This document shows, piece after piece, positions 1 through 45,761 of a stretch of 45,761 nt of DNA; the first letter of the stretch is position 1; each line of letters begins with the position of its first letter. The position numbers were made by a program, and so were the translations under genes. This stretch comes from an uncultured Alphaproteobacteria bacterium (lineage in GTDB: Bacteria > Pseudomonadota > Alphaproteobacteria > RS24): assembly GCA_938091085.1 (NCBI GenBank), contig CALKOC010000046.1, positions 1 to 45,761 of the forward strand. Reading direction: 5' to 3'. A model generated the notes under the pieces. That model was not told the DNA's origin, did no database searches, and saw nothing but the letters and a program-made list of their open reading frames with translations.

Positions 1-730
1 CTTACTCATCAAGCGACACGTGAAGAGGTTGAAAAAAGCCCCTTCCCGTCACCTTTTCGTGACATTAGAAACATTACTGAAAATCACACTTATATTGAGT
101 ATGGGTGGCACCCCAACATAACCCTTACGGGAAATATCGTCGTCAGTGACCATCAGACAGGGAAATCAAATCAAACAAATCAAACAAATCAATGGTTTGA
201 GGTCGGAGTCCGTCTCAAAGCCGATTGGGCTAAGTTGGATATTATCCCCTTAAAATTCGATGATCCTCATCAACATAAAAAGGCGGGCAAAGCCGCTTCC
301 ATTGAACTCGGCTTAGTTCAGGACGAAGGATATAATTCGAGAACCGGTTTAAATATGGCTCTATCACAAGGTCAAAAAATTCAAATATCTAGATTAAGCC
401 ATTTGGAATTATTATTAGAAATTAACCAAGCTCTCGTGCTTTGGTCGTCACAAGATGGCTTTTATCGCGCCCATAATAAAGTCATGTTAAGCAAAAAATG
501 GTGTTTCTTTGAATTATCACCGCTTAGATGACTTCAGTTTTGGAGAAAATGCTCAAAGTGAACATACCGGATATTTTGAATTTGAATTTCCTGCCTCTAT
601 TTTTTTAGGAGGAATTTTGCCAGAAACCACAATCGTTAAAATCGGCAAAGGCGAGAATAGACGCAAAGGCTTTCAAACCATTTCAGGCAACAGCGTTTAC
701 CTTCAGATAAAAATTGAATTTATGCCTTGA
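1..730 (+). pseudogene. 3' part of a beta-rich (possibly outer-membrane) protein gene, frameshifted
   Basis: The gene enters from the left edge: frame 1 is open from base 1 to a TGA at 529-531. Homologous-looking coding then continues in frame 2 to a TGA at 728-730. A run of six A at 493-498 sits where the two frames meet. Reading five A instead gives an uninterrupted protein of about 242 visible residues, running through S-K-N-G-V-S-L-N-Y-H. The translated product alternates polar and aromatic or hydrophobic residues, with stretches such as YIEYGWHPNITLTGN and YFEFEFPASIFLGG. That pattern suggests beta strands and perhaps an outer-membrane barrel, but I do not recognise the family and the N-terminus is missing. 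The gene converges on thrS with an 8 bp gap. Either the break is real, or it is a homopolymer sequencing error; the downstream frame shows no other decay. Confidence 0.6.
163..193 (+). repeat. Short 9 bp tandem repeat inside the left-edge gene
   Basis: The segment is built of the unit AAATCAAAC with slight variants, a little over three copies. It is in frame and encodes an Asn-Gln-Thr-rich stretch (NQTNQTNQ) between two predicted beta strands. Because the unit is a multiple of three, copy-number change would alter only loop length, not frame. Confidence 0.6.
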
Positions 731-738
731 AACAATAA

Positions 739-2700
739 CTAGGCTCTTAAATCTGGAGGTGTGGCCTCATCAGAAAGCATCTGCACGGCTTCATCCAAAG
801 ACAAAACCTGCGATTCCTTGGACCCCAATCTTCGCATGGAAACAGTCTGTCCTTCTGCTTCTCGACCACCTACAGCAAGAATTACCGGAATTTTAGATAC
901 CGAATGTTCTCGAACTTTGTAATTGATTTTTTCGTTACGCAAATCAACCCCGGCGCGCAGACCAGCCGCTTTAAGAGCGTCCAGAACCGTCACACCATAG
1001 CTATCGGCTTCAGTTGTAATCGGACAAACCATAATTTGATGGGGTGCCAACCAAAGCGGTAACTTACCCGCATAACTTTCAAGCATAATACCGATAAAGC
1101 GTTCAAGCGTCCCAAGAACCGCACGATGGAGCATAACGGGTCTGTGCTTATTCCCATCCTCGCCAACATAAGACGCATCGAGGCGCTCCGGCAGAACAAA
1201 ATCAAGCTGTAATGTTCCGCATTGCCATGTCCGGCCAATTGCATCGCGCAGATGATATTCAATTTTGGGCCCGTAGAAAGCGCCTTCACCCGGTAATTCT
1301 TCCCAATCAAGTCCTGCGGCATTCAGGGCTGCTCTCAAACCATCCTCAGCCCGATCCCACACCTCATCTTCGCCGGCACGCACTTCAGGGCGCAAAGCAA
1401 GTTTGACACTGACATCCTCAAAACCAAGATCGGTGTAGACCTGCTTTACGAGATTACAAAAATCAACAGCTTCAGAGATGATTTGATCCTCGCGGCAGAA
1501 AATATGCGCGTCATCCTGAGTCATCTGCCGAACGCGCATCAAACCATGTAAAGCGCCATGTGGTTCATTTCTGTGACAGCAACCAAATTCAGCCATACGT
1601 AATGGCAGATCGCGGTAACTTTTAATGCCTTGTTTAAAAATCTGAACATGAGCAGGACAATTCATTGGCTTTAGAGCCATCAGCTCCGCTTCTCCTGATA
1701 ACACGGTTTCTTCATCCTCAAGTGAAGGCACTTCATCTGGCACGACGAACATATTCTCACGGAATTTTTCCCAATGGCCGGATTGTTCCCAAAACTTCTT
1801 ATCAAGAATTTGCGGGGTTTTTACTTCCTGATAATCATTTTCGGTTAACCGACGGCGGATATATTGTTCCAACGACTGCCAGATTGTGTACCCCTTGGCA
1901 TGCCAAAAAACGGAACCCTGAGCTTCTTCCTGAAGATGAAACAAATCCATATCTCTACCAAGTTTTCGGTGGTCGCGTTTCTCGGCTTCCTCCACCATAT
2001 GAAGATAGCTTTTCAGATCTTTTTCATTTCCCCAACATGTGCCGTAAATGCGCTGCAACATTTCATTATTACTGTCGCCACGCCAATAAGCGCCTGCCAA
2101 CTTTGTGAGCTTAAATGCCTTGCCGAGTTTGCCTGTTGACGGCAGATGCGGCCCACGACATAGGTCTTTCCAATCGCCTTGCCGATAGAGACTTACATCC
2201 TCTCCGGCAGGAATGGACGCAATAATATCGGCTTTATAAACTTCACCAATATCTCGAAAATGAGCAATAGCCTCATCGCGGTTCCAGACCTCACGAATAA
2301 TTTCCTCATCCCGATCAACTATGTCGCGCATACGCGCTTCAATTTTTTCCAAATCGTCTAAGCTGAACGGGGTTTCCCTAGCAAAGTCATAATAAAAGCC
2401 ATTCTCAATAACCGGGCCAATCGTCACCTGTGTATCAGGAAAAAGCTCCTGAACAGCCTCCGCCAGAACATGCGCGCAATCATGGCGCATCAAATCAACA
2501 CCCTCCTCATCAGAGGCAGTCAAAACGGCAATCTCACAATCACTATCAATCACTGTCGCCAAATCAACTGGCTCACCATTGATTTTGAGCGCCAGTGCTT
2601 TTTTGGCCAGCGATTTTGAAATCGACTCGGCAAAAGCAATGCCATTCAATGGTTCATCAAATTGACGGGTCGCCCCGTCCGGAAGAGTTAACGTAATCAT
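739..2700 (-). CDS. thrS: Threonyl-tRNA synthetase
   Basis: This enzyme charges tRNA-Thr with threonine in the cytoplasm. The 653-residue product has the full class II ThrRS layout. The N-terminal TGS domain spans about residues 1-62. The editing domain keeps its H73-x3-H77 motif plus C181 and H185 in CRGPH. The catalytic domain has zinc ligands C348 (in MNCPAH), H399 (DDAHIF) and a later His in MLHRAV. A C-terminal anticodon-binding domain follows. The numbering of the editing site matches E. coli ThrRS. An in-frame ATG 51 bp upstream exists, but the start at 2700 gives the family's usual MITLTLPDG beginning. That ATG overlaps the yidD stop as ATGA, so translation is probably coupled to yidD. 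Confidence 0.97.
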
Positions 2701-3011
2701 GGTTTTTTCATTTCTGCCTGTGCAGCTTTTAATCTCCAAGGTGCATACCAAGGTGCGGCTAAAATCTCAACAGGTACAGGATCAAATCCGCTATCCGCTC
2801 CGAGCCACTCAATCGGATGGCAGCGCGACAGTCTATTAAGAGTTAACCAAAAACCTATCCATGCCCCATGTTGACGTATCGCCTTTTCTGCAAAGCTCGA
2901 ACATGACGGCTCAAACCGACAACTTGGCGGCGTAAAGGGAGAAATCAGCAAGCGATACCCCCAAATCGGAAGCAATAACAAACCACGCAAAAAATAAGAT
3001 ACGATTTTCAT
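2697..3011 (-). CDS. yidD: Membrane protein insertion efficiency factor YidD
   Basis: YidD is a small membrane-associated protein thought to help YidC insert membrane proteins. The 104-residue product shows the family core: an amphipathic N-terminus ([19 protein letters not shown]), the Cys-containing block [15 protein letters not shown], and the [18 protein letters not shown] block near residues 63-80. The length fits the family range. It lies directly upstream of thrS with a 4 bp ATGA overlap, so the two genes are almost certainly co-transcribed. Family more often shows CRFYPSC; here Tyr is Glu, a mild variation. The usual genomic partners of yidD (rnpA, yidC) are not in this window. Confidence 0.93.
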
Positions 3012-3082
3012 TTCCCTATCATATTAAAGGTTCGTTATAATACCAGCGGAAGAAATCTTAGAAAAACAAGAAAGAAGAAAAA

Positions 3083-3283
3083 ATGAATTATATAAAATGG
3101 GCTGAAAGTAAAATAATAAATTTCAAATGGTATGACATTGGCCTCATCAAGCTGAGTGTCCTCGCTTTTGCCTTTTTAATTGCAAAGCTCTGCCCAGAAG
3201 TTTTGAGTTTACATTGGGGTTTTTACTTGACCGCTGGGCTGGTGTTCGCTCTCCCTGTATATTGCAAGATGTTAAAATCTTAG
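3083..3283 (+). CDS. Small two-helix membrane protein, function unknown
   Basis: The 66-residue product has a short charged N-terminus followed by two hydrophobic segments, at about residues 20-37 and 45-61, ending in KMLKS. The ATG is preceded by the purine-rich AAGAAAGAAGAAAAA, an acceptable though loose ribosome-binding region. Small proteins with this general plan (an N-terminal 'W.ES...F.W.DI...KLS' part, then two membrane helices) occur in many bacteria and lack an assigned role. It is divergent from yidD (71 bp between starts) and converges on the NifU-like gene (15 bp gap). Translation initiation and membrane pattern support a real gene; I cannot assign a function. Confidence 0.7.
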   Translation: MNYIKWAESKIINFKWYDIGLIKLSVLAFAFLIAKLCPEVLSLHWGFYLTAGLVFALPVYCKMLKS

Positions 3284-3298
3284 AATTAAAAAACTAGG

Positions 3299-3736
3299 TT
3301 AAACGCCAAGTTGGGAGAGACAATCCTCTACTGCATCAAATGTCAGGAGTGCAGAGGCGTGACGATTTTTATAATCTCGAACTGACTCGAGCAACCCAAG
3401 TTCAGACCAATTTCCGCCTCTAATTGAGTTTTGCGGCGGCTTGCCGTTTTCCTTAAGCATACGTCGCATATCATTTGCCACACTGCGTAATTCCTCTGGG
3501 GAAGCGCCAATAATTTCTCGCGCCATAATCGCCGCAGACGCCTGCCCTAACGCACATGCTTCAACCTCATGTGCAAAATCGGTTATAACGCCGTCGCTCA
3601 TTTTAATATCAACACAGACTTTTGAACCACAGAGTTTAGATACTGCAGAAGCCTGCGCATCAGGAGATTCTAATTTCCCAATGCGGTCAATCTTAGCAAC
3701 AAGGGCAAGTATTTTTTGACTGTATAAAGCGTCCAT
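3299..3736 (-). CDS. NifU/IscU N-terminal-like iron-sulfur scaffold family protein
   Basis: The 145-residue product matches the IscU/SufU fold family. It has L-C36-G-S-K-V-C41 in the place of the first ligand loop, and the conserved block EAC61ALGQASAAIM around the second ligand. True SufU/IscU proteins carry C-G-D in the first loop and a third Cys near the C-terminal helix (about R-I-K-C-A). Here the D is S38 and the Cys position reads KNRH126ASAL, so the ligand set would be Cys, Cys, His. Cys139 is nearby and may compensate. It lies 24 bp downstream of cysS on the same strand. Position near cysS, folE and hisI is a pattern I associate with alphaproteobacteria. Whether it assembles clusters or is an adaptor is open. 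Confidence 0.85.
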   Translation of the reverse strand: MDALYSQKILALVAKIDRIGKLESPDAQASAVSKLCGSKVCVDIKMSDGVITDFAHEVEACALGQASAAIMAREIIGASPEELRSVANDMRRMLKENGKPPQNSIRGGNWSELGLLESVRDYKNRHASALLTFDAVEDCLSQLGV

Positions 3737-3760
3737 AAATCAAAGTTAGAACAGTTTTAC

Positions 3761-5110
3761 CTATCTGGCGAGACGCCATATTGTCCCGCCGGGTCCATCT
3801 TCAATCACAACACCCATCTCTGTTAGCTTATCGCGCGCCGCATCAGCCTTGGCATAATCTCCGGCGCTACGTGCCTCTGCACGTTCTGCAATGAGCGCCT
3901 CCACCGTATCGCGGTCTATACTGGCAGAGGCCTGAGCAAACCAGTCATCCGGCGGTTGCTGCAGTAAACCCAACAAGCCAGCCGCTGAAAGAAAAGCGCC
4001 TTTAGCTTCGGCTGTATCAATTGATTTAGACAAAGCAAAAAGCTCAGCTAATGCCTTTGGCGTATTCATATCATCGCATAAAGCCGACAAAAATCCTTCT
4101 GGCGCAGCAACATCTGCTGCCTCAATATCTGTCGTATCTCGTAACACACCATAAAGGCGGTCAAGGTTTTTGACAGATTGCTGCAACAGGGAGGGGGTAA
4201 AATCTAGAGTCTGGCGATAGTGCCCTTGCAACAGCGCTAGCCTCAAAGCCTCGCCGGGAGCTTCGGCCAATAAATCCTCCACCAATGCGATATTACCTAG
4301 AGATTTGGACATTTTCTCTCCAGACATGTTCAACATACCATTATGTAACCAGTAACGTGCCAAAGGTGCTTTATGTGCGCACCGACTTTGTGCCGCCTCA
4401 TTTTCATGATGCGGGAATTGTAAATCTTGCCCACCACCATGAATATCAATTGTTGTACCGAGGTGCTTTTCAATCATAGCAGAACATTCGATATGCCAAC
4501 CCGGGCGCCCTCGCCCCCAGGGACTTTCCCATCCCGGCAAATCCTCGGGTGAGGGTTTCCAAAGTACAAAATCAGCAGCATCGCGTTTGTAAGGCGCCAC
4601 TTCAACTCTGGCACCGTCAATCATATCCTCGCGGTTACGTCCCGAAAGCGCGCCATATTCAGGATCTTTGGCGACCTCAAATAAAACATGACCTTCAGCC
4701 TCATAGGCATGACCGGACGCAATAAGGCGTTCAATCATCTCAATCATTTCTCCGATATGCCCTGTGGCATGGGGTTCGATATCAGGGGCGGCAACCCCTA
4801 AAAGCGACATATCCTCATGGTATTTTGCCTTAAATAAATCCGAAATCACTGAAATATCAACGCCGGCATCAGCTGCTTTGGCATTAATTTTATCATCAAC
4901 ATCCGTGATATTCCGAGCGTAAACAAGGTTTGGGTATAAATATCTTAAGAGACGCGCCAATACGTCAAAAACAACCGCAGGTCGCGCATTACCAATATGC
5001 GCAGGCCCATAAACTGTGGGGCCACACACATACATAGTTACCTTATCGGGATCGACGGGATGGAATTCCAGCTTCTCTCTGGCGGCAAGACTGTATAGTT
5101 TTAATTGCAT
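3761..5110 (-). CDS. cysS: Cysteinyl-tRNA synthetase
   Basis: This is the class I synthetase that charges tRNA-Cys. The 449-residue product carries zinc ligands C29, C209, H234 and E238, the HIGN signature at 38-41, and KMSKS at 266-270, virtually the same numbering as E. coli CysS. The reading frame extends 51 bp further upstream, but the ATG at 5110 gives the family-typical MQLKLYSLAAREKLEF start, and the extra N-terminal residues look unlike the family. Neither candidate has a strong Shine-Dalgarno sequence. It is divergent from folE across a 320 bp spacer and is followed closely by the NifU-like gene, so those two are probably one transcript. Confidence 0.97.
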   Translation of the reverse strand: MQLKLYSLAAREKLEFHPVDPDKVTMYVCGPTVYGPAHIGNARPAVVFDVLARLLRYLYPNLVYARNITDVDDKINAKAADAGVDISVISDLFKAKYHEDMSLLGVAAPDIEPHATGHIGEMIEMIERLIASGHAYEAEGHVLFEVAKDPEYGALSGRNREDMIDGARVEVAPYKRDAADFVLWKPSPEDLPGWESPWGRGRPGWHIECSAMIEKHLGTTIDIHGGGQDLQFPHHENEAAQSRCAHKAPLARYWLHNGMLNMSGEKMSKSLGNIALVEDLLAEAPGEALRLALLQGHYRQTLDFTPSLLQQSVKNLDRLYGVLRDTTDIEAADVAAPEGFLSALCDDMNTPKALAELFALSKSIDTAEAKGAFLSAAGLLGLLQQPPDDWFAQASASIDRDTVEALIAERAEARSAGDYAKADAARDKLTEMGVVIEDGPGGTIWRLAR

Positions 5111-5210
5111 TGCGCCGCACAATAAGCCTGTTTTATGACTTAAACAAGCAATGCCCCTCATCCAAAGCCAATAAATAAACGTAAAGAATATATCATAATA
5201 CAGCTTGTGC

Positions 5211-5238
5211 TTGACCCAAGATAGGCAGAAACTATATT
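5211..5238 (+). promoter_or_regulatory. Putative sigma-70 promoter for folE-hisI
   Basis: TTGACC (5211-5216) and TATATT (5233-5238) are separated by 16 bp. This is the best promoter-like pair in the spacer, and it points at folE with a leader of roughly 185 nt. Confidence 0.5.
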
Positions 5239-5382
5239 TTGTAGCTTGTTAGGGGTTTTACGCAAAACCCTATGCATGATTTAGCGGCGAACACTTTTAA
5301 GCTTCATGGCATAAGCCATGGTATGTGGGTGCCAGAATAGAACACGGGCATTTGATACGGGCCAGAAAATCCCATGAAAATG

Positions 5383-5420
5383 TGCCTGACGTAGGCCGGG
5401 ACGTTATTTCCAGGCAAAAG
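5383..5420 (+). promoter_or_regulatory. Candidate THF-II (folE motif) riboswitch or other structured folE leader
   Basis: TGCCTG (5383-5388) can pair with CAGGCA (5411-5416), and inside it ACGT (5389-5392) can pair with ACGT (5401-5404) around an AGGCCGGG loop, leaving TATTTC unpaired on one side. Alternatively GCCT (5384-5387) can pair with the nearer AGGC (5393-5396) around GACGT, excluding the first structure. The 3' arm ends immediately before AAAAGG, the likely ribosome-binding site of folE. A second class of tetrahydrofolate riboswitches, the folE motif, is known upstream of folE in Proteobacteria, with an internal-loop hairpin that masks the ribosome-binding site. Placement and shape fit; I could not compare it with the covariance model. 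Confidence 0.45.
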
Positions 5421-5430
5421 GCAGAATACA

Positions 5431-6063
5431 ATGGATGTACGAGTAGACAACTCAAAGACTTCTGATGATGTTGTAAATGAGCGAGATGTAAAAGTGGCTA
5501 AACCATCAAGAGAAACAGCCGAGGAGGCTGTCAGAACTCTGATAGCTTGGGCTGGAGACAACCCTGAGCGCGAAGGACTTATTGATACACCCAAGCGTGT
5601 AGTTAATGCTTATCAGGAGTTTTTTGCCGGATACGAAGAAGACCCTGAAGAAGTTTTAGGTCGTACTTTCGAAGATGTTGAAGGTTATGATGATATGGTC
5701 ATGCTTCGCGACATTGATCTAGAAAGTCACTGCGAACATCACATGGTCGCCATTCTCGGCAAGGTGCATATTGCCTATATGCCCGTTGAACGTGTAGTCG
5801 GTATATCGAAGCTAGCACGAGTGATTGAGATTTTCGCCAAGCGTCTACAAACGCAAGAAACCATGACGGCTCAGATTGTAGATTGCATTCAGCGCGTCCT
5901 AGAACCTGCTGGTGTTGCTTTGCTGGTCGATGCAAAACACCAATGCATGACAACACGTGGTATCAAAAAACCTGACGTAGCAACCATTACAACCAGATTT
6001 ACTGGCGTATTTGCTAATGATCCACGCATGGAAGCCCGCTTCCTTGCCATGATTAACAACTAG
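5431..6063 (+). CDS. folE: GTP cyclohydrolase I (type IA)
   Basis: FolE converts GTP to 7,8-dihydroneopterin triphosphate, the first step of tetrahydrofolate synthesis. The 210-residue product has zinc ligands C101 and H104 in SHCEHH and C172 in HQCMTTRG, plus the RLQTQE and TTRFTG blocks of the family. The N-terminal 25 residues are polar and variable, as is usual. Its start follows a modest AAAAGG site 8 nt upstream that lies beside the structured leader described at 5383-5420. hisI follows after 57 bp with a small CCGGTT-TT-AACCGG hairpin (6089-6102) between them. Folate-dependent regulation through the leader is an inference. Confidence 0.97.
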   Translation: MDVRVDNSKTSDDVVNERDVKVAKPSRETAEEAVRTLIAWAGDNPEREGLIDTPKRVVNAYQEFFAGYEEDPEEVLGRTFEDVEGYDDMVMLRDIDLESHCEHHMVAILGKVHIAYMPVERVVGISKLARVIEIFAKRLQTQETMTAQIVDCIQRVLEPAGVALLVDAKHQCMTTRGIKKPDVATITTRFTGVFANDPRMEARFLAMINN

Positions 6064-6120
6064 CAGTATAAAGACGCTCAATATCACTCCGGTTTTAACC
6101 GGTCTTGAAGGGTGTTGTAG

Positions 6121-6594
6121 ATGTCAGGTCCATTTTCGGAAAGAATTTCGGTTGAACAGGTCGAGGAAAGCAATGAACTCGCACCTAAATTTGATGTGAA
6201 TGGGTTAATCCCCGTCGTTACAACAGACCATGAAACCGGCGAATTGCTTATGCATGGCTACATGAATGAAGCAGCTTTTCTGAAATCAATCGAAACCGCT
6301 GAAGCTCATTATTATAGTCGCTCGCGCGAGACCATATGGCATAAGGGTGCGACCAGTGGGCTCGTTCAAAATATTGTCGAAATGCGGATTGATGACGATC
6401 AAGATGCCGTATGGTTACGTGTCAAAGTTGCTGGTAACGGTGCCAGTTGTCATGTTGGCTACCGATCCTGTTTTTATCGTTCCGTCCCAACAGGCGACGT
6501 CGATGATAAGCTTACGCTTCAGTTTGAAGAACACGACAAGGTCTTTGACCCGCTAGAGGTTTACGGCGACGCCCCAAACCCTACAAAGCTCTAA
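6121..6594 (+). CDS. hisI: Phosphoribosyl-AMP cyclohydrolase
   Basis: HisI opens the adenine ring of phosphoribosyl-AMP in histidine synthesis. The 157-residue product contains the typical [15 protein letters not shown] stretch (67-80), the metal box DDDQD (91-95), and zinc Cys C110 and C117 in [14 protein letters not shown]. In E. coli the metal box reads D-C-D-N-D and its Cys is a third zinc ligand; here that position is D92. The protein is a stand-alone HisI without the HisE domain. It follows folE on the same strand, an association I know from other alphaproteobacteria, and converges on the CBS gene with a 10 bp gap. Confidence 0.95.
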
Positions 6595-6604
6595 AAACCA
6601 AACT

Positions 6605-7036
6605 CTATCCCGTGACGATATAGCTTTTAAGTGCCTCGGCTTCCGCTTCTGTATCCATGATGCGTCTTTTGACAACATCACCAATGGACACAAGACCACA
6701 GATTTTTCCGCCGTCAATAACCGGCAAATGACGAATGCGTTTTTCAGTCATAATTTCCATCGCCTCAACCACAGTTGTTTCATTGGTAATGGTGATCGGA
6801 TTGGATGTCATGAAATCACTAATTGGTCTTTCAAGTGCTGACGCCCCATGATTAGAGAGCGCGCGCACAACATCTCTCTCAGAAATTACACCTGCCATAG
6901 GTTCTTCAGGGCTTGTGGTGACCAATATTCCCACTGAGCGATTTTCCAGAACAGCTATAGCGTCGGAAAGCTTATTGGAACTATCGATAGTAAGTACATC
7001 CGTCCCTTTATCACCAAGGATCATTCTAACATTCAT
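6605..7036 (-). CDS. CBS-domain-pair protein
   Basis: The 143-residue product is essentially one CBS pair (Bateman module), which in other proteins binds adenosine nucleotides or related ligands. CBS1 covers about residues 12-62, with the GVISERDVVRAL end. CBS2 covers about 70-125, with MTEKRIRHLPVID and GLVSIGDVVKR. The frame is open further upstream, but AGGAGG lies 9 nt before the ATG at 7036, so the start is placed there. It is the last gene of a minus-strand group, 83 bp after the rhomboid gene, and converges on hisI. Small proteins of this kind are widespread in alphaproteobacteria; the ligand and partner are unknown. Confidence 0.9.
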   Translation of the reverse strand: MNVRMILGDKGTDVLTIDSSNKLSDAIAVLENRSVGILVTTSPEEPMAGVISERDVVRALSNHGASALERPISDFMTSNPITITNETTVVEAMEIMTEKRIRHLPVIDGGKICGLVSIGDVVKRRIMDTEAEAEALKSYIVTG

Positions 7037-7119
7037 ATTATTCATCCTCCTGATCATATTTTGTATCAATAAAAATTTTGATGCAAGAGCAGTACTCTGA
7101 AGGATTGAAATAACTTTTT

Positions 7120-7860
7120 TTATGACTTGTTGTTATCCGTTCGCGCGCCTGACCATTCGCCAAAATCAACATTTCCCGGACCGCCGGAAGGCGACAGAGG
7201 CGGGGTTTCAAACCAACCGATTAGAAAGAGTCCAGCAAAAAAACCGCCCAGATGCGCCTGCCAAGCCACCGATACAGATGCCCCGCCCGGTGAGACCGAT
7301 ATCAAACCAAAAAGAAGGTTTAACACCACCCATAACAAAACAAATATGAGCGCTGTGCCATTGGTGAAAACCTTTCTTAAAGGCAACAAGCGGGGTCGAC
7401 GATTTGAACTGGCAAAAATATCCCCTGAAAAGGCAAATCGTGCGGAAGCCCCAAGCATAGCTGCAACCCCGCCGGATGCACCGATAATAGGAATGAACGA
7501 CTCTCGACTGAAAAAATATTGCACCTGAATGGCAATGACACAGCATATCAGAAAAAACAGCAGAAATATTTTTGCGTTCTCAATACGTTTGGCGACCGCC
7601 GACCCAAAGGCGAGTAACCAGACCATATTCATGATTAAATGCTCCCAACTCCCATGCAGAAATGCATAGCTAATAAGTGTCCAGAGCTTGTCCCCTCGCG
7701 AAAATTCATGAGGAACAAATGCCAAATTTAAAAACAGGCTGGTACCAAGCCCCGAAGAAAGAATTTTTGTGAAAGTGATATGTATGATTACCATCAGGCC
7801 AATCAAAAATAGAATGACCGACGGTGCTTTTAAAATGGGTTCATTTTTTGAGATTTTCAT
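7120..7860 (-). CDS. Rhomboid family intramembrane serine protease
   Basis: The 246-residue protein has six or so hydrophobic segments. It shows the rhomboid catalytic dyad: S129 in GASGG and H203 in QAHLGGFFAG. The HGSWEHLIMNM stretch (69-79) supplies the conserved His and Asn that stabilise the oxyanion. It therefore probably cleaves membrane-protein substrates within the bilayer. The C-terminal 35 residues are polar, with a PPLSPSGGPG segment. Its start overlaps the end of the upstream isomerase gene by 20 bp, which suggests translational coupling. The substrate is unknown. Confidence 0.92.
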   Translation of the reverse strand: MKISKNEPILKAPSVILFLIGLMVIIHITFTKILSSGLGTSLFLNLAFVPHEFSRGDKLWTLISYAFLHGSWEHLIMNMVWLLAFGSAVAKRIENAKIFLLFFLICCVIAIQVQYFFSRESFIPIIGASGGVAAMLGASARFAFSGDIFASSNRRPRLLPLRKVFTNGTALIFVLLWVVLNLLFGLISVSPGGASVSVAWQAHLGGFFAGLFLIGWFETPPLSPSGGPGNVDFGEWSGARTDNNKS

Positions 7861-8455
7861 TTTTCAACTTTTCTTCAACCAACAAAAGGCGGTCATTCCC
7901 AAAGTACATATCTGTTTCATTAATAAACATCGTTGGTGAACCAAAACCACCTCTTTGACACAACTCATCAGTATTTTCCCGCAAACGGGATTTGATGGCA
8001 TCATCCTTCAGAGAGGTTAAGAAATCATCTACCGGCAAATCGCATGCCACTGCAATGGCTGATAATATATCTGGATTACTGACATCTAAACCATCTCGCC
8101 AATAAGCCTCAAAGCCGAGCCGCGCATATTTTGGTAGTTTATCGTGATCAAGAGCAAACAAAGCCCCGCGCATTATATTCACCGCATTAACCGGAAATAT
8201 CTCTGGCCAATTAATTTCAAGACCACAAAAATCAGCCCAGTCTTTTAGATCTTTGAGACTGTAACTCAATTTTATTGGATTGGGATTTGCTCGCGTTTCA
8301 TACAGTTCCTGATTCACGCTGTTAAAAACCCCACCGACCAAAATTGGACGCCAAATAAGTTCTGCTTGCATTTCCTCTGTTAGAGACTCTATGCGGCTAA
8401 AAGCCAGATATGTCCACGGGCTTGAAATATCAAAAAAGAATTCAAGTTGCGCCAT
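7841..8455 (-). CDS. DsbA-family / 2-hydroxychromene-2-carboxylate isomerase-like protein
   Basis: The 204-residue product resembles the kappa-GST/HCCA isomerase branch of the thioredoxin fold. It begins LEFFFDISSPWTYLAFSR, with S11/S12 before Pro where DsbA has its CxxC. WRPILVGGVFN (47-57), an inserted helical domain, and GGFGSPTMFIN (close to the cis-Pro strand) follow. Such enzymes act with glutathione in naphthalene degradation, but many chromosomal copies have unknown substrates. The start at 8455 was chosen over an upstream ATG because it gives the family N-terminus. Only one base separates it from the GMC oxidoreductase stop, so the two are tightly coupled. Confidence 0.85.
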   Translation of the reverse strand: MAQLEFFFDISSPWTYLAFSRIESLTEEMQAELIWRPILVGGVFNSVNQELYETRANPNPIKLSYSLKDLKDWADFCGLEINWPEIFPVNAVNIMRGALFALDHDKLPKYARLGFEAYWRDGLDVSNPDILSAIAVACDLPVDDFLTSLKDDAIKSRLRENTDELCQRGGFGSPTMFINETDMYFGNDRLLLVEEKLKNENLKK

Positions 8456-8456
8456 G

Positions 8457-10103
8457 CTAGTCAACAAAGTCCAGAGCCTGACGGGGCAAAAAGTCTTTGC
8501 CACGAATATGATCAGATATCTTTTCTGCTATCATGATAGTCGGGGCATTTGTATTGCCGCCAATCAGCGTCGGCATGAGTGAAGCATCAACAACGCGTAA
8601 ACCCGTCACCCCATGCACTTGCCCATTTTCATTAGTGACCGACATAGCGTCTGTTCCCATTTTACAAGTCCCGACAGGATGGTAAAGGGTCTCACCAGTT
8701 TCCCTAATCCAAGCATCCAGCGCTTCATCGTCCTCCATATTTACCTCAGGCCCGGGTTTTAACCTATCGGAACGATACGGATCGAATGCCGCCTGTTTAA
8801 AAACCTTATGTATTAGACGGATACCATTTCTTAAATCTCGACGGTCATTTTCAGTTGAAAGGTAATTAGGTCTAATAATCGGCGGGGATTGTGGGTCAGT
8901 ATCCTTCAGTCCGACAGAGCCACGACTTTCGGGGCGACAAATATATACCAGCCCGCTAAAGGCATGCTGAGTGGATGTTTTATCGCCGCGCGCATGGCTA
9001 TCTTCCAGACCCAGCGAGACATAATGCACTTGAATATCGGGGATATCTTTCTCAGGTGCCGATTTGAAAAAAGCGCCGGCTGAACAGGGCGGATAAGAGG
9101 CATCCCCCTTTCCTGCAAGCAAATATTTTATCCCTGCAATAGCCTGAGGTATTGGCCCCACAGATTTGTGCATTGTGATGGGTTGCGGACAGGCAAACTG
9201 ACAAACCACCGCGAGGTGATCCTGCAAATTCTGCCCCACACCCGGCAAATCATGGATGACCGGAATTTCAAAATCTTTCAATGTCTGAACAGCGCCAACA
9301 CCTGAGCGCAAAAGAATTTGCGGCGAGTTAAGGGCCCCAGCCGAGAGAATAATTTCTTTATTAGCCGCAACTGTAAGTTTTTTTCTTTTTTTGATGAGGT
9401 CGACACCAACCGCGCGATTACCCTCAAATACTACTTTATCGACTGTTACGTTGCTGAGGATAGTCAGGTTTTTTCTTTTTAAAGACGGGTGCAGATAAGC
9501 ACGTGCCGCGCTCCACCGACGCGCCCCTTTAATTGTATGTTCGTATCGCGAAAAGCCTTCTTGTTGTTTGCCATTAAAATCCTGTGTCTCAGGAAAACCT
9601 GCTTCAACACCTGCCTGCACAAACACATCCAGCAGGACATCATTTTGACGATCAGATTTTTGAACACTTAGCGGACCATCTTCACCATGATATTCGGTAT
9701 CGCCATTCCCTTTATAAGTTTCTGCACGTTTAAAATACGGGATAACATCTTCATAGCCCCAGCCCTTATTGCCCAGTTGCGACCATAAATTGTAATCTTT
9801 TGCATGACCTCTTGTGTAGATCATTGCATTGATTGATGACGAGCCTCCCCAACCTCTTCCGCGCGGCCAGTAAAGTTGCCGACCATCCATATTAGGATCG
9901 GCTTCTGTCTCGAATCCATAATTATACTTCCCAGCCTCAGGCACTATTTGTGAATAGCCGGCAGGCATATGAATAAAAAGGTTTGTGTCTTTTCCGCCGG
10001 CTTCCAGAACAAGCACTCGACAATCGGGGTCCTCGGTAAGCCTCGCGGCAAGCACACATCCTGCACTACCGGCCCCTACAATGATGTAATCATATTGCTC
10101 CAA
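8457..10103 (-). CDS. GMC family FAD-dependent alcohol/choline dehydrogenase
   Basis: The 548-residue product has the N-terminal FAD-binding motif YIIVGAGSAGCVLA (residues 6-19) with the downstream E of VLEAGG. The GMC signature RGRGWGGSSSINAMIY lies near residue 81-96. H475 (YHPVGTCKMG) and N517 (GGNTNAPTIM) supply the catalytic His/Asn pair. It should oxidise a primary or secondary alcohol with FAD. Close relatives are annotated as choline dehydrogenase, but no betaine aldehyde dehydrogenase or transporter lies nearby, so choline is unproven. It is the first gene of a coupled set with the DsbA-like isomerase and rhomboid gene, 91 bp downstream of the gamma carbonic anhydrase. Confidence 0.92.
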   Translation of the reverse strand: MEQYDYIIVGAGSAGCVLAARLTEDPDCRVLVLEAGGKDTNLFIHMPAGYSQIVPEAGKYNYGFETEADPNMDGRQLYWPRGRGWGGSSSINAMIYTRGHAKDYNLWSQLGNKGWGYEDVIPYFKRAETYKGNGDTEYHGEDGPLSVQKSDRQNDVLLDVFVQAGVEAGFPETQDFNGKQQEGFSRYEHTIKGARRWSAARAYLHPSLKRKNLTILSNVTVDKVVFEGNRAVGVDLIKKRKKLTVAANKEIILSAGALNSPQILLRSGVGAVQTLKDFEIPVIHDLPGVGQNLQDHLAVVCQFACPQPITMHKSVGPIPQAIAGIKYLLAGKGDASYPPCSAGAFFKSAPEKDIPDIQVHYVSLGLEDSHARGDKTSTQHAFSGLVYICRPESRGSVGLKDTDPQSPPIIRPNYLSTENDRRDLRNGIRLIHKVFKQAAFDPYRSDRLKPGPEVNMEDDEALDAWIRETGETLYHPVGTCKMGTDAMSVTNENGQVHGVTGLRVVDASLMPTLIGGNTNAPTIMIAEKISDHIRGKDFLPRQALDFVD

Positions 10104-10194
10104 TTTATCCCCCTCGCTTGCAAATTAAGCAAGCCCCTGAACTTTAAGTCATTATGAAAGATAATGTGAGAAGCGCTCATATCAGGCAAGAGGT

Positions 10195-10728
10195 TTATAT
10201 GTCCAGCTCTTGTAAATCTGATTTGAAACGCCGCCAGTTATCAACATATGACAGAGCTGACAGCCGAATAAAACTAACCGCCTCATCTTCCAATGTCTTA
10301 ACGACCTTACCGGGCGCACCTAAAACCATCGAATTATCAGGTATTTCGACATTTTCAGTAATCAGAGCATGGCTTCCAATGAGACAATTATTACCGATTT
10401 TAGCGCCATTCATCACTGTCGCGCCCATGCCAATAAGTGTGTTATCGCCAATCGTACAACCATGCAAAACGACTTGATGACCAATCACGCTATGACTTCC
10501 AATTGTTAGCGGGTATCCCATATCCGTATGCAGAACACATTTATCCTGAACGTTTGAATTTTCGCCAATGGTGATGGCTTCATTATCTCCGCGAATGACA
10601 ACGCCAAACCAAACGCTGGCATTTTCTTTAAAAACTACCTTACCGATAATCTGAGCATCTGGTGCAGCCCACCAGTTATCACTTTCAGGGTATTCAGGCT
10701 TAGCATCACCCAATGCATAAAGGGTCAT
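10195..10728 (-). CDS. Gamma carbonic anhydrase family protein
   Basis: The 177-residue product is a left-handed beta-helix of hexapeptide repeats with the metal ligands H67 (VLHTD), H84 (GHQVV) and H89 (LHGC) of gamma carbonic anhydrases, and the conserved RGDN at 47-50. Family members bind zinc or iron; many show weak or no hydratase activity, so the reaction is inferred. The gene begins within the stop of DUF3126 (ATGA overlap), and the two sit downstream of cysE, which is also a hexapeptide-repeat protein. This trio is a recurring alphaproteobacterial arrangement. Confidence 0.93.
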   Translation of the reverse strand: MTLYALGDAKPEYPESDNWWAAPDAQIIGKVVFKENASVWFGVVIRGDNEAITIGENSNVQDKCVLHTDMGYPLTIGSHSVIGHQVVLHGCTIGDNTLIGMGATVMNGAKIGNNCLIGSHALITENVEIPDNSMVLGAPGKVVKTLEDEAVSFIRLSALSYVDNWRRFKSDLQELDI

Positions 10729-10964
10729 TCGTCAAAGCCTTCATCACCGGCCAAGCCATCTGACAAATCAAAATCAAGAATTGCCATTGAGAAATTATAG
10801 CTGACCTCACCATCCTCATCATCTTTGGTCAAAGTGGCGATAAATTCTTCATCCATCAGAACTTCAACCATATCCTGACGCGGACTTCTTTTAAGCTCCA
10901 GCACTTCGGTCTTAAACAACTTTCTCAGATAAGCTTCAACTTTGACGATTTCGTCATTATTCAT
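10725..10964 (-). CDS. DUF3126 family small protein
   Basis: The 79-residue acidic protein has the short alpha/beta layout I associate with DUF3126: an N-terminal helix (EIVKVEAYLRKLF), then strands around LELKRSP, MVEVLMDEEFIATL and VSYNFSMAILD. Function is unknown. It lies 18 bp after cysE and overlaps the gamma carbonic anhydrase start by 4 bp, so it is probably translated together with both. The conserved partnership with cysE suggests some role linked to cysteine synthesis, but nothing in the sequence proves that. The start codon is preceded by GGAGAGATAAAT, a good ribosome-binding site. Confidence 0.88.
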   Translation of the reverse strand: MNNDEIVKVEAYLRKLFKTEVLELKRSPRQDMVEVLMDEEFIATLTKDDEDGEVSYNFSMAILDFDLSDGLAGDEGFDE

Positions 10965-10982
10965 ATTTATCTCTCCAAATAC

Positions 10983-11768
10983 TCAAATATCTTTTCCAAA
11001 ATTATGGTCCATCTCACGCGACGGTTCGGGCGTGGTTACCTTGCCAACGACTTTTGCAGGCACACCAACAACAGTCGAATAGGCGGGTACATCAGTCAAA
11101 ACCACACTGCCGCCACCAATCTTGGCACAATCACCGACACGGATATTACCCAGCACTTTCGCCCCGACACTAATCAAAACACCATTGCCGATTTTGGGAT
11201 GCCTGTCGCCTCCCTCTTTCCCGCTACCGCCAAGCGTGACACCATGCAACATGGATACATCATTACCGATAACTGCCGTCTCACCAATAACAACGCCGGT
11301 AGCATGATCAATCATAATACCTTTGCCGATTTTGGCTGACGGGTGAATATCCGCGCCAAAAAGCTCAGATGCCCGACTTTGCAGATATAATGCTGTTCCT
11401 GAGTGACCCGTTATCATGAGATGATGGGCCGCGCGATATGTTTGCAGAGACAAAAACCCTTTAAAAAATAAAAGTGGCGCGAAATAAGTTGTACAGGCCG
11501 GGTCACGATCATAGACCGCCACAATATCTTCTTCAATTGAAGCAATAATAGCTTCATCGGCATTATAAGCGTCCGAAAGAATAGTGTAGATTTCATCTCT
11601 TGAAATATATTCATTGGCAAATTTGGTTGCCAGATTAAAAGCCACCGAGTCAGCAAGAGACTGCCGTTCCAAAACAACTGTTTGAAGAAAAGTTTCCATG
11701 ACCGGCTCTGAAGCAATTACATCTTCCACCTGCTGTCGGATTACTTCCCAGATACCCTCGCCCGCCAT
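10983..11768 (-). CDS. cysE: Serine O-acetyltransferase
   Basis: CysE transfers acetyl from acetyl-CoA to serine, giving O-acetylserine for cysteine synthesis. The 261-residue product has the N-terminal helical domain (about 1-140), with the conserved DPACTTYFAPLLFFKGF. A C-terminal hexapeptide beta-helix follows, holding D155-H156 in IDHATGVVIGET and the later LHGVTLGG block; these His and Asp residues form the catalytic site in the family. It ends with a flexible tail, REMDHNFGKDI, whose terminal Ile is the residue by which CysE tails usually enter the active site of the cysteine synthase CysK. Divergent from the M20 peptidase across a 137 bp A+T-rich spacer. Confidence 0.96.
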   Translation of the reverse strand: MAGEGIWEVIRQQVEDVIASEPVMETFLQTVVLERQSLADSVAFNLATKFANEYISRDEIYTILSDAYNADEAIIASIEEDIVAVYDRDPACTTYFAPLLFFKGFLSLQTYRAAHHLMITGHSGTALYLQSRASELFGADIHPSAKIGKGIMIDHATGVVIGETAVIGNDVSMLHGVTLGGSGKEGGDRHPKIGNGVLISVGAKVLGNIRVGDCAKIGGGSVVLTDVPAYSTVVGVPAKVVGKVTTPEPSREMDHNFGKDI

Positions 11769-11794
11769 TTTTTATTCCCTAGCTATCTTCGTAT

Positions 11795-11842
11795 ATAAGT
11801 ATAGTTGTATTCATAAGTATAATCGTTTTTCGTTGCATGCAA
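11795..11842. promoter_or_regulatory. Candidate divergent promoter/operator region of cysE and the M20 gene
   Basis: ATAAGTATA occurs twice, at 11795-11803 and 11813-11821, 18 bp apart. On the minus strand each copy reads TATACTTAT, a -10-like sequence for cysE. On the plus strand TATAAT is found at 11818-11823. A perfect 10 bp palindrome, TTGCATGCAA, follows at 11833-11842. No convincing -35 element accompanies the -10 sequences, so a bound regulator is possible. Confidence 0.35.
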
Positions 11843-11905
11843 GCATAGGAAGATATGATTGCTCCATCCTAAGGTAATGCTTAGCATGTGATAAAGGAGA
11901 GGCTG

Positions 11906-13168
11906 ATGCAGGTGCAGGAGTTAAAACAAATCGTCATTGAAGTGATAGACGACATGGCGACTGATCTCATTAAGGTCAGCAGAGATATTCACGCTCGACC
12001 GGAACTCGCCTTTGAAGAGTTTTATGCTGCCGACCGCTTATGCACTATGGTTGAAGATAATGGCCTTGATATAACGCGCAACGCTTTTGGCCTTGAAACA
12101 GCTTTTGTTTCGTCTTTCGGCACTCAGGACGCTCACGATTGCGAGGTCGCTATAATCTCCGAATATGACGCCCTTCCCGGTATTGGTCATGCCTGCGGAC
12201 ATAACATTATCGCCGCAGCAGGATTAGGCGCAACACTCGCACTTTCTAAACTCAACGGAAAACTTCCGGGTCGGGTTCGCTATCTCGGAACGCCAGCAGA
12301 AGAAAAAGGCGGCGGTAAAGAATATATGGCCCAAAAAGGGGCTTTTGAGGGACTTGATGCTGCTATGATGGTTCACCCTGCAGGCGTTAATTTGCTTACA
12401 ATGCCAAGCCTTGCGATGACAGAAGTCAATGTGGTCTATCACGGCAAAAACGCCCATGCCGCAGGGTCACCCCATGAAGGCATTAACGCACTGGATGCCC
12501 TAGTTTCGGCCTACCAATCACTCGCACAATTACGTCAGCATATTAAATCATCTGAACGAATTCACGGAATCTTCACCGATGCAGGGCAAGCCCCTAATAT
12601 TGTTCCGGATCGCGCCGCAGGAACTTTTTATGTCCGCGCATCGGACGGAACGGAACTTGCGGATTTAAAAAAACGCGTCGAAAACTGTTTGCAAGCTGGC
12701 GCAATAGCAACCGGCTGCACAGCAGAAATCAATTGGGCGAAAGTGGATTATCTTGAGATAAAAAATTCATGGGATATGGCTGAAGCCTATCGTCAAAACG
12801 CTAAAACTCTCGGACGAGATTTTTTTCCGATAGATATGATACCCACCAATGCCGCCGGATCGACAGATATGGGAAATGTCAGCCACCGCGTACCGTCCAT
12901 TCATCCAATGATTGCTTGCGCGCCACCCGAAGTTGTCATTCATAATCCTGAATTTGCCCATTATGCGGGGTCAGAAACCGGTGATTTAGCCGTGCTGGAT
13001 GGCGCCAAATCCATGGCAATGACAACTCTAGATTTCATGATGGATGCAGATTTGCGCCAAAAAGCAAAAGACAGCTTTAATGAAACCGGCGATACCTCCA
13101 AAATGTCTGTCCAGAGCGCATGGCGCGAGGAAGGTATTGCTCATCTGGGCGGGTGCGGATGCAGTTAA
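11906..13168 (+). CDS. M20 family metallopeptidase / amidohydrolase
   Basis: The 420-residue product belongs to the M20 aminoacylase/AbgB-like branch. It has SEYDALPGIGHACGH (residues 85-99, with the C97/H99 metal region), the catalytic acid pair in GTPAEEKGGG (E132, E133), MMVHPAG with H157, and the dimerisation domain with NAHAAGSPHEGINALDA. It probably removes an acyl or aminobenzoyl group from an amino acid; AbgB and PM20D2-type dipeptidases are the closest idea. An in-frame GTG lies 18 bp upstream, but AAGGAG 6 nt before the ATG at 11906 decides the start. The C-terminus is an odd HLGGCGCS tail with two cysteines. It is apparently a single-gene transcript. Confidence 0.9.
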   Translation: MQVQELKQIVIEVIDDMATDLIKVSRDIHARPELAFEEFYAADRLCTMVEDNGLDITRNAFGLETAFVSSFGTQDAHDCEVAIISEYDALPGIGHACGHNIIAAAGLGATLALSKLNGKLPGRVRYLGTPAEEKGGGKEYMAQKGAFEGLDAAMMVHPAGVNLLTMPSLAMTEVNVVYHGKNAHAAGSPHEGINALDALVSAYQSLAQLRQHIKSSERIHGIFTDAGQAPNIVPDRAAGTFYVRASDGTELADLKKRVENCLQAGAIATGCTAEINWAKVDYLEIKNSWDMAEAYRQNAKTLGRDFFPIDMIPTNAAGSTDMGNVSHRVPSIHPMIACAPPEVVIHNPEFAHYAGSETGDLAVLDGAKSMAMTTLDFMMDADLRQKAKDSFNETGDTSKMSVQSAWREEGIAHLGGCGCS

Positions 13169-13223
13169 GACACACTCACTCTAAAGACCGCAACACTTGC
13201 ATTACAAGCGCTACATAGTTTGC

Positions 13224-13256
13224 AAGACGTTTAAAAGACGTTTAAAAGAAACTTAA
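13224..13256 (+). repeat. 11 bp tandem repeat, three units, in the spacer before the zf-CHCC gene
   Basis: Two exact copies of AAGACGTTTAA are followed by a variant, AAGAAACTTAA, all in register with no gap. The block is immediately upstream of the palindrome at 13258-13270. One unit is about one helical turn. Confidence 0.75.
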
Positions 13257-13257
13257 G

Positions 13258-13270
13258 TGTAACAGTTACA
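13258..13270. promoter_or_regulatory. Candidate operator: perfect inverted repeat TGTAAC-A-GTTACA
   Basis: A perfect 6+6 bp inverted repeat with one central base lies 78 bp before the zf-CHCC gene start and directly after an 11 bp tandem repeat. Such short symmetric sites are typical for GntR or TetR family regulators, but no regulator gene is adjacent. Confidence 0.35.
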
Positions 13271-13347
13271 TTCAGAAACAGATTTAGATCCATCCCCTCG
13301 TGTTTTCTGGATGTTAGAATAATACCCCAATGGGTGAGGCAAGCAAT

Positions 13348-13593
13348 ATGGCTGATAAATTAACTCCAAAATTCAAAAATGATCAGGGCGTCAAAGAAAT
13401 TACAATTGGTGTTCGCGAATTTGAATGTATCGGCTCTTCTGCTCCTTATGACCATCCTCATATTTTTTTAGATATGGGCCAAGATGCCAATATCATTTGT
13501 CCATATTGCTCAACAGTTTATAAATATGACCCCTCTCTTAATGCCCTAGAGACAGTGCCTGAAGGGTGCGCGCTAGAAACCGAAAGCGTCTGA
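13348..13593 (+). CDS. zf-CHCC domain small zinc-finger protein
   Basis: The 81-residue product carries the zf-CHCC motif also present in the mitochondrial complex I subunit NDUFS6: C28 (FECIG), a His in DHPHIFLDMG, and the pair C-P-Y-C in IICPYCSTVYK. It should bind one zinc ion. Alphaproteobacterial members are small stand-alone proteins; some have been found with respiratory complex I, so an accessory role there is plausible but not shown here. GAGG 8 nt upstream favours the ATG at 13348 over one 18 bp earlier. The alpha/beta hydrolase gene follows after 16 bp. Confidence 0.88.
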   Translation: MADKLTPKFKNDQGVKEITIGVREFECIGSSAPYDHPHIFLDMGQDANIICPYCSTVYKYDPSLNALETVPEGCALETESV

Positions 13594-13609
13594 ATACCAA
13601 GGTAATACC

Positions 13610-14596
13610 GTGAAAAAATATATTCTCAAGATACTTGGCCTTTTCACAGCTGGGCTTTTTAGCCTTCTCGTAATCGGTTTTTTTATCTCAGGGTTTTTTG
13701 TTGTTTCCGACCTGCCGCGTTCAGAGGTAGCTGACAAATATAGTAATCAGCACTCAATGTTTATCACTCTTGAAAATGGCAGCACTGTTCATATTCGCGA
13801 TGAAGGCAACCGCGATGGCGAGGTGCTGGTTTTAATGCATGGCTTTGGCATGTCTTTACATGTTTGGGAAAAATGGGTGGCTGAGTTGGGTGATACGTAT
13901 CGGCTGATTAGTTTTGACTGGCCGGGGCATGGCCTCTCAACGCCCGTTCGGGACAATAATTATAATAATTACAATTTAAAAGCGCAGACAAATTATCTGG
14001 TAGATGTTTTGGACTGGATGAATATCGACAAATCCGTGCTTATTGGTCACGATATAGGTGGCGCTGTTGCCATGAATTATGTCGTTGATAACCCCGAAAA
14101 AGTTCAAGCTCTTGTGCTAATCGGGGCATTAGGTCTTAAGATAGACAGATCAGATGAAGCCCCTCGCATTTTGAAACTGACAAAATATCCTCTCATGTCC
14201 ACTGCCCTTCGCTACATCACGCCCTATGAAACCATGAAAAACGCAGTCATTAGAAGTTATGGATCCGAAGCTTTTGTAAATAAAGAGCTAGTTGACAGAT
14301 ATTACGAGTTAATGCTGAACAGCACCAACAGAGAAGTTTACATTAAGCAGATTAAACAAATGTATTTAGATGAACCGCTTGATGCACGCATTGGTCGGTT
14401 AAATCACCCGACATTATTAATCTGGGGAGAAGAAGATAAAATGGTAGACCTGAAATATGCTAAAAGGCTCAGATCTATAATTTTGTCTGCCCGTTTAGTA
14501 AGTTATCAAGGGGTCGGACACATTCCAATGGATGTGCTTCCAAAAGTCACAGCAAAAGACTTAACTAATTTTCTTAACAGTGAAGTTTTTCAATAA
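13610..14596 (+). CDS. Membrane-anchored alpha/beta hydrolase with Asp at the nucleophile position
   Basis: The 328-residue protein begins with a strong membrane segment (about residues 7-33), so the hydrolase domain probably faces the periplasm. The fold is clear: HGFG oxyanion loop (77-80), DWPGHG (103-108), the nucleophile elbow VLIGHDIGG (143-151), LLIWGEED (269-276) with acid D276, and GVGH with H304. At the elbow the expected Ser is D148. Asp is the nucleophile in epoxide hydrolases and haloalkane or fluoroacetate dehalogenases, so such a reaction is possible. The HGFG loop and lid look more like esterase-type members, so I leave the substrate open. The start is GTG with AAGG a few bases before. 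Confidence 0.88.
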   Translation: MKKYILKILGLFTAGLFSLLVIGFFISGFFVVSDLPRSEVADKYSNQHSMFITLENGSTVHIRDEGNRDGEVLVLMHGFGMSLHVWEKWVAELGDTYRLISFDWPGHGLSTPVRDNNYNNYNLKAQTNYLVDVLDWMNIDKSVLIGHDIGGAVAMNYVVDNPEKVQALVLIGALGLKIDRSDEAPRILKLTKYPLMSTALRYITPYETMKNAVIRSYGSEAFVNKELVDRYYELMLNSTNREVYIKQIKQMYLDEPLDARIGRLNHPTLLIWGEEDKMVDLKYAKRLRSIILSARLVSYQGVGHIPMDVLPKVTAKDLTNFLNSEVFQ

Positions 14597-14618
14597 TCTA
14601 TACTATCTTATCATCAGA

Positions 14619-14642
14619 GCTTTAATAAAAGCCTATTTTTTT
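14619..14642 (+). terminator. Weak rho-independent terminator after the hydrolase gene
   Basis: GCTTT (14619-14623) and AAAGC (14628-14632) form a 5 bp stem with an AATA loop. Seven T follow at 14636-14642. The stem is short and A/T-rich, so termination may be partial. mmsA begins 17 bp later. Confidence 0.4.
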
Positions 14643-14658
14643 CTAGGAGAGGACTACC

Positions 14659-16155
14659 ATGCGCACCGTACCCCATTTCATTTCCGGCAAAACCGTTGAA
14701 GGGCAATCAGGTCGCTTCGGGGATATCTACAACCCCAGCACCGGAGAGGTTCAAGCGCAAGTTCAGCTTGCTACACAGGACGAAATGTCAGATGCCGTGG
14801 CAGTAGCTGTAGCTGCACAACAAGGCTGGAGCGCAACCAACCCACAAAGACGCGCTCGTGTGTTGTTCAAATTTAAAGAACTGCTGGAAGCCAATATGGA
14901 AGAACTGGCAGCCATGCTGTCATCGGAGCATGGCAAGGTGATTGCCGACTCTAAAGGCGACATCCAGCGCGGTCTTGAAGTTATTGAATTTGCTTGCGGT
15001 ATCCCGCATCTACTCAAAGGTGAATATACTGAAGGCGCAGGCCCCGGCATTGATGTCTTTTCCGTTCGCCAGCCGCTTGGTGTTGTTGCGGGGATCACGC
15101 CATTCAACTTTCCTGCGATGATACCCATGTGGATGTTCGGTGTGGCGATTGCATGCGGTAACGCCTTTATCCTGAAGCCTTCAGAGAAAGACCCTTCTGT
15201 GCCTCTCAGACTAGCCGAACTTATGACAGAAGCTGGACTACCTGACGGTGTTTTGAATGTTGTTCATGGAGATAAAACTGCCGTGGATGCTATTTTGACC
15301 AACCCCGATATTAAAGCGGTCAGCTTTGTCGGCTCCTCGGATATTGCTCATTATGTTTACTCAAACGGTACAGCAAATGGTAAGCGCGTTCAGGCCATGG
15401 GCGGGGCGAAAAACCATGGCATTATTATGCCGGATGCCGATATGGATCAGGTTATTGCTGACTTTTCAGGTGCGGCTTATGGCTCTGCGGGCGAACGTTG
15501 CATGGCACTTCCTGTGGCTGTGCCTGTCGGCAAAGATACGGCAGATGAATTTGTCTCACGCATGAAAGAAGAAGTCGGGAAGCTTAAAATCGGTATCTCA
15601 ACTGACGCAGAAGCGCATTATGGGCCTGTGGTCTCATCTGCGCATCGTGAAAAAATCGAAAGCTACATTCAAATGGGTGTTGACGAAGGTGCTGACCTGA
15701 TTGTTGACGGGCGCGGGCATTCTCTGCAAGGCCATGAGAATGGGTTCTTTATCGGTCCAACACTTTTCGACAATGTGAAACCGGAAATGCAAAGCTACCA
15801 AGAAGAGATTTTTGGCCCTGTGCTTCAAGTGGTGCGCGCTGAAAACCTCGAAGAAGCCGCTAGCCTGCCAAGCCGCCACCAATATGGTAATGGCGTGGCG
15901 ATTTTCACCCGTAATGGTCTGGCAGCGCGAGAGTTCGCATCCAAAGTTAATGTCGGTATGGTTGGGATTAATGTCCCAATTCCAGTTCCGGTTGCCTATC
16001 ACAGTTTTGGTGGGTGGAAGCGCTCTGCCTTTGGTGATGTGAATCAGCATGGTACTGAAGGCGTAAGGTTTTACACGAAAGTAAAAACCATGACACAACG
16101 CTGGCCATCCGGCGATGTTGACGACCAGTCATTTATCATTCCAACAATGCAATAG
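14659..16155 (+). CDS. mmsA: Methylmalonate-semialdehyde dehydrogenase (CoA-acylating)
   Basis: MmsA converts methylmalonate semialdehyde to propionyl-CoA with NAD+ and CoA, releasing CO2; it ends the valine pathway. The 498-residue product has the aldehyde dehydrogenase fold, with catalytic C281 in SAGERCMALPVAV and the FGPVLQVV block. The MmsA-specific stretch NVPIPVPVAYHSFGGWKRS and the C-terminal TVKTMTQRWP-type ending (KTMTQRWPSG) identify it. The general aldehyde dehydrogenase Glu is absent from the usual place, as is normal in this CoA-dependent branch. AGGAGAGG precedes the start. It heads the five-gene valine operon, with 17 bp to the next gene. Confidence 0.96.
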   Translation: MRTVPHFISGKTVEGQSGRFGDIYNPSTGEVQAQVQLATQDEMSDAVAVAVAAQQGWSATNPQRRARVLFKFKELLEANMEELAAMLSSEHGKVIADSKGDIQRGLEVIEFACGIPHLLKGEYTEGAGPGIDVFSVRQPLGVVAGITPFNFPAMIPMWMFGVAIACGNAFILKPSEKDPSVPLRLAELMTEAGLPDGVLNVVHGDKTAVDAILTNPDIKAVSFVGSSDIAHYVYSNGTANGKRVQAMGGAKNHGIIMPDADMDQVIADFSGAAYGSAGERCMALPVAVPVGKDTADEFVSRMKEEVGKLKIGISTDAEAHYGPVVSSAHREKIESYIQMGVDEGADLIVDGRGHSLQGHENGFFIGPTLFDNVKPEMQSYQEEIFGPVLQVVRAENLEEAASLPSRHQYGNGVAIFTRNGLAAREFASKVNVGMVGINVPIPVPVAYHSFGGWKRSAFGDVNQHGTEGVRFYTKVKTMTQRWPSGDVDDQSFIIPTMQ

Positions 16156-16172
16156 CGCAAAAAGAGGCTTAC

Positions 16173-16949
16173 ATGGCAGACTTTCAAACACTGACTTTCG
16201 AACAAAAAGGCCGCATTGCTGAGGTAACGCTTAATCGCCCGGACAGCCTAAACGCCCTGAATAGCGAAGTCATGGCCGAGGTTGCCGAGGTCTTTGAGAC
16301 CATCGACAAAACTGATGGCATTGCTGTGAGCATTCTGACCGGCGCAGGCAGAGCTTTCGCCGCTGGTGCGGATATTAAAGAAATGCAGCCCAAAAGCTTT
16401 AACGATATGTTTGAGCTTAATTTCTTCGCAGGTTGGGACAGATTTGCGGCATGCCGTAAGCCTGTAATTGCGGCGGTTAATGGCTTCGCACTTGGCGGCG
16501 GCTGCGAATTGGCACTTATGTGCGATATTGTGCTCGTTTCCGACAAGGCCAAATTTGGTCAGCCTGAAATTAAACTTGGTGTAACCCCCGGTATGGGCGG
16601 GTCTCAACGCCTTACAAAAGCTGTCGGTAAAGCCAAAGCTATGGACATGATTCTCACAGGCCGCATGGTCGAGGCTGATGAGGCAGAGCAATGCGGCATG
16701 GCAAGTCGTGTCGTGCCACATGATGACTTGATGAGTGTTGCGACTGAAGTTGCTAGCACTATTGCCTCTTATTCCATTCCCTCACTCATGGCAGCGAAGG
16801 AAATGGTCGCTGCTTCGCTGGAGCTTTCTACCGCCGAGGGTATCCGTTTTGAGCGTCGCCTGTTCCATGCACTTTTCTCTACCGAAGATCAAAAAGAAGG
16901 CATGCAAGCCTTTATTGATAAACGCGACCCCGATTTCAAAGACAAGTAA
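16173..16949 (+). CDS. Enoyl-CoA hydratase
   Basis: The 258-residue protein is a crotonase-fold hydratase. E112 in LGGGCELALMCD and E132 in FGQPEIKLGVTPG correspond to the two catalytic Glu residues of rat mitochondrial hydratase (E144 and E164, same spacing). AGADIKEM (65-71) supplies an oxyanion-hole NH. In this context its substrate should be methacrylyl-CoA, giving 3-hydroxyisobutyryl-CoA, but enzymes of this type also hydrate other short enoyl-CoAs. It is between mmsA (17 bp) and the isobutyryl-CoA dehydrogenase (36 bp, with a duplicated ribosome-binding site). Confidence 0.93.
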   Translation: MADFQTLTFEQKGRIAEVTLNRPDSLNALNSEVMAEVAEVFETIDKTDGIAVSILTGAGRAFAAGADIKEMQPKSFNDMFELNFFAGWDRFAACRKPVIAAVNGFALGGGCELALMCDIVLVSDKAKFGQPEIKLGVTPGMGGSQRLTKAVGKAKAMDMILTGRMVEADEAEQCGMASRVVPHDDLMSVATEVASTIASYSIPSLMAAKEMVAASLELSTAEGIRFERRLFHALFSTEDQKEGMQAFIDKRDPDFKDK

Positions 16950-16956
16950 GCCAGAA

Positions 16957-16985
16957 CTTAAAAGGAGCTTAAAAGGAGCTTAAAA
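16957..16985 (+). repeat. 11 bp tandem repeat duplicating the ribosome-binding site
   Basis: CTTAAAAGGAG occurs at 16957-16967 and 16968-16978, then CTTAAAA runs straight into the ATG at 16986. The second AGGAG is 7 nt from the start codon and is the functional one; the first is 18 nt away. Confidence 0.85.
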
Positions 16986-18122
16986 ATGGTTTTAGCATTA
17001 ACTGAAGAACAGGGAATGATCCGCGATATGGCTCGAAATTTCGCGGATGAAAAAATCCAACCTTTTGCGAATGAATGGGACGCGGAAAAACATTTTCCCG
17101 TCGACATGATGCGCGAAGGTGCAGAGCTTGGTTTTGGTGGCATCTACTCACCAGAAGAATGCGGTGGAACCGGACTTTCCCGCCTTGATGCCGTGTTGAT
17201 TTTCGAACAACTGAGCCGTGCATGCCCCTCAACTGCAGCATTTATCTCCATTCATAATATGGTGACATGGATGCTCACGAGTTTTGGCTCCGATTTCCTG
17301 AAGGAAAAATACGGGGCGCATATGACTGCTATGAATTTGATTGGCAGTTATTGCTTAACAGAACCTGGTGCTGGATCTGATGCGGGAAGTTTGTCTACCA
17401 AGGCTATAAAAGATGGCGACACCTATAAAATAACCGGCACCAAACAATTCATTTCCGGCGCAGGTGCTTCCGATTTATATTTGGTTATGGCACGAACCGG
17501 TGGCGAAGGTGCTGGCGGTGTTTCTGCTTTCTTGCTGGAAAAAGATACGCCCGGACTTTCCTTTGGTGCGAATGAGAAAAAAATGGGCTGGAACAGCCAG
17601 CCAACGCGTCAGGTTATTATGGACGAAGCTGTCGTACCCGCCGAAAACCTTATTGGGCAAGAAGGCGACGGCTTTAAATTCGCGATGATGGGTCTGGATG
17701 GTGGACGCCTGAACATTGCCGCTTGTTCACTTGGCGGCGCACAGGCTGCTCTGGAGCAAAGCCTGGATTACGTCAAAGAACGATCACAATTCGGTCAGGC
17801 AATTGCAGATTTTCAGGCCACACAATTTAAACTTGCGGATATGGAAACTGAACTTCAGGCCGCTCGGTTGATGTTGTATAACGCCGCCACACGCTTAGAT
17901 GCCAAAGAGGTAGATGCCACTAAATGGTGCGCCATGGCTAAAAAGCATGTTACGGATGCCGCCTTCGATGTTACCAACCAAGCCCTGCAACTGCATGGCG
18001 GATATGGCTATCTGTCAGAATATAATATCGAACGCATCCTGCGTGATTTGCGGGTTCATCAAATTCTTGAAGGCACGAATGAAATCATGCGCGTCATTAT
18101 CTCAAGAACTCTTTTGAAATAG
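16986..18122 (+). CDS. Acyl-CoA dehydrogenase, probably isobutyryl-CoA dehydrogenase
   Basis: This FAD enzyme should oxidise isobutyryl-CoA to methacrylyl-CoA in valine breakdown. The 378-residue product has SYCLTEPGAGSDAGSL (flavin contact region, near 119-134), FISGAGASDLY, and the catalytic base E362 in ILEGTNEIMRVI. Overall similarity in pattern is to the mammalian ACAD8 (isobutyryl-CoA) branch, and its position between the hydratase and the hydroxyisobutyryl-CoA hydrolase supports that. A short-branched-chain specificity cannot be excluded by sequence alone. The ATG follows a duplicated AGGAG site. Confidence 0.92.
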   Translation: MVLALTEEQGMIRDMARNFADEKIQPFANEWDAEKHFPVDMMREGAELGFGGIYSPEECGGTGLSRLDAVLIFEQLSRACPSTAAFISIHNMVTWMLTSFGSDFLKEKYGAHMTAMNLIGSYCLTEPGAGSDAGSLSTKAIKDGDTYKITGTKQFISGAGASDLYLVMARTGGEGAGGVSAFLLEKDTPGLSFGANEKKMGWNSQPTRQVIMDEAVVPAENLIGQEGDGFKFAMMGLDGGRLNIAACSLGGAQAALEQSLDYVKERSQFGQAIADFQATQFKLADMETELQAARLMLYNAATRLDAKEVDATKWCAMAKKHVTDAAFDVTNQALQLHGGYGYLSEYNIERILRDLRVHQILEGTNEIMRVIISRTLLK

Positions 18123-18130
18123 AGGTAAGC

Positions 18131-19231
18131 ATGCCAAACGAAATTTCTGAACAAGATGAAGTGATTTGCCGCCTTGAAGCACCTTTAGGGCGCTTAACCC
18201 TCAACCGACCGAGTGCCTTACATTCACTTAATTTAAATATGTGTAAGCTTATGATAGACGCCTTGATAGCATGGCGTACAGATGACACAGTCAAAGCCAT
18301 ATGGATTGACCACCAGCCTGAAACCCGCGGCTTTTGCGCGGGCGGGGATATTAGAATGCTATCTGAGAGTGGCAAAAGCGACGGTGTTGAAGCCTGCGCG
18401 TTTTTCCGCCTCGAATATCAGCTTAATCATTTTCTCAAAACCTATCCTAAGCCTGTCATAGCTGTAATGGACGGTGTGACTATGGGCGGAGGGGTCGGCA
18501 TTTCTGTGCATGGTGCTTTCCGTATAGCTACTGAAAACACTGTTTTTGCAATGCCGGAAACCGGTATTGCCTTAATGCCAGATGTCGGGGGCGGCTGGTT
18601 TCTCCCTCGACTCGATGGCGAGCTTGGTGCTTGGCTGGCAATGACCGGTAATAGGTTAAAAGCTGCCGACAGTTATGCCGCCGGTATCGCGACACATTAT
18701 GTCACCACTGACCGCGTAGATGCTGCGCGCACGCATATAGCCGAGGGTCTTTCTGCCGGCAAAAGCCCCGCAGATTTGCTTGATGAAAAACACCAAGACC
18801 CCGGCGCACCCGTGCAACTTGACAGCGAGACACGCGCCAAAATAGATGCATGTTTTGCATCGACCCGCGCAGAAGAAATAGTTGAAAAGTTGGAAGGTGA
18901 GAAGTCCGATCTTGGTGATGAGTCATGGGCAGCTAAACAGCTTGCCACTCTGGAAACCAAATCACCACAATCTGTCAAAGTAGCGTTAAAACAAATTCGC
19001 TTGGGCGGCGCGATGTCTGACTTCGCCGATAACATGGCTATGGAATATGCCGTCGTGTCGCGCATTGTTATGAATCCAGAATTCCACGAAGGTGTCCGAG
19101 CGGTTATTTTGGACAAAGATAATGACCCGAAATGGCGTTATGCCAGCATTGCCGATGTGCCGGATGCCGAAATAGACGCCGTATTTGCCCCCTTGCCTGC
19201 TGATCAGGCGTGGGCACCACTTGAGACATAA
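18131..19231 (+). CDS. 3-Hydroxyisobutyryl-CoA hydrolase
   Basis: This crotonase-fold thioesterase releases free 3-hydroxyisobutyrate, the uncommon CoA-removal step of valine catabolism. The 366-residue product has RGFCAGGDIRML (66-77) for the oxyanion hole, MGGGVGISVHG (118-128), and the catalytic E143 and D151 in FAMPETGIALMPDVGG. The long C-terminal part (about 200-366) is typical for HIBCH and absent from hydratases. It starts 8 bp after the dehydrogenase stop with GAGG before the ATG. Confidence 0.94.
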   Translation: MPNEISEQDEVICRLEAPLGRLTLNRPSALHSLNLNMCKLMIDALIAWRTDDTVKAIWIDHQPETRGFCAGGDIRMLSESGKSDGVEACAFFRLEYQLNHFLKTYPKPVIAVMDGVTMGGGVGISVHGAFRIATENTVFAMPETGIALMPDVGGGWFLPRLDGELGAWLAMTGNRLKAADSYAAGIATHYVTTDRVDAARTHIAEGLSAGKSPADLLDEKHQDPGAPVQLDSETRAKIDACFASTRAEEIVEKLEGEKSDLGDESWAAKQLATLETKSPQSVKVALKQIRLGGAMSDFADNMAMEYAVVSRIVMNPEFHEGVRAVILDKDNDPKWRYASIADVPDAEIDAVFAPLPADQAWAPLET

Positions 19232-19248
19232 GTTAACCGGAGGGAAAG

Positions 19249-20121
19249 ATGACAACTGTAGCCTTTATTGGATTAGGAAATATGGGATCGGGCATGGCCG
19301 CAAATCAGGCAAAAGCCGGACGGAAAGTTTTGGCATTTGACCTCTCCGCAGATGCTGTATTACGGGCTGTCGAAAATGGCTGCGAAGCAGCCGCAAGCGC
19401 AGCAGACGCCATCTCACAAGCCGATATTGTCCTCACAATGCTCCCCGCAGGAAAGCATGTCTGTGGCCTCTACGAAAACGAAGTCCTTCCCAATGCTAAA
19501 AGCGGTGCCCTGTTAATTGATTGCTCGACGATAGACGTTGAGAGCGCTAAAACAGTCGCGAATATGTGCCAAGAAGCCGGCTTTAATTCGGCTGATGCAC
19601 CTGTCTCCGGGGGTACTGCAGCTGCCGATGGCGGCACACTGGCCTTTATGGTTGGTTGTAAGGAAGAAAATTTTACAGCCGTTCAGGAAGCTTTAGAGCC
19701 GATGTCAAAAGCGACATTACTCGCAGGCGGCTTTGGCGCAGGACAGGCAGCTAAAATTTGCAACAATATGTTGCTGGCTATTACCATGATTGGCACCTGT
19801 GAAACCTTTAAAATGGCTGAAAAACTAGGCCTCAATGCTCAAAACTTTTTTGACATTTCATCTCAGGCTTCCGGACAAAGCTGGTCAATGACAAGCTATT
19901 GCCCTGTCCCCGGCCCTGTTCCGGCTGCTCCATCTAATCGTGACTATCAACCCGGCTTTGCCGGCGCGATGATGCTGAAAGACCTCAAGCTCGCCCTTGA
20001 GTCCGCAGAAGCCAGCGGTGCTAATATTCCTTTCGGAAGCCACGCAGCCGAAATGTATCAAGCTTTTTGCGATAATGGCGGCGACGTTAAAGACTTTTCC
20101 GGCATTATTGAAACGCTGTAA
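19249..20121 (+). CDS. mmsB: 3-Hydroxyisobutyrate dehydrogenase
   Basis: MmsB oxidises 3-hydroxyisobutyrate to methylmalonate semialdehyde with NAD+, making the substrate for MmsA encoded at the start of the operon. The 290-residue product shows the N-terminal Rossmann motif FIGLGNMGSGMA (6-17), DCSTID (91-96), SGGTAAADGG (120-129) for substrate binding, and the catalytic K169 with N173 in AGQAAKICNNM. A good AACCGGAGGG site precedes the ATG. It closes the operon; no terminator hairpin is evident before the tRNA gene on the other strand. Confidence 0.95.
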   Translation: MTTVAFIGLGNMGSGMAANQAKAGRKVLAFDLSADAVLRAVENGCEAAASAADAISQADIVLTMLPAGKHVCGLYENEVLPNAKSGALLIDCSTIDVESAKTVANMCQEAGFNSADAPVSGGTAAADGGTLAFMVGCKEENFTAVQEALEPMSKATLLAGGFGAGQAAKICNNMLLAITMIGTCETFKMAEKLGLNAQNFFDISSQASGQSWSMTSYCPVPGPVPAAPSNRDYQPGFAGAMMLKDLKLALESAEASGANIPFGSHAAEMYQAFCDNGGDVKDFSGIIETL

Positions 20122-20180
20122 TTGCCCTTAATATCATTGCAATTAATCTAATTGCCTTAATCTAATATTGAAAAGAATGG

Positions 20181-20267
20181 TGGTGGCCCCCGCCGGACTT
20201 GAACCGGCACGCCTCATTCGGCCGCAGATTTTAAGTCTGCTGTGTCTACCACTTCCACCAGGGGGCC
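20181..20267 (-). tRNA. tRNA-Leu (anticodon UAA)
   Basis: Read on the minus strand, the 87 nt folds into a class II tRNA. The acceptor stem is GGCCCCC/GGGGGCC with discriminator A and an encoded CCA. The D arm contains GGTGG...GGTAGACAC. The anticodon stem is GCAGA/TCTGC, with loop CTTAAAA holding TAA. A long variable arm is built on GCC/GGC, and the T arm is GCCGG-TTCAAGT-CCGGC. The gene stands alone between mmsB and map. The flanking bases (20122-20180 and 20268-20431) hold no gene that I can support; 20122-20170 has imprecise repeats of ATTGCCTTAATCTAAT. Confidence 0.97.
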
Positions 20268-20431
20268 AAGCTCATTGCTAGGTAAACAGAAACGTCCTAT
20301 AGCACTTTGCTTGCGACGACTAAAGCCCGAAAACCACTTCTTGAGAAATTTTGTCGCATTGTTATTTCTCATTGTGTAATCTGCAAATAACAAACATAAA
20401 CAACCATGAATAATCATTCTGGAAACGTAAG

Positions 20432-21262
20432 ATGAATTACATAGACGCGTCCCGCGCCCCGCTTCTTAATAACGGTCAAATCAAACTTCACGGCCCTGAA
20501 GCTTTTGACGGCATGCGTAAAGTAGGGAAAATGGCTGCTGAATGCATTGATATGCTTGCGGACTTTACCAAACCGGGCATAACAACCGAAAGCCTCGACA
20601 AGCTTGCCTATGAATTTATTCTTGACCATAAAGCCGTGCCGGCACCGTTAAATTATCGCGGCTTCAAAAAATCCATCTGTACATCCATCAATCACGTTGT
20701 ATGCCATGGCATACCCTGTGACCGCATTTTAAAAGATGGCGATATAATGAATGTAGATGTAACACTGATTTATGATGGGTGGCACGGGGATCACAGCCGC
20801 ATGTTCTCGCTTGGGGACGTTCCAATCCGCGCCAAAAAATTGATGGATGCAACCTATGAGTCGATGATGGCAGGGTTGGAAGCTATACGCCCCGGTGCAA
20901 CGCTTGGTGATGTAGGAGCAGCAATACAATCTCACGCCGAGGGTCAACGCATGGCAATCGTCAGGGACTTTTGTGGTCACGGTTTAGGGCAAGTTTTCCA
21001 TGACGCGCCCAATATTCTTCATTACGGCATGACCGGAGAGGGAATGGAACTCAGACCAGGTATGATTTTCACTGTTGAGCCGATGCTTAATCTCGGCAAG
21101 CCTGGCGTTAAAATACTGTCCGATGGATGGACAGCGGTAACCCGCGACCGATCACTTTCGGCGCAATATGAACATTCAGTAGGCGTCACGCAGGATGGGT
21201 GTGAAATATTCACTGAATCACCCAAAGGACTTCATCAACCCCATAAAACACCATCACAATAA
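20432..21262 (+). CDS. map: Methionine aminopeptidase, type I
   Basis: Map removes the N-terminal Met from new proteins. The 276-residue product has the five metal ligands of the family: D109 (NVDV), D120 (HGD), H183 (GHGLG), E216 (FTVEPM) and E247 (YEHS). The substrate His H92 (VCHGIP) and H190 (FHDAP) are also present. It lacks the N-terminal zinc-finger extension of eukaryotic type I enzymes. The C-terminal 20 residues are a polar tail beyond the usual end. radC starts 8 bp after its stop. Confidence 0.96.
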   Translation: MNYIDASRAPLLNNGQIKLHGPEAFDGMRKVGKMAAECIDMLADFTKPGITTESLDKLAYEFILDHKAVPAPLNYRGFKKSICTSINHVVCHGIPCDRILKDGDIMNVDVTLIYDGWHGDHSRMFSLGDVPIRAKKLMDATYESMMAGLEAIRPGATLGDVGAAIQSHAEGQRMAIVRDFCGHGLGQVFHDAPNILHYGMTGEGMELRPGMIFTVEPMLNLGKPGVKILSDGWTAVTRDRSLSAQYEHSVGVTQDGCEIFTESPKGLHQPHKTPSQ

Positions 21263-21270
21263 GGTTTATT

Positions 21271-21972
21271 TTGGCAAAAGAAAAACAACAAGAAATAGCC
21301 GACCAACACTACAAAGGACACAGAGACAGACTTCGCCAGAGATTTATAAATGGCGGTGCTGAGGCTTTGCAAGATTATGAGATGCTGGAACTGATTATGT
21401 TTCGTGCAATACCAAGGCGCGACATAAAACCTATGGCTAAAGATCTTATTAAAAAATTTGGCGACCTTTCAGGTGTTTTATCCGCTGATAGAGACTTATT
21501 GCTGGAGGTCAAAGGCATCTCCGAAAATGCTATTACAGAATTGAAAATAGTTGAGAGCGCTGCCAAGAAGATTGGGCAAAGCCGAATTATCAGGCGGCAA
21601 GCCCTTAAATCTTGGGATGATCTTGTCACTTATTGCCGAACAGTGATGGCTGAAAAACAAATTGAAGAATTCCGTGCTTTGTTTCTAGACCGCCAAAACC
21701 AGCTAATCGCCGATGAAGTTTTAAGTACTGGTACGGTTGATTATACGCCTGTTTATCCCCGTGAGGTTATGAAAAGGGCTTTAGCTCTATCAGCTTCGGC
21801 AATGATTATTGTGCATAATCATCCAAGCGGCGACTCGACCCCGTCTAAAGCAGATATCCAAATGACAAAACAGCTTGATGAAATCAGTAAAAGTCTCGGG
21901 ATAGTTCTTCATGACCATTTGATTATTGCCCGTGGCAGTGAGTACAGTTTTAAATCTGAGGGACTTCTGTAG
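21271..21972 (+). CDS. radC: RadC-family JAB/MPN-domain protein
   Basis: The 233-residue protein has the N-terminal helix-hairpin-helix region (about 30-100) and a C-terminal JAB (MPN) domain with the metal motif H182-x-H184 ... D195 in VHNHPSGDSTPSKAD. Despite the name, a DNA-repair role is doubtful; the family's biochemical role is unsettled. The start is TTG with AAGG 6 nt upstream. The N-terminus is polar and short. It follows map by 8 bp, and map-radC adjacency is frequent in alphaproteobacteria. Confidence 0.93.
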   Translation: MAKEKQQEIADQHYKGHRDRLRQRFINGGAEALQDYEMLELIMFRAIPRRDIKPMAKDLIKKFGDLSGVLSADRDLLLEVKGISENAITELKIVESAAKKIGQSRIIRRQALKSWDDLVTYCRTVMAEKQIEEFRALFLDRQNQLIADEVLSTGTVDYTPVYPREVMKRALALSASAMIIVHNHPSGDSTPSKADIQMTKQLDEISKSLGIVLHDHLIIARGSEYSFKSEGLL

Positions 21973-22039
21973 ATAAGTTTCCGTTTAGGCTGGAGAATCC
22001 TCCGGCAATCTGGTAAATCGCTGGTCTGGAGATGAAATT

Positions 22040-23326
22040 ATGATTCCACGTTATGCCCGACCGGAAATGGTCAGTCTTTGGGAGCCAGAAACCCGCTTTT
22101 CAATCTGGTTAGACATCGAAACACATGCCATGGATGCTATGGCAGATTTGGGCATTGTCCCAGCCGAGGCGGCTAAGGCTGTCAGGGAAAAAGGCGCGTT
22201 TGACGTTGATCGCATTGACGAGATTGAACGAGAAGTTAAACACGACGTTATCGCTTTTCTTACCAGCCTTGCAGAACATGTAGGAGAAGAGGCGCGCTTT
22301 GTGCATCAAGGTATGACGTCTTCAGATGTGCTGGATACATGCTTTAATGTTCAACTGACCCGCGCTTCAGATATTCTATTAGCTGATCTAGATGCTTTGC
22401 TCGCAGCGTTAAAAACCAGAGCGATGGAATACAAAATGACGCCTTGTATTGGGCGTAGTCATGCTATTCATGCCGAACCAACAACTTTTGGTCTCAAATT
22501 GGCACAAGCTTATGCCGAATTTAAAAGATGCAAAACACGCCTCCTCGCTGCTCGTGAAGAAATCGCAGTTTGTGCGATTTCTGGAGCGGTTGGGACTTTC
22601 GCCAATATTGACCCGGCAGTCGAAGCCCATGTTGCCAAAGCAATGGGACTATCGATTGAACCGATTTCCACGCAGGTCATTCCGCGCGACAGACATGCCA
22701 TGTTTTTCGCCACACTCGGTGTTATTGCCTCGACTATGGAACGCCTAGCCGTTGAAATTCGCCATCTCCAAAGAACTGAAGTGCTTGAGGCTGAGGAATA
22801 TTTTTCTCCCGGTCAAAAAGGGTCTTCTGCTATGCCGCATAAGCGTAACCCTGTGCTAACCGAAAATCTGACAGGCCTTGCCCGTCTGGTGCGTGGCATG
22901 GTTGTGCCTGCAATGGAAAATGTTGCTCTATGGCACGAGCGTGATATTTCGCATTCTTCCGTGGAACGCATGATTGGACCAGATGCAACCATTACCTTGG
23001 ATTTTGCCTTAGCAAGGCTAACTAATGTGGTTGAGAAGCTTGTTATCTACCCCGAACGTATGCAGAAAAACCTCGATTTGTTGGGCGGTCTCGTGCATTC
23101 CCAGCGAGTTTTACTAGCGCTGACCCAAGCCGGTACGAGCCGGGAAGATGCCTATCGAATTGTCCAGCAAAACGCTATGCCGGTTTGGCGTGGCGAAGGT
23201 CAATTTTTAGACTTGTTAAAGGCAGATAAAGAGGTCACGCTGAGTGATGAAGAATTGGAAGCTCTTTTTAATCTCGATTATCACTTCAAGCATGTAGACG
23301 ATATTTTTGCACGGGTTTTTGACTAA
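22040..23326 (+). CDS. purB: Adenylosuccinate lyase
   Basis: PurB splits SAICAR to AICAR and adenylosuccinate to AMP, both with release of fumarate. The 428-residue product belongs to the fumarase/aspartase superfamily and carries the signature GSSAMPHKRNPV (around 259-270), with the flexible Ser loop. It also has HQGMTSSDVLDT (about 90-101) and GRSHAIHAEPTTFG, which has the catalytic His. The gene begins 67 bp after radC; GGTCTGGAGATGAAATT gives a GGAG site before the ATG. It precedes purC by about 100 bp, and no terminator is visible between them. Confidence 0.97.
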   Translation: MIPRYARPEMVSLWEPETRFSIWLDIETHAMDAMADLGIVPAEAAKAVREKGAFDVDRIDEIEREVKHDVIAFLTSLAEHVGEEARFVHQGMTSSDVLDTCFNVQLTRASDILLADLDALLAALKTRAMEYKMTPCIGRSHAIHAEPTTFGLKLAQAYAEFKRCKTRLLAAREEIAVCAISGAVGTFANIDPAVEAHVAKAMGLSIEPISTQVIPRDRHAMFFATLGVIASTMERLAVEIRHLQRTEVLEAEEYFSPGQKGSSAMPHKRNPVLTENLTGLARLVRGMVVPAMENVALWHERDISHSSVERMIGPDATITLDFALARLTNVVEKLVIYPERMQKNLDLLGGLVHSQRVLLALTQAGTSREDAYRIVQQNAMPVWRGEGQFLDLLKADKEVTLSDEELEALFNLDYHFKHVDDIFARVFD

Positions 23327-23430
23327 TTCAGCACCCGAAGAAGGCTGTTTGGATTGTTAGAATCACTTAGCGGGTTTATTTTTTGTCATATGTTGAGTAG
23401 GTAATGAATTGGCGCTGAACTGGAAATTTG

Positions 23431-24198
23431 ATGTCCCAAAGAAAAAAACTTTATGAAGGCAAGGCCAAGATACTCTATCAAGGCCCTGAGCCGGGAACGA
23501 TTATCCAGCACTTCAAAGATGATGCCACCGCTTTTAATGCTCAAAAACATGAAGTGATTGAAGGTAAAGGCGTTCTAAATAATCGTATTTCAGAACATAT
23601 TTTCATCCAACTCGATAATCTGGGTATTCCAACCCACTTTATCAAAGCCTTAAATATGCGCGAACAATTGGTTCAAGAGGTCGATGTCATTCCGATTGAG
23701 GTTGTGGTGCGAAACTTTGCTGCGGGTTCTCTGGTCAAGCGTCTTGGCCTTGAAGAAGGTACACATCTCCCCCGTACATTGGTGGAATATTATTACAAAG
23801 ATGACGAACTTGGTGACCCCATGATTTCTGAGGATCATATCACAACCTTTGGCTGGGCAACCCCACAGGAAATTGAAGAAGTTTCAGGTCTTGCCCTTCG
23901 CATTAATGATTTTATGTGCGGGATGTTCAGCGCTGTCGGTATACGGCTGGTCGATTTCAAACTTGAATTCGGGCGGGTATGGGAAGAAGAAGCTATGCGT
24001 ATCGTATTGGCAGACGAAATCAGCCCGGATAATTGCCGCCTCTGGGATACCAAAACAGGCGATAAGCTTGATAAGGACCGTTTCCGTCAGGATCTGGGTG
24101 GTCTGCTAAATGCCTATCAAGAAGTAGCAGCGCGTCTTGGTTTAATCACTCGTGAAAGCCAGGGTGGTACTTCTGGGCCTGTGCTTATAAAAAATTAA
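23431..24198 (+). CDS. purC: SAICAR synthetase
   Basis: PurC joins CAIR and aspartate using ATP in purine synthesis. The 255-residue product starts [16 protein letters not shown], the classical YEGKAK nucleotide loop, followed by [23 protein letters not shown] and LVDFKLEFG, with the aspartate- and ATP-binding residues of the family. A TTG codon immediately precedes the ATG; the ATG at 23431 is the normal start, after GGAAATT. The purC-purS-purQ-purL order is the alphaproteobacterial version of the purine run. Confidence 0.96.
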
Positions 24199-24213
24199 TT
24201 TTGAAAGTTCATC

Positions 24214-24462
24214 ATGAAGGCGACAGTTAAAATAACTCTGAAATATGGCGTATTGGACCCCCAAGGCAAGGCCATAGAAAAATCTCTGGGACAACTTGGG
24301 TTCTCCGGTGTTAACGAAGTTAGACAAGGCAAGCTCATCGAACTGGATATAGACGCTGATACGCCTGAAGCAGCCGAAAAACAAATCACCGAAATGTGCG
24401 AGAAACTCCTCGCTAATACGGTCATTGAAAATTACGACATTCAGTTAAATCTGGCGGAATAG
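24214..24462 (+). CDS. purS: Phosphoribosylformylglycinamidine synthase subunit PurS
   Basis: The 82-residue protein is the small structural subunit of the three-part FGAM synthase (PurS-PurQ-PurL). It shows a ferredoxin-like pattern: MKATVKITLKYGVLDPQGKAI, then a helix (AIEKSLGQLGF), and strands around VRQGKLIELDID. It bridges PurL and PurQ and helps channel ammonia. It is 15 bp after purC and 2 bp before purQ, so the genes are tightly coupled. Its presence explains why purL here is the short form. Confidence 0.95.
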   Translation: MKATVKITLKYGVLDPQGKAIEKSLGQLGFSGVNEVRQGKLIELDIDADTPEAAEKQITEMCEKLLANTVIENYDIQLNLAE

Positions 24463-24464
24463 TT

Positions 24465-25133
24465 ATGCAAGCGTCAGTCATAGTATTTCCCGGCTCAAAC
24501 TGCGACCGCGATGTTGCCGTTTGTCTTGAAGCGGCAACTGGCAAAAAACCGAACATGGTCTGGCACGGCAACAGCGATTTGCCTGACAGCGATGTAATCG
24601 TTCTCCCGGGTGGATTTTCTTATGGTGATTATCTGAGATGCGGCTCAATGGCAGCAAACAGCCCGATTATGAAAGAAGTCGTTTTAAAAGCTCAAAAAGG
24701 CACCGCAGTGCTGGGTATTTGTAACGGGTTTCAGGTGTTAACCGAATGTGGCTTGTTGCCTGGGGTTTTAATGCAAAATGCTGCCTTGAATTTTGTATGC
24801 CGCAACACACGTTTAATCGTCGATAACAACACAACGCCTTTCACAGGGCTTTATCAGCAAGGTGAAGAGGTTGTCATTCCTGTCGCGCATAATGAAGGCA
24901 ATTATTTTGCTGATGATGAAACACTGGACGAACTGTCTGGTGAAGGGCGGATTGTTCTCTCATATGTTCCAGAGGATAACCCAAATGGTGCATGCAAAAA
25001 CATTGCTGGCATATGCGATGCTTCAGGCCGTGTTTTGGGCATGATGCCTCACCCCGAACGCCGTGCCGAAACAGCACTGGGCGGTGAAGACGGCAAGCGA
25101 ATGTTTACAGGTCTGGTGGAGGCGCTTTCATGA
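24465..25133 (+). CDS. purQ: Phosphoribosylformylglycinamidine synthase, glutaminase subunit PurQ
   Basis: PurQ is a class I glutamine amidotransferase that supplies ammonia to PurL. The 222-residue product has the nucleophile Cys in [13 protein letters not shown] (about residues 85-97) and the partner His and Glu in [10 protein letters not shown] near the C-terminus. FPGSNCDRD at 8-16 is typical. Its stop overlaps the purL start as ATGA, indicating translational coupling and fixed stoichiometry with PurL. Confidence 0.97.
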
Positions 25134-27349
25134 CAAAAGATACGACCCCACCTGAAACCGCTCATATTAATGACACGGAAATCACCCCTGAGATTGTTGC
25201 GGAGCATGGGCTAAAGCCCGATGAATATGAAAAAGTTGTCGCGCATATGGGGCGCACGCCCAATATGACAGAACTGGGTGTTTTCTCGGTGATGTGGTCG
25301 GAGCATTGTTCTTATAAATCCTCGCGTAAATGGCTTAAAAAGCTTCCCGTCTCTGGGCCTCAAGTTATTCAAGGACCCGGTGAAAATGCCGGCGTGATTG
25401 ATATTGGCGACGGTGATGCGGCAGTCTTTAAAATGGAAAGTCACAACCACCCTTCTTTTATCGAACCTTATCAGGGTGCGACGACGGGTGTTGGTGGGAT
25501 TATGCGCGATGTTTTCACGATGGGTGCGCGTCCGGTAGCTAATATGAATGCCCTCCGCTTTGGTGACCCAAACCACCCAAAGACCCGACATTTGGTTGCT
25601 GGCGTTGTTCACGGTATTGGCGGTTATGGCAACTGTATCGGCGTCCCGACTGTAGGCGGCGAGGTCAATTTTGATAGCTGTTATAATGGCAATATTCTCG
25701 TCAATGCTATGTGTGTTGGTCTCGCACGTACAGACAAGATTTTCTATGCCGCCGCGACAGGTATTGGTGCGCCAGTAGTTTATGTTGGCTCTAAAACCGG
25801 GCGTGATGGTATTCATGGCGCGACTATGGCTTCTGCAGAATTTGATGATGCCTCGGAAGAAAAACGCCCAACAGTTCAGGTCGGAGATCCGTTTACTGAA
25901 AAATTATTGCTGGAAGCCTGTCAGGAGCTTATGGCATCTGACGCGATTATCGCCATTCAGGATATGGGCGCGGCGGGGCTGACCTCGTCCTCTGTTGAAA
26001 TGGCTGATAAAGGCGGTGTCGGCATCGTTCTCGACTTGGATAAAGTCCCGTGCCGTGAGACTCATATGACGGGCTATGAAATGCTTTTGTCTGAAAGTCA
26101 GGAACGCATGCTTATGGTGCTTAAGCCAGGTAGAGAAGCTGAGGCTGAGGCTATCTTCTTGCGTTGGGGGCTAGATTTTGCCGTGGTTGGTTCACTCACA
26201 GATACCGGACGCATGGTGGTTCATCATGAAGGCCGCATGATTGCGGATATGCCGCTTGAACCCCTCGCAGATGGTGCGCCCGAATATGATCGCCCCTATA
26301 CTCCGACGCCTCTCGCGCCGTATATAGACCCATCGCAAGTGGATGAAACAAATATTACTGAGGCGTTGAAAACCTTGATGGGATGCAGTGAAATCGCTTC
26401 CCGTCGCTGGATTTATGAGCAATATGACAGCATGGTTATGGGCGACACACTTGCAGGACCGGGCGGCGATGCCGCGCTGGTGCGGGTGCATGGAACTAAA
26501 AAAGCCTTGGCTATCTCCACCGATGTGACACCGCGCTACTGTCTGGCCCAGCCTGTTGAGGGTGGCAAACAGGCAGTTGCCGAAGCCTATCGAAATATTA
26601 GCGCGACTGGCGCAACTCCTCTAGCAATTACCAACTGCTTGAATTTTGGCAATCCGGAACGCCCTGAAATAATGGGTCAATTTGTAGAATGTCTTGAAGG
26701 TATGGGCGCGGCTTGTGAAGCGCTGGATTTCCCTGTCGTTTCCGGCAATGTGTCACTTTATAACGAAACCAATGGTCAGGGCATTAACCCTACTCCCGCG
26801 ATTGGCGGCGTGGGTTTAATTGAAGATTTCGAAAAAGCTGTCGGTAATGCCTTCACACAACCTAATCAGTATATTTTTGTCCTCGGTAAAACAGAAGGTC
26901 ACCTCGGAAGTTCGCTTTATCAGCGTTTTATTCTACAAGATGATGCCATCTATGCCCCTCCCTCAGTTGACCTTGAGCTGGAGCGCAAACACGGTGAATT
27001 TGTCCGCGATTTAATTGATGCCGGTATTGTTAATGCAGTTCACGATATATCAGATGGCGGCCTTCTGGTTGCGGTGGCGGAGATGTGCCTGCCGCATAAG
27101 ATGGGGTGCCACATTGAGGATGACAACACAGCGAAATTCTGGTTTGGCGAAGACCAAGGTCGCTATGTGATGGTTGGCGATGATGCGGATAAGATACTCG
27201 CACAAGCAAATGCAAGAGGTCTCACGCTTAGCTATCTTGGAAAAACTGGCGGTACGGAATTGACAATCGCAGAGCGCGTACACATATCTGTTGAAGAGCT
27301 ACACGCCATCCATGAAAACTGGTTGCCAGACTATATGAAAACTGTGTAG
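25130..27349 (+). CDS. purL: Phosphoribosylformylglycinamidine synthase subunit PurL (short form)
   Basis: PurL forms FGAM from FGAR, ATP and glutamine-derived ammonia. The 739-residue product is the short bacterial form that needs PurS and PurQ. It contains [18 protein letters not shown] (catalytic His region), the metal and ATP motif KMESHNHPS, a second AIR-synthase-like half with [11 protein letters not shown], and [12 protein letters not shown]. The C-terminal half has [16 protein letters not shown]. It overlaps purQ by 4 bp, and bolA follows after a 39 bp gap. Confidence 0.97.
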
Positions 27350-27388
27350 TTCTGAGACTATAAAGTTATAAACGTGCAGGAGATGATG

Positions 27389-27643
27389 ATGCCGATGACG
27401 GCCTCTGACATTGTAGACATGATTAAGATAGCTATTCCCGATGCGCAGGTGGAAATCACTGATTTGCGCGGCGATGGTGATCATTATTCTGCAATTGTGA
27501 CATCTCAAAGCTTCAAAGGTAAAACCCGCGTTCAACAACACCGCATGGTTTATGATGCCTTTCAAGGTGATATGGGGAGCGGCCTACACGCATTGGCGCT
27601 TCAGACGGCTTTACCCCCTGCGCCATCAGATGATAATTCTTAA
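27389..27643 (+). CDS. BolA family protein
   Basis: The 84-residue product has the BolA fold: a helix ([15 protein letters not shown]), a [19 protein letters not shown] strand region whose His is a cluster-ligand candidate, and [14 protein letters not shown] with the conserved H and VY. With monothiol CGFS glutaredoxins, BolA proteins form [2Fe-2S]-bridged complexes that deliver or sense clusters. grxD is 20 bp downstream, which supports that pairing. Four ATGs stand close together; AGGAG lies 6 nt before the one at 27389, so that is the start chosen. Confidence 0.92.
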
Positions 27644-27663
27644 CTCAGGAAGACGAGACACTC

Positions 27664-27996
27664 ATGTCAGATATTAATGGTATCATTACTTCAGAAATAA
27701 CAGATAACGAGGTTGTCCTGTTTATGAAGGGGACACCTGTGTTTCCACAATGCGGGTTTTCCAGTCAAGTTGTACAGATTTTATCTTATCTCGGTGTTTC
27801 TTTTAAAGGCGTGAATGTGTTGGATAATGATGAATTGCGTGAAGGTATCAAAGCCTTCTCGAACTGGCCGACAATTCCTCAACTTTATGTAAAAGGCGAG
27901 TTTCTGGGGGGGTGTGATATCATCCGTGAAATGTTTGAAGAAGACGAGTTACGCGAATTTTTCAAAGAAAACGGCATAGACATGATTAACGTCTGA
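27664..27996 (+). CDS. grxD: Monothiol glutaredoxin, Grx4 type
   Basis: The 110-residue protein has the CGFS motif at residues 30-33, followed by a [19 protein letters not shown] stretch typical of Grx4/GLRX5. Such proteins bind a [2Fe-2S] cluster with glutathione and work with BolA in cluster transfer and iron sensing. It follows bolA by 20 bp and is the last gene of the purine-bolA-grx run, which ends in the terminator at 28022-28045. The start is preceded by GGAAGACGAGACACTC. Confidence 0.96.
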
Positions 27997-28021
27997 TTTT
28001 CCTCGTAGATTGATTGATTTC

Positions 28022-28045
28022 AAAAGGCACTTCGGTGCCTTTTTT
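28022..28045 (+). terminator. Rho-independent terminator after grxD
   Basis: AAAAGGCAC (28022-28030) pairs with GTGCCTTTT around a stable TTCG tetraloop (28031-28034) and is followed by a T-rich tail. It is the strongest terminator in the window, and it directly precedes the rplY promoter. Confidence 0.9.
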
Positions 28046-28046
28046 C

Positions 28047-28075
28047 TTGCCCCGCCCCGCCGGTTTGTCTATAAG
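28047..28075 (+). promoter_or_regulatory. Putative sigma-70 promoter of rplY
   Basis: TTGCCC (28047-28052) and TATAAG (28070-28075) have a 17 bp spacer. It begins 2 bp after the terminator and gives a leader of about 100 nt to rplY. Confidence 0.6.
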
Positions 28076-28109
28076 TCCGGCACACCCCGTAAAAACGATC
28101 TCGCTTGGT

Positions 28110-28164
28110 GAGGTTTGTGGTTCGCACCCCTGGAGGGACCCCGGGACAGGGCATCCAGCCCTGT
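28110..28164 (+). promoter_or_regulatory. Structured G/C-rich leader of rplY
   Basis: A 7 bp hairpin ACAGGGC-ATCCA-GCCCTGT occupies 28146-28164, just before the AAGGAG of rplY. Upstream, CCCTGGAGGG (28129-28138) could form a smaller stem-loop. Ribosomal protein genes are often controlled by such leaders binding their own product; this is only a suggestion here. Confidence 0.4.
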
Positions 28165-28181
28165 ATTTAAAGGAGTTAAAA

Positions 28182-28835
28182 ATGGCTGAAGTATTTGAAA
28201 TTAACGCTGAAAAGCGCGAACGTGACGGCAAGGGGCCCGCACGTGCATTGCGTAATATCGGGAAAATTCCCGCCGTCATTTATGGCGATAAAAAAGACCC
28301 TCAAAGCATAACCGTTGAGCAACGCGACATCACGAAGCTGTACAGTTCTGGTCGCCTCATGTCCACATTGATCCAGATTGATGTAGACGGTGAAAAGACA
28401 CGTGCGATTGCCCGTGACGTTCAGTTGCATCCGGTTAAAGACTTTATCCTCCATGCCGACTTTTTACGGCTTGGTAAAGGTGCAAAAATTGCGGTTGAGA
28501 TTTCTGTTAACTTCCTCAATGAGGAAACCTGCCCGGGCTTAAAACAAGGTGGTGTTTTGAATGTTGTGCGTTATCAGGTTGAACTGAACTGCCCAGCTTC
28601 TGAAATACCGGAATTTATCGAGCTAGACCTTGCGGAAGCCAATATTGGTGACTCGCTTCACATTTCTGATGTGAAACTTCCCGATGGTGTGGTGCCAACC
28701 ATTTCCGACCGTGACTTTACCATTGCGACAATCGCTGCCCCTGCCGAACTGGATGATACCGATGATGATGCAGTCGAAGGTGTTGAGGGCGAAGAAGGTG
28801 ATGAAGGTGATAGCAGCGAGGAAGGCGAAGAGTAA
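28182..28835 (+). CDS. rplY: 50S ribosomal protein L25 (Ctc-type with C-terminal domain)
   Basis: L25 binds 5S rRNA. The 217-residue form carries the N-terminal L25 domain (about 5-95) with RERDGKGPARALRN, and the C-terminal TL5/Ctc domain. It ends in a strongly acidic tail of Glu, Asp and Gly. The frame is open 168 bp upstream, but AAGGAG 8 nt before the ATG at 28182 and the family start MAEVFEINAEKRERDG fix it. pth follows after 20 bp, the usual rplY-pth pair. Confidence 0.96.
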   Translation: MAEVFEINAEKRERDGKGPARALRNIGKIPAVIYGDKKDPQSITVEQRDITKLYSSGRLMSTLIQIDVDGEKTRAIARDVQLHPVKDFILHADFLRLGKGAKIAVEISVNFLNEETCPGLKQGGVLNVVRYQVELNCPASEIPEFIELDLAEANIGDSLHISDVKLPDGVVPTISDRDFTIATIAAPAELDDTDDDAVEGVEGEEGDEGDSSEEGEE

Positions 28836-28855
28836 TCTCTTTGCTTTAAGCGCAA

Positions 28856-29494
28856 ATGCTTTTGCTCGTTGGCCTTGGTAATCCGGGTTCAAAATATTCA
28901 GGAAACCGACATAATATCGGTTTTATGGCTATTGACCGGATTGCCGAGACTCACAACTTTTCTCCTTTTCGCAGCAAATTCCAAGGACAGCTATCTGCTG
29001 GGCGTCTAGGCGAGACAAAAACACTTTTGCTCAAGCCTGAAACCTATATGAATGAGAGCGGCAAATCCGTGGCAGAAGCTGTCAGGATGATAAAGTTACC
29101 ACTGTCCAACATAGTGGTGTTCTACGACGAACTCGATCTCGTGCCGGGCAAGTTGCGCATGCGAACAGGCGGTGGCCTTGCAGGTCATAACGGCCTAAGA
29201 TCTCTAAAAGGACATATTGGAGCAGATTTCCGACGCGCCAGATTAGGTATAGGACATCCGGGTCATAAAGACCTTGTTCTCTCTCATGTGCTTAAAGATT
29301 TTTCAAAAGCAGATAGAGAATGGTTGCCCGACTTTCTAGATGCACTTGCCGAACATGCGCCTTTATTGGCAGCAAATGATGGGTTAGGCGAAGACGCGAC
29401 GTATCAAAACCGTGTTCATTTAACTTTCCACGGGGATGAGAACGCCTCAGAAGATAATAAGCAGACTGATAAAACTGAAAAGGGAACAGAGTAA
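28856..29494 (+). CDS. pth: Peptidyl-tRNA hydrolase
   Basis: Pth recycles tRNA from peptidyl-tRNA dropped by stalled ribosomes. The 212-residue product keeps the active-site residues N9, H19 (GNRHNIGF), N66 (TYMNESG) and D91 (VVFYDELDL), numbered one or two below E. coli, and the GGGLAGHNGLRS loop (about 107-118). The C-terminal 20 residues are a charged extension beyond the family core. No clear Shine-Dalgarno sequence precedes it, so translation may be coupled to rplY. It ends by overlapping the ychF start by one base (TAATG). Confidence 0.97.
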   Translation: MLLLVGLGNPGSKYSGNRHNIGFMAIDRIAETHNFSPFRSKFQGQLSAGRLGETKTLLLKPETYMNESGKSVAEAVRMIKLPLSNIVVFYDELDLVPGKLRMRTGGGLAGHNGLRSLKGHIGADFRRARLGIGHPGHKDLVLSHVLKDFSKADREWLPDFLDALAEHAPLLAANDGLGEDATYQNRVHLTFHGDENASEDNKQTDKTEKGTE

Positions 29495-30591
29495 TGGGAT
29501 TTCAATGCGGTATTGTCGGCCTGCCAAATGTTGGCAAATCAACCCTGTTTAACGCCCTCACCCGCACTGCGGCGGCTCAAGCGGCTAATTTCCCATTCTG
29601 CACCATTGAACCCAATGTGGGGGAAGTCTCGGTACCTGACACGCGTTTGGATGCCTTGGCAGCTATTGCGGCAAGCAAGGAGATTATTCCTGCCCGTCTT
29701 AGCTTTGTAGATATTGCCGGACTTGTGCGCGGCGCCTCCAAAGGGGAAGGCCTCGGTAATCAATTCCTTGGTAATATTCGCGAGGTCGACGCAATTGCTC
29801 ATGTTCTGCGTTGCTTTGAAGACTCGAACATCACCCATGTTGAAGGGGAAATTGACCCGCTGGCAGATGCTGAAACCGTTGAAACAGAATTGATGCTGGC
29901 GGATTTGGAAAGCCTTGAAAAACGTGAAAGTAATTTAAGAAAAAAAGCGACCACCAAAGACAAAAAATCAATTGAAGAACTGGAACTTGTTGATTTGGCC
30001 TTGGCGGAACTTCGTGAAGGCCGTCCGGCGCGGCTGGTAGATATCCCTAAAGGGCGCGAAAAAGATTTTAAAAACCTCCAGCTTCTGACCTCAAAGCCGG
30101 TTTTATATGTTTGCAATGTTGAGGAAGATAGCGCGGCAACAGGTAATTCTCTGTCGGCTAAAGTCGCTGAAAGAGCCGCCGCAGAGGGTGCGGAAACAGT
30201 TGTGATTTCGGCACGTATTGAGGAAGAACTCGCCCAACTGGACGAGTCGGAACGGCTTGAATATCTGCAAAGCCTCGGACTAGAAGAGCCTGGCCTCAAC
30301 CGCCTTATTGAGCAAGGTTATCGCTTGCTTGATCTTATTACCTATTTCACCTGTGGCCCAAAGGAAACCCGTGCGTGGACAGTGAGAAGCGGTTCAACCG
30401 CCCCTCAGGCCGCAGGGATTATTCATACAGATTTCGAACGGGGCTTTATTCGCGCTGAAACCACGGCCTATGAGGATTATGTTGCTTGCGAGGGCGAAAG
30501 CGGCGCACGTGAAACAGGCAAACTTCGACAAGAAGGCAAGGAATACATCGTCAAAGATGGCGATGTGATGCTGTTTAAATTTAACGTGTAA
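29494..30591 (+). CDS. ychF: Obg-family ATPase YchF
   Basis: YchF (OLA1 homologue) is a P-loop protein that binds ATP as well as or better than GTP and associates with ribosomes. The 365-residue product begins MGFQCGIVGLPNVGKSTLFN (the P loop). It has DIAGLVRGASKGEGLGN, a coiled-coil arm (about 130-200) with many Lys and Glu residues, YVCNVEED in place of the GTPase NKxD motif, and a TGS domain at the C-terminus with YEDYVACEGE. It is translationally linked to pth by a one-base overlap, a common pairing. Confidence 0.97.
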   Translation: MGFQCGIVGLPNVGKSTLFNALTRTAAAQAANFPFCTIEPNVGEVSVPDTRLDALAAIAASKEIIPARLSFVDIAGLVRGASKGEGLGNQFLGNIREVDAIAHVLRCFEDSNITHVEGEIDPLADAETVETELMLADLESLEKRESNLRKKATTKDKKSIEELELVDLALAELREGRPARLVDIPKGREKDFKNLQLLTSKPVLYVCNVEEDSAATGNSLSAKVAERAAAEGAETVVISARIEEELAQLDESERLEYLQSLGLEEPGLNRLIEQGYRLLDLITYFTCGPKETRAWTVRSGSTAPQAAGIIHTDFERGFIRAETTAYEDYVACEGESGARETGKLRQEGKEYIVKDGDVMLFKFNV

Positions 30592-30657
30592 CAGCGCAAG
30601 CACTTCACGCACTTTCTGCGGGATTTTCTTCCTCGCACCTATTAGGAAATAACTGAA

Positions 30658-31440
30658 TTAGTGCTTATCAGCCCAAATGCGACGCATTGAGAAGAACAGC
30701 AATCCAGCAAACACCGTCAGATATATTAACACCATAAAACCAGTTTGCTTGCGCTCTTCCAATTCCGGTTCAGCCGCCCAGTTCAGGAATGTCACAACAT
30801 CATAGGACATTTGCTCAACAGAAGCCGCCGATCCATCGGTATATTCAACCAAATCCTCAAGCAGAGGCGCTGCCATAGCAATCTTGCCGCCTGCCATATA
30901 CGGATTGTAATAGAGACCGTCACGCATTTTCATGCCTGCGGGTGGGTCTTCATAGCCCGTCAGCAGGGCATAAATATAATCAGGTCCGCCAGAGCGCGCC
31001 TTCGTGATAAGTGACAAATCGGGTGGATAAGCGCCACCATTGGCAGCACGTGCGGCCTGAACATTCGGGAATGGGTTTACAAAGCCATCCTTTGGAAGAC
31101 CCGGGCGGTCAAACATGTCACCATAATCGTCAGGCCCGTCTTCAACAGTGAAACCCGCAGCAATGGCTTTGACTTCCAACGCGGTAAACTCAGGACCACC
31201 GGGCTGGGAAAGATTACGAAAACGCAACTGGTTCATGCTGTGGCAGGATGCACATACTTCCGTATAGACCTTGTAACCACGGCGCAGAGAGTCTCTGTCA
31301 TACGTACCGAACAAGCCGTTAAAGCTCCAGTCAATCGCTTCGGGATGTTTGGCGTCTCCGGCAGCTTCAGCCCCGGTTGTAAATAAACCGGCGGCTAGCA
31401 GTGCTGAGAAAACGAGGGCAGATAGTCGATTCATGTTCAT
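30658..31440 (-). CDS. petC: Cytochrome c1 of the bc1 complex
   Basis: The 260-residue product carries a Sec signal (about 1-27, ending AEA), then the haem c motif C63-A-S-C-H67, and a Met ligand region in PPAGMKMRDGLYYNPYMAGG. A C-terminal membrane anchor spans about residues 233-254. It accepts electrons from the Rieske centre and passes them to a soluble cytochrome c. It is the last gene of petABC, 21 bp after petB. A second ATG lies 6 bp into the frame; the start could be there. Confidence 0.96.
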   Translation of the reverse strand: MNMNRLSALVFSALLAAGLFTTGAEAAGDAKHPEAIDWSFNGLFGTYDRDSLRRGYKVYTEVCASCHSMNQLRFRNLSQPGGPEFTALEVKAIAAGFTVEDGPDDYGDMFDRPGLPKDGFVNPFPNVQAARAANGGAYPPDLSLITKARSGGPDYIYALLTGYEDPPAGMKMRDGLYYNPYMAGGKIAMAAPLLEDLVEYTDGSAASVEQMSYDVVTFLNWAAEPELEERKQTGFMVLIYLTVFAGLLFFSMRRIWADKH

Positions 31441-31461
31441 CTCACTTATTCAGTCAGCCGG

Positions 31462-32703
31462 TTATTCAGCCGGACTAGCAGCCGTCTCCGGCAGGATTGA
31501 GGCAGATATGCTCTCTGGAATTTCCCTAGGCTTTTCAACCAAACCAAGAAGCGGCAGAATAATCAGGAAATGTGCGAAGTAGTAAATCGTACATATACGC
31601 GCCAGCGTAATGTAAACACCTTCAGCCGGCATAGCACCGAGATATCCGAGTACAAGGCAATTCACAACAAAAATCAGGAAGAATTGCTTGAACAGCGGAC
31701 GATAACGGGCTGAACGGATTTTAGATGTATCAAGCCATGGTAAAACGAACAAAATAAAGATCGCACCAACCATCGCAATCACGCCACCGAGTTTATCCGG
31801 AATAGCACGCAAAATCGCATAAAATGGTAATAAATACCACTCAGGTACAATGTGCGCCGGTGTGACCAACGGGTTAGCCGGTATGTAATTATCAGCATGA
31901 CCCAGCACATTTGGCGCGAAAAACACGAAATAGCTAAACAAAATCATGAAAATGACCAGCGCAAACCCATCTTTCACTGTGTAATAAGGGTGAAATGGAA
32001 CTGTATCTTGTTCTGACTTCACTGAAATCCCGACGGGATTATTATTGCCGGGGACATGCAATGCCCAAATATGAAGAATAACAACCCCGAAGATCAGGAA
32101 TGGGATGAGGTAATGCAACGAGAAGAAGCGGTTGAGTGTCGGATTATCAACCGAGAAACCGCCCCATAACCATGTTGCAATGCTGTCGCCAACCAAGGGA
32201 ATCGCACCAAACAGATTGGTAATAACTGTCGCGCCCCATAGGCTCATCTGACCCCAAGGCAGGACGTAGCCCATAAAGGCTGCCGCCATCATCAACAGAT
32301 AAATGATAACACCAAGAATCCATAAGACTTCACGCGGGGCTTTATAAGAGCCGTAATACATGCCGCGGAAAATATGAATATAAACCGCAAGGAAGAACAT
32401 GGATGCGCCATTGGCGTGGATATATCGAATCAACCAGCCATGGTTCACATTCCGCATGATGTGCTCAACCGAGTTAAACGCATGGTCGACATGGGGCGTG
32501 TAGTGCATTGCCAAAATAATGCCTGTGATAATTTGTGTCACAAGGCAGAACGTCAGAATACCGCCAAATGTCCACCAGTAATTCAGGTTTTTCGGCGTTG
32601 GATAGTCAACAAAACTGTCATGCGCCAACCTTAAAAGCGGCAGGCGCGTGTCCATCCATTTGGTAAATCCGTTATTTGGCTGATAGGTGCTTTCACCACT
32701 CAT
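31462..32703 (-). CDS. petB: Cytochrome b of the bc1 complex
   Basis: The 413-residue protein has about eight membrane helices. The haem ligands are H96 and H197 (one haem) and H110 and H211 (the other), each pair 14 residues apart as in Rhodobacter. PEWY at 287-290 marks the quinol oxidation site. It is a separate, full-length cytochrome b (not split as b6/subunit IV, not fused to c1). It runs 25 bp after petA and 21 bp before petC in a standard three-gene operon. Confidence 0.97.
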
Positions 32704-32728
32704 TTAATAATCCTCGATTGTTAGGGCG

Positions 32729-33289
32729 TTAGCCGATTTTAATTCGGCTGTCGCTGACAAATTGATAAGGCGGAATTTCTAGGTTTTTAGGCGCAGGGCC
32801 TTTGCGGATACGTCCTGATGTATCGTAATGCGAGCCGTGGCAAGGGCAGAACCAGCCATTAAACTCACCAGCTTGACCAAGTGGCACACAGCCCAAATGG
32901 GTGCAAACACCGACCATAACCAGCCATTCAGGGTTTTCGGCACGACTTTTATCAGCTTCAGGATCTGGTAAAGCATCAAGACTGACATTCTCGGCATCGC
33001 GAATTTCGTCTTGCGTACGGCGGCGGATAAAGACAGGCTTCCCGCGCCATGTAATGGTTAAACTTTGACCGACTTCAACCGCATCCAAATCAACCTCAAT
33101 AGATGCCAGCGCACGCATGGACGCATCCGGGTTCATTTGGTCAATCAGCGGCCATGCAACATTGGCTGCCCCAATCGCTGCAAAAGCACCTGTCGTCAGG
33201 TGCAAAAATGCACGGCGATTTGGTTCACCTTCATGAGATGCTGTTTTTGTTTCAGTCGTACCGTTTCCGGTCGTATTGGTATCAGACAC
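32729..33289 (-). CDS. petA: Ubiquinol-cytochrome c reductase iron-sulfur subunit (Rieske)
   Basis: The 186-residue subunit carries the [2Fe-2S] cluster with C129-T-H131-L-G-C134 and C148-P-C150-H151-G-S. Ligands are C129, H131, C148 and H151; C134 and C150 form the disulfide. The twin-arginine signal-anchor NRRAFLHL (24-31) precedes a hydrophobic helix, so the protein is exported folded by Tat. The frame can be read from an ATG 39 bp upstream, but TGGAGG 5 nt before GTG at 33289 and the family start MSDT favour the GTG. Confidence 0.95.
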
Positions 33290-33308
33290 GCGCGCCTCCA
33301 AACGATTC

Positions 33309-33325
33309 TGCAGGCCAATCCTGCA
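33309..33325. promoter_or_regulatory. Inverted repeat TGCAGG-CCAAT-CCTGCA in the petA leader
   Basis: A 6 bp inverted repeat with a 5-base loop lies 20-36 bp upstream of the petA GTG start. It could fold as a small hairpin in the mRNA leader or be a binding site. Nothing else marks it. Confidence 0.3.
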
Positions 33326-33343
33326 CAATGGGAAACTACGCCT

Positions 33344-33369
33344 ATCACGTGATTGACAAAATGTGTCAC
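33344..33369. promoter_or_regulatory. Palindromes in the petABC-hemF divergent region
   Basis: ATCACGTGAT (33344-33353) is a perfect 10 bp palindrome. Next to it, TGACA-AAATG-TGTCA (33354-33368) is a 5+5 inverted repeat. Both lie between two genes for oxygen-dependent functions (bc1 complex and aerobic coproporphyrinogen oxidase), so an oxygen- or redox-responsive regulator is a reasonable guess. The spacing does not fit a classical FNR box. Confidence 0.35.
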
Positions 33370-33452
33370 CATGACGCAGATTTACGTTATGTCTTTGGGC
33401 GCAAATAAAATGCTAAGTTATTGTGAATAAAGCATTATTGAAGACATTAAAA

Positions 33453-34316
33453 ATGACCGGAAACACCGAAACCGACTGGACTGACCAAAAGCAACGCGCC
33501 GCTGCGTGGTTTCGGGAATTGCGTGACAGATTATGCGCCTCTATGGAATCTCTCGAACCCGACGGGGCGACTTTTAAGCGCGATGTCTGGCAGCGCGGCG
33601 ATGGAGTTGAAGACCTCGGCGGGGGTGAAATGTCCATGTTGCACGGTACAGTATTTGAAAAGGCCGGCGTACATATTTCAACGGTTTTTGGTGAATTTTC
33701 CGAACAATTCCGTAGCCAAATAGAGGGTGCTTCAGATGACCCTCGTTTCTGGGCTTCCGGTATTTCCGTTATCGCGCATCCCCGTAATCCGCATGCGCCC
33801 ACTGCCCATATGAACACCCGCATGGTTGTGACAACCAAAGGCTGGTTTGGCGGAGGCGGAGATTTAACTCCCATGCTTAAAGATCAACGCCGTGCCGATC
33901 ACCCTGATACCGTTGATTTTCATAAGGCCTATCAATCCGCATGCGATTCGCATGACCCCGCTTACTATTCGGATTTCAAGGAAAAATGTGATTCTTATTT
34001 TTTCCTACCCCACCGCAACGAAACCAGAGGAACGGGCGGCATCTTTTACGACCATTTAAATACCGGAGACTGGGATAAAGATTTTGCTTTCACCCAAGAT
34101 GTCGGGCGCGCATTTTTGAATGTTTACCCTGATATTATCACACGCCGAAAAGACACCCCCTATGACGATGCGGAACGTGAGTCGCAACTCATTCAACGTG
34201 GGCGCTATGTGGAATTTAATTTACTCTATGATCGTGGCACGACTTTTGGGCTTAAAACCGGCGGGAATGTAGACAGCATTCTGTCATCCATGCCACCGGC
34301 AGTTCGCTGGCCTTAA
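33453..34316 (+). CDS. hemF: Oxygen-dependent coproporphyrinogen III oxidase
   Basis: HemF makes protoporphyrinogen IX from coproporphyrinogen III using O2. The 287-residue product contains [18 protein letters not shown] (about 54-71), [19 protein letters not shown] (with the conserved His), [12 protein letters not shown], and the C-terminal [17 protein letters not shown]. The frame extends 30 bp upstream to a GTG, but the ATG at 33453 aligns with the family N-terminus ([20 protein letters not shown]). Neither start has a strong ribosome-binding site. It is divergent from petABC and converges on the CCA transferase gene. Confidence 0.95.
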
Positions 34317-34344
34317 AATCGATAATTTATAAAACCTCGTAGAT

Positions 34345-35649
34345 TTATAAAATTGTGGCCTGAACGACAGCCTTAAGACGTTCAATAATAGAAAAAGTAT
34401 CGTCGGTGAAATCGCTGTCTATCCACCAGCGTTCGACCTCTTCAGAAACACGCCCCATTTCCAGGCCCTCCGGAACACCTGCCGTTTTCATCATGTCACC
34501 TGTAAGAGGAAAGTCAGGCTTTTCCCAACTTGTCGCCATAGCAATCAATGCACGCCACTGAACAGCATTATTAGCTTTTTCATCCATCGCCCAGATCAGA
34601 AAACACCTATCAATAAAAGCCTCTCGGCCCGCAACATAAAGCGCACGCCGCATCTCACGCGCAGACATATAACATACCGGCTGGCAGGATGTGTCGAGCG
34701 CAGCTTTAAGACGTTTCGTCTGTTTTTTTGAAAACCGTAATTTTTCCGAGAGCGGGTCAATCACGGCTATACTATCAGGACATAAGGCCGCCAGCCGTAG
34801 TGAATGATCTACTTCAAAAAACTGCGTTTCTTGAATATCAATCAGATTGGCAAGACGCGAATTCTGAATATCTACGGCAGGCGTGAACGGAAAAATAAAA
34901 GGCAACAGCCCCGCCTGTTGCATCAAATCAAGAGCCTTTGGCGCGGTAGTTTGAGCAAGAAGTTTGAAAAGTTCCTGCGCAAGTCGTTCTCCTGAAAGCG
35001 CAGACAACCCTTCTCTCTGACTTGCAGCGCGGGCACATGCCGCCAAGGACTCACCATCAGGTGATTCAGGCTGGAGTTGAGCTGAAAATCGGAAAAAGCG
35101 TAAAACGCGCAAATAATCCTCAGCAATGCGTGCATCTGGGTCGCCTATAAATCTGACAATCCCCGCTTCGAGGTCAACAAGGCCACTTGTTCCGATTGCT
35201 TCCAACGGATCATAAACCACACCGTCACTATCGGCATAAAGAGCATTAACGGTAAAATCCCGTCGCGTCGCATCGGCCTGCCAATCTTGGCCAAAGCGGA
35301 CTTTCGCATGCCGTCCGTCAGTTTCGATGTCCTCACGCAGTGTCGTGATTTCAAAGTTGCGTTCGGCGGCAACGACCGTCACCGTTCCGTGTTCAATGCC
35401 TGTCGGGATTACCTTAAAGCCGGCAGACGTCAAATTATCTCGAACCGCGTCAGGGAGATGGCTGGTTGCCATATCAATATCTGTGACAGGCAAGCCGCGC
35501 AACGCATCACGCACACATCCACCCACCACCCTAACCTTGTCATGTCCGAGCGTTTGCATAATTTTTTGCGTATCAGGCGCTTGCAACCACGAAGCACCTG
35601 AAAGGTCATCAGACAGGCTTTTGGAAAATTCTGTGACGGGGGGTGTCAT
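34345..35649 (-). CDS. CCA tRNA nucleotidyltransferase / poly(A) polymerase family protein
   Basis: The 434-residue product has the class II nucleotidyltransferase head. Its VVGGCVRDALRG lies near residues 41-52, metal-binding D57 and D59 are in TDIDMAT, and TRRDFTVNALYAD and ED-Y-L-R-VLRFFRF blocks follow; these are common to CCA-adding enzymes and PcnB. Because E. coli-type HD domains are absent and the gene sits in the DUF1285-Nudix-DUF6111 cluster, it is likely the CCA-adding enzyme for tRNA 3' ends. Poly(A) polymerase activity cannot be excluded. It is the last gene of a six-gene minus-strand block, 2 bp after DUF6111. Confidence 0.92.
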   Translation of the reverse strand: MTPPVTEFSKSLSDDLSGASWLQAPDTQKIMQTLGHDKVRVVGGCVRDALRGLPVTDIDMATSHLPDAVRDNLTSAGFKVIPTGIEHGTVTVVAAERNFEITTLREDIETDGRHAKVRFGQDWQADATRRDFTVNALYADSDGVVYDPLEAIGTSGLVDLEAGIVRFIGDPDARIAEDYLRVLRFFRFSAQLQPESPDGESLAACARAASQREGLSALSGERLAQELFKLLAQTTAPKALDLMQQAGLLPFIFPFTPAVDIQNSRLANLIDIQETQFFEVDHSLRLAALCPDSIAVIDPLSEKLRFSKKQTKRLKAALDTSCQPVCYMSAREMRRALYVAGREAFIDRCFLIWAMDEKANNAVQWRALIAMATSWEKPDFPLTGDMMKTAGVPEGLEMGRVSEEVERWWIDSDFTDDTFSIIERLKAVVQATIL

Positions 35650-35651
35650 AA

Positions 35652-35960
35652 TTAAGGTGCGACCTCTGATGTTTCTGGCGGCTGCTCATTTGATGTGTCG
35701 AGAGCCTCGAAATGTCCTGGCACGAGTTGGCCATTTTCAACATTTGGCGGGACATAAACGCTCCCCGTTGGCGCATCAGAAACAGTCCTGAAAAATAACA
35801 GTCCCGAAAGCATAAAGGCGAAACCTGCAACTGATGCATAAGCCCAGATCTTCATTTCAGCTTGGTCAGGCCGGGTACGCCGAAACCACCACAACCATAA
35901 TGAAAGCATAATAAAAGGAAGGCTAAATAGTAACAGGTTGAATAATATAACTCTAATCAT
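35652..35960 (-). CDS. DUF6111-like small membrane protein
   Basis: The 102-residue protein has two hydrophobic segments, at about 5-26 and 40-62, linked by a basic loop FRRTRPDQAEMK, with a soluble Pro-rich tail (VYVPPNVENGQLVPGHF). It resembles the DUF6111 family, which is confined to this alphaproteobacterial cluster; function is unknown. It overlaps the Nudix gene end by 8 bp and ends 2 bp before the CCA transferase start. Its retention between these two genes suggests a role linked to tRNA maturation or the envelope, but that is only context. Confidence 0.75.
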   Translation of the reverse strand: MIRVILFNLLLFSLPFIMLSLWLWWFRRTRPDQAEMKIWAYASVAGFAFMLSGLLFFRTVSDAPTGSVYVPPNVENGQLVPGHFEALDTSNEQPPETSEVAP

Positions 35961-36591
35961 CGAAAGCTCTTTCGCTTAAATTTCTCAGAATACCCGCCGT
36001 AACGCCCCAAATATGATGTTGCTCGTGAGACATAGAATAATAAGACCGAAGCTGACCATTCCAAACATCCTGTTTGATATTATGGTTCTCCCGGTTCATC
36101 AAAAAATTCAAGGGTACCTCAAAAACATCGGCGACTTCTTCTGTATTTATTTTTAATTCAAAGCCGGGACGAACATAACCTACCACAGGAAGTACCAAAA
36201 ATCCTGAGCCAGTTTCAAATGTCTGGAGATAACCTGCAATATCAATATATCCTGATGTAAGTCCAATCTCCTCTTCCGTTTCGCGCAACACAGCATCAAG
36301 CGGCGATGGGTCAGTGTCATCAACCTTTCCCCCAGGAAATGCGACTTGCCCGGAATGTTTTTTCAGATTTTCTGAACGTCTTGTTAAAATTACGCGAGGG
36401 GCTTCTTCATATTCAACCACACCAATTAATACCGTCGCCAAAGGCAAATTGCGGTTTTTGTGAAGCTCCAGTAAAACCGGATTTAATTGAAAATCTCCGC
36501 CTTGACCGCGCGCGCTATACAATACTTGCTCTGGAGGTAACTCAGGCGAAACAGCTTTGGCTATTTTCTGCCTGTACTCAAACTCAACCAT
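35953..36591 (-). CDS. Nudix hydrolase, probable CoA pyrophosphatase
   Basis: The 212-residue product contains a Nudix box at about 87-111: FPGGKVD...LRETEEEIGL. The preceding SGQVAF and following IAGYLQTFET-type stretches are characteristic of the NudL/CoA diphosphatase branch. It should hydrolyse CoA or acyl-CoA to 3',5'-ADP and 4'-phosphopantetheine; the specificity is inferred from the subfamily pattern. It overlaps DUF1285 by 8 bp on one side and DUF6111 by 8 bp on the other, so the block is translationally coupled. Confidence 0.9.
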   Translation of the reverse strand: MVEFEYRQKIAKAVSPELPPEQVLYSARGQGGDFQLNPVLLELHKNRNLPLATVLIGVVEYEEAPRVILTRRSENLKKHSGQVAFPGGKVDDTDPSPLDAVLRETEEEIGLTSGYIDIAGYLQTFETGSGFLVLPVVGYVRPGFELKINTEEVADVFEVPLNFLMNRENHNIKQDVWNGQLRSYYSMSHEQHHIWGVTAGILRNLSERAFDD

Positions 36592-37186
36592 AGTCAGGTC
36601 CTAATTTATCAACCCGTGACATACTAAAAAATACACCCTCGCTCCAGACGCCAAAATAATCTTCACCATTCACTTGGTTCGTCACGGCAAGATCAACAAG
36701 ACGATAGAAGACTGGACGGGCAATTTTAGCGCGTAATTTTCCGCGCACATGAACATATGGACTGGGTTCATCTGCTTTAAATTCAAAGTAAATCGGCAAA
36801 TTTGAACCGGCAAGGCAAACATCCCCGACATTGGTGGTGAAAGTTATTTTTTGCTTTTCTCCTTCACCTGTCACATCCATTTGCGTCGCAATGAATGGCG
36901 CATCTTCAACAGTAACTAGAATTTTTTCAATGGGTGTGACGAGATAGTAGTTTTCATCGTCATCGCGTCTTAAAATAGTTGAGAATAATCTAACAAGTTT
37001 TTCACGCCCAATCGGTGAGTCGTCATAAAACCAAGTCCCATCGCTTGCGATACGCATGCCAATATCCCCGCAATAGGGCGGGTCCCAGTCCTCGACTGGT
37101 GGCAAACTGGCTCTTCCGGCATCAGCGCCCGCCTTTTCAGCGCTTTTAATCACATTTTGAAGACTATTTTCGGTCATAGGAACCAT
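36584..37186 (-). CDS. DUF1285 family protein
   Basis: The 200-residue product matches the family core: CGDIGMRIASDGTWFYDDSPIGREKLVRLFSTILRR (around 39-74), followed by YYLVTPIEKILVTVEDAPF. Structures of the family are beta-rich and no enzymatic role is known. The C-terminal half (GVWSEGVFFSM) completes the domain. The start could be the ATG at 37186 or one 9 bp later; neither has a good ribosome-binding site. It overlaps the Nudix gene by 8 bp. Confidence 0.9.
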   Translation of the reverse strand: MVPMTENSLQNVIKSAEKAGADAGRASLPPVEDWDPPYCGDIGMRIASDGTWFYDDSPIGREKLVRLFSTILRRDDDENYYLVTPIEKILVTVEDAPFIATQMDVTGEGEKQKITFTTNVGDVCLAGSNLPIYFEFKADEPSPYVHVRGKLRAKIARPVFYRLVDLAVTNQVNGEDYFGVWSEGVFFSMSRVDKLGPDYG

Positions 37187-37239
37187 TATATCAGCAATTT
37201 GAAAACTTGTTAGCGCTAAGCCTTTGGACGCTGAGGCAC

Positions 37240-37728
37240 CTAACGGGCGGCTGCAACCTTGCCGGATAGTTGCGCCCCAATTCCAGGTTTTATTTCATAT
37301 ATCAGTAAACGGCTTTCATCCACGGGACCAGGGCATTTCAAACCTGGTGGGGCGTTTATAAAACCGGACTGACTATAATAAGATAAATCTCCAACCAGCA
37401 AAACCAACTCATGGCCAAGCTTTTCGGCTGCGGCAAGTGAGGTGGCCATTAAGCCACGTCCGACACCCTTACCCTGCCACTCAGGATCTACAATCAGCGG
37501 TCCAAGAAGGAGTGCTGGTGTTGAACCGATTTGAATTGGCCAAAAGGCAATCCCGCCAATCATGCCTTCATCCGAAACCGCACAGAAATTTAATTCGGGG
37601 ATTTGCTGATTGTTTTCACGCAATCTTTCAGCCATGCGCACCAGTCGACCCGGCCCTAAAATTCTGGATGCTAGGGATAATTTATCTTTTTCCAATTCAG
37701 ATGGAGTTTGTTTAATTTCAAAAGCCAT
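37240..37728 (-). CDS. GNAT family N-acetyltransferase
   Basis: The 162-residue protein has the GNAT core: GGIAFWPIQIG (beta 4 region), LLLGPLIVDPEWQGKGVGRGLMATSLAAA with the acetyl-CoA pyrophosphate loop Q-G-K-G-V-G, and GDLSYYSQSGF near the C-terminal part. It is closest in pattern to the YhbS-like branch, whose substrates are not well defined. It is 9 bp after the antiporter gene and 53 bp before DUF1285, so it probably shares the transcript. A Pro/Gly tail, KPGIGAQLSGKVAAAR, ends it. Confidence 0.88.
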   Translation of the reverse strand: MAFEIKQTPSELEKDKLSLASRILGPGRLVRMAERLRENNQQIPELNFCAVSDEGMIGGIAFWPIQIGSTPALLLGPLIVDPEWQGKGVGRGLMATSLAAAEKLGHELVLLVGDLSYYSQSGFINAPPGLKCPGPVDESRLLIYEIKPGIGAQLSGKVAAAR

Positions 37729-37737
37729 GAACGCACC

Positions 37738-38676
37738 TTAAGCCCCAAACAGAAGACTAATATAGATTATATAACCGGCGAGGAATAATCCCCCAAAAAC
37801 TCTAGATATACTCTGCTGATAGCTGAGAAGGAAAACTGTCACACCGGAAACCCCGAGGAGTACCCAGATATCCATTTTCAGAAAATCAGGTGCAATAGCT
37901 ATCGGATGCACCAAACCGGTAACCCCTAAAATCAAAAGAATATTATAAATATTGCTGCCCACAACATTCCCCACCGCCAGCGCTGCATGACCTCGCAAGG
38001 CGGCAAGAACAGAAATAGCAAGTTCAGGTAATGATGTTCCGATTGCAACGACCGTTAAGCCAATAACCGCTTCGGATACCCCGAACTCCATAGCAAGAAT
38101 AACGGCCCCTTTTACAAGCAAATCAGCTCCCCAGACAACCGCAATGGTCCCCAGAACAAGAATAATAAGTGAGACCGGAATGCTCGCCCCTGCAAGTGGG
38201 TTTTCACTAACCTCTTGGGTGATCTCCTCATCGCCGCCCAGTTGGTAAAGATAAATTGTGTAAAGCACAATCACCCCGACCATGCCCACTGCAATAGGCC
38301 GGGTTATATCGCCGTAGAAAGCAACAAAACAAAAGCCCAATGTTACGAGTAACATAAAGACACCATCGCGGTGCAATTCTTTACCCTGCACAATAATCGG
38401 TTGAATCAGCGCCGAAACACCAAGAACCAGCAACATATTAGAAATATTACTGCCAATTATATTACCTATGGCAATATCCGGCTGACCTTGAACCGCTGCT
38501 TGAATTGAAACCATTAATTCAGGCGCAGACGTACCAAAAGCAATGATAGTTAAACCTATAATGAGTGGGGGAACCTTGAGCCTGTTTGCCAGCGATACTG
38601 CACCGGAAACAAGCCCCTCTCCGCCGCCGCCGAGAAGAATAAATCCACCAAGCACCAATAATATCGCTTCAAACAT
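37738..38676 (-). CDS. Calcium/sodium antiporter (CaCA family, YrbG-like)
   Basis: The 312-residue membrane protein has about ten helices arranged in two inverted repeats. Each repeat carries an alpha motif: GTSAPELMVS with NIIGSNISNM (near 48-82), and GTSLPELAIS with NVVGSNIYNI (near 213-247), where the Glu and Asn residues bind the cation in the family. It probably exports Ca2+ in exchange for Na+. It is the first gene of the minus-strand six-gene block and is divergent from the ferritin-like gene. Confidence 0.93.
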   Translation of the reverse strand: MFEAILLVLGGFILLGGGGEGLVSGAVSLANRLKVPPLIIGLTIIAFGTSAPELMVSIQAAVQGQPDIAIGNIIGSNISNMLLVLGVSALIQPIIVQGKELHRDGVFMLLVTLGFCFVAFYGDITRPIAVGMVGVIVLYTIYLYQLGGDEEITQEVSENPLAGASIPVSLIILVLGTIAVVWGADLLVKGAVILAMEFGVSEAVIGLTVVAIGTSLPELAISVLAALRGHAALAVGNVVGSNIYNILLILGVTGLVHPIAIAPDFLKMDIWVLLGVSGVTVFLLSYQQSISRVFGGLFLAGYIIYISLLFGA

Positions 38677-38784
38677 TGCTGACCGCGCCTGCCTTTAAAA
38701 TCACCTGTCTAACGAGTTTGCACCCTACATGCTATCTTTTTAAAGACCAATCACAATTGAATGCTAACACGAAATAGTAAAAAA

Positions 38785-38798
38785 TGACGCAGGCGTCA
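38785..38798. promoter_or_regulatory. Candidate operator TGACGC-AG-GCGTCA
   Basis: A perfect 6+6 bp inverted repeat with a two-base centre lies 61 bp before the ferritin-like gene start and immediately before TTGACT (38802-38807), a -35-like sequence. No matching -10 at 16-18 bp is evident. TetR or GntR family regulators bind sites of this sort; none is encoded nearby. Confidence 0.4.
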
Positions 38799-38858
38799 CT
38801 TTTGACTTGCGCTTGCCAAATATATGGCGTTATCTTCAAAAAAATAAAGGAGCATGAT

Positions 38859-39995
38859 ATGGAAAATCATAATCTCGAAGATAAAGAAATCACGGCAGAT
38901 CCTGCCTATCAATCCGTAGACCCGTCAGACTTTAACGCGATGATAGAAGTTGATCGGTATAATGACCGAACCACAGCTTTCGACAAAATTATTTCAGCTA
39001 CGCATAATCATTTTTGGGATCCTATGGACACCAAATATATCGATTTTTCGATCCCTTTTGATGTTGAAAACACATATATGATGAATCCCGATCAGGATGT
39101 TGATCTCCGGGTCATTGGTGACTTACTCAATGAAAAAGATAAAATTAGACTGGTGAATATGAACGTTCACTGGGCGCTTTCTTCTATTCTTCACGGCGAA
39201 CAGGGTGCATTGAACCTTTCCTCTAGCCTGTGCCATATCCTGAAAGACCCTGGTGCGCAGGAGTATGCTGCGAATCAAACACGAGAAGAAGCGAGACATG
39301 TCGCCGGTTTCTCAAGATATATCCATGCACGCTGGGGGAAGCCAATGGTTGTCGGCCCTGCCCTTGGCAACCTATTGAATGAATTGGTGAATTCAAAAAT
39401 TGTCTGGAAAAAACTCGTTGGCATGCAAATGCTTGTTGAAGGCCTAGCTATGGGCGCTTTTGCAACTTTCTATCGTCAGGGTAATGACCCGCTTTTAACA
39501 AAGCTCATGCAATTGGTCATGACGGATGAGGCATTCCACCATAAATTCGGCAAAATTTGGGCTGATAGAACCATCCCTAATATTGCAGATGAAGAAAGAG
39601 ATAAAATAGAGGATTGGTCATGGGAGGTTTTCCATGTCCTTCTCTATAATCTTTCCAGCCCAGAGCAAAAAAAGCCCATATATGAATCTTTAGGCCTCGA
39701 CTGGAAAATGGTTCAGGAAAGATTTATTGATGCACTAACAAATGACGAAATCAGACGGCGTCTTGAAGATAATGACAATATTTTCCGTGTGCTTGTGAAA
39801 ACCCTTTTTAATGCTGGCATCATTACAGACCGGACAGCTTCTAAATATGCGCCATTTGTCGATTTCTCAGAACTGGAAGCAGAAGGCACCCATATGGTCG
39901 GTGATGAGATTGCCGAAGAAGGCATCAAATATCTCATGGCGATTAATGGAGATGACGGACCCGTCTTTAACTTTGGGCAAACCGCTGCCGAATAA
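38859..39995 (+). CDS. Ferritin-like diiron-carboxylate protein, function unknown
   Basis: The 378-residue protein shows a complete diiron site in ferritin-like order: E114 (LHGEQ), E144-x2-H147 (REEARH), E194 (LVEGLA) and E224-x2-H227 (TDEAFHH). Both E-to-ExxH spacings are 30 residues, as in ribonucleotide reductase R2 and acyl-ACP desaturase-type four-helix proteins. AAGGAG 6 nt before the ATG at 38859 fixes the start, although the frame opens 75 bp earlier. I do not recognise a named family; it lacks obvious R2 radical-Tyr context and transmembrane segments. It precedes a pair of acyl-CoA dehydrogenase genes by 173 bp, which hints at a role in lipid or steroid-like substrate oxidation, but this is not shown. 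Confidence 0.8.
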   Translation: MENHNLEDKEITADPAYQSVDPSDFNAMIEVDRYNDRTTAFDKIISATHNHFWDPMDTKYIDFSIPFDVENTYMMNPDQDVDLRVIGDLLNEKDKIRLVNMNVHWALSSILHGEQGALNLSSSLCHILKDPGAQEYAANQTREEARHVAGFSRYIHARWGKPMVVGPALGNLLNELVNSKIVWKKLVGMQMLVEGLAMGAFATFYRQGNDPLLTKLMQLVMTDEAFHHKFGKIWADRTIPNIADEERDKIEDWSWEVFHVLLYNLSSPEQKKPIYESLGLDWKMVQERFIDALTNDEIRRRLEDNDNIFRVLVKTLFNAGIITDRTASKYAPFVDFSELEAEGTHMVGDEIAEEGIKYLMAINGDDGPVFNFGQTAAE

Positions 39996-40032
39996 GGCCG
40001 ATACCTAACGGACCTTTTTGACGCAGGTTTTT

Positions 40033-40049
40033 TATCATTTTTAATGATA
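40033..40049 (+). terminator. Possible weak terminator or hairpin after the ferritin-like gene
   Basis: TATCATT (40033-40039) and AATGATA (40043-40049) form a 7 bp A/T-rich stem with a TTT loop, 38 bp after the stop. There is no T tail on the plus side, so it may only be an RNA-end stabiliser or nothing. Confidence 0.3.
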
Positions 40050-40104
40050 GGCTTTATGCTTGTTATTTAAGTGCAATGTCTGCCATTATTTTGGTCATTA
40101 TTTA

Positions 40105-40149
40105 AAGACGTTTAAGGCTAAGACGTATAAGGCTTAGACGTGTAAGGCA
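40105..40149 (+). repeat. 15 bp tandem repeat, three units, before the first acyl-CoA dehydrogenase
   Basis: Three adjacent units, AAGACGTTTAAGGCT, AAGACGTATAAGGCT and TAGACGTGTAAGGCA, are in exact 15 bp register and end 19 bp before the ATG. Its core AGACGTTTAA also occurs in the 11 bp repeat at 13224-13256. Confidence 0.85.
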
Positions 40150-40168
40150 AAGTCTAGGAGTTGAATTT

Positions 40169-41368
40169 ATGAGCAACCTTGAAACATTCAGAGAAGAAAC
40201 AAGAGCTTGGCTGGAGGAAAATTGTCCTGCCTCCATGCGCACACCTATGCCTGATGAGGAGCAACCTTGGGGCGGTAGAAACCCATCTTACCCCAATCCA
40301 GACACAAAGGTTTGGATGGAAAGAATGGCCGCTCGTGGATGGACAGCTCCTGCATGGCCAACTGAATATGGCGGCGGTGGCCTTACCCCAGAGGAAAACA
40401 AAATCCTTCAGCAAGAACTTAAGCGCATCAATGCCCGACCGTGTTTGAATAGTTTCGGCATCTGGATGCTTGGCCCTGCCTTGCTTGAATTTGCAACGGA
40501 AGAACAGAAACAAAAATATCTACCGCCTATCGTTCGCGGTGAAATTCGTTGGTGTCAGGGGTATTCCGAGCCGGGTTCGGGTTCAGACCTTGCAGGTCTG
40601 CAAACAAAAGCTGAAGATATGGGCGACCACTATCTCGTTAACGGACAGAAAGTTTGGACGAGTTATGCCGATAAAGCCGATTGGATTTTCTGCCTCGTGC
40701 GGACGGATACAAGTGTCAAACATGAAGGTATTTCATTTTTGCTTATTGATATGGAAACGGAAGGTGTTGATCCGCGACCTATCAAACTCATCTCCGGAAG
40801 TTCACCTTTCTGCGAAACTTTCCTAACAGATGTGAAAGTGCCCAAGGAAAACCTTGTTGGTGAGCTAAATAAGGGTTGGACCATCGCTAAACGTCTTCTG
40901 GAACACGAAAGAACCATGATTTCAGGCATGAATATGGGTGCTGGCGAGGCCTCACTTGGTGGCATGGAAGAACTGGCAAAAGAAGTGTTTGGCGAGTTAG
41001 ATGGCATGATTGCCCACCCGACTCTCCGCGATACGGTCACGAAACATAAAATGGATGAAGAAGCTTTTGGCCTAACACTCCGCCGTACCGGTGAGTTGGC
41101 TAAAGCTGGTCATGGTATTGGAGCAGAAGCCTCTATCTTTAAATATTATGGCTCAGAAATGAACAAGCGTCGTTTTGAAATTCTGCTTGAACTACTCGGC
41201 ACAAATGCCCTTACCACAGAAGGTGAAGGACATGATCAAGATGTGATGGATATTTCTCCTCAATGGTTGCGTTCTAAAGCCAACTCAATCGAAGGTGGTA
41301 CAACCGAAATCCAGCTAAATATTATCGCGAAGCGTGTGCTTGATCTTCCTGAAGGGGGGCAAGCCTAA
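40169..41368 (+). CDS. Acyl-CoA dehydrogenase, likely catalytic subunit of a heteromeric enzyme
   Basis: The 399-residue product has the N-terminal helical domain, the flavin motif QGYSEPGSGSDLAGL (130-144), GQKVWTSYADKADW, and two possible catalytic Glu positions: E247 in LEHERTM and E375 in IEGGTTEIQ. Both are known base positions in different ACAD branches. It resembles the FadE-type dehydrogenases that act as alpha2-beta2 pairs with a second ACAD on bulky side chains (for example steroid acyl-CoAs in actinobacteria). The next ACAD gene starts within its last base pair, TAATG, so the two are probably made together. The substrate is not determined. Confidence 0.9.
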   Translation: MSNLETFREETRAWLEENCPASMRTPMPDEEQPWGGRNPSYPNPDTKVWMERMAARGWTAPAWPTEYGGGGLTPEENKILQQELKRINARPCLNSFGIWMLGPALLEFATEEQKQKYLPPIVRGEIRWCQGYSEPGSGSDLAGLQTKAEDMGDHYLVNGQKVWTSYADKADWIFCLVRTDTSVKHEGISFLLIDMETEGVDPRPIKLISGSSPFCETFLTDVKVPKENLVGELNKGWTIAKRLLEHERTMISGMNMGAGEASLGGMEELAKEVFGELDGMIAHPTLRDTVTKHKMDEEAFGLTLRRTGELAKAGHGIGAEASIFKYYGSEMNKRRFEILLELLGTNALTTEGEGHDQDVMDISPQWLRSKANSIEGGTTEIQLNIIAKRVLDLPEGGQA

Positions 41369-42537
41369 TGTCGAACGAGACCAACGAACAGCCAAAGACA
41401 GACTTTATCCTCAGTGAGGAACAAACTATGCTGCGCGACACAGCAAAGCAGTTTTTTTCAGAGCAAGTACCGGTAGCTAATCTTCGCAAGCTTCGAGATG
41501 AAGACAGTGCTGACGGCATTGACCGTGAGGTCTGGAAACAGGCCGCTGAGCTTGGTTTGGCGGGTATTCTTATTCCTGAAGCCTATGGCGGCACTGATTT
41601 TGGCGTCACTGGTATGGGATTGGTAATGGAAGAAGCAGGTCGGACTCTCGCTGCTACGCCACTTTTTTCAAGTTCGATTTTGTCAACACTGATCCTGCTT
41701 GAGGCAGGCTCAGAAGACCAGAAACAGTCTATTCTCCCTGCCATTGCCGCTGGTGAAATGGTTGTTGCTGTGGCACTAGAGGAGTCAGGCCATCATAACC
41801 CTGCTGCTATTTCATTGAGTGCTGAGAAAAAAGACGGAAGTCTTGTTCTTAACGGGCGTAAAACCTTTGTTCTTGATGGTCATATTGCAGACAAATTGAT
41901 TATCGTGGCCCGTAGCAATGGTCAAAAAGGCGATACAAATGGCCTTTCTCTTTGCCTTGTCGATGCCCACGCTGAAGGGTTAAGAGTGTCACGCTCCAAA
42001 ATGGTTGACTCAAGAAACAGCTCTGAAGTCACTTGTGAAAACCTAACTGTCACTGCTGACATGATTATTGGAACTATTGACGAGGGGGACGCACCACTTG
42101 AAAGCGCATTGGATCATGCGCGTATTCTGTTATCAGCCGAAATTCTTGGTGGTGTAAATGAAGTGTTTGAGCGCACACTTGAATATCTTAAAGAACGCAA
42201 ACAATTTGGCGTTCCGATAGGCACTTTCCAAGCTCTGCGGCATCGCGCATCAGCTATGTTCAGCGAAATTGAAATTTGCAAAGCCGTTCTGACATTCGCA
42301 CTTTCACAGAGCGATAAAAAAAGTAATCAGATTGCCCGTCTTGCAAGCTTAACGAAAGCTCGTCTTGGTGAAGCGTCAACCTTAGTATCGAGTGAAGGCC
42401 TTCAAATGCATGGTGGCATTGGCATGACGGATGATGTTGACATTGGCCTGTTTTTGAAAAGAGCGCGGGTTCAATTGCAGCTTCTAGGTGACCCAAGCTT
42501 CCATCGCGAGCGGTATGCCAGACTGAATGGTTACTAG
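41368..42537 (+). CDS. Acyl-CoA dehydrogenase-like partner subunit lacking the usual catalytic Glu
   Basis: The 389-residue product has the ACAD fold: LSEEQTMLRDTAKQFF at the N-terminus, GLAGILIPEAYGGT, VALEESGHHNPAAI in the flavin region, FGVPIGTFQALRHRAS, and the QMHGGIGMT block. Neither usual base position is filled: the LEHER-like place reads LDHARILL and the C-terminus reads SFHRERYARLNGY instead of EGTxEI. This fits the non-catalytic subunit of a heteromeric ACAD pair with the upstream gene, to which it is coupled by a one-base overlap. It might still contribute a different base. Confidence 0.88.
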   Translation: MSNETNEQPKTDFILSEEQTMLRDTAKQFFSEQVPVANLRKLRDEDSADGIDREVWKQAAELGLAGILIPEAYGGTDFGVTGMGLVMEEAGRTLAATPLFSSSILSTLILLEAGSEDQKQSILPAIAAGEMVVAVALEESGHHNPAAISLSAEKKDGSLVLNGRKTFVLDGHIADKLIIVARSNGQKGDTNGLSLCLVDAHAEGLRVSRSKMVDSRNSSEVTCENLTVTADMIIGTIDEGDAPLESALDHARILLSAEILGGVNEVFERTLEYLKERKQFGVPIGTFQALRHRASAMFSEIEICKAVLTFALSQSDKKSNQIARLASLTKARLGEASTLVSSEGLQMHGGIGMTDDVDIGLFLKRARVQLQLLGDPSFHRERYARLNGY

Positions 42538-42632
42538 ACATTACATTTAATCATTGGGGTTCGGGAATCGGCTCGAAAGCTATCAAATCCAAGGTTTGAA
42601 CAAACTCTCAATCCATATAGCCGTCACAGATA

Positions 42633-42650
42633 GGGCAATTTGCCCCTTTT
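42633..42650 (+). terminator. Possible rho-independent terminator after the ACAD pair
   Basis: GGGCA-ATT-TGCCC forms a 5 bp G/C-rich stem, followed by CTTTT. It is 95 bp after the second ACAD stop and 58 bp before the next gene. The stem is short and the T run has only four bases. Confidence 0.4.
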
Positions 42651-42707
42651 GTGCCATGGATGTCAGTGGTATACTGCACAAATAGAAATAAATACTGGGG
42701 TAAATCT

Positions 42708-42932
42708 ATGTCTGATGAAAATGAAGAACGCGAACGCATTACTGTATTAGCCAAGGATTTCACCCCTGCTGCCATGGAATTCCATAGAAGCCACATGGCT
42801 GAAAAAGGTTTTCGCATGGAAGGCAGTATTGTTCAGAGGCGTTTTCAGATACTTGAAGGCATGCAAGAACCTCAAGATCTTTTCGAGGGCGAACCCTTTT
42901 ATGCCGTCACATTTGTGCGCGATAAAGACTAA
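42708..42932 (+). CDS. Small hypothetical protein (74 residues)
   Basis: The protein begins MSDENEERERITVLAKDFT and continues with a helix (AAMEFHRSHMAEKGF), then strand-like segments RMEGSIVQRRFQIL and EPFYAVTFVRDKD, giving an alpha-beta domain. It has no membrane segment, signal or Cys. GGGG lies 10 nt before the ATG at 42708; an ATG 57 bp upstream would add an unlikely leader. I recognise no family. It stands alone between the ACAD pair and hemA, with no operon overlap on either side. Confidence 0.65.
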   Translation: MSDENEERERITVLAKDFTPAAMEFHRSHMAEKGFRMEGSIVQRRFQILEGMQEPQDLFEGEPFYAVTFVRDKD

Positions 42933-43051
42933 CCCCGAAATACGGCTCTGTAACCCAAACTGCGGCATTTAGACTGTTATCGTTATCTTACTTGCTCGCC
43001 AATGTCTCAGCGTCTAGTTTATAAAAAATTAAATACACAAGTTTTGGTATA

Positions 43052-44287
43052 ATGAACTACGACAGATATTTTAATAAAGCTTTAAACGCTCTCCACGAAG
43101 AAGGGCGTTATCGCGTCTTCACAGACCTAGCGCGTCAGGTTGGTCGCTTTCCTAAAGCCTTGGATTATTCCCATAACCCACCGCGTGAAATAACTGTTTG
43201 GTGTTCAAACGACTATCTAGGCATGGGGCAAAACCAGCATGTGACGACAGCTATGAAACATGCAATTGAAACCCTTGGCGCCGGCGCCGGCGGTACACGC
43301 AATATCTCAGGCACTCATCATTTGATTATTGAACTTGAGACAGAACTTGCCGACCTTCACAATAAAGAGGGCGCACTGGTTTTTACATCCGGCTATGTTT
43401 CAAACGAAGCTACAATCTCTACACTCGGTCGGGTTCTACCCGATTGCCTGATTCTTTCAGACGAGTTAAATCACGCCTCCATGATTGCCGGTGTAAAAAA
43501 CTCAGGCGCCACAAAGCGTATCTGGCGCCATAATGATTTGGAACATCTTGAGCAATTACTCCAAGAGGCTGGCGAATTACGTCCTAAGCTGATTGCCTTT
43601 GAAAGCGTTTATTCCATGGATGGCGACATAGCCCCAATCGAGGAAATCTGCGACCTTGCAAAGCGTTATAACGCCCTCACGTATCTCGATGAAGTGCATG
43701 CTGTTGGCATGTATGGCAAAAGAGGCGGTGGGATTGCCGATCAATTGGAACTCATGGAGCGGGTTGACATTATCGAGGGTACGCTTGCTAAAGCTTTTGG
43801 TATTATGGGCGGATATGTTACCGCGAGTTCAACTATCATTGACACAATACGTTCCTATGCGCCCGGCTTTATCTTTACCACCTCATTGCCACCAGCAATC
43901 GCTGCTGGAGCAACTGCGAGTATTCGTCACCTCAAAACAGCTAATGATTTAAGAGAAAAGCATCAGGAACAAGTCGCAAAGCTTAAAACTAAGCTCACTG
44001 AAGCGAATTTACCAATTTTGCCGACGGAAACTCATATCGTGCCGCTTATGGTTTGTGACCCTGTTTTGTGTAAAGCCGCGTCTGACCGCCTGATGGAAAA
44101 GCATGGTATTTACATTCAGCCAATTAATTACCCAACTGTTACAAGGGGAACAGAACGCCTTAGAATTACTCCGTCACCCCTACATGATGATATTATGATT
44201 GACGAGTTGGTTGATGCCGTAACCGAGGTCTGGGAAGCATTGGATATTGCGTCTTTGACTAAGGGACGTTTAGCAGAAGCTATTTAA
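43052..44287 (+). CDS. hemA: 5-Aminolevulinate synthase
   Basis: This PLP enzyme condenses glycine and succinyl-CoA to 5-aminolevulinate, the alphaproteobacterial (Shemin, C4) entry to tetrapyrroles. The 411-residue product has [15 protein letters not shown] (76-90), LDEVHAVG with D213 (PLP pyridine nitrogen) and H216, and the PLP Lys K247 in EGTLAKAFG, one below Rhodobacter numbering. [10 protein letters not shown] near the C-terminus is typical. The ribosome-binding site is weak. hemH starts 4 bp after its stop, so the first and last haem-synthesis steps are on one transcript. Confidence 0.97.
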
Positions 44288-44291
44288 GTTT

Positions 44292-45314
44292 ATGTTACCC
44301 GACACGCATCCTGATGTCGCATATGGAAAAACCGGGCTATTGCTGGTCAATCTCGGTACACCAGATAGCCCTGATGCCAAGGGTCTTCGTCCTTATCTCA
44401 AACAGTTTCTTAGTGATAAGCGGGTTATTGAAGCGCCTGCTTTCATTTGGCAGCCAATTTTACGGGGTATAATTTTAAACACGCGCCCACGTAAATCGGC
44501 CCGCGCATACGCAAAAATATGGGATACCGAAACCCACGAAAGCCCTCTACGGCGATATACACGCGAACAGGCGGAAGGCCTTACCAAGCTATTTAAAAAA
44601 GAAAAAACTGATGTGCTGGTAGCCTGGGCAATGCGCTATGGAAATCCATCCATTGCCGAAGGGCTTGAAAGTCTTCGCGCCGCCGGATGCACTCAAATTT
44701 CGGTAATATCTCTTTATCCGCAATATAGCGCCAGCACTACTGCCAGCGTAAATGACGAGGTTTTCCGTTGTCTGCTGAAGATGCGATGGCAACCCGCTTT
44801 ACGAACTGCTGGCCCATGGCATGACCACCCGTCTTATATTGATGCTTTAGCAAAATCGGTTAAGAAGCATATTTCAAAGCTAGGCTGGAAACCGGATTAC
44901 CTTATCGCTTCCTTTCACGGCCTCCCTGTAGCCTATTTTGAGAAGGGTGACCCCTATCATTGCCATTGTGCCAAGACAGCCCGTCTTCTGAAGGAAAAAC
45001 TCGGCATGAAAGATAATAATTTCAAACTGACATTTCAGTCTCGATTTGGCCCTACTAAATGGCTCGAACCATACACAGAAGCAACTTTGCGCGAACTTGG
45101 CGAAGCAGGACATAAAAATATTGCCGTTATTACGCCCGGCTTTATTTCTGACTGTGTTGAAACACTTGAAGAAATTGCTATAGAGGCACGGGAAACCTTT
45201 ATTGATGCAGGTGGTGAGAACTTTACAACCGTTCCATGTCTCAATAGTTCACCTGAAAGCATCAAGCTTTTAGCTCAATTGGCACACGCCGAACTCGCGG
45301 GATGGGTTGCCTAA
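44292..45314 (+). CDS. hemH: Ferrochelatase
   Basis: HemH inserts Fe2+ into protoporphyrin IX. The 340-residue product has LLVNLGTPDSPD near the N-terminus, DVLVAWAMRYGNPSI, SVISLYPQYSASTTAS, and the catalytic His in LIASFHGLP, followed by GDPYHCHCAKTARLL. The acidic FISDCVETLEEI near residue 282-293 holds the metal-path Glu. The length and motifs are of the standard bacterial type. It is 4 bp after hemA and 6 bp before a small membrane protein gene. Confidence 0.97.
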   Translation: MLPDTHPDVAYGKTGLLLVNLGTPDSPDAKGLRPYLKQFLSDKRVIEAPAFIWQPILRGIILNTRPRKSARAYAKIWDTETHESPLRRYTREQAEGLTKLFKKEKTDVLVAWAMRYGNPSIAEGLESLRAAGCTQISVISLYPQYSASTTASVNDEVFRCLLKMRWQPALRTAGPWHDHPSYIDALAKSVKKHISKLGWKPDYLIASFHGLPVAYFEKGDPYHCHCAKTARLLKEKLGMKDNNFKLTFQSRFGPTKWLEPYTEATLRELGEAGHKNIAVITPGFISDCVETLEEIAIEARETFIDAGGENFTTVPCLNSSPESIKLLAQLAHAELAGWVA

Positions 45315-45320
45315 TTTAAG

Positions 45321-45701
45321 GTGCTTGACTTGTATTTCCCCATTGTTCGGGTTATGGGAATAATTATGGTTGATTATTGGTACCCTATACTTGCACTTCC
45401 CGTTACCCAGAAAGAGGTTTTGCTTCTTATTCTGGCGGTTTTGCTTATGGGGCTTTTTAGAAGACCAAATAACCCTTTACTAGCCGCCCTGCTGGCAGTT
45501 TCCTTCACATTGATTGCTAAATCAGTCTTATCTAATCTGAGACCTGATGGAGACCTTCAAACACTTGATATGCTGTCTTATTTGCTTTCCGTCTCTCTCG
45601 GTGAGCTACTTTCACGCTATATTGTCTTGCTAATCGGGGTTCTTATTTTCCGCAGGCTTGTTAAGCAATTTCTCCCACGCAGATTTTTTTCTAGAAATTA
45701 A
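45321..45701 (+). CDS. Small membrane protein after hemH, function unknown
   Basis: The 126-residue product has three or four hydrophobic segments, at about 30-43, 49-68, 82-92 and 98-110, and a strongly basic C-terminus, RRLVKQFLPRRFFSRN. The frame opens with GTG at 45321 after AAGG; ATGs at 45354 and 45366 are alternative starts, the latter preceded by GGGA. I recognise no family. Its place directly downstream of hemH suggests co-expression with haem synthesis. The remaining 60 bp of the window hold no feature that I can support. Confidence 0.6.
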   Translation: MLDLYFPIVRVMGIIMVDYWYPILALPVTQKEVLLLILAVLLMGLFRRPNNPLLAALLAVSFTLIAKSVLSNLRPDGDLQTLDMLSYLLSVSLGELLSRYIVLLIGVLIFRRLVKQFLPRRFFSRN

Positions 45702-45761
45702 TTGGTCTTTTTATTTAAGCGACCTAGGTAAATATTGGATGCGCCTAACTAAATGCGGCTT

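Follow-up and report, generated by a model that had tools for sequence, protein, structure and literature searches.

The closest described counterpart of the RNA considered here is the THF-II riboswitch (folE motif, RF02977), a two-stem RNA whose set covers only Rhizobiales and metagenomes and which was tested as a 62-nt construct (PMC6800512). It resides directly before folE, with hisI as the next gene, and carries the Shine–Dalgarno (SD) sequence in the 3′ strand of P1 (PMC6800512, PMC9881143). An asymmetric bulge with conserved letters joins its P1 and P2 stems (PMC6800512), and OFF control of translation has been proposed (PMC6800512, PMC9881143). The THF-I riboswitch (RF01831) also regulates folate genes in other bacteria, but is a three-way junction with a pseudoknot that occurs in Gram-positive species (PMC9881143). 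A further parallel is offered by preQ1 and other short translational riboswitches, in which bistable pairing hides the SD; FolE can feed queuosine synthesis.

We analysed a 45,761-nucleotide stretch of DNA (the window) that is part of a 1.7 Mb alphaproteobacterial genome with an assembly completeness of roughly 91%. Its folE gene (GTP cyclohydrolase I, 5431–6063, + strand; NCBIfam TIGR00063, 203.2 bits, above the cut-off) encodes a protein with 99% identity to FolE of PS1 clade bacterium MED-G50 and 95% to that of IMCC14465, and is followed by hisI (phosphoribosyl-AMP cyclohydrolase, 6121–6594, + strand; NCBIfam NF000768, 145.1 bits). A first-pass annotation of this DNA had remarked on an unusually long folE leader with several hairpins behind a promoter. 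The length is borne out by a gap of around 319 nt to the divergent cysS gene, which starts near 5111, and folding places hairpins at 5252–5271, 5304–5321, 5321–5358 and 5383–5423. A promoter-like pair, TTGACC/TATATT, does lie at 5211–5238. The first of these hairpins may be an element of the DNA rather than of the RNA.

The folE leader shares with THF-II the gene context, the SD within the 3′ strand of P1 and an asymmetric conserved bulge, and by analogy it may work in the same way. In contrast to the THF-II length of roughly 60 nt, the leaders described here span 130–180 nt, contain extra conserved hairpins and include an upstream competing strand; the P1/P2 bulge has invariant letters of its own (RCG). 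Membership in the THF-II class, one of the two options in the first-pass annotation, fails in the Rfam comparison. No Rfam 15 family, whether RF02977, RF01831 or a preQ1 class, matches the window's leader, either at gathering thresholds or at E ≤ 10, none matches the folE leaders of 10 PS1 and 20 other alphaproteobacterial folE loci, and a relaxed-threshold search of four loci gave no match. The sole Rfam match across the window at gathering thresholds is a tRNA gene (20184–20267, minus strand). The RF02977 model had zero matches in 41 relatives and 385 genomes of the class and, having matched nowhere, ran without a positive control; the same applies to a THF-II core pattern, with zero matches in the 385 genomes. 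The exclusion of THF-II is therefore good but not absolute.

A diverged THF-II riboswitch would account for the shared gene, the folE–hisI order, the ribosome-binding site in the right shoulder of P1 and the asymmetric bulge (PMC6800512). We nevertheless consider this reading improbable, given that neither the window nor its relatives match RF02977 at gathering or relaxed thresholds (albeit without a THF-II positive control) and that the homologous leader in Parvibaculaceae is larger and of different architecture. The second option in the first-pass annotation, a new leader, is the better one: the RNA is structured and conserved, and no Rfam family fits it. The leader is an undescribed structured RNA of a known kind that is absent from Rfam. 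In the open-access literature, no paper joins Parvibaculum with riboswitches and none describes this leader.

The conserved folE leader of the PS1 clade

We aligned the folE upstream regions of 22 PS1-family genomes. A 3′ element with the consensus GGGCAu-loop-uGCCUGACGAAUA-[CGGGR CGUAUU YCCCG]-nnnn-GAGGCA-n-AUG is common to 21 of the 22 leaders of this alphaproteobacterial clade. One leader (L022) lacks the element, and in another (L005) the copy is disrupted. The latter, from IMCC14465 (G002), has a weakened P2 and about 55 nt of inserted sequence, in which some pieces are duplicated (GGCAGAATAC is present twice and TGTGCC recurs).

In the window, the conserved leader occupies positions 5278–5431 (+ strand, as are all its parts), as supported by the family alignment and by reciprocal matches with Parvibaculaceae folE leaders, and scores 84.5 bits (E = 8.5e-19) with a PS1 model called R3, whose training set includes the window. 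A degenerate form of the PS1 motif is present at one place in the window and in none of the shuffles, a count that shows uniqueness only, because the pattern was derived from the window's own family. The leader includes a hairpin called HB (UCAUGGC-AUAA-GCCAUGG, 5304–5321), containing the sequence CAUGGCAUAAG that is common to Parvibaculaceae leaders, and continues with a hairpin called Q (GUAU(gu)GGGUGCC with GGCAUUU(g)AUAC, 5321–5358), seen in the fold of the window and in the PS1 comparison. The P1 stem is formed by UGCCU (5383–5387) and AGGCA (5419–5423). Its 3′ strand overlaps the SD sequence AAAGGCA (5417–5423), whose counterpart in relatives is GAGG or AGG shortly before the ATG (5431 in the window). 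Between the strands of P1 lie the P1/P2 bulge (5388–5394), which reads GACG in the window, keeps RCG throughout the clade and is homologous to UGACUUGAACC of Parvibaculaceae, and hairpin P2 (5395–5415), whose loop reads CGUUAUU in the window and CGUAUU in other genera.

The predicted folding energy of the single sequence is ordinary, with z scores relative to shuffles of −0.60 for the whole leader and −0.10 for positions 5340–5440, and support for the structure must therefore be comparative. The first-pass annotation had proposed to look for such support among related folE leaders, and compensatory changes are indeed present. P1 and P2 together are paired in 93.3% of alignment cells, compared with 31–58% when the strands are slid, and 11 cells exhibit both-sided changes, compared with 4.2 in shuffles (0 of 500 shuffles). 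P2 has 97.8% of cells paired and exchanges between G-C and A-U in both directions, and RNAalifold recovers both helices unaided. P1 alone undergoes few changes, including a single both-sided exchange, the compensatory GCCCA/UGGGC in L020, and when it is extended to six pairs its covariation is no higher than in shuffles.

A short P1 that includes the SD, along with ordinary energies, could also be expected of a constitutive leader that senses nothing specific and only holds translation at a fixed rate or reacts to temperature or Mg2+. However, unpaired stretches are conserved across genera and families, which is beyond the needs of a thermometer or a fixed hairpin, and we regard this explanation as unlikely. 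Also conserved are the letters of the P2 loop and the upstream hairpin HB, and a CGUAUC stretch resembling the loop lies just 5′ of HB in several PS1 genera. HB itself is paired in 85.7% of cells, compared with 82.3% in shuffles, and its changes are mostly one-sided, with a C-G to U-A exchange in L020. The conserved loop letters and hairpin are what an RNA-binding protein, such as an autogenously acting FolE or a separate regulator, might produce by recognizing the CGUAUU loop or the CAUGGCAUAAG hairpin and stabilizing the closed SD, and the covariation is equally compatible with such a sensor. A protein is nonetheless a somewhat doubtful candidate: the near-invariant stretches of more than 50 nt in Parvibaculaceae exceed the needs of most protein sites, and there is a single strong copy per genome, at folE.

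A start-stop upstream reading frame within CAUGGCAUAAG (AUG-GCA-UAA, 5306–5314) was considered and rejected, as the frame is lost in relatives (AUGGCAUAUAG, AUGGCAUUAG and GUG variants).

A longer homologous leader in Parvibaculaceae

The sister group Parvibaculaceae carries a longer homologous leader before folE, with a near-invariant core. The near-invariant parts are the promoter-like CTTGAT-N17-TATATGCA, GCAUGGCAUAAGACCCGUGCUUGAUGGGCAAA, UGACUUGAACC, and GGGAAACCCC-AA-GAGAUUGGUC just before the AUG. A second model, R2, finds matches in 36 of 40 genomes of the order to which Parvibaculaceae belongs (27 of the 27 good ones), and in 35 Parvibaculaceae loci examined by tblastn folE lies directly downstream.

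The whole Parvibaculaceae structure exhibits 36 cells with both-sided changes, compared with 10.4 in shuffles (0 of 500). All six pairs of helix P3 have both-sided changes, and an independent count of compensatory changes supports both P3 and P4. Helices within the invariant part barely vary and are neither supported nor contradicted. In one Parvibaculaceae genus (L126 and L158), P3 and a UGAC stretch are missing while the remaining leader is kept, indicating that P3 is a peripheral, removable part. A long-range helix between GACC..CUUGAUGGG and CCCC..CGAG..GGUC, which would hide the SD, is conserved; with compensation limited to about a single event (GGG/CCC replaced by AGG/CCU in these same two leaders), it stands as a suggestion.

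Each model also finds leaders of the other group. When R2 was run on 58 folE loci, it gave eight weak hits beyond its own members, five of which are correctly placed PS1 folE leaders. Conversely, 12 of the 17 hits of R3 on 88 loci (333 kb) are Parvibaculaceae folE leaders, the best with E = 0.0038. Each single hit is weak, and homology between the groups is drawn from the agreement of the hit positions. In the resulting alignment, CAUGGCAUAAG occurs in both groups, Parvibaculaceae UGACUUGAACC corresponds to PS1 UGACGAAUACC, and P4 corresponds to P2. Judged by these correspondences, the PS1 and Parvibaculaceae leaders share an ancestor.

The RNA is confined to one gene. R1, a model of the 3′ element, matches strongly only before folE in the PS1 family (22 genomes), and among 385 genomes of the class, strong R2 matches occur only in Parvibaculaceae. 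Strong copies number one per genome and lie at folE, with no strong match elsewhere in the 385 alphaproteobacterial genomes, which sets the leader apart from preQ1 and other short riboswitches. An exact-pattern search of viral contigs found no copy. On sequence comparison, then, the leader has a hallmark of a riboswitch-type RNA, being a conserved structured RNA with compensatory changes that is tied to one pathway gene.

Competing pairings and possible control of folE

The first-pass annotation had proposed that GCCT at 5384–5387 pairs with one of two AGGC tetramers, at 5393–5396 or at 5412–5415. The three tetramers lie where it placed them, and the GCCT strand is indeed shared between alternative partners, but both named partners differ from the conserved ones. 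The first AGGC is missing in other genera, and this pairing was rejected as unconserved in the family alignment; in place of the second pairing, positions 5413–5415 pair with GCC 5395–5397 within P2. The conserved partners are a third AGGC (5419–5422) and an upstream GGGC (5346–5349). Because the third AGGC overlaps the SD, the stem reported to border the ribosome-binding site in fact contains it.

Pairing of the upstream GGGCA (5346–5350) with UGCCU (5383–5387) forms an alternative helix called P0, which competes with both Q and P1. GGGC can thus pair upstream in Q or downstream in P0, and GCCU can pair upstream in P0 or with the SD in P1. Q is paired in 90% of PS1 cells compared with 71.5% in shuffles (0 of 1,000) and exhibits many exchanges, its strands having been aligned by hand. 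P0 is paired in 87.9% of cells compared with 25–46% when slid; its changes are mostly one-sided and its covariation is not above that of shuffles. P0 and P1 are both retained while sharing GCCU, with weak independent covariation of the two. In the window, the two states have predicted energies of −22.0 and −19.8 kcal/mol, a gap between P1 and P0 of roughly 2 kcal/mol. For most relatives, folding predictions place the P1 state lowest, with a margin that reaches about 9 kcal/mol.

A search of the + strand revealed no terminator, and attenuation by a terminator was rejected on this ground. Because the SD also lies inside P1, translational control is the natural reading. Whether the leader is an unlisted cis-acting RNA that controls folE translation by sequestering the SD, and hence a candidate riboswitch, we judge to be evenly balanced on this comparative evidence. 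If this model is correct, Q together with P1 and P2 would form the OFF state, in which P1 hides the SD. In the ON state, pairing of GGGC (5346–5349) with GCCU (5384–5387) would disrupt Q and P1 and free the SD. A pathway product, likeliest a reduced pterin or folate, would bind the P1/P2 bulge and the P2 loop, or else the 5′ domain, and favour the OFF state, providing feedback on the first committed step. The ON state might depend on the ribosome or on folding kinetics, given that the P1 state is lower in most relatives.

We infer the switching, its direction and the nature of the ligand alike from this arrangement. Given that the RNA occurs at no gene other than folE, feedback by a pathway product is the simplest signal, and reduced pterins or folates come first, with queuosine intermediates or a protein also conceivable. 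Since FolE can feed both pathways, gene content does not separate folate from queuosine intermediates: the HPPK family is present in 14 of 14 genomes and the QueD-type family in 13 of 14. The one genome with no QueD-type (PF01242) match, that of the window (G000), differs in this from all 13 relatives tested; as its assembly is about 91% complete, the gene may just be missing.

More tentatively, and with confidence falling somewhat short of even, we propose that the leader is a folate- or pterin-sensing riboswitch of a third class, one that is restricted to Parvibaculaceae and the PS1 clade and gates the folE ribosome-binding site; its form would be large and conserved in Parvibaculaceae but reduced in their streamlined marine relatives. 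If so, it would be an independent RNA solution, beside THF-I and THF-II, to the feedback control of folate (and queuosine) synthesis at its first committed step, and the shrinkage from Parvibaculaceae to PS1 would illustrate the reduction of a regulatory RNA under genome streamlining. About 55 natural leader sequences are at hand for probing.

The promoter-like region upstream

Upstream of the leader, positions 5247–5279 (+ strand) are homologous to the Parvibaculaceae promoter-like pair CTTGATAG-N-GCTATATGCA, as seen by comparing the two groups. The window counterparts of this invariant −35/−10-like pair are TTGTTA (5247–5252) and CTATGC, and we infer a promoter role for the region. The hairpin at 5252–5271 lies between these sequences and may act as DNA, outside the RNA. 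Conservation of this kind raises the question of whether the region as a whole consists mainly of DNA signals, such as a promoter and an operator, accompanied by chance RNA pairings. Such signals would fit both the invariant pair of Parvibaculaceae and the TGCA palindromes of PS1, but both-sided compensatory changes occur in P3 and P2 and conservation extends to the SD, which makes this account very hard to credit.

At the PS1 promoter position, a TGCA palindrome (TTTGCA-n-TGCAAA) is conserved in leaders L006–L021; its window equivalent is GTTTT-ACGC-AAAAC (5254–5270). Parvibaculaceae have an invariant TTGATA-17-TATATG at the same position. The PS1 palindrome may be an operator or an activator site.
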